64,000 nucleotides of DNA. Source: Mangrovicoccus sp. HB161399. GTDB taxonomy: Bacteria; Pseudomonadota; Alphaproteobacteria; Rhodobacterales; Rhodobacteraceae. The DNA lies in the NCBI RefSeq assembly GCF_013184745.1, contig NZ_JAATVU010000010.1, positions 62,001 to 126,000 of the forward strand. Reading direction: 5' to 3'. The position numbers were made by a program, and so were the translations under genes. How positions within the stretch are numbered: position 1 is the first letter of the stretch; each line of letters begins with the position of its first letter. Below the pieces are notes generated by a model that saw only the letters and a list, made by a program, of their open reading frames with translations, did not search any database and was not told the origin of the DNA. Below are positions 1 to 64,000 of the stretch, in pieces.

Positions 1-2
1 CC

Positions 3-458
3 CGCCGCCGGATCGAGGCCGAGATCATTGCCCCGATCTACGAGGAAATGTGCGCCCGGATCGGCAAGGAGGCCGCGCAGGAGATCCTCGGCACCGCGAT
101 CCGCAAGGCGGCCTTCCGGGCGGGGCGGAGCTTTGCCGGAAAGACGCCCGGCGGCACGGACCTGCGCAGCTTCCAGGACCTGCAGCCGCTCTGGACGCAG
201 GACGATGCCCTGGAGATCGAGGTCGAGGAAGCCACGGACACGTCCTTCCGCTACCAGGTGACCCGCTGCCGCTATGCCGAGATGTACCGCGAAATGGGGC
301 TCGGCGAGATCGGGCACCTGCTGTCCTGCAACCGCGACTTCGTCTTCCCGGAGGGCTACAACGATGACATTTCCCTCGACCGCCCGCAGACGCTGATGGA
401 AGGCGCGCCCTGCTGCATCTTCCGCTACAGCTACGGTCCCGCGACCGGCGGCAGCTGA
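3..458 (+). CDS. L-2-amino-thiazoline-4-carboxylic acid hydrolase-family protein (5' truncated by window)
   Basis: The reading frame is open from the first bases of the window, so the N-terminus lies outside; about 151 C-terminal residues are visible. The end, with CNRDFVFPEGYN followed by EGAPCCIFRY, matches the C-terminal half of the L-2-amino-thiazoline-4-carboxylic acid hydrolase family, where conserved cysteines and an Asp sit in this block. That family is named after a ring-opening hydrolase of cysteine-precursor degradation, but many members have no known substrate, so only the family is assigned. The next gene is convergent and starts its stop codon 10 bp downstream. Confidence 0.75.
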   Translation, partial: RRRIEAEIIAPIYEEMCARIGKEAAQEILGTAIRKAAFRAGRSFAGKTPGGTDLRSFQDLQPLWTQDDALEIEVEEATDTSFRYQVTRCRYAEMYREMGLGEIGHLLSCNRDFVFPEGYNDDISLDRPQTLMEGAPCCIFRYSYGPATGGS

Positions 459-467
459 CATCTGGCG

Positions 468-797
468 TCACCCCGCGGGGTCCGCCCCCACGGTCTCGGC
501 GAACACCCAGTCGGCATAGTCCCGGTTGGCGGCCGCGACATCCAGGCAGAGGATCGACGGAGTCTCGTAGGGATGGAGCTTCCGCGCGGCCTCGGCGACC
601 CGGCCGAACAGCTCCTTGCGCGTCTTGAGGAGGAGCGGCACCTCCTCGGCCTCGACCGCCCTGCCCTTCCAGAAGTAGCGGCTGGCAATCTTCGGATAGC
701 GGTTCGCGCTGGCCACCAGGCGCATGTCCATGAGGCCGCGCGCCAGCTGGACCGCGACCTCCTCCGACGGGCAGTTGATCCAGATTTCGACGATCAT
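468..797 (-). CDS. cutA: CutA1-like divalent cation tolerance protein
   Basis: The product has 109 residues, the usual CutA1 size (small trimeric ferredoxin-like fold, cytoplasmic). It starts MIVEIWINCPSEE and carries the family block LHPYE at residues 74-78, followed by the DYADWV helix. CutA1 proteins are linked to copper/divalent metal tolerance, though their molecular role is unsettled. The ATG at 797 is chosen because a strong GGGAGGGAG ribosome site lies just upstream; the frame stays open further back without a better start. The gene is convergent with the partial gene at the left edge and divergent from the GST gene. Confidence 0.88.
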   Translation of the reverse strand: MIVEIWINCPSEEVAVQLARGLMDMRLVASANRYPKIASRYFWKGRAVEAEEVPLLLKTRKELFGRVAEAARKLHPYETPSILCLDVAAANRDYADWVFAETVGADPAG

Positions 798-1003
798 GCC
801 GGAAGCTCCCTCCCTTTTGCTCCCGGCCAGCATGGAACGGGGCGGCCGCCAAGGGAAGCCGGCAGCCGCGGACCGGGCCGCGCGCGGAAAGGTGAGCGCA
901 CTCCGCGGTTCCATCCTTGCCCGTCGGCCGCAAAGCTGGTCAGAACCACGTCAGGGCGGCCGGTTCCGCAGGTGCGGCGCGGCAGGCAAACAGGAGGCAA
1001 GCA

Positions 1004-1621
1004 ATGAAGATCTGGGGCCGCGGGAACTCGACCAACGTGCGCAAGGTGCTGTGGTGCGCCGAAGAGCTCGGGCTGCAATATGAGCATGTTCCGGCCGGCG
1101 GCGCGTTCGGGCATGTCTCCACGCCGGAATACCGCGCGCTGAACCCGAACGGCCTGGTGCCCTGCCTGCAGGACGGGTCCCTGGTGCTCTGGGAATCCAA
1201 TGCCATCGTCCGCTATCTCGCCCGCGAATACGGCGCGGACGGATTCGCACCGGCGGATGCGCGGTCCTGGGCAATGGCCGACCAATGGATGGACTGGACA
1301 TCGCTGTCCTTCTCGGCGCCGTTCCGCGACCTCTTCTGGAACCTGGTGCGGTGCACGCCCGAGACCCGCGACGACGCGGCCATCGAGCGCGGCGCCCCGC
1401 AATGCGCGGCCCTCATGGCGATCGCGGATGACGCGCTTGCCGAGACGTCCTGGCTTTCCGGCGCGGCGTTCGGGATCGGAGACATACCCTTGGGCTGCAT
1501 TGCCTATGCCTGGTTCAACCTGCCGATCGAGCGGCCGAGCCTGCCCGCGCTCGAAGCCTGGTACGGTCGCCTTTCCGAGCGTCCGGCCTATCGCAAGGCC
1601 GTGATGACCGAGCTGACCTGA
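1004..1621 (+). CDS. glutathione S-transferase family protein
   Basis: The product has 205 residues. The N-terminal thioredoxin-like domain shows the GSH-site features NSTNVRK (residues 8-14), NPNGLVPCL (47-55) and the cis-Pro/ES turn around residue 64. The C-terminal part is all-helical and ends with a short-GST-like RLSERPAYRKAV motif. An AGGAGG site at 992-997 fixes the start at 1004, although the frame extends further upstream. Cytosolic GSTs of this kind conjugate glutathione to electrophiles; the substrate cannot be deduced. It stands alone, before a degraded transposase. Confidence 0.87.
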   Translation: MKIWGRGNSTNVRKVLWCAEELGLQYEHVPAGGAFGHVSTPEYRALNPNGLVPCLQDGSLVLWESNAIVRYLAREYGADGFAPADARSWAMADQWMDWTSLSFSAPFRDLFWNLVRCTPETRDDAAIERGAPQCAALMAIADDALAETSWLSGAAFGIGDIPLGCIAYAWFNLPIERPSLPALEAWYGRLSERPAYRKAVMTELT

Positions 1622-1868
1622 CCGGCCTGTTTGGATGGCTCCTGCATGGCAAGCGGGAAATTGGCGGAAACTCACCCTTCCAGAAGCGGTCCTGTGTCCG
1701 GCCTGCTTGCGCGGGTCTCGGACCGGCGGCCCTGACGGGGTCCGCCGACCAGGGACCTGATTGCTTCGCGGGCCATGGCGCCCTGGCCAGCCGGCGGGAT
1801 TTCCCGGTGTTGCGGCCGAGGGCGTCTCCGTCATCTCGCCGACCTTGCGAGCCCGGATGCCGTCGCCG

Positions 1869-2922
1869 TCAGGCAGCGCGCGGCATGAAGGGCGCGTTGC
1901 GGGACAGCACCGCCCGGGCAATCCGCGCGGACCTGTCCGCCATGACGGCGGCGGCGGCCGGACGGCAGCGCCTTTCCCCCGGCGGCCCGGCGAGCCGCGG
2001 AACTCCCCGTGCGGGGCGCTTCTCCGCCCGGAGCGCCGGAGACGCCATTCCCGCGCCGAGAAGCTTGCCACAATGCCGGTCTCCCATTTTGGATATTCCG
2101 CCAGCCGCGCCTTGCCGCGGCCGGACTTGCCCTTCGGTGCCAGCCCGATCCGCGCAGAGGATTCCCGCCCGCTCCGGAACGGCCTGCCGCTGCCGGTCGT
2201 CGCGACGATCGCACATGCCGTGATCCGCTGCCCGGCAGGCGATTTGGCAGAACCCAATCTGCCGGGAGGGGACCCGGTGCCCGGAACGGCCCGCAGGAGC
2301 TGCACCTTCGGGTTCGTCCGCGCCCCCTCCGCAGGTGCATGCCCAGCCAGCGAAAGAGCCCTCGAACCGGCTGGAGCTGGACGGAAGGAACCCGGATCGC
2401 ATCCCGGCCAGCGTCCGGGAGTCCGGGCCCTGTCCCTGCGGCAGCCTCCTTCGGGAAGATGGCCGCGTGCGCGGGGCCTTCCCCCGATCTCCGCCAGCTG
2501 CGCCCGGAGCATGTTGGACAGCTGCGTTCCCTGGCGCATCGCGGGCTCCCGGGTCCGGTGCAGGCAGGGCAGGGCCTGCCGGCACTCCGGCTTCACCTCG
2601 GCGCAACGCATGGACGGACGGGTGGCCGCCGCGCAGATGGCCTCGGCATCTGTCGCCCCGGACTTGCCCCGTTTCACGCAGGGCTTGACCCAACGAGGGA
2701 CTTCAGCCGGGCTTCGCGGCCCAGCGTCGACAGCTGCCGGGCCCAGTGATGGCTGGATGCACAGGCTTCCATGCCGGCAAGGCACGCTTCAAGCCGCCCG
2801 GAGAACGCCAGCAGCTGGGAGCGGCGCAACGGCTTGCCGAAGGCGGCTGCGCATTCGGCGGTGACGCCGTGAACCTGGAAGACATTCTTCGCCAGACCGA
2901 GGACGACTGCCGCAACCTTCAT
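1869..2922 (-). pseudogene. degraded IS110-family transposase
   Basis: Three reading frames on the minus strand must be joined to recover a transposase of about 350 residues, the IS110 size. The N-terminal piece, from an ATG at 2922, reads LAKNVFQVHGV and GMEACASSHHWAR. A second frame gives ATDAEAICAA and HRTREPAMRQGTQLSNML. The C-terminal pieces give CAIVATTG...GRESSARIGL and ADRSARIARAVL. The first catalytic Asp of the DEDD site, normally in an I-D-x-A-K context, reads LGLAK (Asp to Gly). With at least two frameshifts and this substitution the element is dead. IS110 elements lack long terminal repeats, so the ends are approximate. Confidence 0.85.
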
Positions 2923-3177
2923 GGGGTGGTTTCTCTCGATGCAGACGACAACACCTGCACCATGGCGCATCGCGACGCCGGAGCGCAGGAGCCATCCAAC
3001 GGATCTGGCTAGGGCTGGCTTGTCCGGCCGGGGTCCGGAAATCCGGACTCCGCCCCTGCCGGGCCGCCCGGCCACTTGCTACAGGAGACAACCCAGAGTA
3101 GAATTGCGGGTCAGAGGTAAGTCCTACAGCGGCAAGCGGCCTTCCTGCTCAATCTCTTGATATGGAAGGATCGACAA

Positions 3178-3540
3178 ATGAAACTTCTTGTAATTGCGTC
3201 AGCATTCGTGACGGCATGGGCTGCGACGGCGCAGGCCGGTGACCAGTTGGCCCTGAGTCTCGGGGTCGAGCCCGGCATGTATTCCACGTCCGAGCTCGTG
3301 AGCCTGATGAACGCCCGGGAAGATGGCGATGCCCAGCGTGAGAAGTTCATTCTCAACGGCGGCAACGAGATCATTTCGACCCAGAGCTTCGGCAGCGAGC
3401 GAAACAGCCAGCTGGCCATGAGCCTGGGCGTCGAGCCCGGCATGTATTCGACATCCGAACTCACCGGCCTGATGCACGCGCGCGAAAACAACGACATACA
3501 GCGCGTGAACTTCATCCTCGGCGGCAGGGCCGCGGAATAG
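3178..3540 (+). CDS. small secreted protein with two internal repeats
   Basis: The product has 120 residues. Residues 1-20 form a clear Sec signal peptide ending AQA, so it is probably periplasmic or released. The mature part is almost only two copies of a 37-residue unit that begins QLALSLGVEPGMYSTSEL (residues 23-59 and 78-114), 55 residues apart and joined by a short linker. Each unit ends in an acidic helix (ARE..D.QR..FIL). The ATG at 3178 is preferred over an upstream in-frame codon because it follows AAGGA and directly begins the signal peptide. I do not recognise a named domain or function. A terminator lies 30 bp downstream. Confidence 0.82.
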   Translation: MKLLVIASAFVTAWAATAQAGDQLALSLGVEPGMYSTSELVSLMNAREDGDAQREKFILNGGNEIISTQSFGSERNSQLAMSLGVEPGMYSTSELTGLMHARENNDIQRVNFILGGRAAE

Positions 3541-3569
3541 CGCCCGGCAGCCGGCCAGCCGAAAAGAAC

Positions 3570-3593
3570 GGGCGAGCCTGCCCGGGCTCGCCC
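3570..3593. terminator. convergent stem-loop terminator
   Basis: A perfect 9-bp GC-rich stem (GGGCGAGCC at 3570-3578 pairing with 3585-3593) with a 6-base loop lies between two convergent genes. On the minus strand it is followed by a pyrimidine run (TTCTTTTC), so it best serves the DUF2927 gene, though the stem can form from either strand. Confidence 0.65.
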
Positions 3594-3616
3594 CCATGCG
3601 CCGTGTCTCCCGCCGG

Positions 3617-4573
3617 TCAGCCGGACCCGAGCACGCTCCGGGCAAGCGTTCCGACTTGCCCGCCCACGGCCCCAGCGGTCATGCCGGGATGCAGGCTGTC
3701 GTGATAGAGCATCCGCAGCAGCAGTTCGTCATGGCGGGTCAGCACGGCGAATTCCTCGTCGTCGTTGAAAATCGACGGCCACGCCTCGCGGCTGTCATTC
3801 GGCAGCCCCATGCCCTGTGCCAGCTCCTCTTCCATGCAGGACTTGCGCATGGCGGGGGAGTGTTCGGCACGGATCACCGAGACCGCCTCTCGGTAGCCGT
3901 CGGAGGGCGACCTTCCCGGAATGGCGACGACCATGCAGAAGATGTTGGGTTTCATGTTCAGGATGGCGTTCTGGGCCGCCCGGCTCATCGTCGGGGCAAG
4001 CTCGCGCAGCAGCGGTCCGGCATTGCGGCGTTCCCGGTCGTTCAGGATCAGCACATGGAAGTTCGCGCCGCTCCCGGCGAGGCCGACGGGATGGCCGCTG
4101 GCCCGCGCCAGCCGCGCGGCCACGCTGCGGATCGCCGCCATGTCGGCATCCTGCTGGCCCGCGCCGACGGAGGCGCCGAACTGCACGCCGATGCGGACCG
4201 GCGTTTCCCAGCGCCGCAGCGGCACCGAGTCTCCGGACCGGCTGATGGTGCCGCTTTTCAGCGAGTACTCGGATTTCATCGCGATCGCCATGAAGTCCCG
4301 GGCCAGCTCTTCCGGCGACAGCTTGGCGGGATTTCGGTCCGTGCGCAGGTAGCCTTTCGCCACGAGCTTGCGTTCGATGCCGCGGTAGTAGCCCGCCAGC
4401 TGCGGCGTTCCCGCGGGGCCGACCTTGGCGGGCGCGGCGGCAGCCGCCATCTTCTGGGAGGAATACGCCGTTTCCGCGGCAGCGCCGCCGGACAGGGCGG
4501 CTAGTGAAACGGCAATCGCAAAAGCAGTCCTAGCAAGCGCACCCACGGAGGGCGTGTTGCGGGATGGAAACAT
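3617..4573 (-). CDS. DUF2927 domain-containing exported protein
   Basis: The product has 318 residues. Residues 1 to about 33 resemble a signal peptide (hydrophobic run then AAA-E). The C-terminal two thirds match the DUF2927 family common in Rhodobacterales: IFCMVVAIPG, a CMEEELAQGMGLPNDS block, and an IFNDDEEFAVLTRHDELL block near the end. The conserved EE and H residues have suggested a peptidase-like fold, but no activity is established. The ATG at 4573 is chosen over one 30 bp upstream because GGAGAAG lies 4 bases before it. Monocistronic, with a terminator after its stop. Confidence 0.83.
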   Translation of the reverse strand: MFPSRNTPSVGALARTAFAIAVSLAALSGGAAAETAYSSQKMAAAAAPAKVGPAGTPQLAGYYRGIERKLVAKGYLRTDRNPAKLSPEELARDFMAIAMKSEYSLKSGTISRSGDSVPLRRWETPVRIGVQFGASVGAGQQDADMAAIRSVAARLARASGHPVGLAGSGANFHVLILNDRERRNAGPLLRELAPTMSRAAQNAILNMKPNIFCMVVAIPGRSPSDGYREAVSVIRAEHSPAMRKSCMEEELAQGMGLPNDSREAWPSIFNDDEEFAVLTRHDELLLRMLYHDSLHPGMTAGAVGGQVGTLARSVLGSG

Positions 4574-5116
4574 GTACTTCTCCAGGCTCCATATGCCTGG
4601 CACAACCTACGCGAGCACCAGGTGACCGGGAGAAAGTCGCCGGGAATGCCTGATTCTGTCAACAATCATTGATGTCTCGCTCCATTTCCTCTCTGATCTC
4701 GGAAAACGAAAACCACCCAGGGATGCATATCCCGTTGCATTCCATGGCGTTTTCCTGCCGTAGCGGCGGGCAGTCCCCTGCGCGGAAATCCGCCCGCCGA
4801 GGGCGGCCGATGGCCGGGGAACGGCCGCGCGCGACCGGCTGCATCTCGGGTCTGTCCGCGACGGCAAGAGGCGGGCGCATCTCTGCGCCCGCTTCCGGGA
4901 GATGCCCTGGCGCGCCTTCCGCCCGTGACGGGGGCCGACCGCGTCGAGCCGTGCCATGGCCAGTTGGCGGCCCGCCCCGCAGGGACGGTTTCCGGTCGCG
5001 TCCCGCCCAGCCGGCGGGCCCGCGGCGAGGATGGTCCGCTCCGGTGCTCCCCGGACCTGCAGGTCCGCCGCGCCGTCCCTGGCGGCATCCTGCGCCTTGC
5101 CGCTGCCAGAGGAAAT
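4574..5116. other. intergenic stretch, no gene seen
   Basis: These 543 bp lie between the start of the DUF2927 gene and the terminator of the large surface-protein gene. The part near 4650-4740 is less GC-rich than the surroundings and could hold the DUF2927 promoter. The rest is GC-rich, with long open frames but no ribosome sites or recognisable protein features. Confidence 0.5.
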
Positions 5117-5146
5117 CCCGCACCCTGCCTCCCGGCAGGGTGCGGG
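5117..5146 (-). terminator. intrinsic terminator of the large surface-protein gene
   Basis: A perfect 13-bp stem (5117-5129 with 5134-5146, arm CCCGCACCCTGCC) with a 4-base loop sits 15 bp after the stop codon at 5162. Only a short T-rich tract follows on the minus strand, but the stem is the most stable in this part of the window. Confidence 0.75.
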
Positions 5147-5161
5147 TCCGGGCCGCGGGGT

Positions 5162-8100
5162 TCAGCCCAGGTCGAAATGGAAGGCGTCGGCCTGTGCGTC
5201 CCACGCCGCCTCGAAGGCGAAGTACTTGTTCTTGCCGCCGATATCGTCGCTGATATGCTCTTCCCAGGGATCGAAGACGCCGTTGCCGTTGGCGTCGTGA
5301 ACCGCAGTGATCTGCGCCTTCCCGCCCTTGTTGATGTTGTAGTAGATGTCGAAGATGCCGTCCGCGTCGGTCTTGCCGGAGGCCAGGACTCCGCTCTGGC
5401 GAGAGTCGAGGAAGAGGACGTCCACCCCCTCCACCGGCTTGCCGTTCGCGTCCATGAACACCGCATGGCCGCCCTTGAAGGCCGGCACGCGGTTGTAGCT
5501 GGTCACCTCCTTCTCGCCGAGCGCTTCGAGACTGCCGGCATCGGCGCCCGAATAGGCGTTGAAGTCCCAGACCATCCCGTCGAGGATGGTTGCCCGGTCC
5601 TCGCCGCCGACTTCCGGGTTGTCCATGACGTCGCTTGCCACCCCGTCGCCATCGGCATCGAAGGGCGTCCAGCCGGTCTCGCCCTTCTGCGAGGCTTCCA
5701 GATGCAGCGTCAGCATCACCGTGTCGAGATCGGGCGCCTGCCAGTCCTGCAGCAGCACCGTCACCTTCTCGCCCGGATCGATCGAGCCGTCGCCGTTGAT
5801 GTCGTCCCAGCTGAACTGGATCTGCGGATCGTCCAGCTTGAACTGGGCGATGGCATTCTCGAAGTCCGGAACCACGCAGCCATGCTCGTTCTCGTGCAGG
5901 TCCTCGTCGCGCACGATGTGGAAGGGCGTCGCCCCGTGCGGCATGAAGAACCCGTCGAACTCGAACTTCCAGGTGAAGGGATCGGGGCTGCCGTCGCCAT
6001 CGGCATCGACGATCTCCTGGAAGCCCTTGATATAGAACTGGCCGTCATTCGTCGTGGTCAGCTTCAGGTTCTGCGACGTGCCGCTGGTGGATCGCATGTC
6101 ATTGGTGAAGACGATCCGGAAATCATCGATCTCGCAATGCTCGGTATTGGTGACGATGGTGCCCTTGACGCCCTTGTAGGCGGCGTCATCCGAGGCCGTC
6201 AGCGGCGGGATGGTGCCGCAGTCCAGATCCGGAGCCGAGGCAACGACGGTCGCGCGGTTCTCGTGCTGGCCCTCCACCCAGGAGGCATCCTCGTACCTGA
6301 GGAAGAAGGCCTCGCCCGCCCCCAGCGTCGCCAGGGTGAAGGCGCCGTCGCCGCTGTCCGGGTCGCCATAGGCGTCGGCATCGGCCGCGGTCGGGACACC
6401 GGTGAAATCGAAGCCGAGCGTGCCGCCCTCGTCCAGCGCGACCGAGAAATCGGGATCGGCCGCGTCCAGCGTCACGTAGTCCGCGGACAGCCCGTCAAGG
6501 TCGAAGGGCGCCTCCCCCGGCGGCTGCAGGATCAGGTCCGACAGGGTGACGCCGGACAGGGCCACATTGCCGGTATTCATCACGAAATAGCCGAAGACCG
6601 GATGGTTGTCCGGCGTGTCGACCACCAGCGGCCCGGTCGGGTCGTCGGCATCGTGCCAGGTCTGGCCGCCATCGACGGAGACCAGCTTCTGCAGGGTGAT
6701 CCCCGCCGCCACGCCGAAATACGCCGCCGAGGCGCTGGCCTGGTCGCCGTCGCTGCCGCAATCCGCCTGGTATTCCGTGCTCGCCGTCGCCGTGTTGGCG
6801 ATCCAGCCGTCCGGATCCGACGGATCCGTGCCCGCGCTCGCCCCGGCCGTGGCATAGAGGTCCAGCACCGCCGTCGCGCCGGCCGCCACCATCACCTGGT
6901 AGCCGTTCGCCGCGTCGCCGTCGGCATCCGCCCCGGCCTGCGCCACCAGCGCGTCATAGCCGAACATGCTGTCCTCGAGCGTCACCGCCAGCTCCACGTT
7001 CGAGCTGTGCGACAGCTCGATCACGTAGTGCAGCTCCGCCCCCTCGGCGACGGTCGCCCCGTCCTCCAGCGGGTCGGCGCCGCAATAGAGCGTCTTCTCC
7101 AGGCTCAGCGCGATGTCCGCCACGCCGAAATACGCCGCCGAGGCGCTGGCCTGGTCGCCGTCGCTGCCGCAATCCGCCTGGTATTCCGTGCTCGCCGTCG
7201 CCGTGTTGGCGATCCAGCCGTCCGGATCCGACGGATCCGTGCCCGCGCTCGCCCCGGCCGTGGCGGAGAGCGTGGCCGAGAGTGTCGCGCCCGCGGCGAT
7301 CATGATCTGGTAGCCGTCCATGCCGGCATCGGCATCGGCTGCGCCGAAGGCCGCGACCAGCGCGGCATCGGAGAAGGCGGGATCTGCGACGGTGACCATG
7401 AGCTCGACATTGGAGTTGTTGGACAAGGCCAGCTCGTAGGCGATGTCCGAGCCCTCGGTCACGGTCGCGCCGTCAGAGAGCGGGTTGCCGTCGCAGAGCA
7501 GCGTCTTGGCGAGGCCGATGTCGATGTCGGAGACGCCGAAGTAATGCGCCGAGTCCGGCGCGCTGGAGAAGGTCTCGCCAAGGATGTCGACCGAGGCGAC
7601 GGCCGTGTCCTTGTGGTTGCCCTCGACCCAGCCGGCCTCGTAGTAGATCTCCACAGCCGATCCGGCCGCGAGTGTGCCGATGATGATGTCGCCGCCGTCA
7701 TAGCTGATCGAGGCATCCGACCAGGAATTCGTGGCGTCGAAGACCACGTCCACGCCGTCCTCGGGGTTCGCGGTGCCCGGCGCGCCCAGATCGGTGCCGC
7801 CGCTGACATGGAGAACGTCGGAGAGGCGGACATTCGCGAGGTCGCCGGCGCTGTTGTTCACCAGCACGTACTTGAAGGTGATCAGCCCGTCATCGTCCTG
7901 GACGAAGCTCGGCCCCCATTCGGCATCCGCGGCAAAGAATTCCTCGTCCGCCGTGCCCGGCGCGCAGACCACGCCCTTCTCGAGGACGAATTCGTTCTCG
8001 CGCAGGCTGCTGCCGGTATTGAGGAACAGCACCGTGATGTCGTCGCCGGGACTGACCGAGAATTCGCTGGTCTGCAGCCCGGTGCCGGCCGCCTCGGGCG

Positions 8101-10057
8101 AGGAAAGGTCGCCATCCGTGTCGATGTACCAGCCGGTGCTCCAGTAGATCGAGGAGAAGGCCTCCGAGACCGAGAAGGTCGTGCCGAAATCGAAGTCGGC
8201 CGGCAGCGTGTAGGTGATGTAGTTCAGCCCGTCGGCATTCATCCCCGTGCCGCTGACATTGTCGGTCAGGGTGAACTGCTCGGAGGTCGTGCCGTCGGTC
8301 AGCGTGAAATCGAAATCGAAGCCGATCGGCGCGGATTCCTTGATGATGGTGATCGTCGCCCGGGAGGCATTTCCGAAGTTCAGCGTGCCGTCGCCTTCGG
8401 CCCCGACCTCGTAGAGGCCCCGGTATTCGGGCGTCGCGCCGGAGATCAGGAAGCCGCCCCAGTGGTCGGGCGCGGAGGGGAAGGTCTGGACGAACCCGTC
8501 CGGCTCCACCTCGGAGACGAAATAGGTCTCGCCGCTCAGCAGCGGCTTGTCGGGCTGCACCGCGGTGGAGAACTCGTAGTATCCGGCCGCGTCGATGCTG
8601 CCGTCACCATTGACGTCGGTGGTGCCGTCGCTGGTCGTCGTGGTCGAATAGAGCTCGTCGGCCGCGGTCAGCGCGCCGTCGCCGTCCGCATCGCGCCAGA
8701 GCTGGATCATCACGCCGGCCATGCCGGTTTCGCCGTCGCCCTCGTCCCAGTTGCCGTCGGAATCCTGGTCGTTCCACTTCCAGCCCGAGATCACGCCGCG
8801 CAGCACGGCATCGAGCGAGAAGGGAATGGCGCCGGTCGACAGCACGTCGATCGGGTCGGAGGGATCGTTCACGGTCTGCACCCGCAGGCTGGACCCGGTG
8901 AAATCGGCGGCGCCGGGCGCATCGTCGTAGGCCTCGCCCGGAAGCGCCAGCCGAAGCCCGTAATAGATGGTGAAATCGCTGGTGTCTGCCGCCGCGTCGA
9001 TGGTGAAGACGATCTCGGCGGTGCGCAGCTTGTCGCCGCTGCCGGTGTCGAGCGCCAGGTAGGTCAGGCTGGTGATGTCGAGATCGGTGTCATCGACGAA
9101 GAAGTTCACGGCCGGGGCATCGACCGGCAGGACGCCCGCATCCTGGTCCGTGAAGGTGTAGGTGCCGTCGCCGAACAGCCCGGCCGCGTCCGGGAAATCC
9201 GGGTTCGACGTGGTGCCGGGATTGTTGATCGTCGTGTCGTATTCATCGAGATAGATGAACCCGCCGGCGCCCGAGGACCCCTGGAAATAGTCGAAATTCA
9301 GGATCAGCTTGTAGGTGCCGCCCGCCGCCATGTCGGTGACGTGGAACAGGTGGGGCACGACATCGCCCTCGAGATAGCCCGCGGTGGTGTCGTTCACAGC
9401 GTTCTTGGTCCAGCTCTCCTGCAGGTTCTCCCAGTGCTGGTGGTCCTTCAGCGCGGGCTGGGCGTCGGTGAAGCTGGCCGAGGCGACCGCGGAATAGGTG
9501 TCGTCACCGCCGCCGGGCAGGCCGTCAGCGCCGGTCGATCCGATTTCGGAGGCCGTGAGCAGGAAGCGCTCGCCCAGCGAGTCCGGCTCGCGGACATACC
9601 AGGAGGTCACGATCTGGCCGTTCTTCTCGCCGTCGAGATCGGGTTGCAGCCAGCTGATTTCGTAGCTGTCCAAATCGGCATTGTAGACGACATAGCGGCC
9701 GCTTTCGGCGTCGTAGACAAGGTCGTCATCGGTCCCGGCCAGGCCGTCCAGACCTTCCAGCCCGACCCCGTCGATGGCGTAGAAGGCATCGTGATCGGAG
9801 GAATAGCCGCCCGGTGCCGGGCCGTAGCCGTCATCGGCTGTGCCGTAGATCCCGTCGGCCCCGGCATCGAGCTGGTCATCCAGCGTGCCGTAGATGCCGT
9901 CAGGGCCTGCGCCGTCGACATGCATGATGCGGAACTCCACCGTTCCGCCGACCGTGACATTTGATGCCGTGATGGTCACGGTACTGCCCGGAAGATAGTC
10001 CAGCTTGTCCGTTCCGACCGAGAAATCGACGGTATCAATCGAAGATGCGTCCGACAT
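5162..10057 (-). CDS. large DUF11/SdrB-like repeat surface or secreted protein
   Basis: The product has 1,631 very acidic residues. N-terminal loops such as DGIYGTADD (about residues 50-80) resemble Asp-rich calcium-binding motifs. An SdrB-like Ig domain (SGWKWNDQDSDGNWDEGDGE) lies near residue 420, and EF-hand/dockerin-like loops recur (DVNGDGSID, DINGDGSIDPGEK, DANGNGVFDPWEEH). Residues about 690-1240 hold DUF11-like repeats, two of which share an identical stretch 137 residues apart. There is no N-terminal signal peptide, so type I secretion is possible but unproven; I see no RTX nonapeptide block. The ATG at 10057 begins the conserved part and follows a G-rich site. Probably an adhesin or matrix protein. 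No transport genes adjoin it. Confidence 0.8.
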   Translation of the reverse strand: MSDASSIDTVDFSVGTDKLDYLPGSTVTITASNVTVGGTVEFRIMHVDGAGPDGIYGTLDDQLDAGADGIYGTADDGYGPAPGGYSSDHDAFYAIDGVGLEGLDGLAGTDDDLVYDAESGRYVVYNADLDSYEISWLQPDLDGEKNGQIVTSWYVREPDSLGERFLLTASEIGSTGADGLPGGGDDTYSAVASASFTDAQPALKDHQHWENLQESWTKNAVNDTTAGYLEGDVVPHLFHVTDMAAGGTYKLILNFDYFQGSSGAGGFIYLDEYDTTINNPGTTSNPDFPDAAGLFGDGTYTFTDQDAGVLPVDAPAVNFFVDDTDLDITSLTYLALDTGSGDKLRTAEIVFTIDAAADTSDFTIYYGLRLALPGEAYDDAPGAADFTGSSLRVQTVNDPSDPIDVLSTGAIPFSLDAVLRGVISGWKWNDQDSDGNWDEGDGETGMAGVMIQLWRDADGDGALTAADELYSTTTTSDGTTDVNGDGSIDAAGYYEFSTAVQPDKPLLSGETYFVSEVEPDGFVQTFPSAPDHWGGFLISGATPEYRGLYEVGAEGDGTLNFGNASRATITIIKESAPIGFDFDFTLTDGTTSEQFTLTDNVSGTGMNADGLNYITYTLPADFDFGTTFSVSEAFSSIYWSTGWYIDTDGDLSSPEAAGTGLQTSEFSVSPGDDITVLFLNTGSSLRENEFVLEKGVVCAPGTADEEFFAADAEWGPSFVQDDDGLITFKYVLVNNSAGDLANVRLSDVLHVSGGTDLGAPGTANPEDGVDVVFDATNSWSDASISYDGGDIIIGTLAAGSAVEIYYEAGWVEGNHKDTAVASVDILGETFSSAPDSAHYFGVSDIDIGLAKTLLCDGNPLSDGATVTEGSDIAYELALSNNSNVELMVTVADPAFSDAALVAAFGAADADAGMDGYQIMIAAGATLSATLSATAGASAGTDPSDPDGWIANTATASTEYQADCGSDGDQASASAAYFGVADIALSLEKTLYCGADPLEDGATVAEGAELHYVIELSHSSNVELAVTLEDSMFGYDALVAQAGADADGDAANGYQVMVAAGATAVLDLYATAGASAGTDPSDPDGWIANTATASTEYQADCGSDGDQASASAAYFGVAAGITLQKLVSVDGGQTWHDADDPTGPLVVDTPDNHPVFGYFVMNTGNVALSGVTLSDLILQPPGEAPFDLDGLSADYVTLDAADPDFSVALDEGGTLGFDFTGVPTAADADAYGDPDSGDGAFTLATLGAGEAFFLRYEDASWVEGQHENRATVVASAPDLDCGTIPPLTASDDAAYKGVKGTIVTNTEHCEIDDFRIVFTNDMRSTSGTSQNLKLTTTNDGQFYIKGFQEIVDADGDGSPDPFTWKFEFDGFFMPHGATPFHIVRDEDLHENEHGCVVPDFENAIAQFKLDDPQIQFSWDDINGDGSIDPGEKVTVLLQDWQAPDLDTVMLTLHLEASQKGETGWTPFDADGDGVASDVMDNPEVGGEDRATILDGMVWDFNAYSGADAGSLEALGEKEVTSYNRVPAFKGGHAVFMDANGKPVEGVDVLFLDSRQSGVLASGKTDADGIFDIYYNINKGGKAQITAVHDANGNGVFDPWEEHISDDIGGKNKYFAFEAAWDAQADAFHFDLG
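6706..7264. repeat. perfect 148-bp direct repeat inside the surface-protein gene
   Basis: Positions 6706-6853 and 7117-7264 are identical over 148 bp. The offset of 411 bp is exactly 137 codons, so the repeat stays in frame. The encoded segment runs from AGASAGTDPSDPDGWIANTA to SASAAYFGVA. The DNA between the copies has diverged, so this block has been recently copied or homogenised by recombination. Confidence 0.95.
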
Positions 10058-10317
10058 GGCGAGCCCCCCCTTGCTCCAGCCAGCCATTCCGCAGCTTGCC
10101 TGCGTCCTGCAGGAGATGCGGGATGTGAGCTCGACTGCCAGGTACGGCCTAGGTGCCGGCACAAACGTTCCGACTGCCAACGAGGGCAGATGGGCATGGA
10201 CATGATGGTGCCGCCCTGCACGGGAGACAGGCTCCGCGCACTTGCCCTCGGCGGCATCGGTTCAGATTTTCAGACTCGAAATTCCGGCACGCGCGGTCCT
10301 TGCTCGTCGAGCGACCG

Positions 10318-10332
10318 TTAACGTAAATTTAA
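10318..10332. promoter_or_regulatory. CtrA-type binding box
   Basis: The sequence is TTAA, seven bases, TTAA, followed by C: the full CtrA consensus of Alphaproteobacteria. It lies about 260 bp upstream of the start of the large surface-protein gene, in an AT-rich stretch. CtrA often controls motility and surface genes in this order. Assignment to this promoter is an inference from position. Confidence 0.5.
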
Positions 10333-10492
10333 CTATTCTCCGACTGGTTTTTCTTGGCAAGTGATTTTCCCGGCGCTGCCTTCGCAGAAAAGGCCCGCGC
10401 CTGCGCGATCACCGCGGAGGCCACCCGAAATCACGAAATTCAATATAAAAATCACTTCATGAGAGGAGATGGAACGGTGTGTCTATTTTTTG

Positions 10493-10589
10493 TGCAAAAT
10501 ATGCAACCAAGAGGTGCATTTTGGCACGATATGAACAACTGGTGCGTTTGCATTACCAACGAATACTACCTATGCGTGCATTTTCCGCA
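10493..10589. repeat. cluster of four TGC...GCA inverted motifs
   Basis: Four short dyads occur within 97 bp: TGCAAAATATGCA (10493-10505), GTGCATTTTGGCAC (10514-10527), TGCGTTTGCA (10543-10552) and TGCATTTTCCGCA (10577-10589). Their central parts are T/A-rich. The clustering suggests binding sites of one regulator, but the spacing is not constant. Confidence 0.35.
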
Positions 10590-10923
10590 TGCCGTCGGCG
10601 AATTCGACTCACTTGCCCCAAGTCGGCCCAACTCGGCCCACGGTCGGCGTGCCTCACGTTCGGGCCTGGTCCGCAAGGCGGCCGCCGGACCGCAGAGGAG
10701 CAACCGGCGCCTGCCCTCGCCGTCCCGCATGGACCATGGCGGATGCAGTAGCATGCGGCCCCCGCCCGCCGCGGCGCCAGGCTCCGCCTTGCTTTGGGCG
10801 CGGCGGCAGCGAAGGCCGGCCATTCGTCCCTGCCTGCCGCTTCGGCCGGGGGAATTGGAATGCCGGGCGGCCCGCGGACCAGCGGCAGCTCGGCCGGATG
10901 GCGGGGACCGGCGGGACGGCTTG

Positions 10924-11115
10924 CTACCAGCCGAAATCAGGCTCCTGCGCGAAAACCAGGGCAAAGCTGTCCACTGCAATGCTGTCCTCCAGCGGCACCA
11001 AGGCCCCGGCGCAAAGTTCGATCGTCTCCGTCAGGTCGGTATCGGCATCTCCGCCGGCTGCCGCGGTGCCGCCTGCAGAGACCTGGAAATTGAAGTTCCG
11101 GTATGGATCGCCCAT
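10924..11115 (-). CDS. 63-residue orphan protein
   Basis: This short gene starts at an ATG preceded by a perfect AGGAGG site, 5 bases away, which is the main reason to call it. The product begins MGDPYRNFNFQVSAGG and continues as an acidic chain with a single Cys, ending DFGW. The first residues recall the N-terminus of T4 gp19-type tail-tube proteins, but the protein is far too short for that family, so no function is given. A 22-bp perfect palindrome lies 83 bp upstream. Transcribed away from the LysR gene's end, in the same orientation. Confidence 0.55.
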   Translation of the reverse strand: MGDPYRNFNFQVSAGGTAAAGGDADTDLTETIELCAGALVPLEDSIAVDSFALVFAQEPDFGW

Positions 11116-11197
11116 CGTTTCCTCCTGCTTGATGCCCGGAAGGCCCCGGGCGGCCGCCGCCGATCCTGGGCGCAGCCTGTTTCAGCCGGATGTCGCG

Positions 11198-11219
11198 GCC
11201 TGTTTCAATTGAAACAGGC
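11198..11219. promoter_or_regulatory. 22-bp perfect palindrome, probable operator
   Basis: The dyad has arms GCCTGTTTCAA/TTGAAACAGGC without a spacer. A further half-site, CCTGTTTCA, occurs at 11176-11184. It lies between the LysR stop (11262) and the 63-residue gene (start 11115). It could be an operator of the small gene; a terminator for lysR is less likely because there is no T-run. Confidence 0.5.
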
Positions 11220-11261
11220 GCCGGAGCGATGGCCAGGCCAGGCTCGTGTGCTGCGGCCCCG

Positions 11262-12158
11262 CTATGCGAAGAGGGCGGCGTAGCGCGGCGCGAAGAATTT
11301 CGTGAATGCCTTCACTTCCGGGCGGCGGTAGGCTTCCGGGGACACCAGCATCAGGTGCTCCGCCGACATTTCCTCGGGCGCATCGAAGCAGCACAGGAGC
11401 CGCCCCGCCGCTTCGTCGGCTTCGGCCAACCTGAGATTCATGATCCCCAGCCCGTGCCCGGACAGGATGGCCGCCTCCAGCAGGCCGATCTCGCTGAAGG
11501 ACATGGCGATCTGCTCGGGCGGCACGTAGCGCATCAGCCAGTCGTGATAGACCGCGGGCGCATCCCTGGGCTCGTAGGTCACGAAGACATGTCCCCGCAG
11601 GTCTCCGGGAGATGCGGGCAGCCCGTGGCGCGCGGCATATCCGGGCGACCCGAAGAGGGTGAACCGCGCCGTGCTGATCCGGCGGCAGATGAGCGACGGA
11701 TCAGGCAGGGTGCGGGTGATCCGCAGGGCGATGTCGGCCTCGCCCGCAGAGAGGTCCAGAGGCGCGACGCCGGGCAGGAACTCGAACCGGATCTCGGGAT
11801 GCCGCGTGGAGAACTCGCTGAAGATCTGGTTCACCCGCGGCGAGAAATTGGCGGAAAAGGCGGTGATCCTGATCGGCCGCGGCCGCGAGAGATCGAGGGC
11901 GCGCGCAGCAAGTGCCCCGGCCGCTGCCTCCAGGTCCTCCGCCAGCGGCACGAGGGCGCGGGCCACACCGGTGGGGCGGAACCCCCGGTTGCCGCGCTCG
12001 AAAAGAACGAGGCCCAGTTCGTGCTCCAGCGCCTCGATGCGCCGTGCGACCGTCGGCTGCGCGATGCCGAGCTTCCGCGACGCGGCCAGCGTGGAGCCCT
12101 CCCGGACGACTGCCAGGAAGGTTGCCACATCCGACCAGTTGCGGAACCGGTTCTTCAT
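11262..12158 (-). CDS. LysR-family transcriptional regulator
   Basis: The product has 298 residues, the usual length. The winged HTH is at residues 4-63 (FLAVVREGSTLAASRKLGIAQPTVARRIEALE), and the C-terminal periplasmic-binding-protein-like effector domain follows from about residue 90. The ATG at 12158 begins the normal N-terminus (MKNRFRNWSDVATFLAVV); the frame is open upstream without a better start. It is divergent from a 74-residue gene 96 bp away, which may be its target, since LysR regulators usually control the divergent neighbour. Effector unknown. Confidence 0.9.
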   Translation of the reverse strand: MKNRFRNWSDVATFLAVVREGSTLAASRKLGIAQPTVARRIEALEHELGLVLFERGNRGFRPTGVARALVPLAEDLEAAAGALAARALDLSRPRPIRITAFSANFSPRVNQIFSEFSTRHPEIRFEFLPGVAPLDLSAGEADIALRITRTLPDPSLICRRISTARFTLFGSPGYAARHGLPASPGDLRGHVFVTYEPRDAPAVYHDWLMRYVPPEQIAMSFSEIGLLEAAILSGHGLGIMNLRLAEADEAAGRLLCCFDAPEEMSAEHLMLVSPEAYRRPEVKAFTKFFAPRYAALFA

Positions 12159-12254
12159 TTTTGCAGAACAGCACAACGGCGGGACTGATACCAGCGCAAG
12201 ATGCCGCAAGGTAAGATCAGGGACAGATCAAGCTGCGCCGAGAGGACTCCAGAC

Positions 12255-12479
12255 ATGGCAACCCTTCCGCTTTCCGGCTTCGGCCCGTTCGCTTTCCTTC
12301 GGCCGCGGCTCCGGCGCCGCGCCATCGCCCCGGCACCGAGCCCGGCACCGGAGGATCCGTCCGCCGACGCGCGGGCGCAGCGGGATTTCGTCCGCGACAT
12401 GGTCGCGCGCAGCCCCGCCGCCTTCTCGAGCGACCTCGACCTGCAGGAGATGATGCTGTTTCTTCCCGAAAGGGGCTGA
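12255..12479 (+). CDS. 74-residue conserved-looking small protein
   Basis: The start at 12255 has GAGAGGA about 10 bases upstream. The product has a basic arm at residues 16-23 (RPRLRRRA), a Pro/Ala linker, then a helical tail FVRDMVARSPAAFSSDLDLQEMM ending LPERG. Tails of this type occur in small Rhodobacterales proteins of unknown function. There is no signal peptide or membrane segment. It is divergent from the LysR gene and may be under its control. Confidence 0.6.
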   Translation: MATLPLSGFGPFAFLRPRLRRRAIAPAPSPAPEDPSADARAQRDFVRDMVARSPAAFSSDLDLQEMMLFLPERG

Positions 12480-13009
12480 TCCCGCGGCCCGGCAGACCGT
12501 GGCGGGCTCTGCACGGGGCCCTGGCTTGCATCGGGGAGAGCCGGACGGCGACGTCAGCTAGGTCCGGGCGCCGCGCGGGGCAAAAGGCAGGCCTTGCCCG
12601 CCGCGGATTCGCAGGAAGCCGCTTGCCGCACTGGAAAGGGGGCCGCCCGCGGCGGCCGACAGATTTCCCGGTGCCGGTCGTCCTGCCAATCCGTCGCGCG
12701 GAAAAGCCGGCTAGCCTCCGCGGATGCTGCGGTCGTTTGGGGCGGCTGGCTGCGGGGTGCCCATGTCGTCAGGGCCCTCGCAGCGCAGCCCGGCAAGCCG
12801 AGCCATGTCCAACGCGAAGCACGCCTTGTGGCGGCATGCGCCGAAGTCCGGCAGGGAAAGGGCAGCGACGGCGGCGAGGGACCTGGCAAGGTGCTGAAAA
12901 TAGTCGAGCGAACAGAATGGCCTGCGCCTTTTGGGGACGTAGCGGCGCAACCTCTCGGCCATTGGTGGCCACGCTGCATAGGTAGCGCGGCGGTTGCCAT
13001 CTTCGGATG
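12480..13009. other. no gene seen; flank of IS remnant
   Basis: GC-rich DNA between the 74-residue gene and the end of the IS5-type transposase remnant. The part nearest 13,000 is probably the non-coding end of that element. I see no ribosome site, hairpin or recognisable protein. Confidence 0.45.
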
Positions 13010-14135
13010 GCCAGCACCTCGGCAAGCGGGCGAGGTTTGCCGCCGCCAGGACAGTCAACCGGGATCGCACCCGCTCGGCCCCGCGATGGACAGTCTGCGC
13101 CGCGACACCCACAGTCTTGGGCCAGCCTGAGAACGCCTCAATGCATTTCTGGTACCTCTGCAACAGCGCATGGCCCGCGCGCCGAGCGGTCCGTCCGCCG
13201 ATCGCCGAGAACAGCGCGGCCTGCGGGTCGATGCGAGCCTGCCTGATGTCGGCCAATCCCCCCTCAACGGCGCTCGGATCGATGACGCATCCGCTGGCAC
13301 CTCCATGCCCAGCGTCAGCCACCGGGTCGGGTTCGGTGGGTGGCGGTGCATCAAGACCTGCCCGGCCCTGCGCGCGGCGTGCCCGTCGCCGCCGGTCAGG
13401 TCGCCCTGGGCGGCAAAGCCGTTTCGACTTTCCCTGGCACGATGCCCCGGTGACCCACGGCGTCGCTCCGGTGCCGCGCGGCTTCCGGCAGTGCCGCGCA
13501 CCCGGATCGGTCACGCAAGCCTGCGTCGAATTCGGCGCCCACCTCCGGGAGCGGGGACACGAACGCCACCGGCATGGGAGAGAGTCCGAACGGCTTCGGC
13601 ATTGCGGCTTGGTCTGGCGGCAGGCGGCATCGGGCGGGTTTCAGTTTCGGGCTGGGAGGATTGATCTTGCCTGGTGGCGTCCTGCGGTGGCACATCGCCG
13701 TGCTCCGTCGGCCGTACCCTCTTCTTCCGCGGCGAGGCATGTAGTCGACATGGTTCGGGACCAATGGCGAACGCCTTCGCCAGCGCTCCGCCGACCGAGA
13801 AATGACCGTCCGGAAGCAGCGGGGCGACCTCGCGGTGGGCGAGCACGGCAGCCATGACCTTGCGCGGCACGTCCGTGGCCAGAAGGCTGTCGCGGTTCTT
13901 CCTGCGCATCATCGGGACCCGCAGGACGTCGACGAGGCCGACGCGGCGAACCAGCGAAACGCCAGGTTGTTCTGCAGCTGCTCCAGATGCCGCCGTACCG
14001 ACAACAGTATTTCCTGCAGGCTGGCGTGGATCAGCCGCGCGGGGGCAATCGCGGAACGGCCGGAATCGACGCAGACGACCGCGCGTCCAGCATCAAGGCT
14101 GGCCAGCGCGCTCGCCACGGGCATCAGACTCATCG
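13010..14135 (-). pseudogene. degraded IS5-type (DDE) transposase
   Basis: Pieces of one transposase are spread over at least three minus-strand frames. In order they read APARLIHASLQEILLSVRR and LAFRWF; then KNRDSLLATDVPRKVMAAVL with AHREVAPLLPDGHFSV; then TDPGARHCRK; then ALLQRYQKCIEAFSGWPKTV and ARLPRCW. These match, block by block, the IS5-like transposases of Alphaproteobacteria. The catalytic Asp expected in HFSVDGT reads HFSVGGA. Frameshifts and this loss make it non-functional. No terminal repeats could be identified by eye. Confidence 0.8.
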
Positions 14136-14447
14136 CGGCTCCATGGCTCGCTTTGCCACCTGCCGGCGCTTTCGCAGCGGATGCCCAGCGTGGATGCACG
14201 CCGCGGGCTCCACGTCCAAACACGTCTCATCGGCCCCGCGCATGCCCGTCTCCGCCATTGATCCGCCGCAGATTACTCGCGTCGTGGAACCGGCGTCGTA
14301 GCCCGACCGCTTCAGCGCCCTGCCTGGTCAGGTACCGGAGACAAGCACGGCTCGCCAGTGCGACCCGGACCAGCATCGGCGGCTTGGCCTGCTGCCGGTT
14401 TCGCGGACGCGAAGATAAGATCGTGACCACGGCACCGGAGACAGCAG

Positions 14448-14705
14448 ATGAAGAGACGGACCGCCAGAAAAGAGTTCAAGATCGAGGCCGCGAGGCTGGT
14501 GCAGGAACGCGGCTCCGCCGTGGTTCGGGCCAGCCGGGATCCAGAGGTCGCAGAGAGCGTCCCGCGCCGATGGATCAGGGAAGCCAACGCGGCTCCTGCA
14601 TCCGCCTTCCCCGGCAATGGGCAGCAACGCGCAGAGCTGGCGGAGATCGCGGCCCCGAAGAAAGAGGCCGCCAAACTCAAGGCGGAGCGCGACATCCCAA
14701 ACTGA
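14448..14705 (+). pseudogene. IS3-family orfA, truncated
   Basis: The product reads MKRRTARKEFKIEAARLVQE with the HTH_Tnp_1 fold (RDPEVAESVPRRWIREA) and the coiled segment AELAEIAAPKKEAAKLKAERDI. An intact OrfA would continue with LKKAAAYFARE; here about 105 bp of foreign sequence (14697-14805) interrupts it and brings a stop at 14703. The lost segment resumes at 14808 (KAAAYFARE), directly before orfB. Confidence 0.85.
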
Positions 14706-14839
14706 GGAGGATCGGAAAGCAGTCCGGAGAAGTTCAGGCGGTCCGCGCCGGCGGCAAATCCTCCTGTGGAGGACTTGAGGGCTGGACGGGCGGAGCCCTC
14801 CCCGGCGAAGGCGGCAGCATACTTCGCGCGGGAAGCGAC

Positions 14840-15700
14840 ATGACTTTCGCCTTCGTTGCGAAGCATCGGCATATCTGGCCTGTCAGCTGGATGTGCGAGG
14901 TTCTGGATGTCTCCCGATCCGGCTTCCACGCGTGGCTCAGAAGACTGCTCGGCGAGCGCGCGGCCCATGGCGCAAAGCTCGTGCAAGCGATCGACAGGAG
15001 CTTCAAGGCGAGCGATCGCACCTAGGGTGCCCGGCGGGTCTGGCCTGCGGCCTGCACCGGATCGAGCGGCTCATGCGGCAGAATGCCATGCGGGCCCGTC
15101 CCAGGCGTCCCGGCAAGCCTGAAGACGATGGCGAACGATCCGTCATCGCCGACAATATTCTGGATCGCGATTTCCGCGCGGAAGCCCCGGACCAGAAGTG
15201 GCTCGCGGACTTCAGCTGCATCTGGACGGCCGAGGGCCGGCTCCATGTGGCGCCTCGCCATTGGTCCAAGGGCAATGGCTCGATGCCGGACCTGTTCTCG
15301 CGACGCGTGGTGGGCTGGTCAATGACGGCGGATCGCGAGCCACATTGGTCATGGACGCGCTCATGACGGCCGTCTGGCGCCGCGGCAAGGACGGCGAGCT
15401 GCTTGGCCATTCGGACCAGGGGGCGCAATACACGAGCAAGCAGTTCCAGTGGCTGTTGCTCGACCATGGGATCACATGCTCGATGAGCAGAGCTGGAAAC
15501 GTCTGGGACAATTCGGCATGGAGAGCTTCTGTTCTTCCCTCAAGACCGAACGGACCGCGCGCAAGGTCTACCGCACCCGTGACGCCGCCCGAGCTGACGT
15601 CTTTGACCAAATCGAATGCTTCTGTAACCTGGGACGCCGGCATTCGAGGCTGGGCCATCCAAGTCCGGTAGAGTTTGAAGCCCGAGCCATGCAAACCTAG
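14840..15700 (+). pseudogene. IS3-family orfB transposase, multiply frameshifted
   Basis: The rve integrase-type transposase is spread over several frames. In order they read MTFAFVAKHRHIWPVSWMCE, CGLHRIERLMRQNAMRA, DQKWLADFSCIWTAEGRL, LFSRRVVGWSM, ALMTAVWRRGKDG, HSDQGAQYTSKQFQ and MESFCSSLKTERTARK, ending GHPSPVEFEARAMQT. The Asp residues of ADF and HSDQG are kept. A stop near 15025 and at least two further shifts destroy the frame. Together with orfA it forms one dead IS3-family element, roughly 14.4-15.7 kb. Confidence 0.88.
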
Positions 15701-16453
15701 CCCGATCTCCACGAAACCGGCAGCAGGCCAGATCCCGCTCCAGCATTGCGGCCGACCAAGGCACCGGCGTCCCGCAGTCCGGCCCGCAATGCCGCCCGGC
15801 TCGACGGCACAATCGGGACATTGGTGCCAAGATCAAGCGCCGCGCCGGGGAAAACGCGGGGGCCTGCCGCCCGATGGGCTCCGGCCCTCCGCTCCTCAAT
15901 TCTCCCACCGGAGAATTTCCCGCTTGAATTGACCGGCCCGGAAACACGGGCACCCGCCTCCTGATCGCCGCGGCGACCGCCACGCTGACACCGTATCCGG
16001 GCATTTTTCTGCAAGCGCAGCGTTTTCTCCGTCGGCACGACAGTCCCCGTACGGCTACCTGATCCTACCAACCCTGGTTTCGACTAACCAAACGGCAACC
16101 TTCGACGGGAGCGAAGCTGCAGCCGGGCGCCATGGACCTGAAACAGGTTCCTCTCCAACCTGTCGGCGACAGCACTGCATTCGCCTGCCGGTCAGCCGAT
16201 CAAGTCCGGCCGCGGCGCCATCCGGCTTGGCAGCCACCCAATCCTGGAATTTGCGCGCTTCCACCTCCGAATGTCGGTCCCGTCGGGCGAGGCACAGTGC
16301 CGAAGCGGTTCAAACCTCCCGCCCCCCTCTGCATCGCCCTGGCACATGTGCCGTCAGGACGAACTGCCCGGCCCGCCATCGATGCCTGTTGAACCTGGCG
16401 CCGTTTTGCCGGATCTTTCCCTCAGGCAGACAGGCACGCCGCTGGAACACCAT
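15701..16453. other. no gene seen between IS3 remnant and GTPase pair
   Basis: These 753 bp hold long open frames on both strands, but none has a ribosome site or recognisable protein features. The interval must contain the promoter of the GTPase pair. I could not pick out a clear -35/-10 or terminator. Confidence 0.45.
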
Positions 16454-17527
16454 ATGTTGAACATGAAATCCGGGCACTCCAAGACAGGGCCGGGCGGCGC
16501 GTCCGGCGGACCCGCCTGCCCCGTCGTATGGCTGCTCGGCAAGACCGGGGCAGGCAAGTCGTCGCTCGTCTGCGCCCTCACCGGGGAATCCGCCGCCGAA
16601 ATCGGAAACGGGTTCAAGCCCTGCACGCGCTCCGCCCGGAGCTACGACTTCCCGCCGGAGCAGCCGCTCGTCCGCTTCCTCGACACGCGCGGCCTGGGAG
16701 AATCCGGCTACCGGCCGGAGGACGATCTCGAAGCCTGCCGGAACCGGAGCCACGTGCTGCTCGTCCTGTGCCGTCTCGACGATCCGGTGCAGGGCATGGT
16801 TGCCGGCGCGCTGGCCGACATCCTGCGCCACGACCGCAAGATGCCCGCCATTCTGGTCCTGACCGGCAGGGACCTCGTCGTCGATCCCGGTGCGCTGGAA
16901 CGCGCAGAGCGCACCATTGCCGCCGGGATGAACCGGGCCGCCGGCCGGGACCTGCCTGCCGCCGTGCTGTCTCTGGCGCCCGGCAGGGCCGCCGACGGCG
17001 AGGGGCTCGACGTCCTCCGGCAGCTCCTGCTGGACGCCCTCCCGGCGGCCGGGCTGGTCCTCGAGAAGACCCGGGCAGGCGATGCCGAGCAGCTCGAGTT
17101 CCAGAAGCACAAGCGCTTCATCCTGTCCTGTGCCGGGGTTGCGTTCACCAGCGACGTCGCCCCGGTCGTCGGCATGGTCGCGGTACCCGCCACGCAATTG
17201 AAGATGCTCCACGACCTGGGCCGCCGCTACGGGGTGAAGTGGGACCGGAAGATCGGCTCGGCATTCCTGGGCACGATGGGGCTGGGCATCGGCGCCCGGT
17301 TCGCGGCGAATTTCGGCCTGCGCGAGCTGGCCAAGCTGGTCCCGGTCTACGGCCAGACCGCCGGAGCCGCCGCCGCCGGGGCGATCAGCTTCGCGACCAC
17401 CTACGCGCTCGGACGCGCCGCGGCCTACTTCCTCTACCGGACGGCCAACGGCAGCCCGCCCGGCGAGGAAGAGCTGCGCCAAGTCTACCGGCGCGCCTTC
17501 GACAGGTCCTCGAATGAAGCTGGCTGA
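16454..17527 (+). CDS. P-loop GTPase with DUF697-like C-terminal membrane region
   Basis: The product has 357 residues. The P-loop is GKTGAGKS (residues 29-36), G2 is probably a Thr near residue 58, and G3 is DTRGLG (77-82). The G4 position reads LTGRDL instead of NKxD, so base specificity is uncertain. Residues about 225-330 contain two hydrophobic segments and the block GRRYGVKWDRKIG...GLRELAKLVPVYGQ, typical of DUF697 (YcjF-like) proteins, so it is probably membrane-attached. The start is taken at the first ATG of a short cluster (16454); the ribosome site is weak. It overlaps the next GTPase gene by 14 bp. Confidence 0.8.
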   Translation: MLNMKSGHSKTGPGGASGGPACPVVWLLGKTGAGKSSLVCALTGESAAEIGNGFKPCTRSARSYDFPPEQPLVRFLDTRGLGESGYRPEDDLEACRNRSHVLLVLCRLDDPVQGMVAGALADILRHDRKMPAILVLTGRDLVVDPGALERAERTIAAGMNRAAGRDLPAAVLSLAPGRAADGEGLDVLRQLLLDALPAAGLVLEKTRAGDAEQLEFQKHKRFILSCAGVAFTSDVAPVVGMVAVPATQLKMLHDLGRRYGVKWDRKIGSAFLGTMGLGIGARFAANFGLRELAKLVPVYGQTAGAAAAGAISFATTYALGRAAAYFLYRTANGSPPGEEELRQVYRRAFDRSSNEAG

Positions 17528-19082
17528 GCGCCTCCGCCCGGCCCTGCTGCGCTGGGACCGCATCCTGGCGGTCGCGGCGCTGGCGCTGCCCTTCCTGGCG
17601 GCCATGGCAGCAGGCTTCGCGTGGATGATCGAGCACGGCCATCTCGTTGCCTTCATCGTCGCCTCGATCTCGCTGGGGGGCGTGGTGGCTGCCATCCGGC
17701 TGGCGCGAATCTGGATGCGGTCGCGGGACACCGGACAGGCGGCGCGCCCCGACCAGCTGCATGCCCGGATCGATCCGGCCTGGGGCGAGAGCGAAACTGC
17801 GGCATTCCGGGCCGCGCAGTCATACATCGAGCAAAAGACGGCAAGTCCCCTGCCCTGGGACGAGCTCCAGCCGGCAGCGCTGGACGTGGTGCTGATGGTC
17901 GCGGCCGCCTCGGGAAAGGGCGGCAAGGGGCTGCTGGATTTCACCGTGCCCGAGGCCCTGCTTCTCATGGACCGGATCTCGGTGCGCCTGCGGTCCGACA
18001 TCCGCGACAAGGTCCCGTTCTCGGACAGCATCTCGGTCGGCACGCTGCTCTGGCTATGGGAGCGCCGCGACGTCGCGCGCAAGATCCGCAGGCACGGCTG
18101 GAACGCATGGCGGGTGATCCGGGCGGTCAAGTCCCTGCCCACGGCCGTCCTGCGCGAGATCGAGGGCGTGATTGCCGAAGGCCACACGTCCTTCGTCACC
18201 AGCGAGGGCGCGGCCATCCTGCAGGCGCTCCTGCTCGAGGAAGTGGCGGCGGCGGCGGTCGATCTCTATTCCGGACGGCTGAGATTTTCTGACTCCGAAC
18301 TGCTCGACCTCGGCCTTGCCGCAAGCGATCTGGACCGGGCGCGCCTGGCCTCGGGGGACATGCCGCTGCGCATCGCCGTTGCCGGCCAAGTCAGCGCCGG
18401 CAAGTCGAGCCTCGTCAACGCGCTGCTGGGAAGCGATCTTGCCGAGGTCGACGTGATCCCGACCACCGACGCGCCGAAGGCCTATCCGGCATGCTTCGCC
18501 GGCGTGGATGCGGTCCTCCTCGACATGCCCGGGCTCGACGGCTCGAAGGAGCTGGAAAAGAAGGTCGCCGCGGAACTTTCGCGGGCGGATCTCGTCATCT
18601 GGACGGTCCGCGCCAACCGGCCCGCGCGCGATGCGGACCGTTCGGCGATCGCGGCGCTGCGCAACGCCGTCTCCGGCGACCCGCGGCGGCGGATGCCGCC
18701 GGCCATCGTTGCCGTTTCCTGCGTGGACGAGGTGCTGGAGACCTGGCCCTTCCCCGAGGGCCATCTGACCGAGGGCGCGATGGAGCGCGTCGTCGAGGTG
18801 GTCGAGGCCGTGCAGAAGGACCTGGACGACCCGCGCATCGCCGCCAGCACGATCCCGGTCGTTCTTGCCGCGCCGGACTGGCATGTCGACCGGCTGCGCG
18901 ACCGCATCGGCAGCCTCATCGGCCCGGCGCTCGACACGCAGCGGAACCGCCTCCGCATCGAGGGAAAGACCTCGGGCGCACGGAAGGAGGCGTCTCGCGC
19001 CGGGTCGGGCCTGCGCAGCGCGATCTCGGCCATCGGACGGCGGTATTCGCAACCGGACGGCGACGGCGGCGGGCAAAGCTGA
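17514..19082 (+). CDS. membrane-anchored P-loop GTPase
   Basis: The product has 522 residues. Two predicted transmembrane helices (about 17-38 and 44-66) are followed by a helical region of about 200 residues and a C-terminal Era/dynamin-like G domain: GQVSAGKS (291-298), PTTDAP (G2, about 316-321) and DMPG (337-340). A degenerate G4, SCVDE, follows about 60 residues later. The start overlaps the previous gene by 14 bp, so the two are translated together. The pair looks like a membrane-bound GTPase module; its role is unknown. No effector gene is adjacent: the next gene is convergent. Confidence 0.8.
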   Translation: MKLAERLRPALLRWDRILAVAALALPFLAAMAAGFAWMIEHGHLVAFIVASISLGGVVAAIRLARIWMRSRDTGQAARPDQLHARIDPAWGESETAAFRAAQSYIEQKTASPLPWDELQPAALDVVLMVAAASGKGGKGLLDFTVPEALLLMDRISVRLRSDIRDKVPFSDSISVGTLLWLWERRDVARKIRRHGWNAWRVIRAVKSLPTAVLREIEGVIAEGHTSFVTSEGAAILQALLLEEVAAAAVDLYSGRLRFSDSELLDLGLAASDLDRARLASGDMPLRIAVAGQVSAGKSSLVNALLGSDLAEVDVIPTTDAPKAYPACFAGVDAVLLDMPGLDGSKELEKKVAAELSRADLVIWTVRANRPARDADRSAIAALRNAVSGDPRRRMPPAIVAVSCVDEVLETWPFPEGHLTEGAMERVVEVVEAVQKDLDDPRIAASTIPVVLAAPDWHVDRLRDRIGSLIGPALDTQRNRLRIEGKTSGARKEASRAGSGLRSAISAIGRRYSQPDGDGGGQS

Positions 19083-19176
19083 ACGGCCCGATTTCGCCGC
19101 CCCATGGTCCCATGCCGGCGGACAGGACGGCACGGGCAGAGGCGGATTGCGCGCATGCCCGCCTGCCCCGGCGACG

Positions 19177-20115
19177 TCAGAAACTGCCCTCCGGGCGGCC
19201 GCCGATGAAAGGCGACAGCACGGCATAGGCGAATTCGTGGCACGGCGTCGGGATGCCCAGGTCCCGGCCGCGGCGGATGACTTCGCCGGAAATCCAGTCA
19301 AGCTCGATCCGCTTGCCGCGCAGCAGGTCGTCGAGCATTGAGGCGTGGATGTCCGGCGGCAGCCCCATGAGGAAATCGAAGGCGCTCCGGGCGGCATCCG
19401 CGGGGATGGCCGCATGGGACGCCCGCGCGATCGCCGCGGCTTCTCCGACCAACGATTCCAGGAGGTTGCGCGCTGCTTCCGTCTGCTGGATGGCGCCGAT
19501 GTTCAGCCTTGCCGAGACGGTCGCCGCCGAATAGGCGGAAAGCCGGATGAATTTCTCCCAGAGAGCCCGCCAGATGTCCTCCGACAGCGTGGCCGGAACG
19601 CCGGCCTCCAGGAAGGCGGCGTGCAGCCCGGCGGCCCGCTCCGACGTCCCTCCGCCGTAGGGGCCGAATGTGATGCCGCCCAGTTGCGCCTCGGCGGGGG
19701 TCCTGACGACCCCGGGTTCCCTGATGTCCGCCGGGAGCAGCACGACACCCGGCAGGACCCGCTCCGCGCCGAAGGCCTCCGCCAGCACCGGCTGCGCCCA
19801 GACGCCGTTCTGCACCGTCAGTATCGCGGTCCCAGGTCCCACGAGGCCCGCCATTTGCCGGACCGCCTGCTCGACGTCGTAGTTTTTGACCGCGAAGAAG
19901 ATCAGGTCGCCGCGGGCGACCCTCGACACGTCGCCGGTCGCATCGACCCGGTCCAGCCGGAAATTGCCCGAGCGGCTCTCGATGCTCAGGCCGTTGCGCT
20001 GCATCGCGTCCAGATGCGCCCCGCGGGCAATGTAGGTGACGTCGTGACCGCTGCGCTGCAGCCGGGCACCGAAGAAGCACCCCATCGCACCGGCGCCAAA
20101 GATGATCGTCCTCAT
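19177..20115 (-). CDS. 2-dehydropantoate 2-reductase (ketopantoate reductase) family
   Basis: The product has 312 residues, normal for PanE/ApbA. It has an N-terminal Rossmann motif GAGAMG (residues 7-12), the conserved Lys in AVKNYD (K77) and Asn in VQNGV (N103), and a C-terminal helical domain with KFIRLSAYSA. Such enzymes reduce ketopantoate to pantoate with NADPH in coenzyme A synthesis, but genomes often carry several paralogues for other 2-keto acids, so the panE symbol is withheld. It stands alone, convergent with the GTPase pair and 106 bp upstream of the methyltransferase stop. Confidence 0.85.
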   Translation of the reverse strand: MRTIIFGAGAMGCFFGARLQRSGHDVTYIARGAHLDAMQRNGLSIESRSGNFRLDRVDATGDVSRVARGDLIFFAVKNYDVEQAVRQMAGLVGPGTAILTVQNGVWAQPVLAEAFGAERVLPGVVLLPADIREPGVVRTPAEAQLGGITFGPYGGGTSERAAGLHAAFLEAGVPATLSEDIWRALWEKFIRLSAYSAATVSARLNIGAIQQTEAARNLLESLVGEAAAIARASHAAIPADAARSAFDFLMGLPPDIHASMLDDLLRGKRIELDWISGEVIRRGRDLGIPTPCHEFAYAVLSPFIGGRPEGSF

Positions 20116-20221
20116 GCAGCCTCCCTTCCCGGCGGGAGCCTGGATCTGGCCCGCCTGCGTTCTGTCCGGAACATGGCGCCTGCCGCCCGCGCGGCCGACC
20201 GGCAGCGGACCGCCGGCCGGT

Positions 20222-20953
20222 TCACGCGGCCCGCGCGGAAATCATCGCGACGGGCGCGGGCACGGTGTACCACTCCCCGTCGGAATGGCTTTCGCGGACG
20301 CTCCTCGTGATCGCGCCGGAGATTTTCCCGACGGTCTCCGCGGTCTGGCTCCGGATCAGCATTCCGGCGCCCACGGTCGCCGTCAGGAAAATCTCGAAGA
20401 GCTCCTCCGGCCGCTCCAGCCTCCAGGCCGCGGGAAGCGTGCGGTGCTCGGCCAAGTCCAGCCCCGCGCCCGCCAGCATCTCCCGCGCCGTGTCCGGATC
20501 CGCGAAGGCGAACAGGTCGGGCTGCGCCGGCGCGGCCGAGAAATCTGCATTGGCCTTGAGCGCAGCGAAGACCGCACCGAAGGCCGGCGAGGCGCCGGGA
20601 CCGACCCAGGTCGCCATAGCGAACTGCCCGCCGGGCTTCAGCACGCGCCTGACTTCGGACAGCGCCTTGGGCTGGTCGGCTATGTGCATCATCCCGAAAT
20701 TGCACACGACCTTGTCGAACTGCGCGTCCGCGAACGGCATTGCCGCCGCGCCGCCCGCGGCAAGCGCCGCCGTGAGCGTTCCCTGGCCGCAGCACAGATC
20801 CAGCACCTCGTCGCCGGGCGATATCTGCGTCGCAACGATCTCGCGGGCAATGCTGTCCGTGATGGGACCGAAATGCCGGACATAGGCGTCCACGATGCTG
20901 CCATCCGACCAGCCGTCGCGTTCGCGGGTGCCGAATTCGGAATAATCTGCCAT
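20222..20953 (-). CDS. class I SAM-dependent methyltransferase with internal deletion
   Basis: The product has 243 residues. Motif I, VLDLCCGQG, is at 50-58, and the UbiE-like block MPFADAQFDKVVCNF begins at 72, followed by LKPGGQFAMATW. In related enzymes about 45 residues separate motif I from the (L/M)PF block; here only 13 do. The segment carrying the acidic residue that binds the SAM ribose is therefore missing, while the frame is kept. The ATG at 20953 is supported by GGAAGGA upstream. Probably inactive or much altered. It lies in a stretch of decaying genes. Confidence 0.8.
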   Translation of the reverse strand: MADYSEFGTRERDGWSDGSIVDAYVRHFGPITDSIAREIVATQISPGDEVLDLCCGQGTLTAALAAGGAAAMPFADAQFDKVVCNFGMMHIADQPKALSEVRRVLKPGGQFAMATWVGPGASPAFGAVFAALKANADFSAAPAQPDLFAFADPDTAREMLAGAGLDLAEHRTLPAAWRLERPEELFEIFLTATVGAGMLIRSQTAETVGKISGAITRSVRESHSDGEWYTVPAPVAMISARAA

Positions 20954-21060
20954 GGCGGAGCATCCTTCCGAAATGCTGCGCACAACCTATCATGGATGCC
21001 CCCTTTCCCGAAGCCCGCCTGGCGTGCGATCGGGCACTGGGCCCAAACGGCCCGGGGCGG

Positions 21061-21846
21061 TCAGATTTCTATCAGCGACCCCGCACCGGGCCTGTCATAG
21101 CCGAACTCGGTCTGGAGCCGCGCCTGGATGTCGAAGGACACGCAATGGACCGGCAGAAGGCGCGGAATGCCTTCCGCCTTGAACCACGCGATCGTCTCGT
21201 CGACGGCAGGCTTCTCGGGATTGACCAGATGGAACCCGCCGATGACGGCATGCAGGTCCTGGCCGGTCACCGCTTTCGCATGGGTGCAGATGTTGCAGAT
21301 GCCGCTGTGCGAACACCCTGTCAGCACGACCGCGCCCTCGGAGGTCCTGAAGGCAAGCGCCGTGTCATCCTCCATCGCATCCTCGTAATAGCGGCCGCGT
21401 TCGAACGGCACGACCCGCGGGATCTGCCCGAGGAAGAACGCGCCGGGTGCGATCTCATGCGGCTCCGCGGCCTCGACAATCTCGAAATCCGCGCGGATCT
21501 TCCGCTCGATCTCGGAATACCTGTGGGGAAGGTGGCGGTCGGGCGGCTCGATGAACGGATCGAGCAGCGCGCTCAGGACCCGCGGGTGCAGGACGAGCCG
21601 CTTCCTGTCCTCGAAAGGGTGGAACAGCAGGCCGCGGGTATGGTCGCTGTGGAAATGCGACAGCACCACGGCATCGGCGGATTGCAGGTCGACGCCCGCC
21701 GTCTCGGCGTTCCGGCGCCAGACATCCGACCAGCCGGTGTCGAAGACGATGTTCGTCCCGCCGTATTCCACCCAGGCGGAGAAGCCCCATTCCGCCAGCC
21801 AGAGCAGATCGGAAACGAGGTTCTCGTTCAAAAGCCGGATCTTCAT
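21061..21846 (-). CDS. MBL-fold hydrolase, dihydropteridine ribofuranosylaminobenzene-phosphate synthase-like
   Basis: The product has 261 residues. It shows the metal motif HFHSDH (64-69), FDTG (35-38) and the later block TGCSHSGICN, which marks the metallo-beta-lactamase subfamily named after the archaeal 7,8-dihydropterin-6-methyl-4-(ribofuranosyl)-aminobenzene-phosphate synthase. Bacterial members act on unknown substrates. The start at 21846 begins the conserved MKIRLLNEN. The gene looks intact although its neighbours are broken. Confidence 0.83.
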   Translation of the reverse strand: MKIRLLNENLVSDLLWLAEWGFSAWVEYGGTNIVFDTGWSDVWRRNAETAGVDLQSADAVVLSHFHSDHTRGLLFHPFEDRKRLVLHPRVLSALLDPFIEPPDRHLPHRYSEIERKIRADFEIVEAAEPHEIAPGAFFLGQIPRVVPFERGRYYEDAMEDDTALAFRTSEGAVVLTGCSHSGICNICTHAKAVTGQDLHAVIGGFHLVNPEKPAVDETIAWFKAEGIPRLLPVHCVSFDIQARLQTEFGYDRPGAGSLIEI

Positions 21847-21999
21847 GGGCTCCGCCCCTCCATCCCTGCCGGAGAGCAGCCTAGCAGGTTTCCCGAGAAA
21901 CTCCCACGGTTGCATTCCGGGCACCCACTTCATGGCAAGATTGTCTGCCGCAGGGCCCGGCCCGGACGGACGGAAGGGGCGCGGATACCCCGCGCCACA

Positions 22000-22481
22000 C
22001 CGCGTCACGCTGCGTCCGCTGCCGGCCAGCCCGATCGTCACCCGCTCAGGATCGCGCTTCAGCCCGCAGCGGGAAATCATCGCGGCCGAGGGGGCGTTGT
22101 CCGGCTTGGGTTTTTCGAGAACCCAGGGCCAGCCGAAACGCCCACGGCCCCGGCAAGGAGTGCCGCGTTCGCCCGCAGGCCGGGGCCGCAGCCGCGATGC
22201 TCCGGGCTGACCGAGACTCCCCCGGCGAAAAACCGGCCCGCCATCGGCCCGCCGGGGTGGTTGCGCATGCAGCCTGAGGCACAGGCCGCGATCCCGACTT
22301 CGGCATCCCGGATGCCGGTCCGCAGCGACGGCACGTGCTCCCCGTTGAGGCAATAGGCCGGCGCCAGAGCAACCCCGGACGCGGCATGGTGCGCCTGCAC
22401 GGAATGGATGGCCGCGTCGCCGTAACGGTCGTCATGTCCGGTCTCCGCCCCGCTCGGCATGGATAGGCCGCATCCTGCCAC
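22000..22481 (-). pseudogene. broken GNAT acetyltransferase
   Basis: One frame gives AIHSVQAHHAASGVALAPAY, SLRTGIRDAEVG, GCMRNHPGGPMAGRFFAGGV and VSVSPEHRGCGPGLRANAAL, a GNAT N-acetyltransferase with an acetyl-CoA loop (RGCGPG). The expected C-terminus, NAPSAAMISRCGLKRDPERV, is in a different frame, so at least one frameshift lies near 22130. No N-terminal part is recognisable. It is divergent from the LysR remnant. Confidence 0.6.
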
Positions 22482-22501
22482 TGATCCAATCGCAGTTTGC
22501 C

Positions 22502-23431
22502 ATGAATGACATCGCCATGGCCAACATCAGGAGCCTCGATCTCGACCTGCCCGCAACGTTCGACGCGCTCTGCCCGGAGCGGAGCGTCACCCGCGCCGCG
22601 GAACGGCTGGCGCCGACCCAGCCCGCGGTCTCGGGCATGGTCAAGCGCTTGAGGGCAGCCTTCGGAGACGAGCTCTTCCTGCGCAGCGCGCACGGCATCG
22701 TGCCGACGCACGAGCCGCTGGACCTCGAGCCGCAGGTCGCGCAGATCGTCGGAGCCGCGCGGACTCCTGGCGGCGGAGACCTTCGATCCCGGCAAGACGC
22801 GGTTCACGGTCCGCCCCTGCGGCAGCGGGTTCCTGCACGAGACGCTGCTGGGCGCCTATGCGGCCGGCATCCTGGCCGCGGCACCGCGGCGAAGGTGCTG
22901 CAGGCGGACCGCCCCGCCGAAGGGGCGCCGGAGCCGGAGGCCGGGGCCGAAAGCCTTCTTGCACACGGCGGCATCGACCTGCCGGTCGGCATCGGCGAAA
23001 CCGCGCCGCCGGAATATCCGGCGCTGCCGCTCCGGTAGGAGACGCTTGTCTGCGCCTCCAGCTATCCCAGGCCCCGCGACGGCCAGGCCATCCCGCTGGA
23101 AGAGCTCTGCCGGCTGCGCCATGTCATCCTGCGGCGGGGCCGCAGCGGCGCCATGCGGGGCTCCGTGGACGGCAGGCTCGGCGCGGGCAGGCTGGCACGC
23201 GCATCACCCTGGAGGTTCCCAAATTTTGCCTCCCAGTTCCAGGCGAAGCGGAACGGCGGCTTCGTGTCGTTCCTGCCCGGGCGGCTGGCCCGGATTAACG
23301 CGGCCTCGGCCCGGGTGCCGCGCACGGGGCTCGACATGCCCGGCCGCACCGGCGTTGCGCAGCATGCCTGGCCGAGGGAGGGGCTGCTGGCCGCCGCGGC
23401 CCGGCTGCAGGACCCGGGCCCGGCAGGCTAG
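22502..23431 (+). pseudogene. broken LysR-family regulator
   Basis: The first frame starts with a clear LysR HTH: RSLDLDLPATFDALCPERSV, then TRAAERLAPTQPAVSGMVKR. Near 22,765 the frame changes and LLAAETFDPGKTRFTV and ETLLGAYAAGILAAAP continue in another phase. A TAG stop interrupts at 23036-23038 after PPEYPALPLR, and the last part, SFLPGRLARINAASA, needs a further shift. Gene length and order of blocks are otherwise those of a normal LysR protein of about 300 residues. Confidence 0.85.
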
Positions 23432-24210
23432 GCTCCGGCCCGGCCCGTCTTCAGGCGGGCACCTTGGAAGCAGAAGGCCGTCACCAGCTCCGCCCGCTCG
23501 ATCCGCAGGTTCGCGCACGCCGCCTGCGAGGCCAGGTTGCCCTCCTTGACGCCGGTGCGGAAGCTGCGCATGCCCTGCTCTTGCCACATCTCGGCGATGG
23601 CCATGGCGCCCAGCTGCCGGCCAAGCCCTGCCCCCGGAGATCCTCCGGCGTTGCCGGCGCGCGAAGATACCGGCGCATGCATCGCGCAGGACGTGGCCGT
23701 CGCCACCGGCGCGCCCGCCCTGTCGATGGCCACCAGGCAGAGACCCGGCAGGATCCCGCCCCGCATCGCTTCGCCCGGCATGGTCGGAAGCCCGCAGGAC
23801 CGGCACAGCTCCACCGTCGCCGTGACCGGCGCGGACGGCGAACCGGCGTCCAGCCGGAGAATTCCGAGCCCCTCCGGAACGGTCCGCGCGGCCAGAAGCG
23901 TCCGGCTCGCGGCATGGGCTGCGGCGCCGCCCCGATGGATCGGGCTCGAGGCGACACGCAGGCCATGGCCGCGGAGTTCGTCCATCACCGGCTCCAGCCC
24001 GGAACCGGGAAGGAAGAAGCACATTCCAAGCCCCTGCAGCCGCGCAAGTCCCGGCAGGATCTCCGCCGTGTCCCCCCGTGGATCGCTCAGCGACAGCACG
24101 GTTCCGCAATGGGCAACGCGGGGATCGCCGCGCATCAGGCTCCAGAGCGCGGCCGCGCGCTGCAGGAGCCCCTCGTGCGCGTCGTCTCCGAACAGTTCCC
24201 GGCAGTGCAT
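23428..24210 (-). CDS. GNAT-like acetyltransferase, probably damaged
   Basis: The product has 260 residues from an ATG at 24210 (MHCRELFGDD), which has only a weak ribosome site; the frame is open upstream. The C-terminal half (GLCLVAIDRAGAPVATATS, then GRQLGAMAIAEMW and RTGVKEGNLASQAACANL) fits a GNAT domain. The acetyl-CoA loop should read like ATPEDLRGQGL; those residues are encoded here but in the neighbouring phase (about 23,630-23,650), whereas the gene reads SPGAGLG. A small deletion with a compensating shift has therefore scrambled the loop. The stop overlaps the end of the LysR remnant. Confidence 0.5.
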   Translation of the reverse strand: MHCRELFGDDAHEGLLQRAAALWSLMRGDPRVAHCGTVLSLSDPRGDTAEILPGLARLQGLGMCFFLPGSGLEPVMDELRGHGLRVASSPIHRGGAAAHAASRTLLAARTVPEGLGILRLDAGSPSAPVTATVELCRSCGLPTMPGEAMRGGILPGLCLVAIDRAGAPVATATSCAMHAPVSSRAGNAGGSPGAGLGRQLGAMAIAEMWQEQGMRSFRTGVKEGNLASQAACANLRIERAELVTAFCFQGARLKTGRAGA

Positions 24211-24600
24211 GGCCCGATTTCCCACCGTGTCGCTCTGGAACCGCGGCGCCGTCAATCTGCCGCGCTTGCAGGGCCGTTCCGCAAGCTGGCAGGTGCCGCC
24301 TTCGCGGACGGACAGGCCGATCCGCGCGGGCAGGCGGCATTGCACCCGACCGGCGGGGCCACAATCGGAAGCGGCCGCCGCCATCGCAAGGCAAGGGATC
24401 GGCCGGAACCAGGGCCGACATGACGATCGCACGCACCGCGCGGCGTGCGGGCAATCAGTACCGGCTCAGCGCAGCGGCGGAGCGGAACCGTCTTGCCGGA
24501 CACGGACCAGGCACGCTGGATAGCCTTGCAGCCAAGGGAATGCGCCTTGCGACGCGCCGCGGCGGCGAAGGCATGACGTCTCCTGCGGCCCGCAGTGCAC
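24211..24600. other. no gene seen
   Basis: GC-rich stretch between the damaged GNAT gene and fahA. Open frames are present on both strands but lack starts with ribosome sites or recognisable protein features. A remnant of the GNAT gene's true N-terminus could be hidden here. Confidence 0.4.
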
Positions 24601-25854
24601 CTATCGTTCGTAGGGATGTTCAAGGGCCGGGATTACCTTGCCCCTGGCCTCTCCGAAGCCGATGGTGTAGCCGTCGCCTTTCGTGGCGCCGCGCAGGGTC
24701 AGGGTGTCGTTGTCGGCGATGAAGCTGCGGGTCAGGCCGCCGGGCAGGTCCAGCGGTTCCTTGCCGCCCCAGCTCAGCTCCAGCAGGCTGCCGCGGTTGC
24801 CCTTCTCTGGCCCCGAGATCGTGCCGGAACCGAGAAGATCGCCGACGCGCATCGAACATCCGCTGGTCGTGTGATGCGCCAGCTGCTGGGCCGCCGAGAA
24901 ATACATCTCGCAGTAATTCGTGCGGGAAATTACCGTTTCCTCGCCGCCCTCGGGGGTCAGGCCGACCTCCAGCGCGATGTCGTAGAGGCCGGGCAGCGCC
25001 TCCTCCAGGTAGGGCAGGATTTCGCGCTCGCGCGGCGGGATCGCCACGCGGAACGGCTCCAGAGCCGCCGCCGTCACGATCCAGGGGCTGATTGTCGTCG
25101 CCGTCGCCTTGGCCTGGAACGGCCCCAGCGGCTGGTATTCCCAGGCCTGGATGTCGCGCGCCGACCAGTCGTTCAGCAGGACATAGCCGAAGATCATCGC
25201 CCCGGCCTCGGCCACCGTCACCGGGCCGGAACTCGGCTGGCCGACAATGGCGCCGAGCTCCAGCTCGATGTCGAAGCGCGCCGAGGGCGCGAAGCGCGGC
25301 AGCGCGTCGTCCGGTCCCTTCACCTGCCCCCAGGGGCGGCGCACTTCGGTGCCCGAGACCACGACCGAGGACGCCCGGCCGTTATAGCCGATCGGGATCG
25401 ACAGCCAGTTCGGCGGCAGCGCATTCTCGGCGCCGCGGAACATCGTGCCGACATTCATCGCATGGTGCTTCGAGGCGTAGAAATCGGTGTATTCGGCAAC
25501 CGTCATCGGCATGTGGAGCGCCGCCTCCGCCAGCGGCACCAGATGCTGCGCGACGGCCGCTTCGCTGTCCGAGCCCTCGCCCAGAAGCGCCGTCAGCTCG
25601 GCCCGGAAGGAGGCCCAGAGCGCCGGGCCATGGGCCATGAAGGCGTTCCAGGCGGGCGCATCGAAGGTGCCCGGCGGCACCGCGACGAGGCCCGCGGCCG
25701 CCAGCGCCGCGACGTCGAGCACCTTGTCGCCGATCGCCGTGCAGCAGCGGGGCGCGCCGCCTGCCACCGAGAACACGCCGCAGGGCAGGTTGTTGAGCGG
25801 GAAGGGACAGGCCGCGTCATTGGCAGCCGGGAGCCAGGAACGGATCAGGGTCAT
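24601..25854 (-). CDS. fahA: fumarylacetoacetase
   Basis: The product has 417 residues, the usual length. It starts MTLIRSWLPAAND, as bacterial enzymes do, and contains the metal-binding region (FYASKHHAMNVG, DIELELGAIVG, LLNDWSARDIQAWEYQPLGPF). It hydrolyses fumarylacetoacetate to fumarate and acetoacetate, the last step of tyrosine/homogentisate breakdown (EC 3.7.1.2). It is the second gene after hmgA in the leftward operon; the 123-bp gap contains a strong hairpin at 25886-25911. Control probably comes from the MarR-type operator before hmgA. Confidence 0.97.
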   Translation of the reverse strand: MTLIRSWLPAANDAACPFPLNNLPCGVFSVAGGAPRCCTAIGDKVLDVAALAAAGLVAVPPGTFDAPAWNAFMAHGPALWASFRAELTALLGEGSDSEAAVAQHLVPLAEAALHMPMTVAEYTDFYASKHHAMNVGTMFRGAENALPPNWLSIPIGYNGRASSVVVSGTEVRRPWGQVKGPDDALPRFAPSARFDIELELGAIVGQPSSGPVTVAEAGAMIFGYVLLNDWSARDIQAWEYQPLGPFQAKATATTISPWIVTAAALEPFRVAIPPREREILPYLEEALPGLYDIALEVGLTPEGGEETVISRTNYCEMYFSAAQQLAHHTTSGCSMRVGDLLGSGTISGPEKGNRGSLLELSWGGKEPLDLPGGLTRSFIADNDTLTLRGATKGDGYTIGFGEARGKVIPALEHPYER

Positions 25855-25885
25855 GGGAACTTTCGCGTGTCTTCTGTTCGGGACC

Positions 25886-25911
25886 GGCGGGGGCCGGGAA
25901 GGGCCCCCGCC
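25886..25911 (-). terminator. intercistronic hairpin between hmgA and fahA
   Basis: A 10-bp perfect GC stem (GGCGGGGGCC at 25886-25895 with 25902-25911) and a 6-base loop. There is no T-run, so it more likely stabilises the upstream mRNA or partially attenuates than fully terminates. Confidence 0.5.
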
Positions 25912-25977
25912 GCCTGTGCCGCTGCCGGACGGGACAGCCGGCGGCGGCGCGTGACCTTTCTGCCCGGAGGGGCGGCG

Positions 25978-27363
25978 TCATTTTTCGCCGGGCGTGCCGT
26001 CGAACTTCTTCTCCAGCGAGGTCCAGCAGTCGATGTAGTCGTCCTGCATCGGCGCTTCGCGGGCGGCGAATTCGGTCAGGTGCTGCGGGAAACGGGTCTC
26101 GAACATGAAGGACATCGTCTTGTCCTGGAAGACCGGCTCCATCGGCTCGTTCGAAGCGCCCTCGAAGGCGTTGCGGTCCGGGCCGTGCGGCAGCATCATG
26201 TTGTGGAGGCTGATGCCGCCCGGCACGAAGCCCTGCGGCTTGGCGTCGTAGATGCCGTAGATGTTGCCCATCAGCTCCGACATGATGTTCTTGTGGTACC
26301 AGGGCGGGCGGAAGGTGTTCTCGGCCACCATCCAGCGCTCGCGGAACAGCACGAAATCGATGTTGGCGGTGCCTTCCTGGCCCGAGGGCGCGGTCAGGAC
26401 GGTGAAGATCGACGGGTCGGGATGGTCGAACAGGATCGCGCCAACCGGGGAATAGGTGCGCAGGTCGTATTTGTAGGCGCAGTAATTGCCATGCCAGGCG
26501 ACCACGTCCAAGGGCGAATGGCCGATCCAGGTCTCGTGGAACTCGCCGCACCACTTGATGACGACGCGGGATTTCGCCTCGCGGTCCTCGAAGGCGGCGA
26601 CCGGGGACTTGAAGTCGCGCGGGTTGGCCAGGCAGTTGGCGCCGATCGGACCGCGGTTCGGCAGGTCGAATTTCTGGCCGTAATTCTCGCAGACGAAGCC
26701 GCGGCAGGGGCCCTCCAGCACCTCGACGCGGTAGACGAGGCCGCGCGGCAGGATGGCGATTTCCTTGGGCTCGAGGTCGATCACGCCGAGCTCGGTGCAG
26801 AAGCGCAGCCGGCCCTCCTGCGGCACGACCAGCAGCTCGCTGTCGGCGGAATAGAAATACTCGTCCACCATCGACTCGTTGACCAGATAGACATGCGTGG
26901 CCATGCCGACCTGGATGTTGACGTCGCCCGCGGTCGTCATGGTGCGCATGCCGGTGATCCAGGTCATCGGCTCTTCGGAATGCGGGATCGGGTCCCAGCG
27001 GTACTGGCCGAGCGAGACGATGTCATTGGCCGCCGCGCTGTCCTTCGCGGTGGTCACGTGGGGGGCGGTCTTCCAGTAGGGCACCGCGATCCTGGCGAAG
27101 CGCCCGGCATGCTTGACACTGGGCCGGATGCGGTAGCACCAGGTCCGCTCGTTCTGCCCGCGCGGCGCGGTGAAGGCGGTGCCGGAGAGCTGCTCGGCAT
27201 AGAGGCCATAGGCGCATTTCTGCGGGCTGTTCTGGCCCTGCGGCAGCGCGCCCGGCAGGGCCTCGGTCTCGAAGTCGTTGCCGAAGCCCGGCATGTAGCC
27301 CTCATGCGTCCCGGCCGTCCCGGCCGCACGGACCATTCCCTCGGGAAGGCTGTGGCTCGTCAT
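25978..27363 (-). CDS. hmgA: homogentisate 1,2-dioxygenase
   Basis: The product has 461 residues. Conserved iron-site regions are visible: [31 protein letters not shown] and [11 protein letters not shown]. The enzyme opens the ring of homogentisate to maleylacetoacetate with O2 (EC 1.13.11.5). Its start lies 164 bp from the divergent marR-maiA pair. Its promoter (TTGACA, 17 bp, AATAAC) encloses a 16-bp operator (see 27413-27441), so the divergent MarR protein is the likely repressor. Confidence 0.97.
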
Positions 27364-27412
27364 CGTGAAATCCTCCGTTGCGGCCGGGTCTCCCGTCCCG
27401 GCCTGTGCCTTG

Positions 27413-27441
27413 GTTATTCATTGCATTTGCAATGATGTCAA
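27413..27441 (-). promoter_or_regulatory. hmgA promoter with MarR operator in the spacer
   Basis: Read leftwards, -35 TTGACA (27441-27436) and -10 AATAAC (27418-27413) are 17 bp apart. The spacer is one T followed by CATTGCAAATGCAATG (27434-27419), an inverted repeat with 7-bp arms. A repressor bound there would block RNA polymerase. The same layout recurs at 36001-36029. Confidence 0.7.
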
Positions 27442-27449
27442 GCTAGATG

Positions 27450-27461
27450 TTGCATATGCAA
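27450..27461. promoter_or_regulatory. second MarR operator
   Basis: A perfect 12-bp palindrome, TTGCATATGCAA, centred 29 bp from the hmgA operator and nearer to marR. It probably mediates autoregulation of marR-maiA. Confidence 0.6.
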
Positions 27462-27526
27462 TGATTTGACCCTTGCAAGGCAGCGGTAGCGCGGGCGAAA
27501 CTGGCATGGTGGACAAGGAGATTTCC

Positions 27527-28000
27527 ATGGAAGATCAGGATGATCCTGCCCTGCCCGGCTTCGATCTGGACCGTTTCACGCCCTACCGGCTCTCGGTGGC
27601 GGCGGAGCGGGCTTCCGAAGGGCTCGCCCGGCTCTACCGCGCCAGATTCGGCATCTCGGTGGCGGAATGGCGGGTGCTGGCGCATCTGGAGCATTCCGGC
27701 AATGTCTCGGTCCGGGACATCGAGGCGCGGGTGGCGCTGGAGAAATCCAAGGTCTCGCGCGCGGCGTCCCGCCTGGAAACGGCGGGCCTGATCGCCAAGG
27801 CGGTCGATCCGGCGGACCGGCGGCTGCTGCAGCTGAGCCTGACGCCGGAAGGGCGCGCGCTGATGGCGGAGATGCTGCCGGTGGCCCTAGGCTTCCAGGC
27901 GGAGATCGAGGCGCGGCTGGGCGATGCGCTCGCGGGCTTCGAGCGAGGGTTGCAACGGCTTCTCGACGACATGGAGGACAAGGATGATCCGTCTGCATGA
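27527..28000 (+). CDS. MarR-family regulator of the homogentisate genes
   Basis: The product has 157 residues with a winged helix at about 30-110: FGISVAEWRVLAHLEHSG, KSKVSRAASRLETAGLI, and the wing DPADRRLLQLSLT. The ATG at 27527 follows AAGGAG with a 6-base gap; earlier in-frame starts lack such a site. The gene overlaps maiA by 17 bp and is divergent from hmgA across two TTGCA-type palindromes. Regulators of this type usually respond to a pathway intermediate; which one cannot be seen. It is a paralogue of the MarR genes at 28664 and 36284 (shared F.PY.L..AAE N-terminus). Confidence 0.9.
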   Translation: MEDQDDPALPGFDLDRFTPYRLSVAAERASEGLARLYRARFGISVAEWRVLAHLEHSGNVSVRDIEARVALEKSKVSRAASRLETAGLIAKAVDPADRRLLQLSLTPEGRALMAEMLPVALGFQAEIEARLGDALAGFERGLQRLLDDMEDKDDPSA

Positions 28001-28613
28001 CTATTGGCGCAGCTCGGCCAGCTACCGGGTGCGCATCGCTCTGGGACTGGCCGGGCTGGACTGGGAGGCGCTGCCGGTCGACCTGACGGCGGGCGCGCAG
28101 CGCGGCCCGGCGCATCTGGCGCGGAACCCGCAGGGGCTGGTGCCGGTGCTGGAGATCGACGGGCTGCAACTGACCCAGTCGCTTGCCATCGTCGAGTATC
28201 TCGACGAGACCCGCGGGCTGGGGCTCCTGCCGGGCGATGCCGCGATGCGCGCCCGCGTGCGGGCGCTGGCGCATGCGGTGGCAATGGAGATCCACCCGGT
28301 CTGCAACCTGCGCGTCGCACGCCATGCGGCCGCGAATTCGGGCGGCGGGATCACCATGGAAAGCTGGATGCGCGACTTCATCGCGCCCGGCCTAGCGGCG
28401 CTGGAGGCGATGGTCGATGACGGCGATTTCTGCGCGGGCGGCAGCCTGACGCTCGCCGATATCTGCCTCGTGCCGCAGCTCTACAATGCCCGCCGCTGGG
28501 GCATCGACCTCGCCCCGCTGCCCCGGCTGTCGCGGATCGGCACGCATCTCGACACAGTTCCCGCGGTTGCCGCCGCCCATCCCGACCGCGTGCAGCAGCC
28601 TGAAAAGGCTTGA
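27984..28613 (+). CDS. maiA: maleylacetoacetate isomerase
   Basis: The product has 209 residues, a zeta-class GST. The N-terminus shows DYWRSSASYRVRIAL (SSCS-like GSH site at residues 10-13), NPQGLVPVLEIDG and TQSLAIVEYLDE. The C-terminal domain carries SLTLADICLVPQLYNARR. It isomerises maleylacetoacetate to fumarylacetoacetate with glutathione, linking hmgA and fahA. The start at 27984 lies inside marR, with GGAGGA just upstream. Confidence 0.95.
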   Translation: MIRLHDYWRSSASYRVRIALGLAGLDWEALPVDLTAGAQRGPAHLARNPQGLVPVLEIDGLQLTQSLAIVEYLDETRGLGLLPGDAAMRARVRALAHAVAMEIHPVCNLRVARHAAANSGGGITMESWMRDFIAPGLAALEAMVDDGDFCAGGSLTLADICLVPQLYNARRWGIDLAPLPRLSRIGTHLDTVPAVAAAHPDRVQQPEKA

Positions 28614-28640
28614 CATCGCCCGGCCGTTTCCGTTGCAACG
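28610..28640 (+). promoter_or_regulatory. promoter of the second marR with overlapping operator
   Basis: TTGACA (28610-28615), a 17-bp gap and TTGCAA (28633-28638) form a promoter-like pair at the end of maiA. The -10 is buried in the perfect palindrome CGTTGCAACG (28631-28640), 23 bp before the marR start, so autorepression is likely. Confidence 0.6.
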
Positions 28641-28663
28641 ACCCGGACACGGCCGGAGACCCC

Positions 28664-29122
28664 ATGCAGATCGAAACCTTCTTCCCCTACCGCCTGGCCA
28701 TCGCGGCCGAGGGATTTTCGCGCCGCCTGGCCTCCGTCTACGGGCAGGAATTCGGGCTCAGCCGCGAAGAATGGCGGCTGCTCTTCCTGGTCAAGGACGG
28801 CACGATCGACTCGAACGTGCTGGCGCGGAGAACGACGCTGGACAAGGTGCAGGTGACCCGCGCCTCGCAGCGGCTGGAGGACCGCGGGCTGATCACGCGG
28901 CGCACCTCGCCCAACGACCGCCGCCTGCGCGAATTCGAGATCACGCAAGAGGGCCGCGCCGTCTTCGAGGCGGCCCTCCCGCAGGTGGAGGCGGTGGCGG
29001 CGGAGACGCTGGCCCGGCTCGCGCCCGGCGACCGTGCCGCGCTGGAGCAGGGGCTCGACGCGCTTCTCAGGGCGATGGACGCCCTGCCCGTCCCGCCGCG
29101 GGACACCGGCCCGGAGGGATGA
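28664..29122 (+). CDS. MarR-family regulator
   Basis: The product has 152 residues with a MarR fold: FGLSREEWRLLFLVKDG, KVQVTRASQRLEDRGLI, SPNDRRLREFEIT. The start at 28664 begins MQIETFFPYRLAIAAE, which aligns with the other two MarR proteins of the island. It has its own promoter and a CGTTGCAACG dyad. The target is not evident: maiA lies upstream and the TRAP/monooxygenase operon ends convergently 21 bp downstream. Confidence 0.9.
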   Translation: MQIETFFPYRLAIAAEGFSRRLASVYGQEFGLSREEWRLLFLVKDGTIDSNVLARRTTLDKVQVTRASQRLEDRGLITRRTSPNDRRLREFEITQEGRAVFEAALPQVEAVAAETLARLAPGDRAALEQGLDALLRAMDALPVPPRDTGPEG

Positions 29123-29143
29123 CCCCTCCCGGACCGCGCCGGT

Positions 29144-30079
29144 TCACCGGATGACCATCAGGTCCTCGCCGACGACGATCTCGCCGTCGAACGTCGCCGA
29201 GACGCCGTCGCGCCAGTGCTCTTCCGTGTCGAATCCCGGAACCCCCGCGGGAACGAAATGGGTCAGCACCAGCTTGCCCACGCCCGCCTCCCGAGCCACG
29301 CGGCCGACATCGGCGAGGGTGGTGTGCGCCTCGATGATATGTTCCTTCAGCGTCTCGTTGCCAGGGTCGATCCGTTCGATGATCGCGTCGACGCCCTCGA
29401 TGCTGACCACCTCATGGACCAGCACGTCGGCATCCTGCGCCAGCGCGATCAGCGGCTCGCTGTACTCCGTATCGCCGCTGAACACCGCCGCCCAGCCGCC
29501 GATGTCGAAGCGCAGCGCATAGGCGGGGGCGGCATCGCCATGCGGGGTCTCGACCGCGGTGACCCGGAGCGGCCCGCTTTCATAGACGAGCCCGTCATCG
29601 TCGAATTCCGAAACGTCGATCAGGTCCCCGAGCGGCGGACGGCCCTCGTCGGCGATCCTCAGCGCGATGTCCCATTTGGCGTAGCTGAGGTAGTCCTCCG
29701 TCATTTGCCCGAGCGAGGCCGGGCCGAAGGCATGGACCGGAGTCCGCAGCCCGCTGGCCCAGGCACGCAGCAGCAGCGGCCCGTAGCCCGCGATATGGTC
29801 CGAATGCAGATGGGTGATGAAGACGCCGCGGATCTTGCGGGGGTCGAGCCCGGCAAGGCCCATCTGGCGTGCCACCCCGTCCCCGGCATCGATCACGTAG
29901 ATGTCGTCGCCGTGGACGACCGCCGCGGCCGGCTGGGCGCGCGCGGCCTTGACCGACGGGCCGCCCGCGGTGCCGAGCAGCACGATCCGCGGGGCATCGG
30001 CGTCCTGCGCCAGCAGGGGCTGCGCGGCTCCGGCCGCAAGGCATGCGGCCGCGATGGCCGCCTTGAGGTTGGCAGACAT
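29144..30079 (-). CDS. periplasmic MBL-fold hydrolase
   Basis: The product has 311 residues. A signal peptide covers residues 1-24 (cleavage near LLA-QD). The metal motif HLHSDH is at 90-95, with YVIDAGDG before it, VFSGDTEYSE and a final LTHFVPAG after it: the RNase Z/arylsulfatase-like subclass of metallo-beta-lactamases. It probably hydrolyses an ester, phosphoester or lactone in the periplasm. It is the last gene of the leftward operon, 72 bp after the TRAP permease, which suggests it prepares the TRAP substrate before uptake (inference). Confidence 0.83.
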   Translation of the reverse strand: MSANLKAAIAAACLAAGAAQPLLAQDADAPRIVLLGTAGGPSVKAARAQPAAAVVHGDDIYVIDAGDGVARQMGLAGLDPRKIRGVFITHLHSDHIAGYGPLLLRAWASGLRTPVHAFGPASLGQMTEDYLSYAKWDIALRIADEGRPPLGDLIDVSEFDDDGLVYESGPLRVTAVETPHGDAAPAYALRFDIGGWAAVFSGDTEYSEPLIALAQDADVLVHEVVSIEGVDAIIERIDPGNETLKEHIIEAHTTLADVGRVAREAGVGKLVLTHFVPAGVPGFDTEEHWRDGVSATFDGEIVVGEDLMVIR

Positions 30080-30151
30080 GGTTTCCTCCCAGTTGTCCGT
30101 GGAAAATCAGTCGGGGCGCCGCACCCGGATGTGCCCGGGCGCGGCGCCGCC

Positions 30152-31462
30152 CTAGCCGACCAGCCAGAGCGAAAGCGACGGCACGCCGACGATCAGCGCG
30201 ATCCTCAGGATGTCGGCCACCCAGAACCAGAACACGCCGCGGAAGATCGTGCCGAGCTGCACGTCCCGCACCACCGAACGCAGCACGAAGACGTTCATGC
30301 CGACCGGCGGGGTGATCAGGCTGATTTCGGTGGCAACCACGACGATGATGGCGAACCAGATCACGACATGCTCGGGGTCGCGCAGGATCGGCGAGGCGAA
30401 TTGCAGGTATTCGACGACCGGATAGAAGACCGGCACCGTCAGCAGGATCATCGACAGGCTCTCGAAGACCGTGCCGAGCGCCAGGTAGATCGCCACGATC
30501 GCCAGCATCACCAGCCAGGGGTTGATGTCGAGGTCGTAGACCAGGTCGGCAATGGCGTCAGGCAGCCCCGCGAAGCTGACGAAATTGCCGAAGATCTCGG
30601 CGCCGATGATGATCGCGAAGATCATCGCCGTGGCCGAGGCGGTGTCGGCGAAGGCCCGTCCCAGCGCGGCAAGCGTCATCTCGCCCATGCCGAAGGCGAT
30701 CAGCAGCGAGGCGCCCGCGCCCATGCCCGCGGCCTCGATCGGAGTGAAGAAGCCGCCGTAGATCCCCGCCATGATGAAGGCGAAGAGCCCCAGCGTGCCC
30801 AGCACCCCCATCGTGTCGCGGCGCGACATCGGCACGGTCTCCGACACCGGCGGCGCGAGCTTGGGGTTCATCCGCACGGCGACCAGCACCGCGATCAGGT
30901 AGAGCGCAATGCCCAGCACCCCGGGCAGCAGGCCCGCAACGAAGAGCTTGCCGATGTCGCTTTCAGTCAGGATTCCGTAGATGATCAGGATCACCGAGGG
31001 CGGGATCAGGATGCCCAGCGTGCCGCCCGCGGCAATGGCCCCGGTGGACAGGCTGTCATGGTAGCCGAAGCGGCGCATCGAGGGCATGGCGACCTTGGAC
31101 ATGGTGGCCGCGGTCGCCAGCGACGAGCCGCAGACCGCCGAGAAGCCGCCGCAGCTGAGCACGGTGGCCATGGCCAGCCCGCCGCGGAACCGCCCGAACA
31201 GCCGGTCGGCGCCGGAGAACAGCCCGTGCGCGATGCCCGAGGCGGCCAGCACGTTGCCCATGAAGATGAAGAGCGGCACGACCGAGAGCGAATAGCTCAG
31301 CCCGGTCTCGAATACGGCCTGGCCGACCATGGCACCCGCGGCGTCGGGGCCGCGCAGCATGGCGAAGCCAGCCGCACCGGTCAGCGCCATGGCGAAGGCG
31401 ATCGGCACCCGCAGGAAGGCGAGGCCGAGCAGCAGGGCGAAGGCGATGAGCGAGGCGGTCAT
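30152..31462 (-). CDS. TRAP transporter large permease (DctM)
   Basis: The product has 436 residues and about 12 hydrophobic segments. Characteristic DctM blocks are present: GAAGFAMLRG, FIFMGNVLAASGIA, GGLAMATVLSCGGFSAVCGSS, GGTLGILIPPSVILIIYG and TPPVGMNVFVLRS. It forms the ion-coupled channel of a tripartite periplasmic transporter. Its ATG overlaps the DctQ stop by 4 bp. Confidence 0.95.
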   Translation of the reverse strand: MTASLIAFALLLGLAFLRVPIAFAMALTGAAGFAMLRGPDAAGAMVGQAVFETGLSYSLSVVPLFIFMGNVLAASGIAHGLFSGADRLFGRFRGGLAMATVLSCGGFSAVCGSSLATAATMSKVAMPSMRRFGYHDSLSTGAIAAGGTLGILIPPSVILIIYGILTESDIGKLFVAGLLPGVLGIALYLIAVLVAVRMNPKLAPPVSETVPMSRRDTMGVLGTLGLFAFIMAGIYGGFFTPIEAAGMGAGASLLIAFGMGEMTLAALGRAFADTASATAMIFAIIIGAEIFGNFVSFAGLPDAIADLVYDLDINPWLVMLAIVAIYLALGTVFESLSMILLTVPVFYPVVEYLQFASPILRDPEHVVIWFAIIVVVATEISLITPPVGMNVFVLRSVVRDVQLGTIFRGVFWFWVADILRIALIVGVPSLSLWLVG

Positions 31463-31908
31463 GGATTGCGCGCTCCGGCCAGGGCGATCGCGGCGGACAC
31501 CGCGCAGCTTGCCACGCCCACGCCCGCGATCGCGGCCATCGGCAGGCCGAGCGCGGCGCTGCGCGCGCCGGTGGCGGCCTGGTCTCCGGCCACGATGCCG
31601 AGGCGCACCGCGAAGAAGGCCAGCGCCGCCGCGGTGACGAGGGCGGCGAAGATGCCGAAGGCCCGGATCAGCCGAGGCGTCAGGACATGGGCCATCAGGT
31701 CGACCTCGACATGCTCGCGCCGCGCAGTGGTCAGCGGCAGCGCGGCGAAGACCAGTAGCGCCAGCAGGATCTGGGTCAGTTCGAACGCGCCCGGCAGGGG
31801 CGCGTTCAGGATGTAGCGGCCGACCACGTCGGTGACGGTCACGAGGATCAGCGCGGCCAGCAGCAGCGCCGAGAGCCCCCTGAGCGCGGAGAGGAAAGCC
31901 CGGGTCAT
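31459..31908 (-). CDS. TRAP transporter small permease (DctQ)
   Basis: The product has 149 residues with four hydrophobic helices. Family features are VTDVVGRYILNAPLPGAFELTQ near residues 24-45 and HVEVDLMAHVL. It pairs with the DctM protein. It overlaps dctP and dctM by 4 bp each. Confidence 0.92.
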   Translation of the reverse strand: MTRAFLSALRGLSALLLAALILVTVTDVVGRYILNAPLPGAFELTQILLALLVFAALPLTTARREHVEVDLMAHVLTPRLIRAFGIFAALVTAAALAFFAVRLGIVAGDQAATGARSAALGLPMAAIAGVGVASCAVSAAIALAGARNP

Positions 31909-32918
31909 TCCGCGGCGGCGCCGGTCATCTCGCGGAACGTCGCCAGCGCGGCCAGCCCGTCGCGGTCGTCATCCAGCGTGTCCGCCCAGGCAGCTTCCAG
32001 CTTGGACGCCTGCATGCGGATCGCCTCCTCGACCGGCGCAGGCGCCGGATAGAGCAGGATGCCCGCCTTCTCGATCTCGGCCTCGGCCGCCGCATCGGCG
32101 TCGTTCCAGGCCTTTCCCACGCGCGCGGCGAAGGCCTCGCCCGAAATCGCCTCGATCGCGGCCTGGTCCTCCGCCGAGATGCCGTCCCACTTGCCCTGGT
32201 TCATCACCAGGAACCAGGTGGTGTTGTAGATGCCGCCCGGCACGGTCATCGAGTACTTGATGTCGTCGGTCAGGCGGAAGGCGGTCAGCGCCTCGTAGGT
32301 GAAGGCCACGCCGTCAATGACGCCGCGGCTGAGCTTCTCGTAGACCTCGGGCGAGGACATGAACAGCGGCGTTGCGCCGAGCCCGGCCATCAGGTCGGCG
32401 GCATAGCCGCCCGGCACGCGGATCTTCATCCCCTGGAGGTCCGAGACCTGGGTGATCTCCATCTTGTTGTTGTGCAAGAGTCCCGGCCCGTGCATGAACA
32501 GGCCCAGCAGCTTGGTCCCCGCATGTTCCTGCTCGGCCCCCAGCTTGTCGCGGTAGACCGACCAGAAGGCCCCGGAGTTCGCCGCGGCATCGTCTCCGAG
32601 GAAGCTGAACTGGCCCAGCTCCGCGCCCTTGAACCGGTCGTCCTCGGTGAAGCTGTGCAGCCCGTAGGTGATGTCGGCCACGCCGTCCCGGGCCATGTCG
32701 AAATGCGCCGCCGGGCTGCCCAGCGGCTTGCGCAGCACGCGCACGGTGACGCGGCCATCGGTGACCTTCTCCACCTCATCGGCCCAGGGCTCGATCGCGT
32801 TGACCACGATCGGGTGTCGCGGCGGCAGCCAGCTCGACAGCACCAGCTCTTCCGCCATGGCGGAACCGGCGGCAAGGCAGAGCGCGGCAGCGGCCGCGAA
32901 GGTCGTGAATCTGGACAT
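31905..32918 (-). CDS. TRAP transporter substrate-binding protein (DctP)
   Basis: The product has 337 residues. A signal peptide covers 1-22 (SAMA-EE). The DctP fold is seen from LSSWLPPRHPIVVNAIEPWA through MKIRVPGGYAADLMAGLGATPLFMSSPEVYEKLSRGVIDGV. The Arg in the MKIRVPGG block is the usual carboxylate ligand, so the substrate is probably an organic acid. The gene context (FAD monooxygenase, MarR) points to an aromatic acid, but that is an inference. Confidence 0.94.
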   Translation of the reverse strand: MSRFTTFAAAAALCLAAGSAMAEELVLSSWLPPRHPIVVNAIEPWADEVEKVTDGRVTVRVLRKPLGSPAAHFDMARDGVADITYGLHSFTEDDRFKGAELGQFSFLGDDAAANSGAFWSVYRDKLGAEQEHAGTKLLGLFMHGPGLLHNNKMEITQVSDLQGMKIRVPGGYAADLMAGLGATPLFMSSPEVYEKLSRGVIDGVAFTYEALTAFRLTDDIKYSMTVPGGIYNTTWFLVMNQGKWDGISAEDQAAIEAISGEAFAARVGKAWNDADAAAEAEIEKAGILLYPAPAPVEEAIRMQASKLEAAWADTLDDDRDGLAALATFREMTGAAAE

Positions 32919-33001
32919 GGGATCCTCCCTGAGAGTTGTCCGGTCTCTTCGATGTTTCCCCGGCGGACCTCCCCGCCCGCCGGGTCGCGCGTTCTCAGGC
33001 G

Positions 33002-33184
33002 TCAGCCGCGGGCGCGGGCCAGCGCCTCGTCGATGACCTTCTGGTCCCCGACATGGTTCATGAGGATGAGGATGAGCCGGGCGTTCATCGCGTGGCTCTC
33101 GGCCTCGGCCAGGCCCTCATGGGCGGCGATCAGGCGGGCATAGGCCTCGTCCGGATCGGCCAGGTTCGGGGCGGTCGTCAGCAT
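33002..33184 (-). CDS. DUF2783 domain protein
   Basis: The product has 60 residues and starts MLTTAPNLADPDEAYARLIA, the DUF2783 signature; it is all-helical (HEGLAEAESHAMNARLILIL). The ATG at 33184 has GAGGG upstream; an alternative ATG at 33214 would add ten residues and overlap the monooxygenase stop by 8 bp. DUF2783 genes are known beside FAD monooxygenases, so it is probably a partner or stability factor, role unproven. Confidence 0.8.
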   Translation of the reverse strand: MLTTAPNLADPDEAYARLIAAHEGLAEAESHAMNARLILILMNHVGDQKVIDEALARARG

Positions 33185-33206
33185 GCGGGTTCCCTCGATC
33201 GCGGTC

Positions 33207-34829
33207 TCAATCATGGCCGAGCGCCTTTCTCGCAGCGGCCAGCACCGCCGCCTCGTCGAAATGGTCCCAGCGGGCCGCCACGTGCTGGTCGGGGCGGATC
33301 AGGTAGACAGCCGAAGCCGCCGCGCCGAGGAAGCGTGCCCCGGCCTCGGGCGTCTCAGCCGGGATGGATAGCCCGGTCACCGGCAGGCCCGCACCGTCGA
33401 GCCACGCCGGAACCTCGCAGCCCATGCCCAGGAGCGTGAAGCCGTCTTCGGCCAGCGCCTTCAGCAGCCAGCCGTCGCCGAGCGCCAGATCCGGCACCGG
33501 GCTGCCTGGGCGGGTGCGCGCCGGCATCGCCGCATCGTCGGGGCCGTTCAGGCCCGAGCCGTCATAGGTGCAGGGCACTGAAAGCCGTCCGGAATTCACG
33601 ATGGTCCGCGCGAATGGCATGGTTTCGGCCAGATCCAGCACCGCGTTGCGGAACATGTGGCTGACCGGGCTTTTCGGCGTGATGAAATCCGTGGCGCGGG
33701 TCGAGTTCAGGATGTTCTCGTCGGCGCCATGGACGCGCTCGGCGTCATAGCTGTCGAGCAGGCTCTCTGGCGCGGCGCCATTGATCACCGCCGCGAGCTT
33801 CCAGCCGAGGTTGTCGACATCCTGGATGCCGGAATTGGCGCCGCGAGCACCGAAGGGGCTGACCTGATGCGCGGCGTCGCCCGCGAACAGCACCCGGCCA
33901 TGGCGGAACTTCTCCATCCGGCGGCACTGGAAAGTGTAGATCGAGGTCCAAACCAGATCGTATTCGGCCCCCTCGCCCAGCATCGCGTCGATGCGGGCGC
34001 GGATATTCTCCTCCTTCAGCTCCTTTTCGCGGTCGATGTCCCAGCCGAGCTGGAAGTCGATCCGCCAGACATCGTCCGGCTGCTTGTGCAGGAGCGCCGA
34101 GGCGCCGGACTTGAAATGCGGCTCGAACCAGAACCAGCGCTCGGTCGGGAACTCGGCCGTCATCTTCACGTCGGCGATCAGGAAATTGTCCTCGAAGACC
34201 CGGCCCTCGAAGCCCAGCCCCAGCATGTCGCGCAAGGGCGAGCGCGCGCCGTCGCAGCCGATCAGCCAGTCGGCGCTAATCCGGTAGGGCCCGTCCGGCG
34301 TCATCAGGTCGAGCGTCGCGCCGTGCTCGGAGCTCTCCACCGCATCGACGCGGTTGGCGCCGCGGATCTCGATCGGCGCGCCTGCCGCCTGCGCACGCAG
34401 GATGGCGTCATGCAGGAACTTCTCGAAGGCGGGCTGCTGGAGGTTGATGAAGGCAGGGTGCTTGTGGCCGGCCTCGGGCAGCAGGTTGAACTCGTAGAGC
34501 TGGCGGTCGTCATGGAAGACCTTGCCCAAGTTCCACTGCACGCCCTTGGCGACCATCTCGTCGCCGGCGCCCAGCCGGTCGCAGATCTCCAGCGTGCGCT
34601 TGGCGAAGCAGATGGCGCGGCTGCCCATGCCGACGCCCTCATGGTCGTCGATGACCAGAACGGGGATACCGCGGCGGCCGAGATCAAGCGCGGTGGCAAG
34701 CCCGATCGGCCCGCCGCCCATGACCACGACCGGATGGCGCGCGGGGCTTCCCGCGTCCTGGTCGGGAGATTTCTCGTAGGGGTACAGCTTGTACGCGAGC
34801 TGGTAGCGCGGTGCGACGAAGTCTTTCAT
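33207..34829 (-). CDS. FAD-dependent aromatic monooxygenase (PheA/TfdB, MhpA-like)
   Basis: The product has 540 residues. The FAD dinucleotide motif is GGGPIGLATALDLGRRG (about 38-54), with IDDHEGVGMGSRAICFAKRT after it, the DG motif in IGCDGARSPLRDMLG, and the GD motif in GRVLFAGDAAHQVSPFGARG. The C-terminal thioredoxin-like domain is present. Such enzymes hydroxylate phenolic acids using NAD(P)H and O2. A product feeding homogentisate would fit the neighbourhood but is not shown. A strong GGGAGGAG site precedes the ATG at 34829. Confidence 0.9.
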   Translation of the reverse strand: MKDFVAPRYQLAYKLYPYEKSPDQDAGSPARHPVVVMGGGPIGLATALDLGRRGIPVLVIDDHEGVGMGSRAICFAKRTLEICDRLGAGDEMVAKGVQWNLGKVFHDDRQLYEFNLLPEAGHKHPAFINLQQPAFEKFLHDAILRAQAAGAPIEIRGANRVDAVESSEHGATLDLMTPDGPYRISADWLIGCDGARSPLRDMLGLGFEGRVFEDNFLIADVKMTAEFPTERWFWFEPHFKSGASALLHKQPDDVWRIDFQLGWDIDREKELKEENIRARIDAMLGEGAEYDLVWTSIYTFQCRRMEKFRHGRVLFAGDAAHQVSPFGARGANSGIQDVDNLGWKLAAVINGAAPESLLDSYDAERVHGADENILNSTRATDFITPKSPVSHMFRNAVLDLAETMPFARTIVNSGRLSVPCTYDGSGLNGPDDAAMPARTRPGSPVPDLALGDGWLLKALAEDGFTLLGMGCEVPAWLDGAGLPVTGLSIPAETPEAGARFLGAAASAVYLIRPDQHVAARWDHFDEAAVLAAARKALGHD

Positions 34830-34863
34830 GGCTCCTCCCGGCGTGGCGGCACGCCTCTCCCGG

Positions 34864-34936
34864 CCGGGCGCTGCAGGCGCCCGGGGCGATTGTTTCGGAT
34901 CGGTGTCAGATGAGGCGCCGGGTCTTCGCCCGGCGC
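34864..34936 (-). other. two intercistronic hairpins
   Basis: The 116-bp gap between the MBL gene and the monooxygenase holds two 8-bp perfect GC stems: CCGGGCGC (34864-34871 with 34877-34884) and GCGCCGGG (34915-34922 with 34929-34936). They lack T-runs and may set the relative amounts of the two messages. Confidence 0.5.
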
Positions 34937-34945
34937 GGGACAGGC

Positions 34946-35896
34946 TCAGCCTTGCAGGTCTGCCCACATCTGCTGGTCGCGCTCGGCGGTCCAGACGCGG
35001 GGGGTGTCGATGCCGCGGGCCTCGTCCCAAGCACGGGCGACGTTGAAGGGCAGGCAGTGCTCGTAGATCGCGTAATCCCCGAATTTCGGGTCGCATTCCG
35101 CGCGCACCGCGTCCCAGGCCTCCTTCAGCGTGCCGCCCCGCGCCGCGACCTTGGCCACCGGCTTGTAGGTCGAGGCGACGAAATCCGCCGTGTTGGCAAG
35201 GGCTTCGGCCACCATTGCCTCGCCCACCAGCGCATCGCCGCGGCCCGGCGCGATCGATTTGGGCGCGAACTCCGCGATCGCGGCCAGGGTGTCGGGCCAG
35301 TCGCCGAAATGGCCGTCGCCGCAATAGCAGGCCGAGTGGTATTCCACGATGTCGCCGGTGAACATCACCTCCTGGTCGGGCACCCAGATCACAGCGTCGC
35401 CCGCGGTATGGGCGCGACCCAGATGCATGATGTCGACGCGGCGGCGGCCGAGATACACGGTCATGCGGTCCGAGAAGGTCGTGGTCGGCCAGGTCAGGCC
35501 GGGGATTTCCTCATGGCCCTGGAAGAGCCGCGGGAAGCGGCCGAATTCGCTGTCCCAGTCCTCCTGGCCGCGCTCGGCGACCTGGGCGCGGGCGGTGTCG
35601 GACATGATCATCTCGCGCGCGCCATAGGCCGAGGCGCCGAGCACGCGCACGGCGTGGTAATGGGTCAGCACCAGATGCGAGATCGGCTTGTCGGTGACCG
35701 AGCGAACGCAGTCCATGACCTTGCGGGCGAGGCGCGGGGTGGCCTGGGCCTCGACGATCATGACGCTCTCGTCGCCGATGATGACGCCGGTATTGGGATC
35801 GCCCTGCGCGGTGAAGGCATAGAGCCCCTCGCCCACCTCGGTGAAGCTGACGACCTTCTCCTCAAGGTCCCCGGCAGATGCAAATGCCTTGTTCAT
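34946..35896 (-). CDS. MBL-fold hydrolase with altered metal motif
   Basis: The product has 316 residues without a signal peptide. The usual HxHxDH motif reads HYHAVR (79-84), so the Asp and third His of that motif are replaced, while the later GRAHTAGD and FTGDIVEYHS blocks keep their His and Asp. This suggests a one-metal or modified centre. It is the first gene of the leftward operon (MBL, monooxygenase, DUF2783, TRAP, periplasmic MBL), divergent from a MarR gene. Its promoter contains the island's MarR operator. Confidence 0.85.
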   Translation of the reverse strand: MNKAFASAGDLEEKVVSFTEVGEGLYAFTAQGDPNTGVIIGDESVMIVEAQATPRLARKVMDCVRSVTDKPISHLVLTHYHAVRVLGASAYGAREMIMSDTARAQVAERGQEDWDSEFGRFPRLFQGHEEIPGLTWPTTTFSDRMTVYLGRRRVDIMHLGRAHTAGDAVIWVPDQEVMFTGDIVEYHSACYCGDGHFGDWPDTLAAIAEFAPKSIAPGRGDALVGEAMVAEALANTADFVASTYKPVAKVAARGGTLKEAWDAVRAECDPKFGDYAIYEHCLPFNVARAWDEARGIDTPRVWTAERDQQMWADLQG

Positions 35897-36000
35897 CGCG
35901 TTTCCTCGTCTTCGGGCACAGGTCGAGGAGCGCCGGGACCGCCCTCCTTGGCGCTGCCCGGCCGGATCTCCTCCCCGAAACCCGTCGCTGTTGCAACGTC

Positions 36001-36029
36001 ATTAGTCGTTACATTTGCAACGGTGTCAA
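36001..36029 (-). promoter_or_regulatory. promoter of the MBL/monooxygenase/TRAP operon with MarR operator
   Basis: Read leftwards, TTGACA (36029-36024) and ACTAAT (36006-36001) are 17 bp apart. The spacer is one C plus CGTTGCAAATGTAACG (36022-36007), nearly the same dyad and position as at hmgA. A further GTTGCAAC palindrome is at 35990-35997, just downstream of the -10. Confidence 0.7.
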
Positions 36030-36219
36030 GTGCAACTTTTTATCGAGAGACAAGCCGCCGATGCCCTCTTCGCATCGCGAGTGTCGCCAGCATATATATG
36101 TGCATTCTTCCAGCATATTATAGGGTGTATCGCCAGGCCCGCATGTCGATCCGACCCTGAAACCTTGCAGCCAGCTCCCACAATTCGGTGCATCAGTAAC
36201 TATATTCGCGGACGAATCC

Positions 36220-36233
36220 CGTTGCAGTTGCAC
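36220..36233. promoter_or_regulatory. TTGCA-type half-sites before the third marR
   Basis: CGTTGCAGTTGCAC lies about 50 bp upstream of the marR start and resembles the operators at 27419, 28631 and 36007, though as a direct rather than inverted pair. The 36,040-36,220 stretch is AT-richer and holds nothing else recognisable. Confidence 0.35.
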
Positions 36234-36283
36234 CCAGACGCCAAGTCCTGCCATAACAGGACCAGCCGCAGACGGAGACACGC

Positions 36284-36757
36284 TTGCCCCGCAAAGACCA
36301 GCCCCCGGAGCCAGAATTCAACCTGGAGAACTTCCTGCCCTACCTGCTGAACCAGGCGGCGGAACGCACCAGCGAGGAGTTCCACGAGCATTACCGCGCC
36401 GAATACGACCTGACCCGGACGCAGTGGCGCGTCGTCGCCAATCTCGGGCGCTTCGGCTCGATGGCCGCGGCAGAGATCTGCCGCATCTCGCATATCGAGA
36501 AGACTGCGGTCAGCCGCGCTGTGTCAGTGCTGGAATCGCGCGGACTGCTGGCGCGCAGCCGCGATGCGGCGGACAAGCGGCAGGAGAGCCTGACCCTGAC
36601 GCCCGCGGGAACGGAGGTGTTCCGCACACTGGGGAAGCGGGCCATCGATTATGACGACCGCCTGCGCAGCCGCCTCGGGCCGCATCTGAGCTCGCAGCTC
36701 GAGGCGATGCTGCGGCAGCTGATCCTCGCGGCCGGCAGCGGAGACGGAGACGGCTGA
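36284..36757 (+). CDS. MarR-family regulator
   Basis: The product has 157 residues, with the MarR HTH at YDLTRTQWRVVANLGRFG and HIEKTAVSRAVSVLESRGLL, and the wing DAADKRQESLTLT. The likely start is a TTG at 36284, six bases after GGAG; no ATG or GTG fits the conserved N-terminus (ENFLPYLLNQAAE). It is divergent from the MBL/monooxygenase/TRAP operon and is its probable repressor. It ends 3 bp from the stop of the convergent Rieske gene. Confidence 0.88.
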   Translation: MPRKDQPPEPEFNLENFLPYLLNQAAERTSEEFHEHYRAEYDLTRTQWRVVANLGRFGSMAAAEICRISHIEKTAVSRAVSVLESRGLLARSRDAADKRQESLTLTPAGTEVFRTLGKRAIDYDDRLRSRLGPHLSSQLEAMLRQLILAAGSGDGDG

Positions 36758-36760
36758 CGC

Positions 36761-37114
36761 TCATCCGCCGATCAGCACCATGCCGTCCTCGAGTTGCAGC
36801 GGCACCGGGTCGAGGCCGCAGGGGGCGACCAGGTCCGCCGCGCCGGTGACGGCATCGAACATCGCCCCATGCGCGGTGCACATCAGCCGCGTGCCGTCCG
36901 CCGACAGGATGTTGCCGCCCTGATAGTCCAGCGGCAGGTACTGGTGCGGGCAGGCATTGACGAAGGCACGCAGCCCCGCCCCGTCGCGGACAAGCAGCAG
37001 CGGGAACTGCCCGGCCGCGCTATCCACCGTTAGGGCCTGAACCCTGTCCAGATCGGCAAGCGCGCAGACTTGCGTGCCCGCGGGCGGCGCAGAGCTGTAA
37101 TCGGTCCAGGGCAT
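36761..37114 (-). CDS. small Rieske [2Fe-2S] protein
   Basis: The product has 117 residues. The cluster ligands are Cys55-x-His57 (ACPHQ) and Cys79-x2-His82 (CTAHG), as in Rieske ferredoxins; there is no oxygenase domain. The ATG at 37114 follows GGAGAGA. It lies 70 bp after hpd in the same direction and is probably co-transcribed. 4-hydroxyphenylpyruvate dioxygenase needs no ferredoxin, so it may serve another oxygenase, or only share the promoter. Confidence 0.88.
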   Translation of the reverse strand: MPWTDYSSAPPAGTQVCALADLDRVQALTVDSAAGQFPLLLVRDGAGLRAFVNACPHQYLPLDYQGGNILSADGTRLMCTAHGAMFDAVTGAADLVAPCGLDPVPLQLEDGMVLIGG

Positions 37115-37184
37115 CGCGGTCTCTCCGGGCACGGACAAGGCCGCCCCGGTCGCCCGGAGCGGCGGGATCATCGGGACAGGGAGG

Positions 37185-38297
37185 CTATTCCGCCGGCTCG
37201 GCCTTCAGCACGCCGCGGCGGATCTGGTCCTCCTCGATCGACTCGAAGAGCGCGCGGAAATTGCCCTCGCCGAATCCGTCATCGCCCTTGCGCTGGATGA
37301 ATTCGAAGAAGATCGGGCCGATCACCGTCCTGGAGAAGATCTGCAGCAGGATCCGGGTCTCGCCGCCGCCGACCACGCCCTCGCCGTCGATCAGGATGCC
37401 GTGCTTCCGCATCCGCTCCAGCGGCTCCTGGTGGCCCGTCACCCGGCGGCGGGACATCTCGTAATAGGTGTCCGGCGGCCCCGGCATGAAGTCCATGCCC
37501 GCCGCCGCGATCGCGTCGGTCCCGGCATAGATGTCCTCGGAGGCGATGGCGATGTGCTGGATGCCCTCGCCCTTGTATTCCTTGAGATATTCCTCGATCT
37601 GGCTGTGCTCGTCCGTGGACTCGTTGATCGGGATGCGGATCTTGCCGTCCGGCGAGGTCAGCGCCCGGCTGACCAGCCCGGTCTGCTTGCCCTTGATGTC
37701 GAAATACTTGATTTCGCGGAAATTGAACGTGTCGTGGTAGAACTTGTACCAGGTGTCCATGTTGCCGCGCACGACATTGTGGGTCAGGTGGTCGAGATAG
37801 TAGAAGCCGAAGCCCTCGGGACGCGGGTTCTCCTCGCCCAGCCAGTCGAATTCCGCCGCATAGCAGGAGCCGTCCGCGCCATAGGTGTCAACGAAATACA
37901 GCAGCGATCCGCCGATGCCATGGACCGCCGGGACGTCCAGCGACTTGCCCGGCCCGGTGTATTCCGTGGCACCCGTGTCGAGCGCGCGCTGCAGGGCCTT
38001 CTGCGCATCGACCACGCGCCAGGCCATGGCAGGGGCGCAAGGACCGTGGTCCGCGACGAAGCCCGCGGCATGGCTGCCCGGTTCGGCATTCAGCAGGTAG
38101 TTGATGTCGCCCTGGCGGTAGAGGGTGATCGCCTTGCTGCGATGCCTGGCGACCGGAACGAAGCCCATCTGGCGGAAGATCGTGTCGAGCTTTTCCGGCT
38201 CGGGATGGGCGAATTCGACGAATTCGAACCCGTCCGTGCCGGCCGGGTTCCTGGCGGAAATTTCGGGCTTCGGGGCGTCATGCGGGAAGGGTCCCAT
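37185..38297 (-). CDS. hpd: 4-hydroxyphenylpyruvate dioxygenase
   Basis: The product has 370 residues with two vicinal-oxygen-chelate domains. The iron ligands are visible in DHLTHNV (His), GIQHIAIAS (His) and FFEFIQRKG (Glu). It converts 4-hydroxyphenylpyruvate to homogentisate (EC 1.13.11.27), the entry to the hmgA-maiA-fahA route. The ATG at 38297 is preferred to one 6 bp upstream because GGAGG is then 8 bases away rather than 2. It is divergent from an Lrp gene. Confidence 0.97.
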   Translation of the reverse strand: MGPFPHDAPKPEISARNPAGTDGFEFVEFAHPEPEKLDTIFRQMGFVPVARHRSKAITLYRQGDINYLLNAEPGSHAAGFVADHGPCAPAMAWRVVDAQKALQRALDTGATEYTGPGKSLDVPAVHGIGGSLLYFVDTYGADGSCYAAEFDWLGEENPRPEGFGFYYLDHLTHNVVRGNMDTWYKFYHDTFNFREIKYFDIKGKQTGLVSRALTSPDGKIRIPINESTDEHSQIEEYLKEYKGEGIQHIAIASEDIYAGTDAIAAAGMDFMPGPPDTYYEMSRRRVTGHQEPLERMRKHGILIDGEGVVGGGETRILLQIFSRTVIGPIFFEFIQRKGDDGFGEGNFRALFESIEEDQIRRGVLKAEPAE

Positions 38298-38355
38298 GCG
38301 CATCTCCTCCTCTGGGCTGTTCTCCTGCCACAATGCGGGAAACCGGATGCAAGGG

Positions 38356-38371
38356 GGTTGCATTTGAAACC
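38356..38371. promoter_or_regulatory. probable Lrp operator between hpd and lrp
   Basis: GGTTGCATTTGAAACC is an imperfect 16-bp dyad in the 130-bp divergent gap. It is enclosed by a longer weak dyad (GGATG at 38345, CATCC at 38371). It again contains a TTGCATTTG core, recalling the MarR sites of the island. Confidence 0.45.
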
Positions 38372-38427
38372 ATCCAGGATGGAAAGATGACCGCAGGGAT
38401 GCATGATTTCGGGAAAGGATGCACGGA

Positions 38428-38904
38428 ATGCGCATCGATGATTACGACCGCGCAATCTTGGACGCATTGCAGCACGACGGGGCGATGACCAATGCGGCAC
38501 TGTCGGAGCTGGCGAACCTCTCGGCCTCGCAATGTTCGCGGCGCCGCGCGGCGCTGGAGGCGGCCGGGATCATCTCGGGCTACGCGGCGCGGCTCGACGC
38601 GAAGAAGCTGGGGCTCGGCCTCCGGGCGATCACGCGGGTCAACCTGCGCATGCACGGACAGGGCAGCGAGGACAGTTTCGCCCGCTTCGTGGCCCTCCAG
38701 CCCGAGATCCGCGCGGCCTATTCCGTTTCGGGCGATGCCGATTACGTGCTGGAGATCAACGCGCGCGACCTGGAGGCCTTCGCGGAGTTCATCCATGGCC
38801 GCCTGCTGCCGCATCCGCAGGTGGCGCAGGTCCGCTCGGAAATCGTGCTGCAGGTCCTCAAGGACCGCGAGGGCCTGGATCTGGACGCCCTGCTGCCGCG
38901 CTGA
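38428..38904 (+). CDS. Lrp/AsnC-family regulator
   Basis: The product has 158 residues. An N-terminal HTH (DDYDRAILDALQHDG, LSELANLSASQCSRRRAAL) is followed by the RAM ligand-binding domain (RAAYSVSGDADYVLEINARD). The ATG at 38428 has AAAGG nine bases upstream; an ATG three codons earlier has no such spacing. Position suggests control of the divergent hpd gene in response to an aromatic amino acid, as for HpdR-type regulators. Confidence 0.92.
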   Translation: MRIDDYDRAILDALQHDGAMTNAALSELANLSASQCSRRRAALEAAGIISGYAARLDAKKLGLGLRAITRVNLRMHGQGSEDSFARFVALQPEIRAAYSVSGDADYVLEINARDLEAFAEFIHGRLLPHPQVAQVRSEIVLQVLKDREGLDLDALLPR

Positions 38905-38914
38905 CCGCCGCGGA

Positions 38915-39694
38915 TCAGGCCTCGCCGTATTCGGCCACGGGCCGCGGCAGCTTCCGGCTGGGACCGTCGCAGAGTTCGGCCGTGATCCTCTGGGCGGCCT
39001 CCGTCACGATGGTCCGGAAGGCGCGCGGCTGCGCCTCGTGCCGGGTGCGGGGGACATACAGGCTGACCGCGGCGAAAGCCTCGCCGGCATGGTTGCGGAT
39101 CGAGGCAGCGACGGCGGCGATGTCCCGCTCCCGCGCCAGCTCGCCCGCGGCAAAGCCTGCCGCCGCCATCGACGCATAGGCCTCTGCCCGCCGTCCCGGC
39201 GGCAGCATCGGCGGGCGCGCCTCGGCATGCTGCACCGCGTAATCGGCCTGCCGCGCCTCGCCGGCGGCCGCAAGGTGCAGCATGCCGGTCGGCGTCTCGT
39301 GCAGCGGCATCGCGCCCTTCAGCACGTCTGCCGCGACGCGCAGCGCGCGCGTGCCCTCGACGGATTCCACGACCGTCAGCCGCCCGCCATCCAGCACCGT
39401 CACGAAGCCTGTCTCGCCGTAATCCGCGACCAGCCCCTCCAGCACCGGCCGCGATGCCGCCACCAGCGCGGAACTGTCGTTCAGCACCCGTCCCAGCGTT
39501 GCCGCCAAAGGACCGAGACGGTAGCGGCCGCGTGTCACCCGCTGCAGCAGCCCGATCCTTGTCAGCCCGTCGGCGAGGTCGAAGGCCCCGCTCGTCGACA
39601 CCCCCAGTTCCCGCGCGATCTCCGTCAGGCTCCATTCCGGTGCGACGGCGGAAAAAAGCCTCAGAACCTGCCCCGTTTTCCGCAATGAGCGCAT
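38915..39694 (-). CDS. IclR-family transcriptional regulator
   Basis: The product has 259 residues. The winged HTH is at about 5-65 (LRLFSAVAPEWSLTEIARELGVSTSGAFDLADGL), followed by the IclR effector domain (LVADYGETGFVTVLDGGRLTVVESVEG...AMPLHETPTGMLHLAAA). It is divergent from hpaB across 151 bp that contain two inverted repeats, so it probably controls the hpaB operon. Confidence 0.92.
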   Translation of the reverse strand: MRSLRKTGQVLRLFSAVAPEWSLTEIARELGVSTSGAFDLADGLTRIGLLQRVTRGRYRLGPLAATLGRVLNDSSALVAASRPVLEGLVADYGETGFVTVLDGGRLTVVESVEGTRALRVAADVLKGAMPLHETPTGMLHLAAAGEARQADYAVQHAEARPPMLPPGRRAEAYASMAAAGFAAGELARERDIAAVAASIRNHAGEAFAAVSLYVPRTRHEAQPRAFRTIVTEAAQRITAELCDGPSRKLPRPVAEYGEA

Positions 39695-39725
39695 TTCCGC
39701 ATTCTCCCTTTCCCGGTGAAACCAC

Positions 39726-39769
39726 TTTTCCGTTCATTCCGGAAAAAAGACAGGTATCTTCCGATACCT
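39726..39769. promoter_or_regulatory. inverted repeats between iclR and hpaB
   Basis: Two dyads are visible: TTTTCCG (39726-39732) with CGGAAAA (39740-39746), and AGGTATC (39752-39758) with GATACCT (39763-39769), the second perfect with a 4-base gap. They are the best candidates for IclR operators and hpaB promoter control. Confidence 0.55.
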
Positions 39770-39845
39770 TTCGGCATGTCCGCCCGCCTGCGAATTTCGC
39801 TTCAGAACCTGAAACCTGAACGGTTCGCTCTATGGGAGGAGCATC

Positions 39846-41399
39846 ATGAAAGACCAGATCGCCCCGGCAACGACCCTGCCCTATACCGGCGCGGAATTCC
39901 TCGACAGCATCCGCGACGGGCGCGAAATCTATGTCCATGGCGAGCGCGTCCGGGACGTCACCGCGCATCCGGCCTTCCGCAACTCCGCCCGCATGGTCGC
40001 CCGCTGGTACGACCGGCTGGCCGCGGAGCGGGACACGCTGGGCCGTCCGACCGATACGGGCTCGGGCGGCTGGACCCATCCCTATTTCCTCGGCCCGAAA
40101 AGCGCGGAGGAGCTGGTCGCCGGGCGCGACGCGATCGCGCGGCTGCAGAAGGTGGCCAATGGCTGGATGGGCCGGTCGCCCGACTACAAGGCGGCGTTCC
40201 TGGGCACGCTCGGCGCCAATGCGGAGTTCTACGGCGAATATGCCGGCAATGCCCGTGCCTGGTATGCCCGCACGCAGGAGCGGGTCGACTACTGGAACCA
40301 CGCCATCGTCAACCCGCCGATCGACCGCCACCTGCCGGTGGAGGAGACCGGCAATGTCTTCATGCAGGTGGAGAGGGAAACCGATGCCGGGCTGGTCGTG
40401 TCGGGCGCCAAGGTGGTCGCCACCGGCTCGGCCCTGACGCACTACAATTTCATCGCCCATTACGGCATCCCCATCAAGGAGAAGAAATTCGCGCTGATCT
40501 TCACCGCACCGATGGCCTCCGAGGGCGTCAAGCTGATCAGCCGCGCCAGCTACGAGCTGAACGCCGCCGTCATGGGCACGCCCTTCGACTACCCACTCAG
40601 TTCCCGGCTCGACGAGAACGACGCGATCCTGGTCTTCGACAAGGTGCTGGTGCCGTGGGAGAACGTCTTCGTCTACGGCGATGTCGAGAAGATCAACGCG
40701 TTCTTCCCGGCTTCTGGCTTCGTGCCGCGCTTCACGCTGCATGGTGCCACGCGGCTGGCGGTGAAGCTCGACTTCATCTCGGGGCTGTTCTCCAAAGCGC
40801 TGGAGGCGACCGGCTCCGGCGTGTTCCGAGGCCCGCAGACGGCGGTGGGCGAGGTCCTGGCCTGGCGCAACCTGTTCTGGGGCATCTCGGATGCCATGGT
40901 GAAATCGCCGATCCCTTGGGAGGGCACAGACGGCTACGTCCTGCCGAACATGAATTACGGCCTCGCCTCGCGGGTCTTCGCGCCGATGGCCTATTCCCGG
41001 ATCAAGGAGCTGATCGAAAGGCACGTGGCTTCGGGGCTGATCTACCTGCCGTCCTCCGCGCTCGATTTCGCCAACGAGGATGTCCGCCCCTATCTCGACC
41101 GCTTCGTGCGCGGCTCCAACGGCATGGTGGCGATCGACCGGGTGAAGCTGCTGAAGCTGCTGTGGGATGCGATGGGATCGGAATTCGGCGGGCGGCACGA
41201 ACTCTACGAGACCAACTACGCGGGCAACTACGAGAACATCCGCATCGAGACCCTGCTGACCGCGAAGGCCACGGGCGAGATGGACATGCTGCACGGGCTC
41301 GTCGAGGACTACATGTCCGAATACGACCTCTCGGGCTGGACCGCGCCCGATCTGGTGAACCCCTGGGACGTCAACCGGCTCTCGGCCGGCTTCCAGTAA
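39846..41399 (+). CDS. hpaB: 4-hydroxyphenylacetate 3-monooxygenase-type oxygenase (HpaB family)
   Basis: The product has 517 residues, the length of HpaB large components. Recognisable blocks are [57 protein letters not shown] and the C-terminal [20 protein letters not shown]. These FADH2-dependent oxygenases ortho-hydroxylate phenols. No ring-cleavage genes for homoprotocatechuate follow, so the true substrate may differ. GGGAGGAG lies before the ATG. It heads an operon with an FAD synthetase and a flavin reductase. Confidence 0.88.
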
Positions 41400-41464
41400 A
41401 GCGCGGCACCGAGGGTGCGGGAGGGCGGATGCTCTCCCGCATCGCCGCCGCAAGGAGGACTGCC

Positions 41465-42070
41465 ATGCTCGATTTCTGCGGAGACGCGACACGGGTGCTG
41501 CCGGACCATGCCGTGCGGCTCGCGGCCTCGGTCGTCACCATCGGCGCCTTCGACGGCGTCCATCTGGGGCATCAGTCCCTGGTCCGCGGTGCCGTCGCCG
41601 AGGCCCGCGAGATCGGCGTCCCGGCCGTGGTCTGGACGTTCGATCCGCCGCCCAAGGTAATGTTCGGCCGGGCGGAACCGCTGGTCTCCACCGCCGGAAA
41701 GCTGGCGCGGCTGGCCGCGCTCGGCCCGGACGTGATCGTGCTGGCCTCCTTCACCCGCGCCTATGCCGCCCGTCCGGCCGCGGCCTTCCTCGCCGACCTA
41801 GCCCGCATCGCGCCGCGGCGGGTCCATGTCGGCGCGGATTTCCGCTTCGGCGCGGGACAGGCGGGCGACGTGGCGCTGCTGGCCCGGCATCTGCCGGTCC
41901 ATGTGCCGCGGAAACTCTGCTGCCCGGCGGGCGTGCCGGTCTCGTCCACCCGCATCCGGGCGCTGCTGCGCGCGGGACGCCCAGCCGAGGCGCAAGCGCT
42001 GATGACCGGCGGATTTCCGGCCCGCGCGGCCGGGCACCGCCTGATCGAGGATTTCAGAGGGAGGATCTGA
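41465..42070 (+). CDS. FAD synthetase (RibF adenylyltransferase domain only)
   Basis: The product has 201 residues. It has the nucleotidyl-transferase motif GAFDGVHLGH (27-36), VWTFDPPPKVMFG, HVGADFRFGAGQAGD and the closing SSTRIRALLRAGRPAEAQALM. It ends there, without the riboflavin-kinase domain of full RibF (about 310 residues), so it would only make FAD from FMN. A perfect AGGAGG precedes the ATG at 41465. Set between hpaB and hpaC, it is probably a dedicated FAD supplier. Confidence 0.87.
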   Translation: MLDFCGDATRVLPDHAVRLAASVVTIGAFDGVHLGHQSLVRGAVAEAREIGVPAVVWTFDPPPKVMFGRAEPLVSTAGKLARLAALGPDVIVLASFTRAYAARPAAAFLADLARIAPRRVHVGADFRFGAGQAGDVALLARHLPVHVPRKLCCPAGVPVSSTRIRALLRAGRPAEAQALMTGGFPARAAGHRLIEDFRGRI

Positions 42071-42074
42071 CCCC

Positions 42075-42572
42075 ATGACCGAGACGACCACCATCGATCC
42101 GCGCCTGCTGCGCGATGCCTGCGGCCGCTTCGCCACCGGCGTGACCGTGATCACCACGCGCAGCGGCGCGGGCGATTTCGGCATGACCGCGAACGCCTTC
42201 ATGTCGGTGTCGCTCGACCCGCCGCTGATCGCGGTCTCGCTCGGGCGCAAGGCCCGGATGCTGGCCGAGATACGCGCGGCGCGCCGCTATGCCGTCAACG
42301 TCCTGGCCGGGGACATGGAACCGGTCGCAATGCATTTCGCCGGCCGCCACGACCCGGCTCTGGCCTCGGTGCTGGGCGAAGAGGACGGCCTGCCGGTTCT
42401 GGCCGGGGCGGCGGCCGTGTTCCACACCGACGTGGTGCAGGAGATCGAAGCGGGCGACCACGTCCTGTTCATCGGCCATGTCCGCCGCATTGCGCAGGAC
42501 GCGGATGCGCCGCCCCTCCTTTTCCACGCCGGACGCTTCGGCCTTCTCGCGCCTCCGCGCCGCGCAGCCTGA
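42075..42572 (+). CDS. hpaC: flavin reductase, HpaC-type
   Basis: The product has 165 residues, typical of flavin reductase-like FMN-binding proteins: CGRFATGVTVITTR, MTANAFMSVSLDPPLIAVSLG, YAVNVLAGDM, LFIGHVRRI. It would supply FADH2 to the HpaB protein. It starts 4 bp after the FAD synthetase stop, with GGGAGG upstream. Confidence 0.92.
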   Translation: MTETTTIDPRLLRDACGRFATGVTVITTRSGAGDFGMTANAFMSVSLDPPLIAVSLGRKARMLAEIRAARRYAVNVLAGDMEPVAMHFAGRHDPALASVLGEEDGLPVLAGAAAVFHTDVVQEIEAGDHVLFIGHVRRIAQDADAPPLLFHAGRFGLLAPPRRAA

Positions 42573-42913
42573 GCGGGCGCCTGCGGTGCGGGGCGCAGCC
42601 GCAAGCCGCGGTCGCCATCTGAGCATTTCCGCGCAGGTGCAACATCCCGCCGCTCTTCGCGGGACAAGCGCAACAGGTCCGACCGGAGGACGCCCGCGCC
42701 GGTGCCGCATCGTCGGCCGCAACAGGCCGGGCGGACCGCGCCGCGCGCCTCCAAGGAGGCCGGAGACGGAGCCGTTTCCCCGCATGGCGAAACCCGGCAG
42801 GGACGCCAGCCGGCCAGACCCCGGCTCCCGCCCGCCCGCTGCCGGAATCCGGACCGAAGGCCCGCGCTGCAACGGACGCCGCGAAGAGCCGGAAGGCCCC
42901 CGGGCCTGCGGAC
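42573..42913. other. no gene seen
   Basis: These 341 bp separate two convergent operons (hpaBC and urtABCDE). The DNA is GC-rich with several possible stems but no clean terminator with a T-run and no convincing reading frame. Confidence 0.45.
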
Positions 42914-43612
42914 TCAGATCGTCATGTAGGTCTCGACGACCGCGTCGGTCAGCCCGGCAATCGGGCCGCCGCAGGCGATCCGGCCCTTTTCCAGCATGGC
43001 GAACTGGCTGGCCGCGCGGCGCAGGAAGCCGATATTCTGCTCCACCAGGATCACGGTCAGCCCCAGCTCGTCGCGCATCCTGAGGATCACCGCCTCGATC
43101 TCCTCGACGATCGAGGGCTGGATGCCCTCGTTCGGCTCGTCGAGCAGCACGATGTCGGGCTCCGCCGCCAGCGCCCGCGCGATGGCCAGCTGCTGCTGCT
43201 GGCCACCCGACAGCACCCCACCGGGGCGGGCCATGTTGGCGGCCAGATAGGGGAAGAGCTCGGGCACGATATCGGGCACCGCGCGCCGCCCCGAGCGGGC
43301 GGCAAACCCGCCCATCAGGATGTTTTCCCGCACGGTGAATTCCGGGATGATGCCCCGGCCCTGCGGCACATAGGCGATGCCTGCCCGCGCCCGCTCATGC
43401 GTCGGCCGCCGGGCATAGTCGGTGCCGCCGACCAGAAGCTGCCCCGATTTCGTCTCGGTCAGCCCCATGATCGTCTTCAGGAGCGTCGTCTTGCCGGTGC
43501 CGTTGCGCCCGGCAATCCCGGTGATCTCGCCCCTGGGGACCTTGAGGTCGATGCCCTCGAGCGCGCGCGAGCGCCCGTAATAGCCGTCCAGATTGACCAG
43601 TTCGAGCATCAT
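42914..43612 (-). CDS. urtE: urea/amide ABC transporter ATPase UrtE
   Basis: The product has 232 residues. Walker A is GRNGTGKTT (35-43), the signature is LSGGQQQQLAIARAL, and Walker B is DIVLLDEPNEGIQPSI, a form typical of UrtE/LivF. It overlaps urtD by 4 bp and is the last gene of the leftward operon. With UrtD it powers the importer. Confidence 0.93.
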   Translation of the reverse strand: MMLELVNLDGYYGRSRALEGIDLKVPRGEITGIAGRNGTGKTTLLKTIMGLTETKSGQLLVGGTDYARRPTHERARAGIAYVPQGRGIIPEFTVRENILMGGFAARSGRRAVPDIVPELFPYLAANMARPGGVLSGGQQQQLAIARALAAEPDIVLLDEPNEGIQPSIVEEIEAVILRMRDELGLTVILVEQNIGFLRRAASQFAMLEKGRIACGGPIAGLTDAVVETYMTI

Positions 43613-44355
43613 GCGATCCCCTGCTTGCCCAGATAGGCGGCCTTCACCTCCGGGTGGTTCTCGATGAAGGCGACGCTGCCCTCGGCCAGCACGCGGCCCA
43701 GATGCAGCACCGTGATCCGCTCGGCGATGTCGCGCACGAAGGCCATGTCGTGCTCCACCACCAGGAGCGTGTGCCGCCCCTTCAGCCGGTTGATGATCTC
43801 GGCGGTCTTCGCCGTCTCGCCCTGGGTCATCCCCGCGGTCGGCTCGTCGAGCAGGATCACCGAAGCGTCCTGGATCATCAGCATGCCAAGCTCCAGCCAC
43901 TGCGTCTGGCCATGGCTCAGCAGCCCCGCCTCGCGCCCGGCCTCGGCTTCGAGCCCGATCAGCTCCAGCACCTCGGCAAGCCGCGCCTTCTCGGACATGC
44001 CGAGGGCAAAGCGCAGGTTCGACCAGACCGAGGGGCGCCTGGACTGCGCGACCTCGAGATTCTGGCGCAGGGTCAGCCCGGAGAAGACCGAGGGGATCTG
44101 GAACTTGCGCCCCACGCCGGCGCGGGCGATGCGGTGCTCGCGCAGTCCGGTCACGTCGCGCCCCTGGACCAGCACCTTGCCCTCGGTCGCCCGGGTCTTG
44201 CCCGAGATCAGGTCCATCAGCGTCGTCTTGCCCGCGCCATTGGCGCCGAGCAGCACGCGCAGCTCGCCCTGGGCCACCGCCATGGACACGCCGTCCACCG
44301 CGCGGAAGCCGGAGAAATCGACGGCCAGCCCGTCAAGCATCAAGGCAGCGGTCAT
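43609..44355 (-). CDS. urtD: urea/amide ABC transporter ATPase UrtD
   Basis: The product has 248 residues. Walker A is GANGAGKTT (37-45). The signature reads LLSHGQTQWLELGMLM, the LSHGQ variant that distinguishes UrtD from LivG. Walker B is VILLDEPTAGMTQGET. It overlaps urtE and urtC by 4 bp. Confidence 0.94.
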   Translation of the reverse strand: MTAALMLDGLAVDFSGFRAVDGVSMAVAQGELRVLLGANGAGKTTLMDLISGKTRATEGKVLVQGRDVTGLREHRIARAGVGRKFQIPSVFSGLTLRQNLEVAQSRRPSVWSNLRFALGMSEKARLAEVLELIGLEAEAGREAGLLSHGQTQWLELGMLMIQDASVILLDEPTAGMTQGETAKTAEIINRLKGRHTLLVVEHDMAFVRDIAERITVLHLGRVLAEGSVAFIENHPEVKAAYLGKQGIA

Positions 44356-45479
44356 TGCCCGGCCTCCTCTTTGAGCCGCAGCGCCGGACGGCGCATCCGC
44401 AAGCGGGCGATGCCGTCATGCGCGAGCCCCGACAGGCCCTTGGGCAGGTAGATGACAGTCACGACGAAGAGCAGCCCGATGATCGCCTTCCAGGCCTCGA
44501 CCAGCGCCTCGGTTTCGGAAACGCGGGCCTCGATCATGTTGATGAGGATCGCGCCGACGGCCGCGCCGAGGATCGAGCCGCGCCCGCCCACGGCCGCCCA
44601 GACCACCATGGTGATCGAGAAGGACAGCTCCAGGAACGAGGGCGAGGCGAATTCCGAGACGATGACATAGAGCATGCCCGCCAGCCCCGCGATCCCCGCC
44701 GAGACGGCGAAGAAGAACGTCTGGTAGGCCGGAACGTCATAGCCGAGATAGAGCGCGCGGGTGTCGCTGTCGCGGGTCGCCTGCAGGATCGTGCCCGCCC
44801 GCGTCGCCACGAGGATCCGCGACAGGCCGAGCACGAGGATCAGCGCCACCGCCACGAGGTAGTAGGTGCCTTTCGCATAGGGGTCGAATTCATGGCCCGC
44901 GACGGTCAGCCAGCCGAGATCGGTCAGCCCGTTGAAGCCATTGGTCAGCGGCTGGGCATCGACCACGACGAGCCGCACGAGGAGCACCAGCGCCAGGGTG
45001 ATGATCGACACGAAGACGCCCGAGATGCGCTGGCCGAAGATGATCCGGCCCATGATCCCCGCCAGCAGCACCGGCAGCACCACGGCCACGATCACGCCCG
45101 TCCATTGCCACTGGAACGGCAGCCAGAGCCAGGATCCGGGGGTGATGCAGCAGAGCTCGGTCGGGGCGCCGGGCTGGGCGTTCCACAGCATGAAATCCGG
45201 CACCGGCTGGTCCGATCCCTGCTGCAGCGAGGTGTAGCTCTTCAGTTTCAGCCCCATCGCCATGGCATAGGCGCCGATTCCGAAGAACAGCCCCTGCCCG
45301 AGGTTCAGCACCCCGGCATAGCCCCAGGTCAGCGCGACGGCGGCGCCGAGCATGCCGTAGCAGAGGTATTTCGCCACGCGGTTCAGCCAGAATTCGTCGC
45401 CGACGAGCGGCAGCGCCAGCAGCAGGACGGCAAGGCCCGCATAGGCCCAGAAACGGTAGTTCGCCAGAGGTCCGGCCAT
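44352..45479 (-). CDS. urtC: urea/amide ABC transporter permease UrtC
   Basis: The product has 375 residues, with about ten hydrophobic helices and LivM-type blocks (YLCYGMLGAAVALTWGYAGVLNLGQGLFFGIGAYA; TRDSDTRALYLGYDV; AVGGRGSILGAAVGAILINM). The insert with LWNAQPGAPTELCCITPGSW is usual for UrtC. Its start lies 1 bp after the urtB stop. Confidence 0.94.
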   Translation of the reverse strand: MAGPLANYRFWAYAGLAVLLLALPLVGDEFWLNRVAKYLCYGMLGAAVALTWGYAGVLNLGQGLFFGIGAYAMAMGLKLKSYTSLQQGSDQPVPDFMLWNAQPGAPTELCCITPGSWLWLPFQWQWTGVIVAVVLPVLLAGIMGRIIFGQRISGVFVSIITLALVLLVRLVVVDAQPLTNGFNGLTDLGWLTVAGHEFDPYAKGTYYLVAVALILVLGLSRILVATRAGTILQATRDSDTRALYLGYDVPAYQTFFFAVSAGIAGLAGMLYVIVSEFASPSFLELSFSITMVVWAAVGGRGSILGAAVGAILINMIEARVSETEALVEAWKAIIGLLFVVTVIYLPKGLSGLAHDGIARLRMRRPALRLKEEAGQ

Positions 45480-45480
45480 G

Positions 45481-46374
45481 TCAGCGCCCCTTGAAGGTGA
45501 AGAGCCCGGCGGGCTTGAGGAGGATGACGCCGATCACCACGGCAAAGACCGCGGCCCGGCCGATGATGTCGTTGGAGGCCATGGCGACGAGCGCGTTGAA
45601 TTCGCCGAGCAGCCCCGAGGCCGCGACCGTGCCCAGGAGGCTGCCGACCCCGCCGGTCACCACCACCATGAAGCCGTCCACGACCAGCGTCGCGCCCATG
45701 TCGGGGGCCACGGTCTTGAACCCGGCCATCAGCACGCCGGCGACGCCCGCAAGCCCAGAGCCGAGCGCGAAGGTCAGCGCATTGGTGCGCGCCACGGCGA
45801 TGCCGCAGGCGGCGGCCATCTGCGGGTTGCGGATGATCGCGCGCACCTTCATGCCGAGCGCCGTGCGGTACATCACCGCCCAGGTCGCCACGGCCAGCAC
45901 CGCCGTCATCGCGACGATGAAGATGCGGTAGGCGTTGAAATCGTGGCCGAGCAGCCGCACCGTCCCCTGCAGCGCGGCGGGCACCGGCACGTTCTGCAGC
46001 CCCGAGCCGAGCCCGGCGATATGGATGCCGAGGAAGCTGAGGCCGAATTCCAGCCGGATCGCCTGCTGCAGCAGGATCGCGATGCCCCAGGTCGCCAGCA
46101 GCGTGTCGAGAAGCCGGCCATAGAGGCGGCGGACGACCAGCCGCTCGATGGCGAGCCCGGCCAGCGCCGTGACGGCGAAGGCCAGCGGGATCGACGCGAT
46201 CAGCCCGAGCCCGAGCCAGATCTTGGCCATGACGGCGGTATAGGCGCCGATCATGACCATCTCGCCATGCGCCATGTTGATGATCCCCATGGCACCGTAG
46301 GTCACGGCCAGGCCGAGCGCCACCAGGAGGAGGATCGAGCTGAGCGAGAGCCCGATGAACAGGATGTCGACCAC
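45481..46374 (-). CDS. urtB: urea/amide ABC transporter permease UrtB
   Basis: The product has 297 residues, a LivH-type permease (VTYGAMGIINMAHGEMVMIGAYTAVM; MVVVTGGVGSLLGTVAASGLLGEFNALV). It follows urtA after 60 bp that include a strong hairpin. Confidence 0.94.
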   Translation of the reverse strand: MVDILFIGLSLSSILLLVALGLAVTYGAMGIINMAHGEMVMIGAYTAVMAKIWLGLGLIASIPLAFAVTALAGLAIERLVVRRLYGRLLDTLLATWGIAILLQQAIRLEFGLSFLGIHIAGLGSGLQNVPVPAALQGTVRLLGHDFNAYRIFIVAMTAVLAVATWAVMYRTALGMKVRAIIRNPQMAAACGIAVARTNALTFALGSGLAGVAGVLMAGFKTVAPDMGATLVVDGFMVVVTGGVGSLLGTVAASGLLGEFNALVAMASNDIIGRAAVFAVVIGVILLKPAGLFTFKGR

Positions 46375-46400
46375 GTCAACTGTCTCCTTGTCGTGAGGGG

Positions 46401-46424
46401 GCCCGCATCCCGGAGGATGCGGGC
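46401..46424 (-). terminator. intercistronic hairpin between urtA and urtB
   Basis: A perfect 10-bp stem (GCCCGCATCC at 46401-46410 with 46415-46424) and the 4-base loop CGGA. Placed just after the binding-protein gene, it probably protects or attenuates so that urtA is expressed more than the membrane components. Confidence 0.6.
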
Positions 46425-46434
46425 GGGCGGCGGC

Positions 46435-47682
46435 TCAGAGCTTGGAGCTGTCGAGCCCTTCGCGGGTGCAGAACAGGTTGTCTGCGGTCTCGCCATAGGC
46501 CGCATAGGGCAGCGGCTTGATCGGCGCCGGGTATTCGTCGACGATCTTCGACTGGCCATCCGCCTGCCATTGTCCGATGCGCGGGGTCAGCCAGCAATGC
46601 AGGTTGTCCTCGTCGATCTTCACCTCGCCGCCCGGCGCCGCATATTCCTGGCCGCGCACGCCCTCGCGGATCGCCTCCGCGGTGATGTCGCCCGAGGCCT
46701 CGACCGCCTGCTTCCACAGGAAGACCTGGAAATAGGCCGCTTCGAGCGAGTGGTAGGTCGTGGCCTGCGGATCGCCCACGAAGGCGCGGTAGCGCTCGAT
46801 GAAGCTGTGGTTCGCCGGGGTGTCGAGCGACATGAAATACGGGAAGGAGGTGTAGCTGCCGGCCGCGTATTCCGGGCCCATGGCCGCGATCTCGATCTCC
46901 GAGGTCACCGTCGCGCAGATCGGGATTTCCTCATGGCTGAGGCCCTGGTTGATGAACTCGCGGTAGAAGGAGATGATCGAGTCGCCGACCACGTTCGACA
47001 GCACCACGTCGGCGCCCGAGTCCTTGATCTTGTTGACCATCACCGCCCATTCCGAATGGCCGAGCTCGAGATATTCGTCAGCCACCCATTCGGCGCCGCC
47101 GGCCTCGATCAGGCCCTTCGAGACCTTCGCCATCTCGCGCGGATAGACGTAGTTCGAGCCGACGATGAAGACCTTCTTCTTGCCCAGCGTCTCGAGGATC
47201 CAGGGCAGGTAGTTGCCCAGCTGCTGGTTCGGCACGGCGCCCGAATAGACCACGTTCGGCGAGCATTCGAAGCCCTCGTAGTGGGTCTGGTAGAACAGCA
47301 TCGCGCCGCGGCGCTCGAAGATCGGCAGCACCGCCTTGCGCGAGGCCGAGGTGTGGCAGCCGAAGACGGTGGAGACGCGGTCGCGGATCACTAGCTTCTG
47401 CGCCTTCTCGGCATAGGTCTTGGGATCGGAGGCACCGTCCTCGACGAGGACCTCGATCGGGCGGCCCATCACGCCGCCTGCGGCATTGATCTCCTCGGCA
47501 GCCATGCGCACGCCCGCGGCCAGCATCTTCTCGACGACGGACAGGCCGCCGGTCTGGGAATAGAGCGCGCCGACCTGGATCGGCTCGCCCGCAGCCATGG
47601 CGCGGCGCAGATAGCCCGGCGCGGCCAGCGCGGCCCCGGCGGTTGCGGTGGTGGTCAGGAATTTGCGGCGGTTCAGATTCAT
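46435..47682 (-). CDS. urtA: urea/short-chain amide ABC transporter binding protein UrtA
   Basis: The product has 415 residues. The N-terminus MNLNRRKFLTTTATAG has twin arginines, and the signal ends near AMA-AG, so Tat export is likely. The mature protein is a type I periplasmic-binding fold (GALYSQTGGLSVVEKMLAAG; FGCHTSASRKAVLPIFE; ECSPNVVYSGAVPNQQ). It resembles AmiC, encoded upstream, as expected for amide/urea binders. Substrate could be urea or short amides; linkage to amiC/amiR and an amidase favours amides. Confidence 0.92.
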   Translation of the reverse strand: MNLNRRKFLTTTATAGAALAAPGYLRRAMAAGEPIQVGALYSQTGGLSVVEKMLAAGVRMAAEEINAAGGVMGRPIEVLVEDGASDPKTYAEKAQKLVIRDRVSTVFGCHTSASRKAVLPIFERRGAMLFYQTHYEGFECSPNVVYSGAVPNQQLGNYLPWILETLGKKKVFIVGSNYVYPREMAKVSKGLIEAGGAEWVADEYLELGHSEWAVMVNKIKDSGADVVLSNVVGDSIISFYREFINQGLSHEEIPICATVTSEIEIAAMGPEYAAGSYTSFPYFMSLDTPANHSFIERYRAFVGDPQATTYHSLEAAYFQVFLWKQAVEASGDITAEAIREGVRGQEYAAPGGEVKIDEDNLHCWLTPRIGQWQADGQSKIVDEYPAPIKPLPYAAYGETADNLFCTREGLDSSKL

Positions 47683-47786
47683 TTTTTCTGTCCCTGTTGG
47701 ACGCGCGCAGGGGACCGGCCCGCAGCATGCAGGAAACCGGGCGCTCGGGCGCGGAACGGATGGAGAGGAAGCCGACGACGCTGTCG

Positions 47787-47836
47787 AAACGCAAAACGCC
47801 CGCAGGGTCCCTGCGGGGGACCGGTGCGGGCGTCTT
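47787..47836 (-). promoter_or_regulatory. urtA leader with competing hairpins
   Basis: In the 276-bp gap between amiR and urtA, the minus strand can form a terminator: ACGCCCGCA (47833-47825) with TGCGGGCGT (47804-47796), followed by TTTTGC. It can instead form a shorter hairpin, CCCGCAGGG with CCCTGCGGG (47817-47799), using the same 3' bases. Such a choice is typical of transcription attenuation. AmiR, an ANTAR protein, is the natural candidate to decide it. Confidence 0.6.
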
Positions 47837-47958
47837 TGCCTATGGGGCGGCACCTTGCGGCGCCTCCGGGCTGATGGCCAATGCTGGGGACCAGACCGGA
47901 ATGGAGCGAGGCTAGCGCAAGGCCCGGCCCGAGGACAAGGCCCTTTGCCGGGCCTGCG

Positions 47959-48573
47959 TCAAGTTTTTGCGCCCTGCCCCGCAGGGGCGGCGGCGTCATG
48001 GCGTTCCACCAGTTCGCGGGCCATGATCTCGATGGCGATGCGCCGCTTCATCGCGCGGGCGCGCAGCTCGCGATGCGCTTCGTCCTCGTTCAGACCCTCG
48101 CCGGCCATCAGGATGGTCTTGGCGCGCAGCACCATCTGGTCTCCCATCACCTTGCGCTTGAAGCGCCGCGCGTCGCGGGCGAGCTGCTGGTTCTGCTTCC
48201 AGACATTGCGGGTGATCGCCAGGTTGGTGAGCAGGCCGAACGGCTTGATCGGGCGGCTCAGCACCGCCATCGCGCCGCTTTCCAGCACCAGCTGAAGCGT
48301 CGCGGGGTTCTCGTAGCCGACGATCGCCAGGATGGTCGGCGCCGGATTCGGGATCGAACGCAGGAAACCGCGCAGCTCCTCGCGGGCATGGTCCTCGATG
48401 GCGAGGATCAGGATGTCGGTGCGCTCGGGCAGGCGCTCGGGCACCGGCCAGATCAGCTGCGGCTGGCAGCCGATCCGGCGCAGGTGGTCGGTCAGCGCGG
48501 TGCCCTCCTCGTCCATCGGATGCAGCACGACGACCGAGAGATTGCGCAGTTCCTTCAGGAAGGCCGAAGACAT
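47959..48573 (-). CDS. amiR: AmiR-like ANTAR antitermination regulator
   Basis: The product has 204 residues. A receiver-like N-terminal domain without the usual phospho-acceptor context (VVVLHPMDEEGTALTDHLRR) is followed by a coiled-coil (VWKQNQQLARDARRFKRKVM) and a C-terminal ANTAR domain (AKTILMAGEGLNEDEAHRELRARAMKRR). In Pseudomonas AmiR binds leader RNA and prevents termination, unless held by AmiC. It lies 12 bp after amiC, in the same operon. Confidence 0.92.
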   Translation of the reverse strand: MSSAFLKELRNLSVVVLHPMDEEGTALTDHLRRIGCQPQLIWPVPERLPERTDILILAIEDHAREELRGFLRSIPNPAPTILAIVGYENPATLQLVLESGAMAVLSRPIKPFGLLTNLAITRNVWKQNQQLARDARRFKRKVMGDQMVLRAKTILMAGEGLNEDEAHRELRARAMKRRIAIEIMARELVERHDAAAPAGQGAKT

Positions 48574-48585
48574 GGGCGCGCCTCC

Positions 48586-49740
48586 TCAGCAGAGCCCGGG
48601 GGCGGAGGCCTCTTCCGGCTCCTCCGCGCCCGCGACGTCTATCAGGTAGGGATCGGGCGGCACGCGGCGCCGCGGATCGCTGACGATCTCGTAGGGCTTT
48701 CCCTCGCGGATCCGCGCGACCCGCGGCCACAGATGGGTGTGGTTGGTCAGCCGGTCGATCCGCACCGGCCCCTGCGGCGCCTCGTATTCCACCTCGTAGA
48801 GCGCCGGCAGCAGCCGGTCGACATGGTCGTCTCCGGCCAGCGCCAGCGCGCGCGCATAGAGATGCACCGAGAAATAGGCCGCCTCCGCCGGAGCGGTCAC
48901 CGGCAGCGCGCCGCCGGTCGCCGCGCGGAACGCCCCGGCGAATCCCTGCGCCGCGGGCGTGCCGAGCGAATCGAAGAACGGCGCGGCAATGACATGGCCA
49001 TCCGCCGTGCCCGGCTTCATCCGCATCACGTCGACCTCCGATGTCGACTGGCTGGCGATGGGAAGCGTCTCGGGGTCGTGCCCGGCGGCGCGGTAGGCCT
49101 CGTAGAAGCGCACGATTCCGTCGCCGACCAGCGTCGAGTAGATCACGTCGGGCCGGGTTTCCGCGACCAGCTCGAGAAGCCGCGCCACATGCTCGCCGCG
49201 CAGGTCGAGCGGGACATAGACCTCGTCCAGAACCTCGCCGCCCTTGGAGCGGAAGAGATCGCCGACGATCCGGTTCGATTCATAGGGATAGACGTAGTCC
49301 GAGCCGATCAGCAGCAGCCGCCGCCCGAAGGCGGCATAGAGATAGTCGACCAGCGGCACCGAATTCTGGTTGGGCGCGGCGCCGGTATAGATGCAGTGCC
49401 GCGAATACTCGAAGCCCTCGTAGAGCGTCGGATAGAACATCAACGCGTTCTGCGCCTCGACCATCGGCAGCATCGCCTTGCGCGTGCTCGACATATGCCC
49501 GCCGAATATCACCCGCACGCCGTGATCGCGGCACAATTCCAGCACCTGGTCACGGTAGCGCCGCGGCGTCGAGGCCGGATCGCGCCAGAGCGGCGCCAGC
49601 GCCCTGCCCCGCACCCCGCCCGCGGCATTGATCTCGTCAACCGCCAGCCGGACGGCGGCGACCTGCGTCTTCTCGATCATGCCGGTCACGCCGGTCTCGG
49701 ACATCACGATGCCGATCGGCCAGGTATCCTCGGTGCTCAA
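48586..49740 (-). CDS. amiC: AmiC-like amide sensor (negative regulator of AmiR)
   Basis: The product has 384 residues, like Pseudomonas AmiC (385), with no signal peptide. It has the periplasmic-binding fold used in the cytoplasm: WPIGIVMSETGVTGMIEKTQ, GHMSSTRKAMLPMVE, YPTLYEGFEYSRHCIYTGAAPNQNS, IGSDYVYPYESNRI. The start is probably the TTG at 49740 (MSTEDTWPIG); another TTG is at 49761 and there is no suitable ATG. It is thought to bind the amide and release AmiR. The leader upstream can fold into alternative structures. Confidence 0.88.
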   Translation of the reverse strand: MSTEDTWPIGIVMSETGVTGMIEKTQVAAVRLAVDEINAAGGVRGRALAPLWRDPASTPRRYRDQVLELCRDHGVRVIFGGHMSSTRKAMLPMVEAQNALMFYPTLYEGFEYSRHCIYTGAAPNQNSVPLVDYLYAAFGRRLLLIGSDYVYPYESNRIVGDLFRSKGGEVLDEVYVPLDLRGEHVARLLELVAETRPDVIYSTLVGDGIVRFYEAYRAAGHDPETLPIASQSTSEVDVMRMKPGTADGHVIAAPFFDSLGTPAAQGFAGAFRAATGGALPVTAPAEAAYFSVHLYARALALAGDDHVDRLLPALYEVEYEAPQGPVRIDRLTNHTHLWPRVARIREGKPYEIVSDPRRRVPPDPYLIDVAGAEEPEEASAPGLC

Positions 49741-49769
49741 CTCATCATCCCATCGTCGCAAACGGCAAA

Positions 49770-49834
49770 GGGCGGCCCCGTCCGGTCGCCGATGACCGGA
49801 AGAGAGCCGCCCTGCTCAAGGTTCTTCGGGCGGC
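49770..49834 (-). promoter_or_regulatory. amiC leader: alternative stems with an ANTAR-type hexaloop
   Basis: On the minus strand, segment A (GCCGCCC, 49834-49828), B (GGGCGGC, 49812-49806) and C (GCCGCCC, 49776-49770) are arranged so that B pairs with either A or C. Inside the B-C arm is a perfect hairpin CCGGTC-ATCGGC-GACCGG (49799-49782) whose six-base loop has A at position 1 and G at position 4, the consensus of ANTAR target RNAs. This suggests AmiR acts on its own operon's leader. Confidence 0.55.
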
Positions 49835-50014
49835 AGGAAAGGCGAAGCGGACGGCAATGTCAAATCCCTTCGCTGCAGGGCGGCATTTTCATTTTCGATC
49901 TTGACCGGCCCCGGGACGCGGCGCAGGATCGGCACCGTTCCGGTCCCCTGGGCAGCTGTCCCGGGCCACCGGAGGCCCGCATCCCGCGATGCGGCATCCC
50001 GGGCGCCAAGCCCC

Positions 50015-50030
50015 CTGACAGCGCTGTCAG
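50015..50030. promoter_or_regulatory. 16-bp perfect palindrome before the amidase
   Basis: CTGACAGCGCTGTCAG is fully symmetric. It lies 147 bp upstream of the amidase start, in the 437-bp divergent region. A related imperfect dyad, GGGCAGCTGTCCC, is at 49950-49962, and CCGCAT-CCCGCG-ATGCGG at 49977-49994 could form a hairpin in the rightward transcript. Possible operator of a DNA-binding regulator not encoded here. Confidence 0.45.
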
Positions 50031-50177
50031 CACCCCCATTCCCCGCCGCAGATCCATGCGCCGCGTCCCGTTCCGGGGCCTTGCCTGCCTGCGGCCAACA
50101 TCTTCACTGACCTGCCGCGGAGCCCGCTCCGGCGGCACCGGCGGCGCCATGCCCGGCGCCGGGAAAGGACCCCCGAG

Positions 50178-51728
50178 ATGAGCGACACGCTCGACCAGAC
50201 CGCAGCCATCACGCCCGAGATGCTGGGCACGCTGACCATTCCCGCGATCCGCGAGGGCCTGGCCTCGGGCCGCTTCACCGCCCTCGCCCTGGCCGAAGCC
50301 GCGCTGGCCCAGGTCGCGGCGCTGAACGGCAGGTACAACGCCATCATCTTCGAGAACCCCGAGGCGCTGGACACTGCGCGCGAGATCGACCGCCGCCGCG
50401 CCGCGGGCGAGCCGCTCGGCCCGCTGGCGGGCGTGCCGGTCGTGGTCAAGGACCCGATGGACATGAAAGGCTTTCCCTCCACCGCGGGCTGGCGGCTGCT
50501 GCATGCCGCCTCTGGCGGGGTCGACCTGATGCCCGAGCGCGACAGCCCGGTCGTGGCGCGGATGCGCGCCGCCGATGCGGTGATCCTCGGCAAGACCAAT
50601 GTGCCGATCCTCAGCTGGACCGGCACCCATGCCAATGACAGCTGGGCCGGGCCGACGATCAACCCGGCCATCGAGGACCGCGCCCCGGGCGGCTCCAGCG
50701 CCGGGACGGCTGCCGCGGTCGCCACGCATATGGCCGTGGTGGGCCTCGCCGAGGAAACCGGCGGCTCGATCCAGAACCCGGCCTCGGCGCAGGATCTCGT
50801 CGGCATCAAGCCGACCATCGGGCTGGTGCCGAATGCCGGGGTCGTGCCGCTGTCGGGCAACCGCGACGTCGTCGGGCCGATCGCGCGCACGGTCGAGGAT
50901 GCGGCGCTCTGCCTCGACGTGCTGGCGGGCTTCACCACCGAGGATCCGAAGACGCTGGCCTCGATCGGGCGGATCCCGGCGGGCGGCTATGCGGCGGGGC
51001 TCTCGGCGGACGGGCTGAAGGGCAAGCGGATCGGGCTCTACGGCCCCGGCTGGCGGCCGGATGCGCTGTCGGACGAGGCGGCGGCGCTCTACGCGCGGGC
51101 GAAAGCCGAGCTCGAGGCCGCCGGTGCCATCCTCGTCGAGGATCCCTTTGCCGGGACCGAGTTCGCGACGCTGCGGCAGGTGACGCCGGGCACGCCGTTC
51201 TTCGACGGTCGCGGGCTGGAATCCATCGCCTATGACGTGACCTGCTATCTGCGCCGCCTCGGCCCGGATGCCGCGATCCGGACCTGGGCGGAATTCGTCG
51301 AGGCCACGAAATCCGAGGACCCCTTCGCTCCGGGCGCGATCCTCGGCTATCTCAACGAGCTGCCGGATTTCGTCGAAGCGATGAAATCGCCCGAGACGCC
51401 GCCGGCGCTGCCGGAATTCACCGCGCTGAAGGCCCGCTATCTGGAGCTGCTCGGCGAGGTGTTCGAGCGCCACGCGCTCGACGCGCTGTGCTATCCGCAG
51501 ATGCTGCGCGAGCTGCCGGGGCTGCATTCGGGCGACGCGATCCTCGAGACCACAGTGGGCGAGCTGAACATCGCGGGCATTCCCGGGGTAACCGTGCCCG
51601 CGGGCTACTATGCCTCCGGCGCGCCCTTCGAGCTGATCTTCCTCGGGCTGCAATGGAGCGAGGACGGGTTGATCAAGTGCGCCCATGCCTATGAGCAGGC
51701 GACCCGCCACCGCCGCCCGGCAGTCTGA
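50178..51728 (+). CDS. amidase-signature family amidase
   Basis: The product has 516 residues. The Ser-cis-Ser-Lys triad is visible: Lys91 in VVVKDPMDM, the Ser pair in GGSSAG (173-174), and the nucleophile Ser197 in ETGGSIQNPAS. The family hydrolyses amides to acid and ammonia; it is unrelated in fold to nitrilase-type AmiE. Divergent placement from amiC suggests it uses the amide sensed and imported by that operon. The ATG follows AAAGGA. A terminator follows at 51744. Confidence 0.93.
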   Translation: MSDTLDQTAAITPEMLGTLTIPAIREGLASGRFTALALAEAALAQVAALNGRYNAIIFENPEALDTAREIDRRRAAGEPLGPLAGVPVVVKDPMDMKGFPSTAGWRLLHAASGGVDLMPERDSPVVARMRAADAVILGKTNVPILSWTGTHANDSWAGPTINPAIEDRAPGGSSAGTAAAVATHMAVVGLAEETGGSIQNPASAQDLVGIKPTIGLVPNAGVVPLSGNRDVVGPIARTVEDAALCLDVLAGFTTEDPKTLASIGRIPAGGYAAGLSADGLKGKRIGLYGPGWRPDALSDEAAALYARAKAELEAAGAILVEDPFAGTEFATLRQVTPGTPFFDGRGLESIAYDVTCYLRRLGPDAAIRTWAEFVEATKSEDPFAPGAILGYLNELPDFVEAMKSPETPPALPEFTALKARYLELLGEVFERHALDALCYPQMLRELPGLHSGDAILETTVGELNIAGIPGVTVPAGYYASGAPFELIFLGLQWSEDGLIKCAHAYEQATRHRRPAV

Positions 51729-51743
51729 CGGAGCGGACTGGCC

Positions 51744-51770
51744 GGGAGGTCCGGGGGCACCGGACCTCCC
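51744..51770. terminator. convergent terminator hairpin
   Basis: A perfect 10-bp stem (GGGAGGTCCG at 51744-51753 with 51761-51770) with a 7-base loop between the amidase and the convergent dehydrogenase gene. No T-run follows on either strand, but the position between two stop codons supports termination. Confidence 0.6.
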
Positions 51771-51776
51771 GCGCGG

Positions 51777-52772
51777 TCAGGCGCCGATCTGCGCGATCAT
51801 GCGCTCGAGCCGTTCCATCGCCCGGACGCCATCGGCAATGTCCGGCACCGGCCGCGCCTCGCCGCGGAACACCGCCGCCACATCGGCAAGAAGCGCGGCA
51901 TAGCCCTTGTGATCCTCATTGGCCGCCGCGGTGAAGTTCGGCCGCCAGCTCAGCGTGTCGCAGGCCGGATCGAGCGTTGCGCCCGGGTCCTCCGCCTTGA
52001 AGGGCGGATCGCGGTAGAGCGCCACGTCGATGATGTTGTCGACATGGAGCCGCGCATGGTCGCCCATGATGCGGATCTCCTCCATCGGCGTGCCGCGCGA
52101 CTGCACCGTGCCCATCACCACATTGCCGATCACCCCCTCTGCGGTGGTGAAGTTCAGGTGGATCAGCAGCTTGCCCGGCGCGGGCGAGGCGCTGCGCACC
52201 GTCATATCGCCGAAATCGCCGCCCGCAAACCACGGGATCAGGTCCATGTAATGCACGCAGTGATGCAGGTAGAAGCCCGTGTAATCCGGCTCGCCCGCGA
52301 AATAGGTGGGCGCCGTCATGTAGGCGCCGGTGATGCCCAGCACGGGGCCGAAGCTGCCACCGCCGAGCACGTTCTTCGCGATCCGGTTGCCGGTGGAATA
52401 GCGCTTCATGAAGCCGACGATCACCGGCTTGCCCGCGCGCTCCGCCGCGGCCGCCACTTCGCGCGCGCCCTCCGCATCGGCGGCGGGCGGCTTCTCCATG
52501 AAGACCGGCAGGCCCTTCTCCAGCGCGGCGATGGTCGCGGCGCGGTGCAGATCCGGCCCCACCGCCATGCCGATGGCATCGAGCCCGGGCGTGGCGATCA
52601 GCTCGCGGAAATCCGAACAGAGCGCCGTGACGCCGTATTCCGCCGCGGTGCGGGCCAGCATCTCGGGATCGCGGTCGCAGAGCGCAGCGATGCGGATGCC
52701 GTTGCGGCCGAGCTGCGGCAGCAGCATCTGGCGGGCGTGACGGCCGCAGCCGATCCAGCCGATATTGATCAT
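51777..52772 (-). CDS. Gfo/Idh/MocA-family oxidoreductase
   Basis: The product has 331 residues. The N-terminal Rossmann motif is [13 protein letters not shown] (4-16), and the conserved VFMEKPPA (EKP motif) is followed by the C-terminal alpha/beta domain with [16 protein letters not shown]. Such NAD(P)-dependent enzymes oxidise sugars, inositols or related polyols. The start overlaps the isomerase stop by 4 bp. Last gene of the carbohydrate operon. Confidence 0.92.
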
Positions 52773-53656
52773 TGGTCCACCTCGGCGAGGGTCAGGGCAT
52801 TGCGGATCACGCCGAGCCCGGCGCGGAGCTTGGCGCTTTCGTCTTCGCGCGGCGCGCGCCAATGCGCGATGGGCAGCGCGATGCGGTCATCGGCGCGGCG
52901 GAACGGCTCCAGCGAGATCGGCCCGCGATAGTCCACCTGCGCCAGCGCGCGCATGATCGCGGTCCAGTCGAGATGCCCGGTGCCGGGATGGCCGCGATGG
53001 TTCTCGTTGGCCTGGAAATGCACGATCCGGTCACCCGCAAGGCGGATCGCATCGGGGATCGAGCGGTCCTCCATGTTCATGTGGAAGGTGTCGAGCATCA
53101 GCTTCACCCCGGCATCGCCGACGGCATCGACCAGCTCCACCGCCTGACGCGTGGTCGAGAGGATATCGGTCTCGAACCGGTTCAGCGCCTCGACCGCCAG
53201 TGTCACTCCCCGGGCGCGGGCATGCGGGGCGACCGCGGCCAGCCCCTCGATGGTGCGCATGGCGCGCTCGGCGATCTCGGCATCCGAGCGCGGCACCGGC
53301 GGCCGTCCGGCAAAGACCATGGGCTCGCCATAGAGCGGGCCGCCGACGATGGGGCATTCGAGTTCCGAGGCGACATCGGCGCAGTGGCGCAGGTAGTCGA
53401 GCCCGCCCTTGCGCGCTGTCTCGTCGTCGGAGGCGATGGAGCGCTGCACGTTCACCCGTGCGGCCAGCACGAGGAAGATGCCTGCCTCCTCCGCCGCCTT
53501 GCGCGCCGCAGCAAGGGGCAGCTCGTCCTCGGGTTCGGGCACCAGGAGCTCGACGAAGTCGAAGCCGAGCTCTGCCGCCTTGGCGAAATAGTGCAGGTCG
53601 GTGCCGCGGAACGGCCGGATGAACTGCATGGAGATGATGCCGATGGGATTGTCCAA
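52769..53656 (-). CDS. TIM-barrel sugar phosphate isomerase/epimerase (AP endonuclease 2 family)
   Basis: The product has 295 residues. Metal-site blocks are [11 protein letters not shown] (Glu), [12 protein letters not shown] (Asp, His) and [23 protein letters not shown] at 53656, preceded by GGACGAGGA, is the probable start because it keeps the first barrel strand ([10 protein letters not shown]); an ATG 10 codons later would remove it. Related enzymes epimerise ketoses or dehydrate inosose. It is coupled to the dehydrogenase. Confidence 0.85.
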
Positions 53657-53670
53657 GTCCTCGTCCTTTC

Positions 53671-54507
53671 TCAGCCCTTCACCGCGCCCTGGGTCAGGCC
53701 GGAGATCAGGCGTTTCTGCACCAGCAGGAACAGGAGCGTGGCCGGCAGCGCGCCGGTGATGCCGCCCGCAGTCAGCAGGCCCCATTGCACCTCGTATTCG
53801 CCGATCAGGGTCTGCACGGCGACGGTGATCGTGCGCACGTTGCGGCCGCCCAGGGTCAGCGCGTAGAGATACTCGTTCCAGGAGGTGATGAAGATGTAGA
53901 TGCCGGTGGCGATGATCCCCGGCAGGCAGAGCGGCAGCACGACGCGCACCAGCGCCTGCAGCCGCGTGCATCCGTCCGTCATCGCCGCCTCGTCGAGCGA
54001 GCGCGGGATGCCGTTCATGTAGCTGACCATCATCCAGATCGAGAACGGGATGGCGACGGTCGAATTGGCGATGATCAGCGCCGCGTGAGTGTCCAGAAGC
54101 CCCAGCACCCGGAAGAGCACGAAGAGCGGCAGGATCAGCAGGACCAGCGGGAACATGTTGATCAGCAGGAACTGCAGCATCAGCAGGCGCTTGCCCGGGA
54201 AGTTGAAGCGCGAGAAGGCATAGGCCGCCGTCACGCTGAGCGAGAGCCCCACCGCGACCGTCCCCGCCGAGACGATCAGGCTGTCCATCAGGTTCGAGCC
54301 GAAGCCGACCGTCTCGAACAGACGGACATAGTTTGCGACGCTCGCGCCGGCCAGCGACGGCCCCTCGGTGAAGAGCGTGTCCTCGTTGCTGACCGAGGTC
54401 AGGAACATCCACAGGTACGGTCCCAGCGTGAAGGTGAGGATCGCCGCCATGGGCAGGTCGACGGTCAGGATGCGGCGGAGCGTGGAGGGCCTGCGCAATG
54501 CCATCAC
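53671..54507 (-). CDS. ABC sugar-type permease (MalG-like)
   Basis: The product has 278 residues with six hydrophobic helices. The EAA loop reads [36 protein letters not shown], the MalG form. It overlaps the preceding permease gene by 4 bp. It works with the MalF-like partner, the binding protein and the divergent ATPase. Confidence 0.94.
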
Positions 54508-55433
54508 TCCACCGCCTTTCCGGTGCGGCGCAGGTAGATCACGACGACGACCATCAGGAGCATGGTGAAGAGGACGGCGATGGCCGAGCCGTAGCCGAAA
54601 TCCAGGTTGGTGCGCGCCTTGACGAAGGCATAGAGCGGCAGCGTGTAGGTCGCGTAGCCGGGCCCGCCGCCGGTCATCACGAAGATCACGTCGAAGCTGT
54701 TAGCCACCCAGATCAGCCGCAGCAGCACGGCAGTCATCATCACGCCGGAGATCCCCGGGAGCGTGATGTGCCAGAACTGCCGCCAGGCGGAGGCGCCGTC
54801 GATAGAGGCGGCTTCGTAATAGCTTTTCGGGATCGACTGCAGGCCGGCGAGGATCATCACCGCGAAGAAGGGAAAGCCCTGCCAGGTCAGCGTCAGGATG
54901 ATCGCGCCGAGCGCGGTGTCGGGATCGGCGAGCCACGGGATCGCCTGGCGGATCAGGCCGAGGCGCAGCAGGAACTCGTTGGCGACGCCGTAGTTGCTGT
55001 CGTAGATCCAGACCCACATCAGCGCGATCACCACCGAAGGCAGCGCCCAGGGAATGATGATCAGCGCGCGGGCCAGAGGCCGCCAGGGGAAATGCTGGTT
55101 CAGCAGCATCGCGGTGGCGAGCCCGAGCAGAAGCTGCGCCGGGATCGTTGCCGCCATCCAGATCACGGTATGGCCGAGCGAGATCCAGAACACCTCGTCG
55201 GCCAGCGCCGTGCGGAAGTTCTGCAGCCCGACCCACTCGAAATCGTTGGGGCGGAAGAGCACGTAGTCATGCAGGCTCATCCAGGCGGTCTGGATCATCG
55301 GCAGGAACACGATCGCCAGCGTGACGAGCACGGCCGGGGACAGCATCGCATAGGGCAGCACCCGGCGCGACAGAGAACGGCGCGGCAGGCTGCCGCCTGG
55401 GGTCTGGGCATGGGTCATGGTTGCGTCGGTCAT
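54504..55433 (-). CDS. ABC sugar-type permease (MalF-like)
   Basis: The product has 309 residues. After a basic N-terminus come six helices; the EAA loop reads [31 protein letters not shown]. An internal ATG at 55418 is an alternative start. It follows the binding-protein gene after 70 bp with a hairpin. Confidence 0.94.
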
Positions 55434-55473
55434 GGTCCGGATCGCTTCGGGGAAATCGGGGGATGCGGGCGGG

Positions 55474-55494
55474 CCGGGGCGGCGGGCGCCCCGG
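55474..55494 (-). terminator. intercistronic hairpin after the binding-protein gene
   Basis: An 8-bp perfect stem (CCGGGGCG at 55474-55481 with 55487-55494) and a 5-base loop. As in many ABC operons, it probably lets the binding protein be made in excess over the permeases. Confidence 0.5.
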
Positions 55495-55503
55495 CGGACA
55501 GGA

Positions 55504-56715
55504 TCAGTCGTCGAAGAGCGCGGTGATCTCTTCGTTCATCTCCGCCGCGGTGATGTCGCCGGTCAGCACGCGCTGCATGGCGGTCGGCCAGACGGTGTTG
55601 ACGAAATCCGCCGTGGCCGAGCTGTTCGGCAGCAGATGCGCGAAGGGCAGGCTGTCGACCGTGGCCTCGACGAAGCGCTGCGGATGCATCGACCAGCTTT
55701 CGCTGTCAGCCTTGACCACCGGCAGCTGGCCGGTCGCCTCGTTGAACCGCGCATTGTTGCCCGCGGAGGAGAGGAAGGAGATCCACTTCCACGCGGCCTC
55801 CTTGTCCGACGCGGAGGACAGCACCGCGGTGCTCTCGTCGCCGAAGGCGGTCCAGCGCCCGCCGCCGCATTCCGGCACCGGCGCGGCCGAAACCTTGTCG
55901 CCGAGCGCCTCGACCATGCCGTTGGCCGATCCGATATGGTGGATGGTCATCGCGGTCTTGCCGGCCTTGAAGGCGCCGATGATCTCCTGGAAGCCGTCAT
56001 TCGGCGCGGAGGGCGGGAACACCTTGTCCTCGCGGAACAGGTCGGCGACGAATTGCGTGCCCGCGATGCCGGCCTCGCTGTTCAGCCCGTTTTCGAGGCT
56101 GACGCCGTCGCGGCCCAGCGTGAAGCTGGCCCAGTGGTCATGGCCGCCCTTGGCGCCGCGGAAGCCGAAGCCGTAGACATCGGTCTGGCCGTCGCCGTCC
56201 GTGTCGCGGGTCAGCGCCTTGGCCGCCGCGCGGAAGCCGTCGCAGGTCTGCGGCACCTCGAGCCCGAGTTCCTCGAACATGTCGGCGCGATAGTAGAGAT
56301 AGAGCACGACATACTGCACCGGCAGGTAGTAGTGGCTGCCATCCGCCGCCTTGGTCAGCTCCAGCAGGTTGTCCTGCAGCCCGTCCGTGCCCTCCCAGGA
56401 CGCGAGCTGCTCGTCGATCGGCTCCAGCGCGCCCATCTCCACCAGCCGCGGCTGGGCGAACATCTTGACCATCGCCGCGTCGGGGGCGTTGCCGCCGATG
56501 ATCGCGGTGTAGAGCTGGTCGTAGTAGCTGTTCCAGGGCACGTTCTCGGCCTCGACCGCGATGCCCGGATTGGCCGCCTCGAATTCCTCGACCAGCGCGT
56601 CCATCGGGTTGTCGGCATTGTCGAAATGGTACCAGAAATGAACCGTGCTGTCGGCATGCGCCAGCCCGGCGGCGAGGGCCAGCGCCGAAGCTGCCCCGAT
56701 CCTTGCGAGTTTCAT
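55504..56715 (-). CDS. ABC transporter binding protein, carbohydrate type (family 1)
   Basis: The product has 403 residues. A signal peptide covers 1-21 (LAHA-DS). The mature protein begins TVHFWYHFDNADNPMDALVE and continues with the family 1 solute-binding fold (VPWNSYYDQLYTAIIGGNAPD; LPVQYVVLYLYYRADMFEELG). The gene set (MalF/MalG-like permeases, UgpC-like ATPase) suggests a sugar, polyol or glycerol-phosphate ester as ligand. Confidence 0.94.
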   Translation of the reverse strand: MKLARIGAASALALAAGLAHADSTVHFWYHFDNADNPMDALVEEFEAANPGIAVEAENVPWNSYYDQLYTAIIGGNAPDAAMVKMFAQPRLVEMGALEPIDEQLASWEGTDGLQDNLLELTKAADGSHYYLPVQYVVLYLYYRADMFEELGLEVPQTCDGFRAAAKALTRDTDGDGQTDVYGFGFRGAKGGHDHWASFTLGRDGVSLENGLNSEAGIAGTQFVADLFREDKVFPPSAPNDGFQEIIGAFKAGKTAMTIHHIGSANGMVEALGDKVSAAPVPECGGGRWTAFGDESTAVLSSASDKEAAWKWISFLSSAGNNARFNEATGQLPVVKADSESWSMHPQRFVEATVDSLPFAHLLPNSSATADFVNTVWPTAMQRVLTGDITAAEMNEEITALFDD

Positions 56716-56744
56716 GTGTCCTCCTCCCTGTTTGTCCCGCCTCC

Positions 56745-57653
56745 TCAAGCGGGTTTGCGTGCAAAGGCCTCCCCGGCCGCGGCGAAGGCGTCCCGCGCCT
56801 CCGGCAGGGCGCTGCCCATCTGCATGAAGCCGTGAACGACCCCCTCCACGAGATCGAACCGGTCGCTGCGCCCCAGCGCGGCAAGCCGCCCTGCCAGGGC
56901 TTCGGTTTCCGACCGCAGCGGGTCGAGCCCGGCCGCGTTCAGGTACAGGGGCGGCAGCGCGGTCAGCGCCGCATCCGTTGCCGCCAGCGGTGCCACCTCG
57001 GGGTCGGCGCGCGCCGCCTCGGGCGCGTACCAGTCCCAATAGCGCTGCATCTTGGCCCGGGTCAGGCCCGGGCCGAATTCATGCGCGATGTAGCTCGGCG
57101 TCGCGAAGTCCGCGCCGAAGACACCGTAGAACAAGAGGCCCATCGCGGGCAGATCAGCCCCCTGCCCCGCCAGCCGCAGCAGCGCCGCCAGCGCCAGGTT
57201 CGCCCCGGCGCTGTCCCCGGCGATGCTCCAGCGCCGCGCCGGATCGCGCGCTTCCCAGGCGGCCAGCACATCGTCAAGCCCGGCCGGAAACGGATGCTCG
57301 GGGGCCAGCCGGTACTCAACCGTCAGCACCGGACAGCCGCAGGCAATGGCCAGCCGCCGCGCCGCGCCCTCATGGGTCGCCGCCGAGCAGAAGGCCCAGC
57401 CGCCGCCATGGACATGCAGGATCGCCTCCGCGCCGCCGTCATTTTCCGGCACGACCAGCCGCGCGGGCAGGTCGGCATGCATCACGGTGCGCGCCTCTGC
57501 CACCCCGGGCAGATCGGCATTCCAGCGCAGGTTGGCCAGCGCCGCCAGCGCCCGCCCGGATTGCGGGTCGAGCAGCGTCGGATCGCCAAGCCCGGCATCC
57601 TCCGCCGCCAGGCGGTCCAGCACCGCCTGCATGCTGTCGGTGGGGCCGCTCAT
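56745..57653 (-). CDS. alpha/beta hydrolase, HSL-type esterase
   Basis: The product has 302 residues. The oxyanion-hole motif is HGGGW (82-86), the nucleophile elbow is GDSAG (146-150, Ser148), and the catalytic His lies in GVVHGFMQM. These are hormone-sensitive-lipase-type esterases without a signal peptide. It overlaps the GntR stop by 4 bp and precedes the binding-protein gene, so it may hydrolyse an esterified substrate after uptake. Confidence 0.92.
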   Translation of the reverse strand: MSGPTDSMQAVLDRLAAEDAGLGDPTLLDPQSGRALAALANLRWNADLPGVAEARTVMHADLPARLVVPENDGGAEAILHVHGGGWAFCSAATHEGAARRLAIACGCPVLTVEYRLAPEHPFPAGLDDVLAAWEARDPARRWSIAGDSAGANLALAALLRLAGQGADLPAMGLLFYGVFGADFATPSYIAHEFGPGLTRAKMQRYWDWYAPEAARADPEVAPLAATDAALTALPPLYLNAAGLDPLRSETEALAGRLAALGRSDRFDLVEGVVHGFMQMGSALPEARDAFAAAGEAFARKPA

Positions 57654-58351
57654 TCCGTCTCCTCCCCGCCGGTCAGGTCGGGCCCGAAATCGACGATGGT
57701 CGCAATATGGTGCGCCAGAAGCGCCTGCAGCCGTTCGACATCCCGGGCCTCCAGCGCCGCCAGGATCGGCACATGCCGTTCGGCGGTCTCCTCCAGCGCA
57801 CGGTTCGGCTGCGAGTTCAGGATCTTGTAGCGGTGCGCATGGATCAGGCACCGGGTCAGGATCGGCGAGACCAGCGGCAGCTCCGCCGCCTCGAACAGCC
57901 GCGCGTGGAAGGCCCGGTCCTGCACCGACAGCAGGTATTCGTCATCGTCGCGCGCCGCGTTGCGCATCGCGTTGAGATGGCCGTGCAGGTCGGACATAAG
58001 CCGGGCGTCGCTGCGTTCCGCGACCCGGTCAAGGTGGCGGCACTCGATCTCGCGGCGCAGCTGCAGCAGCGCGCGGGCATCCGCGGCATGGCAGGGCGCG
58101 ACATGCGTGCCGCGGTTCGGCAGCCGCTTGACCAGCCCCTCCTCGTTGAGCTGCATCAGCGCTTCGCGCACCGTGCCCTGGCTGCAGCCGAAGCGCTGCG
58201 CGAGGTCCAGCTCGGTCAGCGCCAGGCCCGGCGCGAGGCTGCCCAGCACGATCTCGCGTTGCAGTGCCACGAAGACCGCATGGCTCCTGCGGCTCGACTG
58301 GCGCGGCACGAAATCGGCCAGCGGGGACGTGCTGAAGCTTTCCACGGCCAT
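57650..58351 (-). CDS. GntR-family regulator (FCD-type)
   Basis: The product has 233 residues. The winged HTH includes LTELDLAQRFGCSQGTVREALMQLNEEGLVKRLPNRGTHVA, and the C-terminal helical FCD domain carries the metal/ligand residues in DRAFHARLFEAAE and HRYKI. The ATG at 58351 has GGGAGG upstream; earlier in-frame ATGs lie inside the operator region. It is the first gene of the leftward operon and probably represses both it and the divergent ATPase gene. Confidence 0.9.
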   Translation of the reverse strand: MAVESFSTSPLADFVPRQSSRRSHAVFVALQREIVLGSLAPGLALTELDLAQRFGCSQGTVREALMQLNEEGLVKRLPNRGTHVAPCHAADARALLQLRREIECRHLDRVAERSDARLMSDLHGHLNAMRNAARDDDEYLLSVQDRAFHARLFEAAELPLVSPILTRCLIHAHRYKILNSQPNRALEETAERHVPILAALEARDVERLQALLAHHIATIVDFGPDLTGGEETE

Positions 58352-58398
58352 CTGCCGGATGATCCTCCCAGGGCCGCCCGATGCGGGCTTGTTTTCCA

Positions 58399-58434
58399 TT
58401 ATCAATATCGATAACGTCATCATTATCGATAATG
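58399..58434. promoter_or_regulatory. GntR operators in the divergent region
   Basis: The perfect 14-bp palindrome CATTATCGATAATG (58421-58434) is preceded by a looser one, TTATC-6-GATAA (58399-58414). Both share the TATCGATA core, in AT-rich DNA between the GntR and ATPase genes. Confidence 0.65.
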
Positions 58435-58472
58435 CAAGCCCAAATTTCCGCGGGCAGCAGGGAGGAGAACCC

Positions 58473-59549
<1,077 letters not shown>

Positions 59550-59576
59550 GCCCCCGCCCAGGTCCCGGCGCGGAAG

Positions 59577-60536
59577 TCAGACAGCGTCCTCCTTCCAGGA
59601 GTGGCGGTAATCCGAGAAGCGGCCGATCAGGTAGGGGCCGGACACCACCGGCGGCAGGACCGGCGTGCCATCGGCGATGCCGGGGATCTCGGCCGGGTTC
59701 ACGTCCGTGTCGAAATCCGGGTTGAAGAAGAACGGGATCGAATGGCGGTCGACGCCGGGGCGGTTGATCACCCGGTGCAGCGTCGAGCGGAACCGCCCGT
59801 TGGTCCAGTGCGACAGCAGATCGCCGATATTGACCACGAAAGTGCCGGGGACGGGCGGCGCGGGCATCCAGCTGCCCGAAGCCGCCTGCACTTCCAGCCC
59901 GCCATTGTTGTCCTGCCACAGGATGGTGATGACGCCGTGGTCGGTGTGGTCGAACGTGCCGAACTCCACCCCCTCGCCGTCCTGCGGCGGGTAATGCGCC
60001 AGCCGCATGTCGGCGACCGGGCGGGTGAAGGTGCCGGAGAAGTAGTCCTCGGGCAGGCCGAAATGCAGCGCGAAGCCGCGCAGCAGCCGCATGCCCAGGT
60101 CGAAGACGGCGAAGTAATGCGCCTCCACCGGCTCGCGGAAGCCGTCCAGATCGGGCCAGCGGTTCGGCGCCCGCACCGGGTTCGATCCGTCGAAATCCGG
60201 GTCCTCCGGCGGCACCGGAAAGCCCAGTTCGAAGCCTTCGTTGACGTCCGGCTTGCCTTCCTCGTGCTCGGATTCCCGCAGCGGGGTGTAGCCGCGGTTG
60301 GTCGCGCCCGCGCGGATCTCCAGCCGCTTCTCCAGCGGCTGCGCGAAGAAGCGGCGCGCAGCGCCGACCCCGCCCTGGATCACCTCTTCGGGGATGCCGT
60401 GGCCCGAGACGTAGAAGAAGCCGTGTTCGACGCAGGCGCGGCCGATTTCGCCGGCTACTGCCTTGCGGGTGGCGGCATCCGGGGAGGCGAGGCCGGAGAC
60501 GTCGATGACGGGGAGCGCTGTCTGTGCCATCGTCAC
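59577..60536 (-). CDS. 2-oxoglutarate/Fe(II) oxygenase, isopenicillin N synthase-like
   Basis: The product has 319 residues. The N-terminal DIOX_N part reads PVIDVSGLASPD and VEHGFFYVSGHGIP. The iron ligands are in FDHTDHGVITIL (His, Asp) and TLHRVINRP (His), with the R-x-S pair in DRHSIPFFF for the co-substrate. Bacterial members hydroxylate or desaturate small molecules; the substrate is unknown. It overlaps the cyclo-ligase-like gene by 4 bp. Confidence 0.92.
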   Translation of the reverse strand: MTMAQTALPVIDVSGLASPDAATRKAVAGEIGRACVEHGFFYVSGHGIPEEVIQGGVGAARRFFAQPLEKRLEIRAGATNRGYTPLRESEHEEGKPDVNEGFELGFPVPPEDPDFDGSNPVRAPNRWPDLDGFREPVEAHYFAVFDLGMRLLRGFALHFGLPEDYFSGTFTRPVADMRLAHYPPQDGEGVEFGTFDHTDHGVITILWQDNNGGLEVQAASGSWMPAPPVPGTFVVNIGDLLSHWTNGRFRSTLHRVINRPGVDRHSIPFFFNPDFDTDVNPAEIPGIADGTPVLPPVVSGPYLIGRFSDYRHSWKEDAV

Positions 60537-61300
60537 GCTCCGGCGACCATGCGGTCGCGCAGGGCGGCCAGGAAGGGGATGTCGCGGAACTGGTCGGGCT
60601 GGACCTGCTCCCAGTCGACCCCCTTCGGCCGCGGGGCGGCGTTGCCGGTGACGACCAGCTCGGCCTCGGTGGCGAACATGTCGAGAGGGCTGTCATGCGC
60701 CATCATCGTCATCTGGTCCTCGTCCACGACCTGGGTGGAATGCACCAGCGTGACCATCGGCGTATCCGGGCGGATGGTGCCGAGTTCGCGGAAAATCCCG
60801 GTCTCGAGATCGGCGAAACCGGCCCCCTTGCCGATCCGCCCGCCCGACCGCGTCACTGCCACCGAGCCGACGATGCAGAAATCCAAGCCGGGCACGTCCT
60901 CGAAGCCGAGCCGGCGGCCATGCTGCATGTAGCCTTCCGAGGTCGCGGCCAGTTCGAAGCTGACGCCCTTCTTCTCCAGCTCCGCCGGGTCGATCTCCAG
61001 ATAGGGGAAGTCCCGGGTCAGCGCCGGGACCGGGCAGTAGAGCACCTTGCCCTCGTAGAGCGCGCGCAGGCGCAGCGGGATCTGCGGCGGGTCGGGGTTG
61101 CACTTGACGTTTCTGGCGGCTTTCCAGGCATCGGTCTGCACCATGCGGAAGGCCGCGGTGTCGGCCCCGGCAAAATTCGGGATGTTGTTGCGGGCCGGTC
61201 CGACGGCGACGCCGGACTCTTCGAGCGCGGCCCAGATGCGGTCGCGGACGACCTGTTTTGCCGGGCTGCGCCTGGCCCAGAGTTCGCTCTGCTCGCTCAT
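60533..61300 (-). CDS. 5-formyltetrahydrofolate cyclo-ligase-like protein
   Basis: The product has 255 residues. The family blocks are seen in VRDRIWAALEESGV, the substrate region CPVPALTRD, and GRIGKGAGFADLETGIF, the G-rich form found in MTHFSD-like rather than classical enzymes. True cyclo-ligases are about 190-200 residues; this longer form may use a different substrate. It is coupled by ATGA overlaps to an ATPase gene and an oxygenase gene. Confidence 0.85.
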   Translation of the reverse strand: MSEQSELWARRSPAKQVVRDRIWAALEESGVAVGPARNNIPNFAGADTAAFRMVQTDAWKAARNVKCNPDPPQIPLRLRALYEGKVLYCPVPALTRDFPYLEIDPAELEKKGVSFELAATSEGYMQHGRRLGFEDVPGLDFCIVGSVAVTRSGGRIGKGAGFADLETGIFRELGTIRPDTPMVTLVHSTQVVDEDQMTMMAHDSPLDMFATEAELVVTGNAAPRPKGVDWEQVQPDQFRDIPFLAALRDRMVAGA

Positions 61301-62379
61301 GGCTGTTCCTCTTCTGCAAGCTGTTCGATGGCCACGGGATCGCCCGTGGCGGTGTCGTAGAGCAGGGGGCGCTCCGGCAGGGCGATGCGGATCTGCGGAC
61401 CCGCCACCGTCTCGCCGCGGCCGAGCCGGACGGCCAGCGGCTGGCCGAAGGCCTCGGCCAGGGCCAGCTGGTCGGCCCCCTGGAATTCGATGCGCCGGAG
61501 CTTGGCCGGCAGGCAGGCCGGGCCTGCGCCCAGGACCAGATCCTCGGGGCGCAGCGCCATGGTGACGCCGCCGCGCCGGATCGCGTCGCGGAGGAGGGGC
61601 GGCGGCTGCCAGCCTGCTGCCCCGGCGGCGGCAGCCGACGGCAGCGGAAACAGCGCCGCGGGCGGGTTGCCGACGAAGCTGGCCGCGAAGGCCGTGGCGG
61701 GCCTGCCGTAGATTTCCTTCGGCGTCCCGGCCTGCACGACGCTGCCATCCTTCATCAGGATCACCCGGTCGGCGATCGACAGCGCCTCGGACTGGTCATG
61801 GGTGACCATGACCGTGGTGATGCCGGTGCGGTCATGCAGCTCGCGCAGCTCGGAGCGGACCGAACTGCGCAGCACCGCGTCGAGATTGGAGAGCGGTTCG
61901 TCGAGCAGCAGGAGCCGCGGCCGGATGGCGATGGCCCGCGCGATGGCGACGCGCTGCTGCTGGCCGCCGGACAGCTCCGAGGGACGCCGCCGGTCGAGCC
62001 CGGCCAGGCCGACGGCGGCCAGCGCATCGACGACGCGGGTCCGGGTCTCGCCGCGCGACAGCCGCCGCATCTCCAGCCCGAAGCCCACGTTCTGCGCCAC
62101 GGTCATGTGGGGGAAGAGCGCGTAGTTCTGGAAGACGAGGCCGATGTCGCGGTCCCATGCCGGGAGCCGGGTGATGTCCTCGCCGCCCAGCAGGATGCGG
62201 CCGCGGTCCGGCTCCAGCAGCCCCGAGAGGATGCGCAGCAGCGTGGATTTCCCGCAGCCCGAGGGGCCGAGCAGGGCGGCGAACTCGCCCTCGCCGATCT
62301 CGATGGTCGCACCGCGGAGCGCAGGAGCACCGCCATAGGACTTGGCGATGCCGTCAATCAGGACATGGGGGGACATCAT
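61297..62379 (-). CDS. ABC transporter ATPase, PotA-like
   Basis: The product has 360 residues. Walker A is GPSGCGKST (38-46), then VFQNYALFPHMTVAQNVGFGLEMR, signature LSGGQQQRVAIARAI, Walker B RLLLLDEPLSNLDA and a C-terminal TOBE domain. The start at 62379 overlaps the permease stop by 4 bp. It belongs to the spermidine/putrescine/iron-type importer subfamily. Confidence 0.94.
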   Translation of the reverse strand: MMSPHVLIDGIAKSYGGAPALRGATIEIGEGEFAALLGPSGCGKSTLLRILSGLLEPDRGRILLGGEDITRLPAWDRDIGLVFQNYALFPHMTVAQNVGFGLEMRRLSRGETRTRVVDALAAVGLAGLDRRRPSELSGGQQQRVAIARAIAIRPRLLLLDEPLSNLDAVLRSSVRSELRELHDRTGITTVMVTHDQSEALSIADRVILMKDGSVVQAGTPKEIYGRPATAFAASFVGNPPAALFPLPSAAAAGAAGWQPPPLLRDAIRRGGVTMALRPEDLVLGAGPACLPAKLRRIEFQGADQLALAEAFGQPLAVRLGRGETVAGPQIRIALPERPLLYDTATGDPVAIEQLAEEEQP

Positions 62380-63161
62380 AGCCGGCGGGACCACTTGAAT
62401 TTCAGCTCGCCCGCGATCACCGCGGCGAGGATCAGGGCGACGATCATCGCGCCGATGGCAAGGGTGATCGGGTCGACCCCCTGGCCGCGCAGCTGCGAAT
62501 ACATCCGCACCGGGAAGGTCATCCAGCGCGCTCCCGCGATGAAGGTCGTCACCACGACATCGTTGAACGAGACGAGGAAGGAGAACACCGCCGCCGTCAG
62601 CACGCCGGGCAGCGCCAGCGGAAAGGTCGTGCGCAGGAAGGCGCGCAGGGGCCGCGCGCCGAGGCTGCGGGCGGCCTCCTCCATCTGCGGGTCGATGCCA
62701 GCCAGCGTCGCCAGCAGGATGCGCACCGAGAGCGGCAGGGTGATGACGGCATGGGCCAGCACCAGCCCGCCGAACGTGCCGCTGATCCCGAGCCTAGCGT
62801 AGATCTGCAGCAGCGCGATCGCCCAGACCACCAGCGGCAGGGTCAGCGGCGCGAGCAGCAGCAGCTCGACCAGCGCCCGGCTTTTCAGCCCGCCCCGCGA
62901 CAGGCCCGTCGCCGCCATCAGCCCGGCAGTGACCGAGATCGCGGTCGAGACGCAGGCGATGATCGTGCTGTTGATCAGCGCGCTGCGGTATTCCGGGCTC
63001 TCCAGCGCCGCCCCGAACCAGCGCAGCGACAGCCCGCGCGGCGGGAACCGGAAGAACTTGCCGTCGTCGAAGGCGGAGAAGATCAGCACGGCCACCGGGG
63101 CGAGAAGGAAGAGCAGGACGGCGCCGGTCAGCAGCGCCCAGAGAACCGCGGAGAGCTTCAT
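62376..63161 (-). CDS. ABC transporter permease, PotC-like
   Basis: The product has 261 residues with six helices. The EAA loop reads LAGIDPQMEEAARSLGARPLRAFLRTTFPLALPGV. The N-terminal SAFDDGKFFRFPPRGLSLRWF is typical of PotC-type permeases. It overlaps both neighbours by 4 bp. Confidence 0.94.
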   Translation of the reverse strand: MKLSAVLWALLTGAVLLFLLAPVAVLIFSAFDDGKFFRFPPRGLSLRWFGAALESPEYRSALINSTIIACVSTAISVTAGLMAATGLSRGGLKSRALVELLLLAPLTLPLVVWAIALLQIYARLGISGTFGGLVLAHAVITLPLSVRILLATLAGIDPQMEEAARSLGARPLRAFLRTTFPLALPGVLTAAVFSFLVSFNDVVVTTFIAGARWMTFPVRMYSQLRGQGVDPITLAIGAMIVALILAAVIAGELKFKWSRRL

Positions 63162-64000
63162 CGCGCGGCTCCGGGCAGCGCCTGCCGGACCGCCCAGCCG
63201 AGCGCGCCGATGGCGGCCAGGATCGCCAGCATGACGACCGCGAGCGCCGAAGCGAAGGGCCAGTCAAGCACCAGCGAAGCCTGCTGGTAGGCCATGGTGG
63301 CGAAGGTCGGGATCTTGCCCTGGCCGAGGATCAGCGGGGTGACAAAGGCGGTCAGCGTAGCGCAGAAGACCAGCGCCGATCCCGCCAGCAGGCCGGGCGC
63401 GCAGAGCGGCAGGATGATCCGCGTCCAGACCGCCCGGCGCCGTGCGCCCAGCGACATGGCGGCGCCTTCGGCGTCGCGGGGCAGCCGGTCCATCGACGCC
63501 ACCAGGGGCAGCACCATCAGCGGCAGGAAGGCATGGACCAGCCCGATCAGGATGCCCGCCTGCGTGCCGAGCAGCTTCCAGGACCGCTCGATCAGGCCGA
63601 GGCTCTTCAGCGTGCCGTTGAGCACGCCCAAGGGGCCGATCAAGTTGACGATCCCCAGCGTCGGCAGCAGCGCGCCGCAGACCATCGGGATCAGCACGAC
63701 GGCGAGGATCAGCCCGCGAAACCGCCCCGCGCGGCGCACGATCCACCAGGCCAGCGGCAGGGACAGCACCGCGCAGATGGCGGTTGTGGCGAGGCTGAGC
63801 CAGATCGTCCGCGCGAGCCCGCCCATGTAGTAGGCGTCGGTGGTGATCCGCCGGTAGTTTTCGCCCGTCGGCGTGACGTCGAGCATCAGCGACCCCGGCG
63901 GCTGCGACCACAGGCTCATCGCCAGAAGCAGCAGGAAGGGCGCAAGGAAAACGCCGGCCGTCAGGATGACGGCCGGAGCGACAAGGCCTCTGGCGCTCTT
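63158..64000 (-). CDS. ABC transporter permease, PotB-like (5' truncated by window)
   Basis: The frame is open to the last base of the window. Upstream of the internal ATG at 63919 it encodes a hydrophobic helix (VILTAGVFLAPFLLLLAMSL), clearly the first transmembrane segment, so the real start lies outside. The EAA loop reads MDRLPRDAEGAAMSLGARRRAVWTRIILPLCAPGL. It pairs with the PotC-like permease. The binding protein of this system is probably just beyond the edge. Confidence 0.92.
   Translation of the reverse strand, partial: KSARGLVAPAVILTAGVFLAPFLLLLAMSLWSQPPGSLMLDVTPTGENYRRITTDAYYMGGLARTIWLSLATTAICAVLSLPLAWWIVRRAGRFRGLILAVVLIPMVCGALLPTLGIVNLIGPLGVLNGTLKSLGLIERSWKLLGTQAGILIGLVHAFLPLMVLPLVASMDRLPRDAEGAAMSLGARRRAVWTRIILPLCAPGLLAGSALVFCATLTAFVTPLILGQGKIPTFATMAYQQASLVLDWPFASALAVVMLAILAAIGALGWAVRQALPGAAR

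Follow-up and report, generated by a model that had tools for sequence, protein, structure and literature searches.

The DNA analyzed here is a window of 64,000 nucleotides from Mangrovicoccus sp. HB161399. On its minus strand lie, in this order, amiC, amiR, the gene of an urtA-like binding protein, urtB, urtC and two ABC ATPase genes, and a gene for an amidase-signature enzyme diverges from amiC (Table 1). The solved structures nearest to the products of amiC and amiR are AmiC and AmiR of P. aeruginosa, respectively. Given its AmiR_N and ANTAR domains, its linked AmiC and its likeness to the solved AmiR, the latter protein can be regarded as a true AmiR, which bears out the earlier note, a first reading of this DNA, in its statement that such an ANTAR protein is encoded nearby. 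In the alignment from the PDB match, the EutV contact residues K149, E160 and M172 have their counterparts in K, E and M of the window AmiR, and the position of EutV Y164 is occupied by His both here and in P. aeruginosa AmiR. Comparison with the starts of relatives indicates that amiC likely begins at the TTG at 49740 and not at 49761; the longer open reading frame from 49761 runs into the end of the leader.

Among the loci compared, those of Poseidonocella sp. HB161398 and Mangrovicoccus ximenensis belong to the same genus as the window genome. In Rhizobium the operon runs on into a nitrilase-family hydrolase gene, and in Shinella an amidase gene lies directly upstream of amiC. An AmiC/AmiR-like group of Rhodobacterales at 30% identity (L009-L022) was left aside as a different subfamily. 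For this remoter pair (L009-L015, L017-L019, L021, L022), a GGC-A.....-GCC element with a terminator often stands upstream of the amiC-like gene, its loop having A1 but often C4/G5 instead of G4.

Table 1. Genes and proposed regulatory features of the locus, in window coordinates
Feature	Position	Strand	Details
urtA-like substrate-binding protein	46435..47682	-	start ATG 47682
Hexaloop P3, urtA leader	47773..47786	-	CGAC-AGCGTC-GTCG; directly after the terminator U-tract
Terminator, urtA leader	47798..47831	-	47831-47825/47804-47798, then TTTT 47796-47793
Hexaloop P2, urtA leader	47829..47840	-	GGC-AAAGAC-GCC; overlaps terminator 5' arm
Hairpin P1', 5' end of urtA leader	47866..47899	-	internal loop of tandem CC/CC (47889-47888, 47877-47876)
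-35 box of proposed separate urtA-like promoter	47933..47938	-	TTGTCC; -10 CTAGCC 47915-47910; in many orthologues TTGNCN-N17 immediately follows amiR
amiR	47959..48573	-	AmiR_N PF21332 8e-36, ANTAR PF03861 4e-9; PDB 1qo0_D E 1.7e-25
amiC	48586..49740	-	Peripla_BP_5; nearest PDB 1pea/1qo0/1qnl, E 1.8e-91
Weak U-tract, amiC leader	49758..49769	-	TTTGCCGTTTGC; L076 and rhizobia have strong T runs instead
Terminator hairpin, amiC leader	49770..49812	-	outer stem 49812-49803/49779-49770; inner stem 49800-49794/49787-49781; loop ATCGGC 49793-49788
ANTAR-type hexaloop, proposed AmiR site	49804..49817	-	GAGC-AGGGCG-GCTC (A1, G4); conserved before amiC
-10 box, proposed amiC promoter	49835..49840	-	TTTCCT; TTTTCT or TTGTCT at equal spacing in relatives
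-35 box, proposed amiC promoter	49858..49863	-	TTGACA; N17 spacing kept in L001, L002, L003, L076
Proposed amidase promoter	49901..49929	+	TTGACC-N17-CAGGAT; conserved in L031, L032, L111
Hairpin P1', amidase leader	49938..49974	+	CC/CC internal loop; shared with urtA leader
P3-type hexaloop, amidase leader	50015..50030	+	CTGAC-AGCGCT-GTCAG; CTGACANNGNYGTCAG occurs nowhere else in the 7.18 Mb genome
Amidase-signature enzyme	50178..51728	+	PF01425

The amiC transcript is expected to start near 49828. The GAGC-AGGGCG-GCTC hexaloop that would follow is present before amiC in all 25 loci whose AmiC has an identity of 56% or more, and it is missing from all 37 loci below that value. In those 25 loci the consensus G[A/G]GC-[A/G]GGG[C/T][A/G]-GCTC stands between the promoter and amiC, ahead of a hairpin with a T-rich tail, although the strict scan passed over the terminators of the window genus, the U-tracts of which are interrupted and the hairpins of which do fold. 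The loop has A1 (G in Shinella) and invariant G at positions 2-4, thus reading A-G-G-G compared with A[A/G]NG in the other hexaloops, and its arms are invariant save for one G-U variant. The terminator hairpin itself folds at -34.4 kcal/mol in the window. Its stem is kept despite sequence change in L002, L076, L004 and the rhizobia, and in the rhizobia and L004 a strong terminator uses the GCTC of the hexaloop as its basal arm and is followed by TTTTTT. Since the 3' arm of the hexaloop is also part of the terminator 5' arm, the two structures are mutually exclusive: when the hexaloop was forced in folding, the terminator base was lost in each of the five leaders folded. In the window the terminator exceeds the hexaloop-forced fold in stability by about 12.5 kcal/mol, and in the other leaders by 6.5-9 kcal/mol; therefore, capture would need to be co-transcriptional.

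We read this arrangement, with a good measure of confidence, as an AmiR-responsive transcription attenuator with a single hexaloop, and the same AmiR would be expected to act at the urtA and amidase leaders. The structures are conserved, consistently placed, unique and mutually exclusive, and the hairpins of the urtA and amidase leaders, described below, covary; it is on these findings that the case is built. Points against this reading are the poor U-tract of the window genome, the A-G-G-G loop, the more stable terminator and, as set out below, a hexaloop stem that hardly varies and the presence of one hexaloop where EutV needs two in vivo. The earlier note had likewise placed the transcript under the control of its own AmiR; that idea likely holds, though through the conserved pair of exclusive structures in the amiC leader and not through the structure that it had drawn.

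Alternatively, the amiC leader might hold an ordinary or constitutive attenuator or terminator, acting for example against read-through into amiC, with GAGC-AGGG kept for some other reason and the action of AmiR confined to the urtA and amidase leaders. No covariation was seen in the hexaloop stem when the amiC leaders were aligned, as the stem hardly varies. Moreover, no second A1/G4 hexaloop is conserved upstream of the first in these leaders, where about 10 nt separate the expected start from the hairpin. Both observations favor a constitutive terminator, as does the absence of the leader from amiC orthologues beyond one clade; for those orthologues AmiR presumably works via the leader after amiR alone. 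Yet the terminator of no lineage needs the 5' arm GAGC, which is nevertheless kept, as is the loop G4, in Rhodobacterales, Rhizobiaceae and another family. In addition, the element sits after a conserved promoter, and no other copy of the motif in any genome searched has a terminator after it, so that we regard the constitutive alternative as unlikely. Other genomic matches to GAGCRGGGNRGCTC were considered as targets and discarded as lacking a terminator. Neither a P3-like nor a P1-like A1/G4 hexaloop was found in any of the amiC leaders, and an Rfam search at a relaxed threshold gave no match at the leader. The amiC leader of Aminobacter (L128, ~4729-4746), which lies among allantoin and urea genes, carries a different A1/G4 hexaloop, GGAAAC-AGTGGC-GTTTCC, without the GAGC element.

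In the order of transcription, the GAGC-AGGGCG-GCTC hexaloop comes 11 bases before the ATCGGC loop that the earlier note had taken for the ANTAR target. The stem closing ATCGGC does exist (TCCGGTC/GACCGGA, 7 bp), but the loop is the variable tip of the terminator, replaced by ATCCAT in L002, by CGCGTT in L076 and, in rhizobia and Shinella, by a tetraloop (GAAA or GCAA); within the window alone, six stems of at least 6 bp close an A..G.. hexaloop. One could still imagine a dual target limited to the window genome and L003, with GAGC-AGGGCG-GCTC as the first and CCGGTC-ATCGGC-GACCGG as the second hexaloop, given that both loops have A1 and G4 in L001 and L003 and are separated by a gap of 4 nt. 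Apart from the sequence changes in relatives, however, the second stem is within the terminator and compatible with it, and binding there would thus not stop termination, which makes such a target very improbable.

The note had further drawn a switch of three segments on the minus strand, A (GCCGCCC, 49834-49828), B (GGGCGGC, 49812-49806) and C (GCCGCCC, 49776-49770), with A-B as antiterminator, B-C as terminator and AmiR on ATCGGC. The segments are where it placed them, and B does pair with C, forming the base of the long terminator-like hairpin. Arm A fared worse, being CGGCGCG in L002, CGGGGCG in L003 and GAGGGCT in L076. It sits between the -10 hexamer and the expected start, and this start, as judged from the promoter, comes close to the one downstream of 49,834 that the note itself had named as fatal to its proposal. 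Triples of a 7-mer, its complement and the same 7-mer in this geometry number 11 per strand against a Markov expectation of 4.7, and all-GC triples 3 per strand against 2.4. Exactly complementary as its three 7-mers are, the switch with its A/B arm and ATCGGC loop is rejected on comparison with close relatives, and we give it next to no credence, since A is not conserved and, in this GC-rich window, triplets of this kind come close to chance frequency.

The earlier note had put amiC, amiR and the urt genes together under the amiC leader. This view is incomplete, as the urt genes appear to have a promoter of their own and a more elaborate leader (47938-47773), which as a whole folds with z = -4.5. 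A covariance model of P2, terminator and P3 found leaders after amiR on which it had not been trained, in Methylopila (L061, 2e-7), Hansschlegelia (L056, 6e-6) and Bosea (L058, 1.4e-4), with weaker matches in several other loci. The urtA leaders of remoter orthologues and the acetamidase operons of beta- and gamma-proteobacteria carry a further hexaloop, P1, usually with a pyrimidine mismatch below the closing C-G pair. P1 has A1 and G4 in 15 of 15 cases, although the invariance of G4 in P1 and P3 is partly by construction, their members having been chosen by a scan that demanded G4 and A or G at position 1; the covariation and the fixed placement do not follow from this choice. The P1 pattern is the published two-hexaloop pattern (PMC3369931), and in the window clade P1' takes the place of P1.

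P3 follows the U-tract by about 10-25 nt in the loci listed and occurs in the majority of the lineages examined; the null expectation is about 4% per 60 nt. Its stem covaries, with four of five pairs changed on both sides and a covariation score reached in none of 500 shuffles. Its arms are dyadic, and P3 was therefore also considered as a DNA operator; however, the sense-strand G4 is fixed in 18 of 18 sequences whereas the mirror position 3 varies, which disfavors a symmetric operator. P1' forms the beginning of the urtA leader in Rhizobium and Shinella as well as in the window clade and the L004 family. Eight of its nine pairs changed on both sides in an alignment hand-trimmed of its apical loops before counting, and here too no shuffle of 500 reached the score. 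The UCC and CCA of its internal loop (U-CC / CC-A) are invariant in 10 sequences.

P1' also opens the amidase leader, both in the window clade and in Shinella. The orthologous amidase leaders have CTGACAATGCCGTCAG in L111 and CTGACAAGGACGTCAG in Shinella L123. Whole-genome searches for CTGACANNGNYGTCAG found in Rhizobium nothing but the urtA leader, and in Shinella both the urtA and the amidase leaders. Because this search finds amidase leaders in the window genome and Shinella, the amidase is likely a third AmiR target. Extra matches in G002 were set aside as lying in coding-like sequence, one of them within a photolyase-like ORF. The P3-type hexaloop of the amidase leader has no obvious U-tract nearby. 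As candidate AmiR targets, the urtA and amidase leaders appear stronger than the amiC leader.

On the attenuator reading, RNA polymerase would start near 49828 and make the GAGC-AGGGCG-GCTC hexaloop first. Without bound protein, the hexaloop 3' arm (GCTC and part of the loop) would be captured by GGGGCCGCCC to form the terminator before amiC. When amide is present, AmiC would free AmiR, which would then keep the hexaloop closed and block the terminator base, so that amiC-amiR is transcribed. AmiR thus probably antiterminates its own amiC-amiR transcript through one hexaloop, and this read-through would constitute a positive loop on sensor and regulator. The same AmiR would act at the separate urtA leader, with P2 over the terminator and P3 beyond it, and at the divergent amidase leader via P3. 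Presumed start site, AmiR binding, termination and induction are the predicted parts of this scheme, in which the regulator, transporter and amidase genes are probably controlled in concert by a single RNA-binding protein. Our best reading is that the amiC attenuator of one AmiC/AmiR clade is an addition to an older AmiR target before the operon that follows amiR.

If these assignments are correct, three leaders would share one ANTAR protein and differ in their hairpins, with P2 before amiC, P1', P2 and P3 before urtA, and P1' and P3 before the amidase gene, so that the contribution of each element would become separable in a single organism. A bolder and rather doubtful extension is that alphaproteobacterial AmiR uses an extended RNA code, made up of a hexaloop over the terminator, a third, A1/G4 hexaloop after the U-tract (also in the amidase leader, with no obvious terminator there) and the CC/CC hairpin as a second hairpin for recognition. 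The post-terminator hexaloop might then let the protein re-bind or be retained once termination has been decided, with effects on, for example, Rho, translation or mRNA stability. In the main texts of open-access papers, we found no description of a post-terminator role for ANTAR proteins, nor of a separate amiC leader, P3 or P1'. ANTAR matches before urea transporters were reported by Ramesh et al., and a target before urt genes is therefore not new in kind. Current ANTAR search models would overlook the covarying post-terminator hexaloop and the invariant CC/CC hairpin.

The published rule for ANTAR targets calls for a hexaloop with A1 and G4 that extends over the 5' arm of the terminator (PMC3369931). 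Compared with the dual-hexaloop target (Ramesh 2012), such a hexaloop lies over the terminator arm at 49817-49804 in the amiC leader and at 47840-47829 in the urtA leader, and an exclusive intrinsic terminator follows directly, its U-tract in the amiC leader being weak in the window and strong in relatives; a second upstream hexaloop is seen in the remoter urtA leaders and not in the amiC leader. EutV needs two hexaloops in vivo (PMC3369931), and the minimal ANTAR motif has been described as a single hexaloop (PMC8934654). The amiC leader appears to have the sequence features of a single-hexaloop site with G4 (Walshe 2022) and, if AmiC-AmiR indeed possesses such an attenuator of its own, would be a natural case on which to test whether one hexaloop suffices, as proposed in 2022. 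As here, the E. faecalis eutP leader recognized by EutV has an A1/G4 hexaloop with a 3' arm common to the terminator, but the amiC leader differs in having no second A1/G4 hexaloop upstream. The urtA leader has a further hexaloop after the terminator, which is absent from the eut model and the published two-hairpin model. The acetamidase operon leaders of Paraburkholderia pBN1 and Klebsiella plasmids are AmiR-linked and have the P1 hexaloop and a terminator, the Paraburkholderia leader also having P2 (GGC-ACAGAA-GCC). However, a single leader heads transporter, amidase, amiC and amiR there, without P3 and without an amiC leader.

The closest parallel is the P. aeruginosa amiE leader, which shares with our locus AmiC and AmiR orthologous by sequence, an A1/G4 hexaloop over the terminator 5' arm and an amide-related operon. 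The contrast with Pseudomonas proposed earlier, in which only there the target precedes the amidase gene amiE, needs revision: the amidase here probably has an AmiR-type target ahead of it as in Pseudomonas, and amiC and amiR lie within P. aeruginosa amiEBCRS, so that read-through reaches the regulators there too (PMC3795266). Whereas Pseudomonas carries a single two-hexaloop leader ahead of amiE (PMC3369931), amiC-amiR would here have its own single-hexaloop leader beside separate transporter and amidase leaders. Judged from sequence, it is this separate, dedicated amiC leader that is the true difference from P. aeruginosa.
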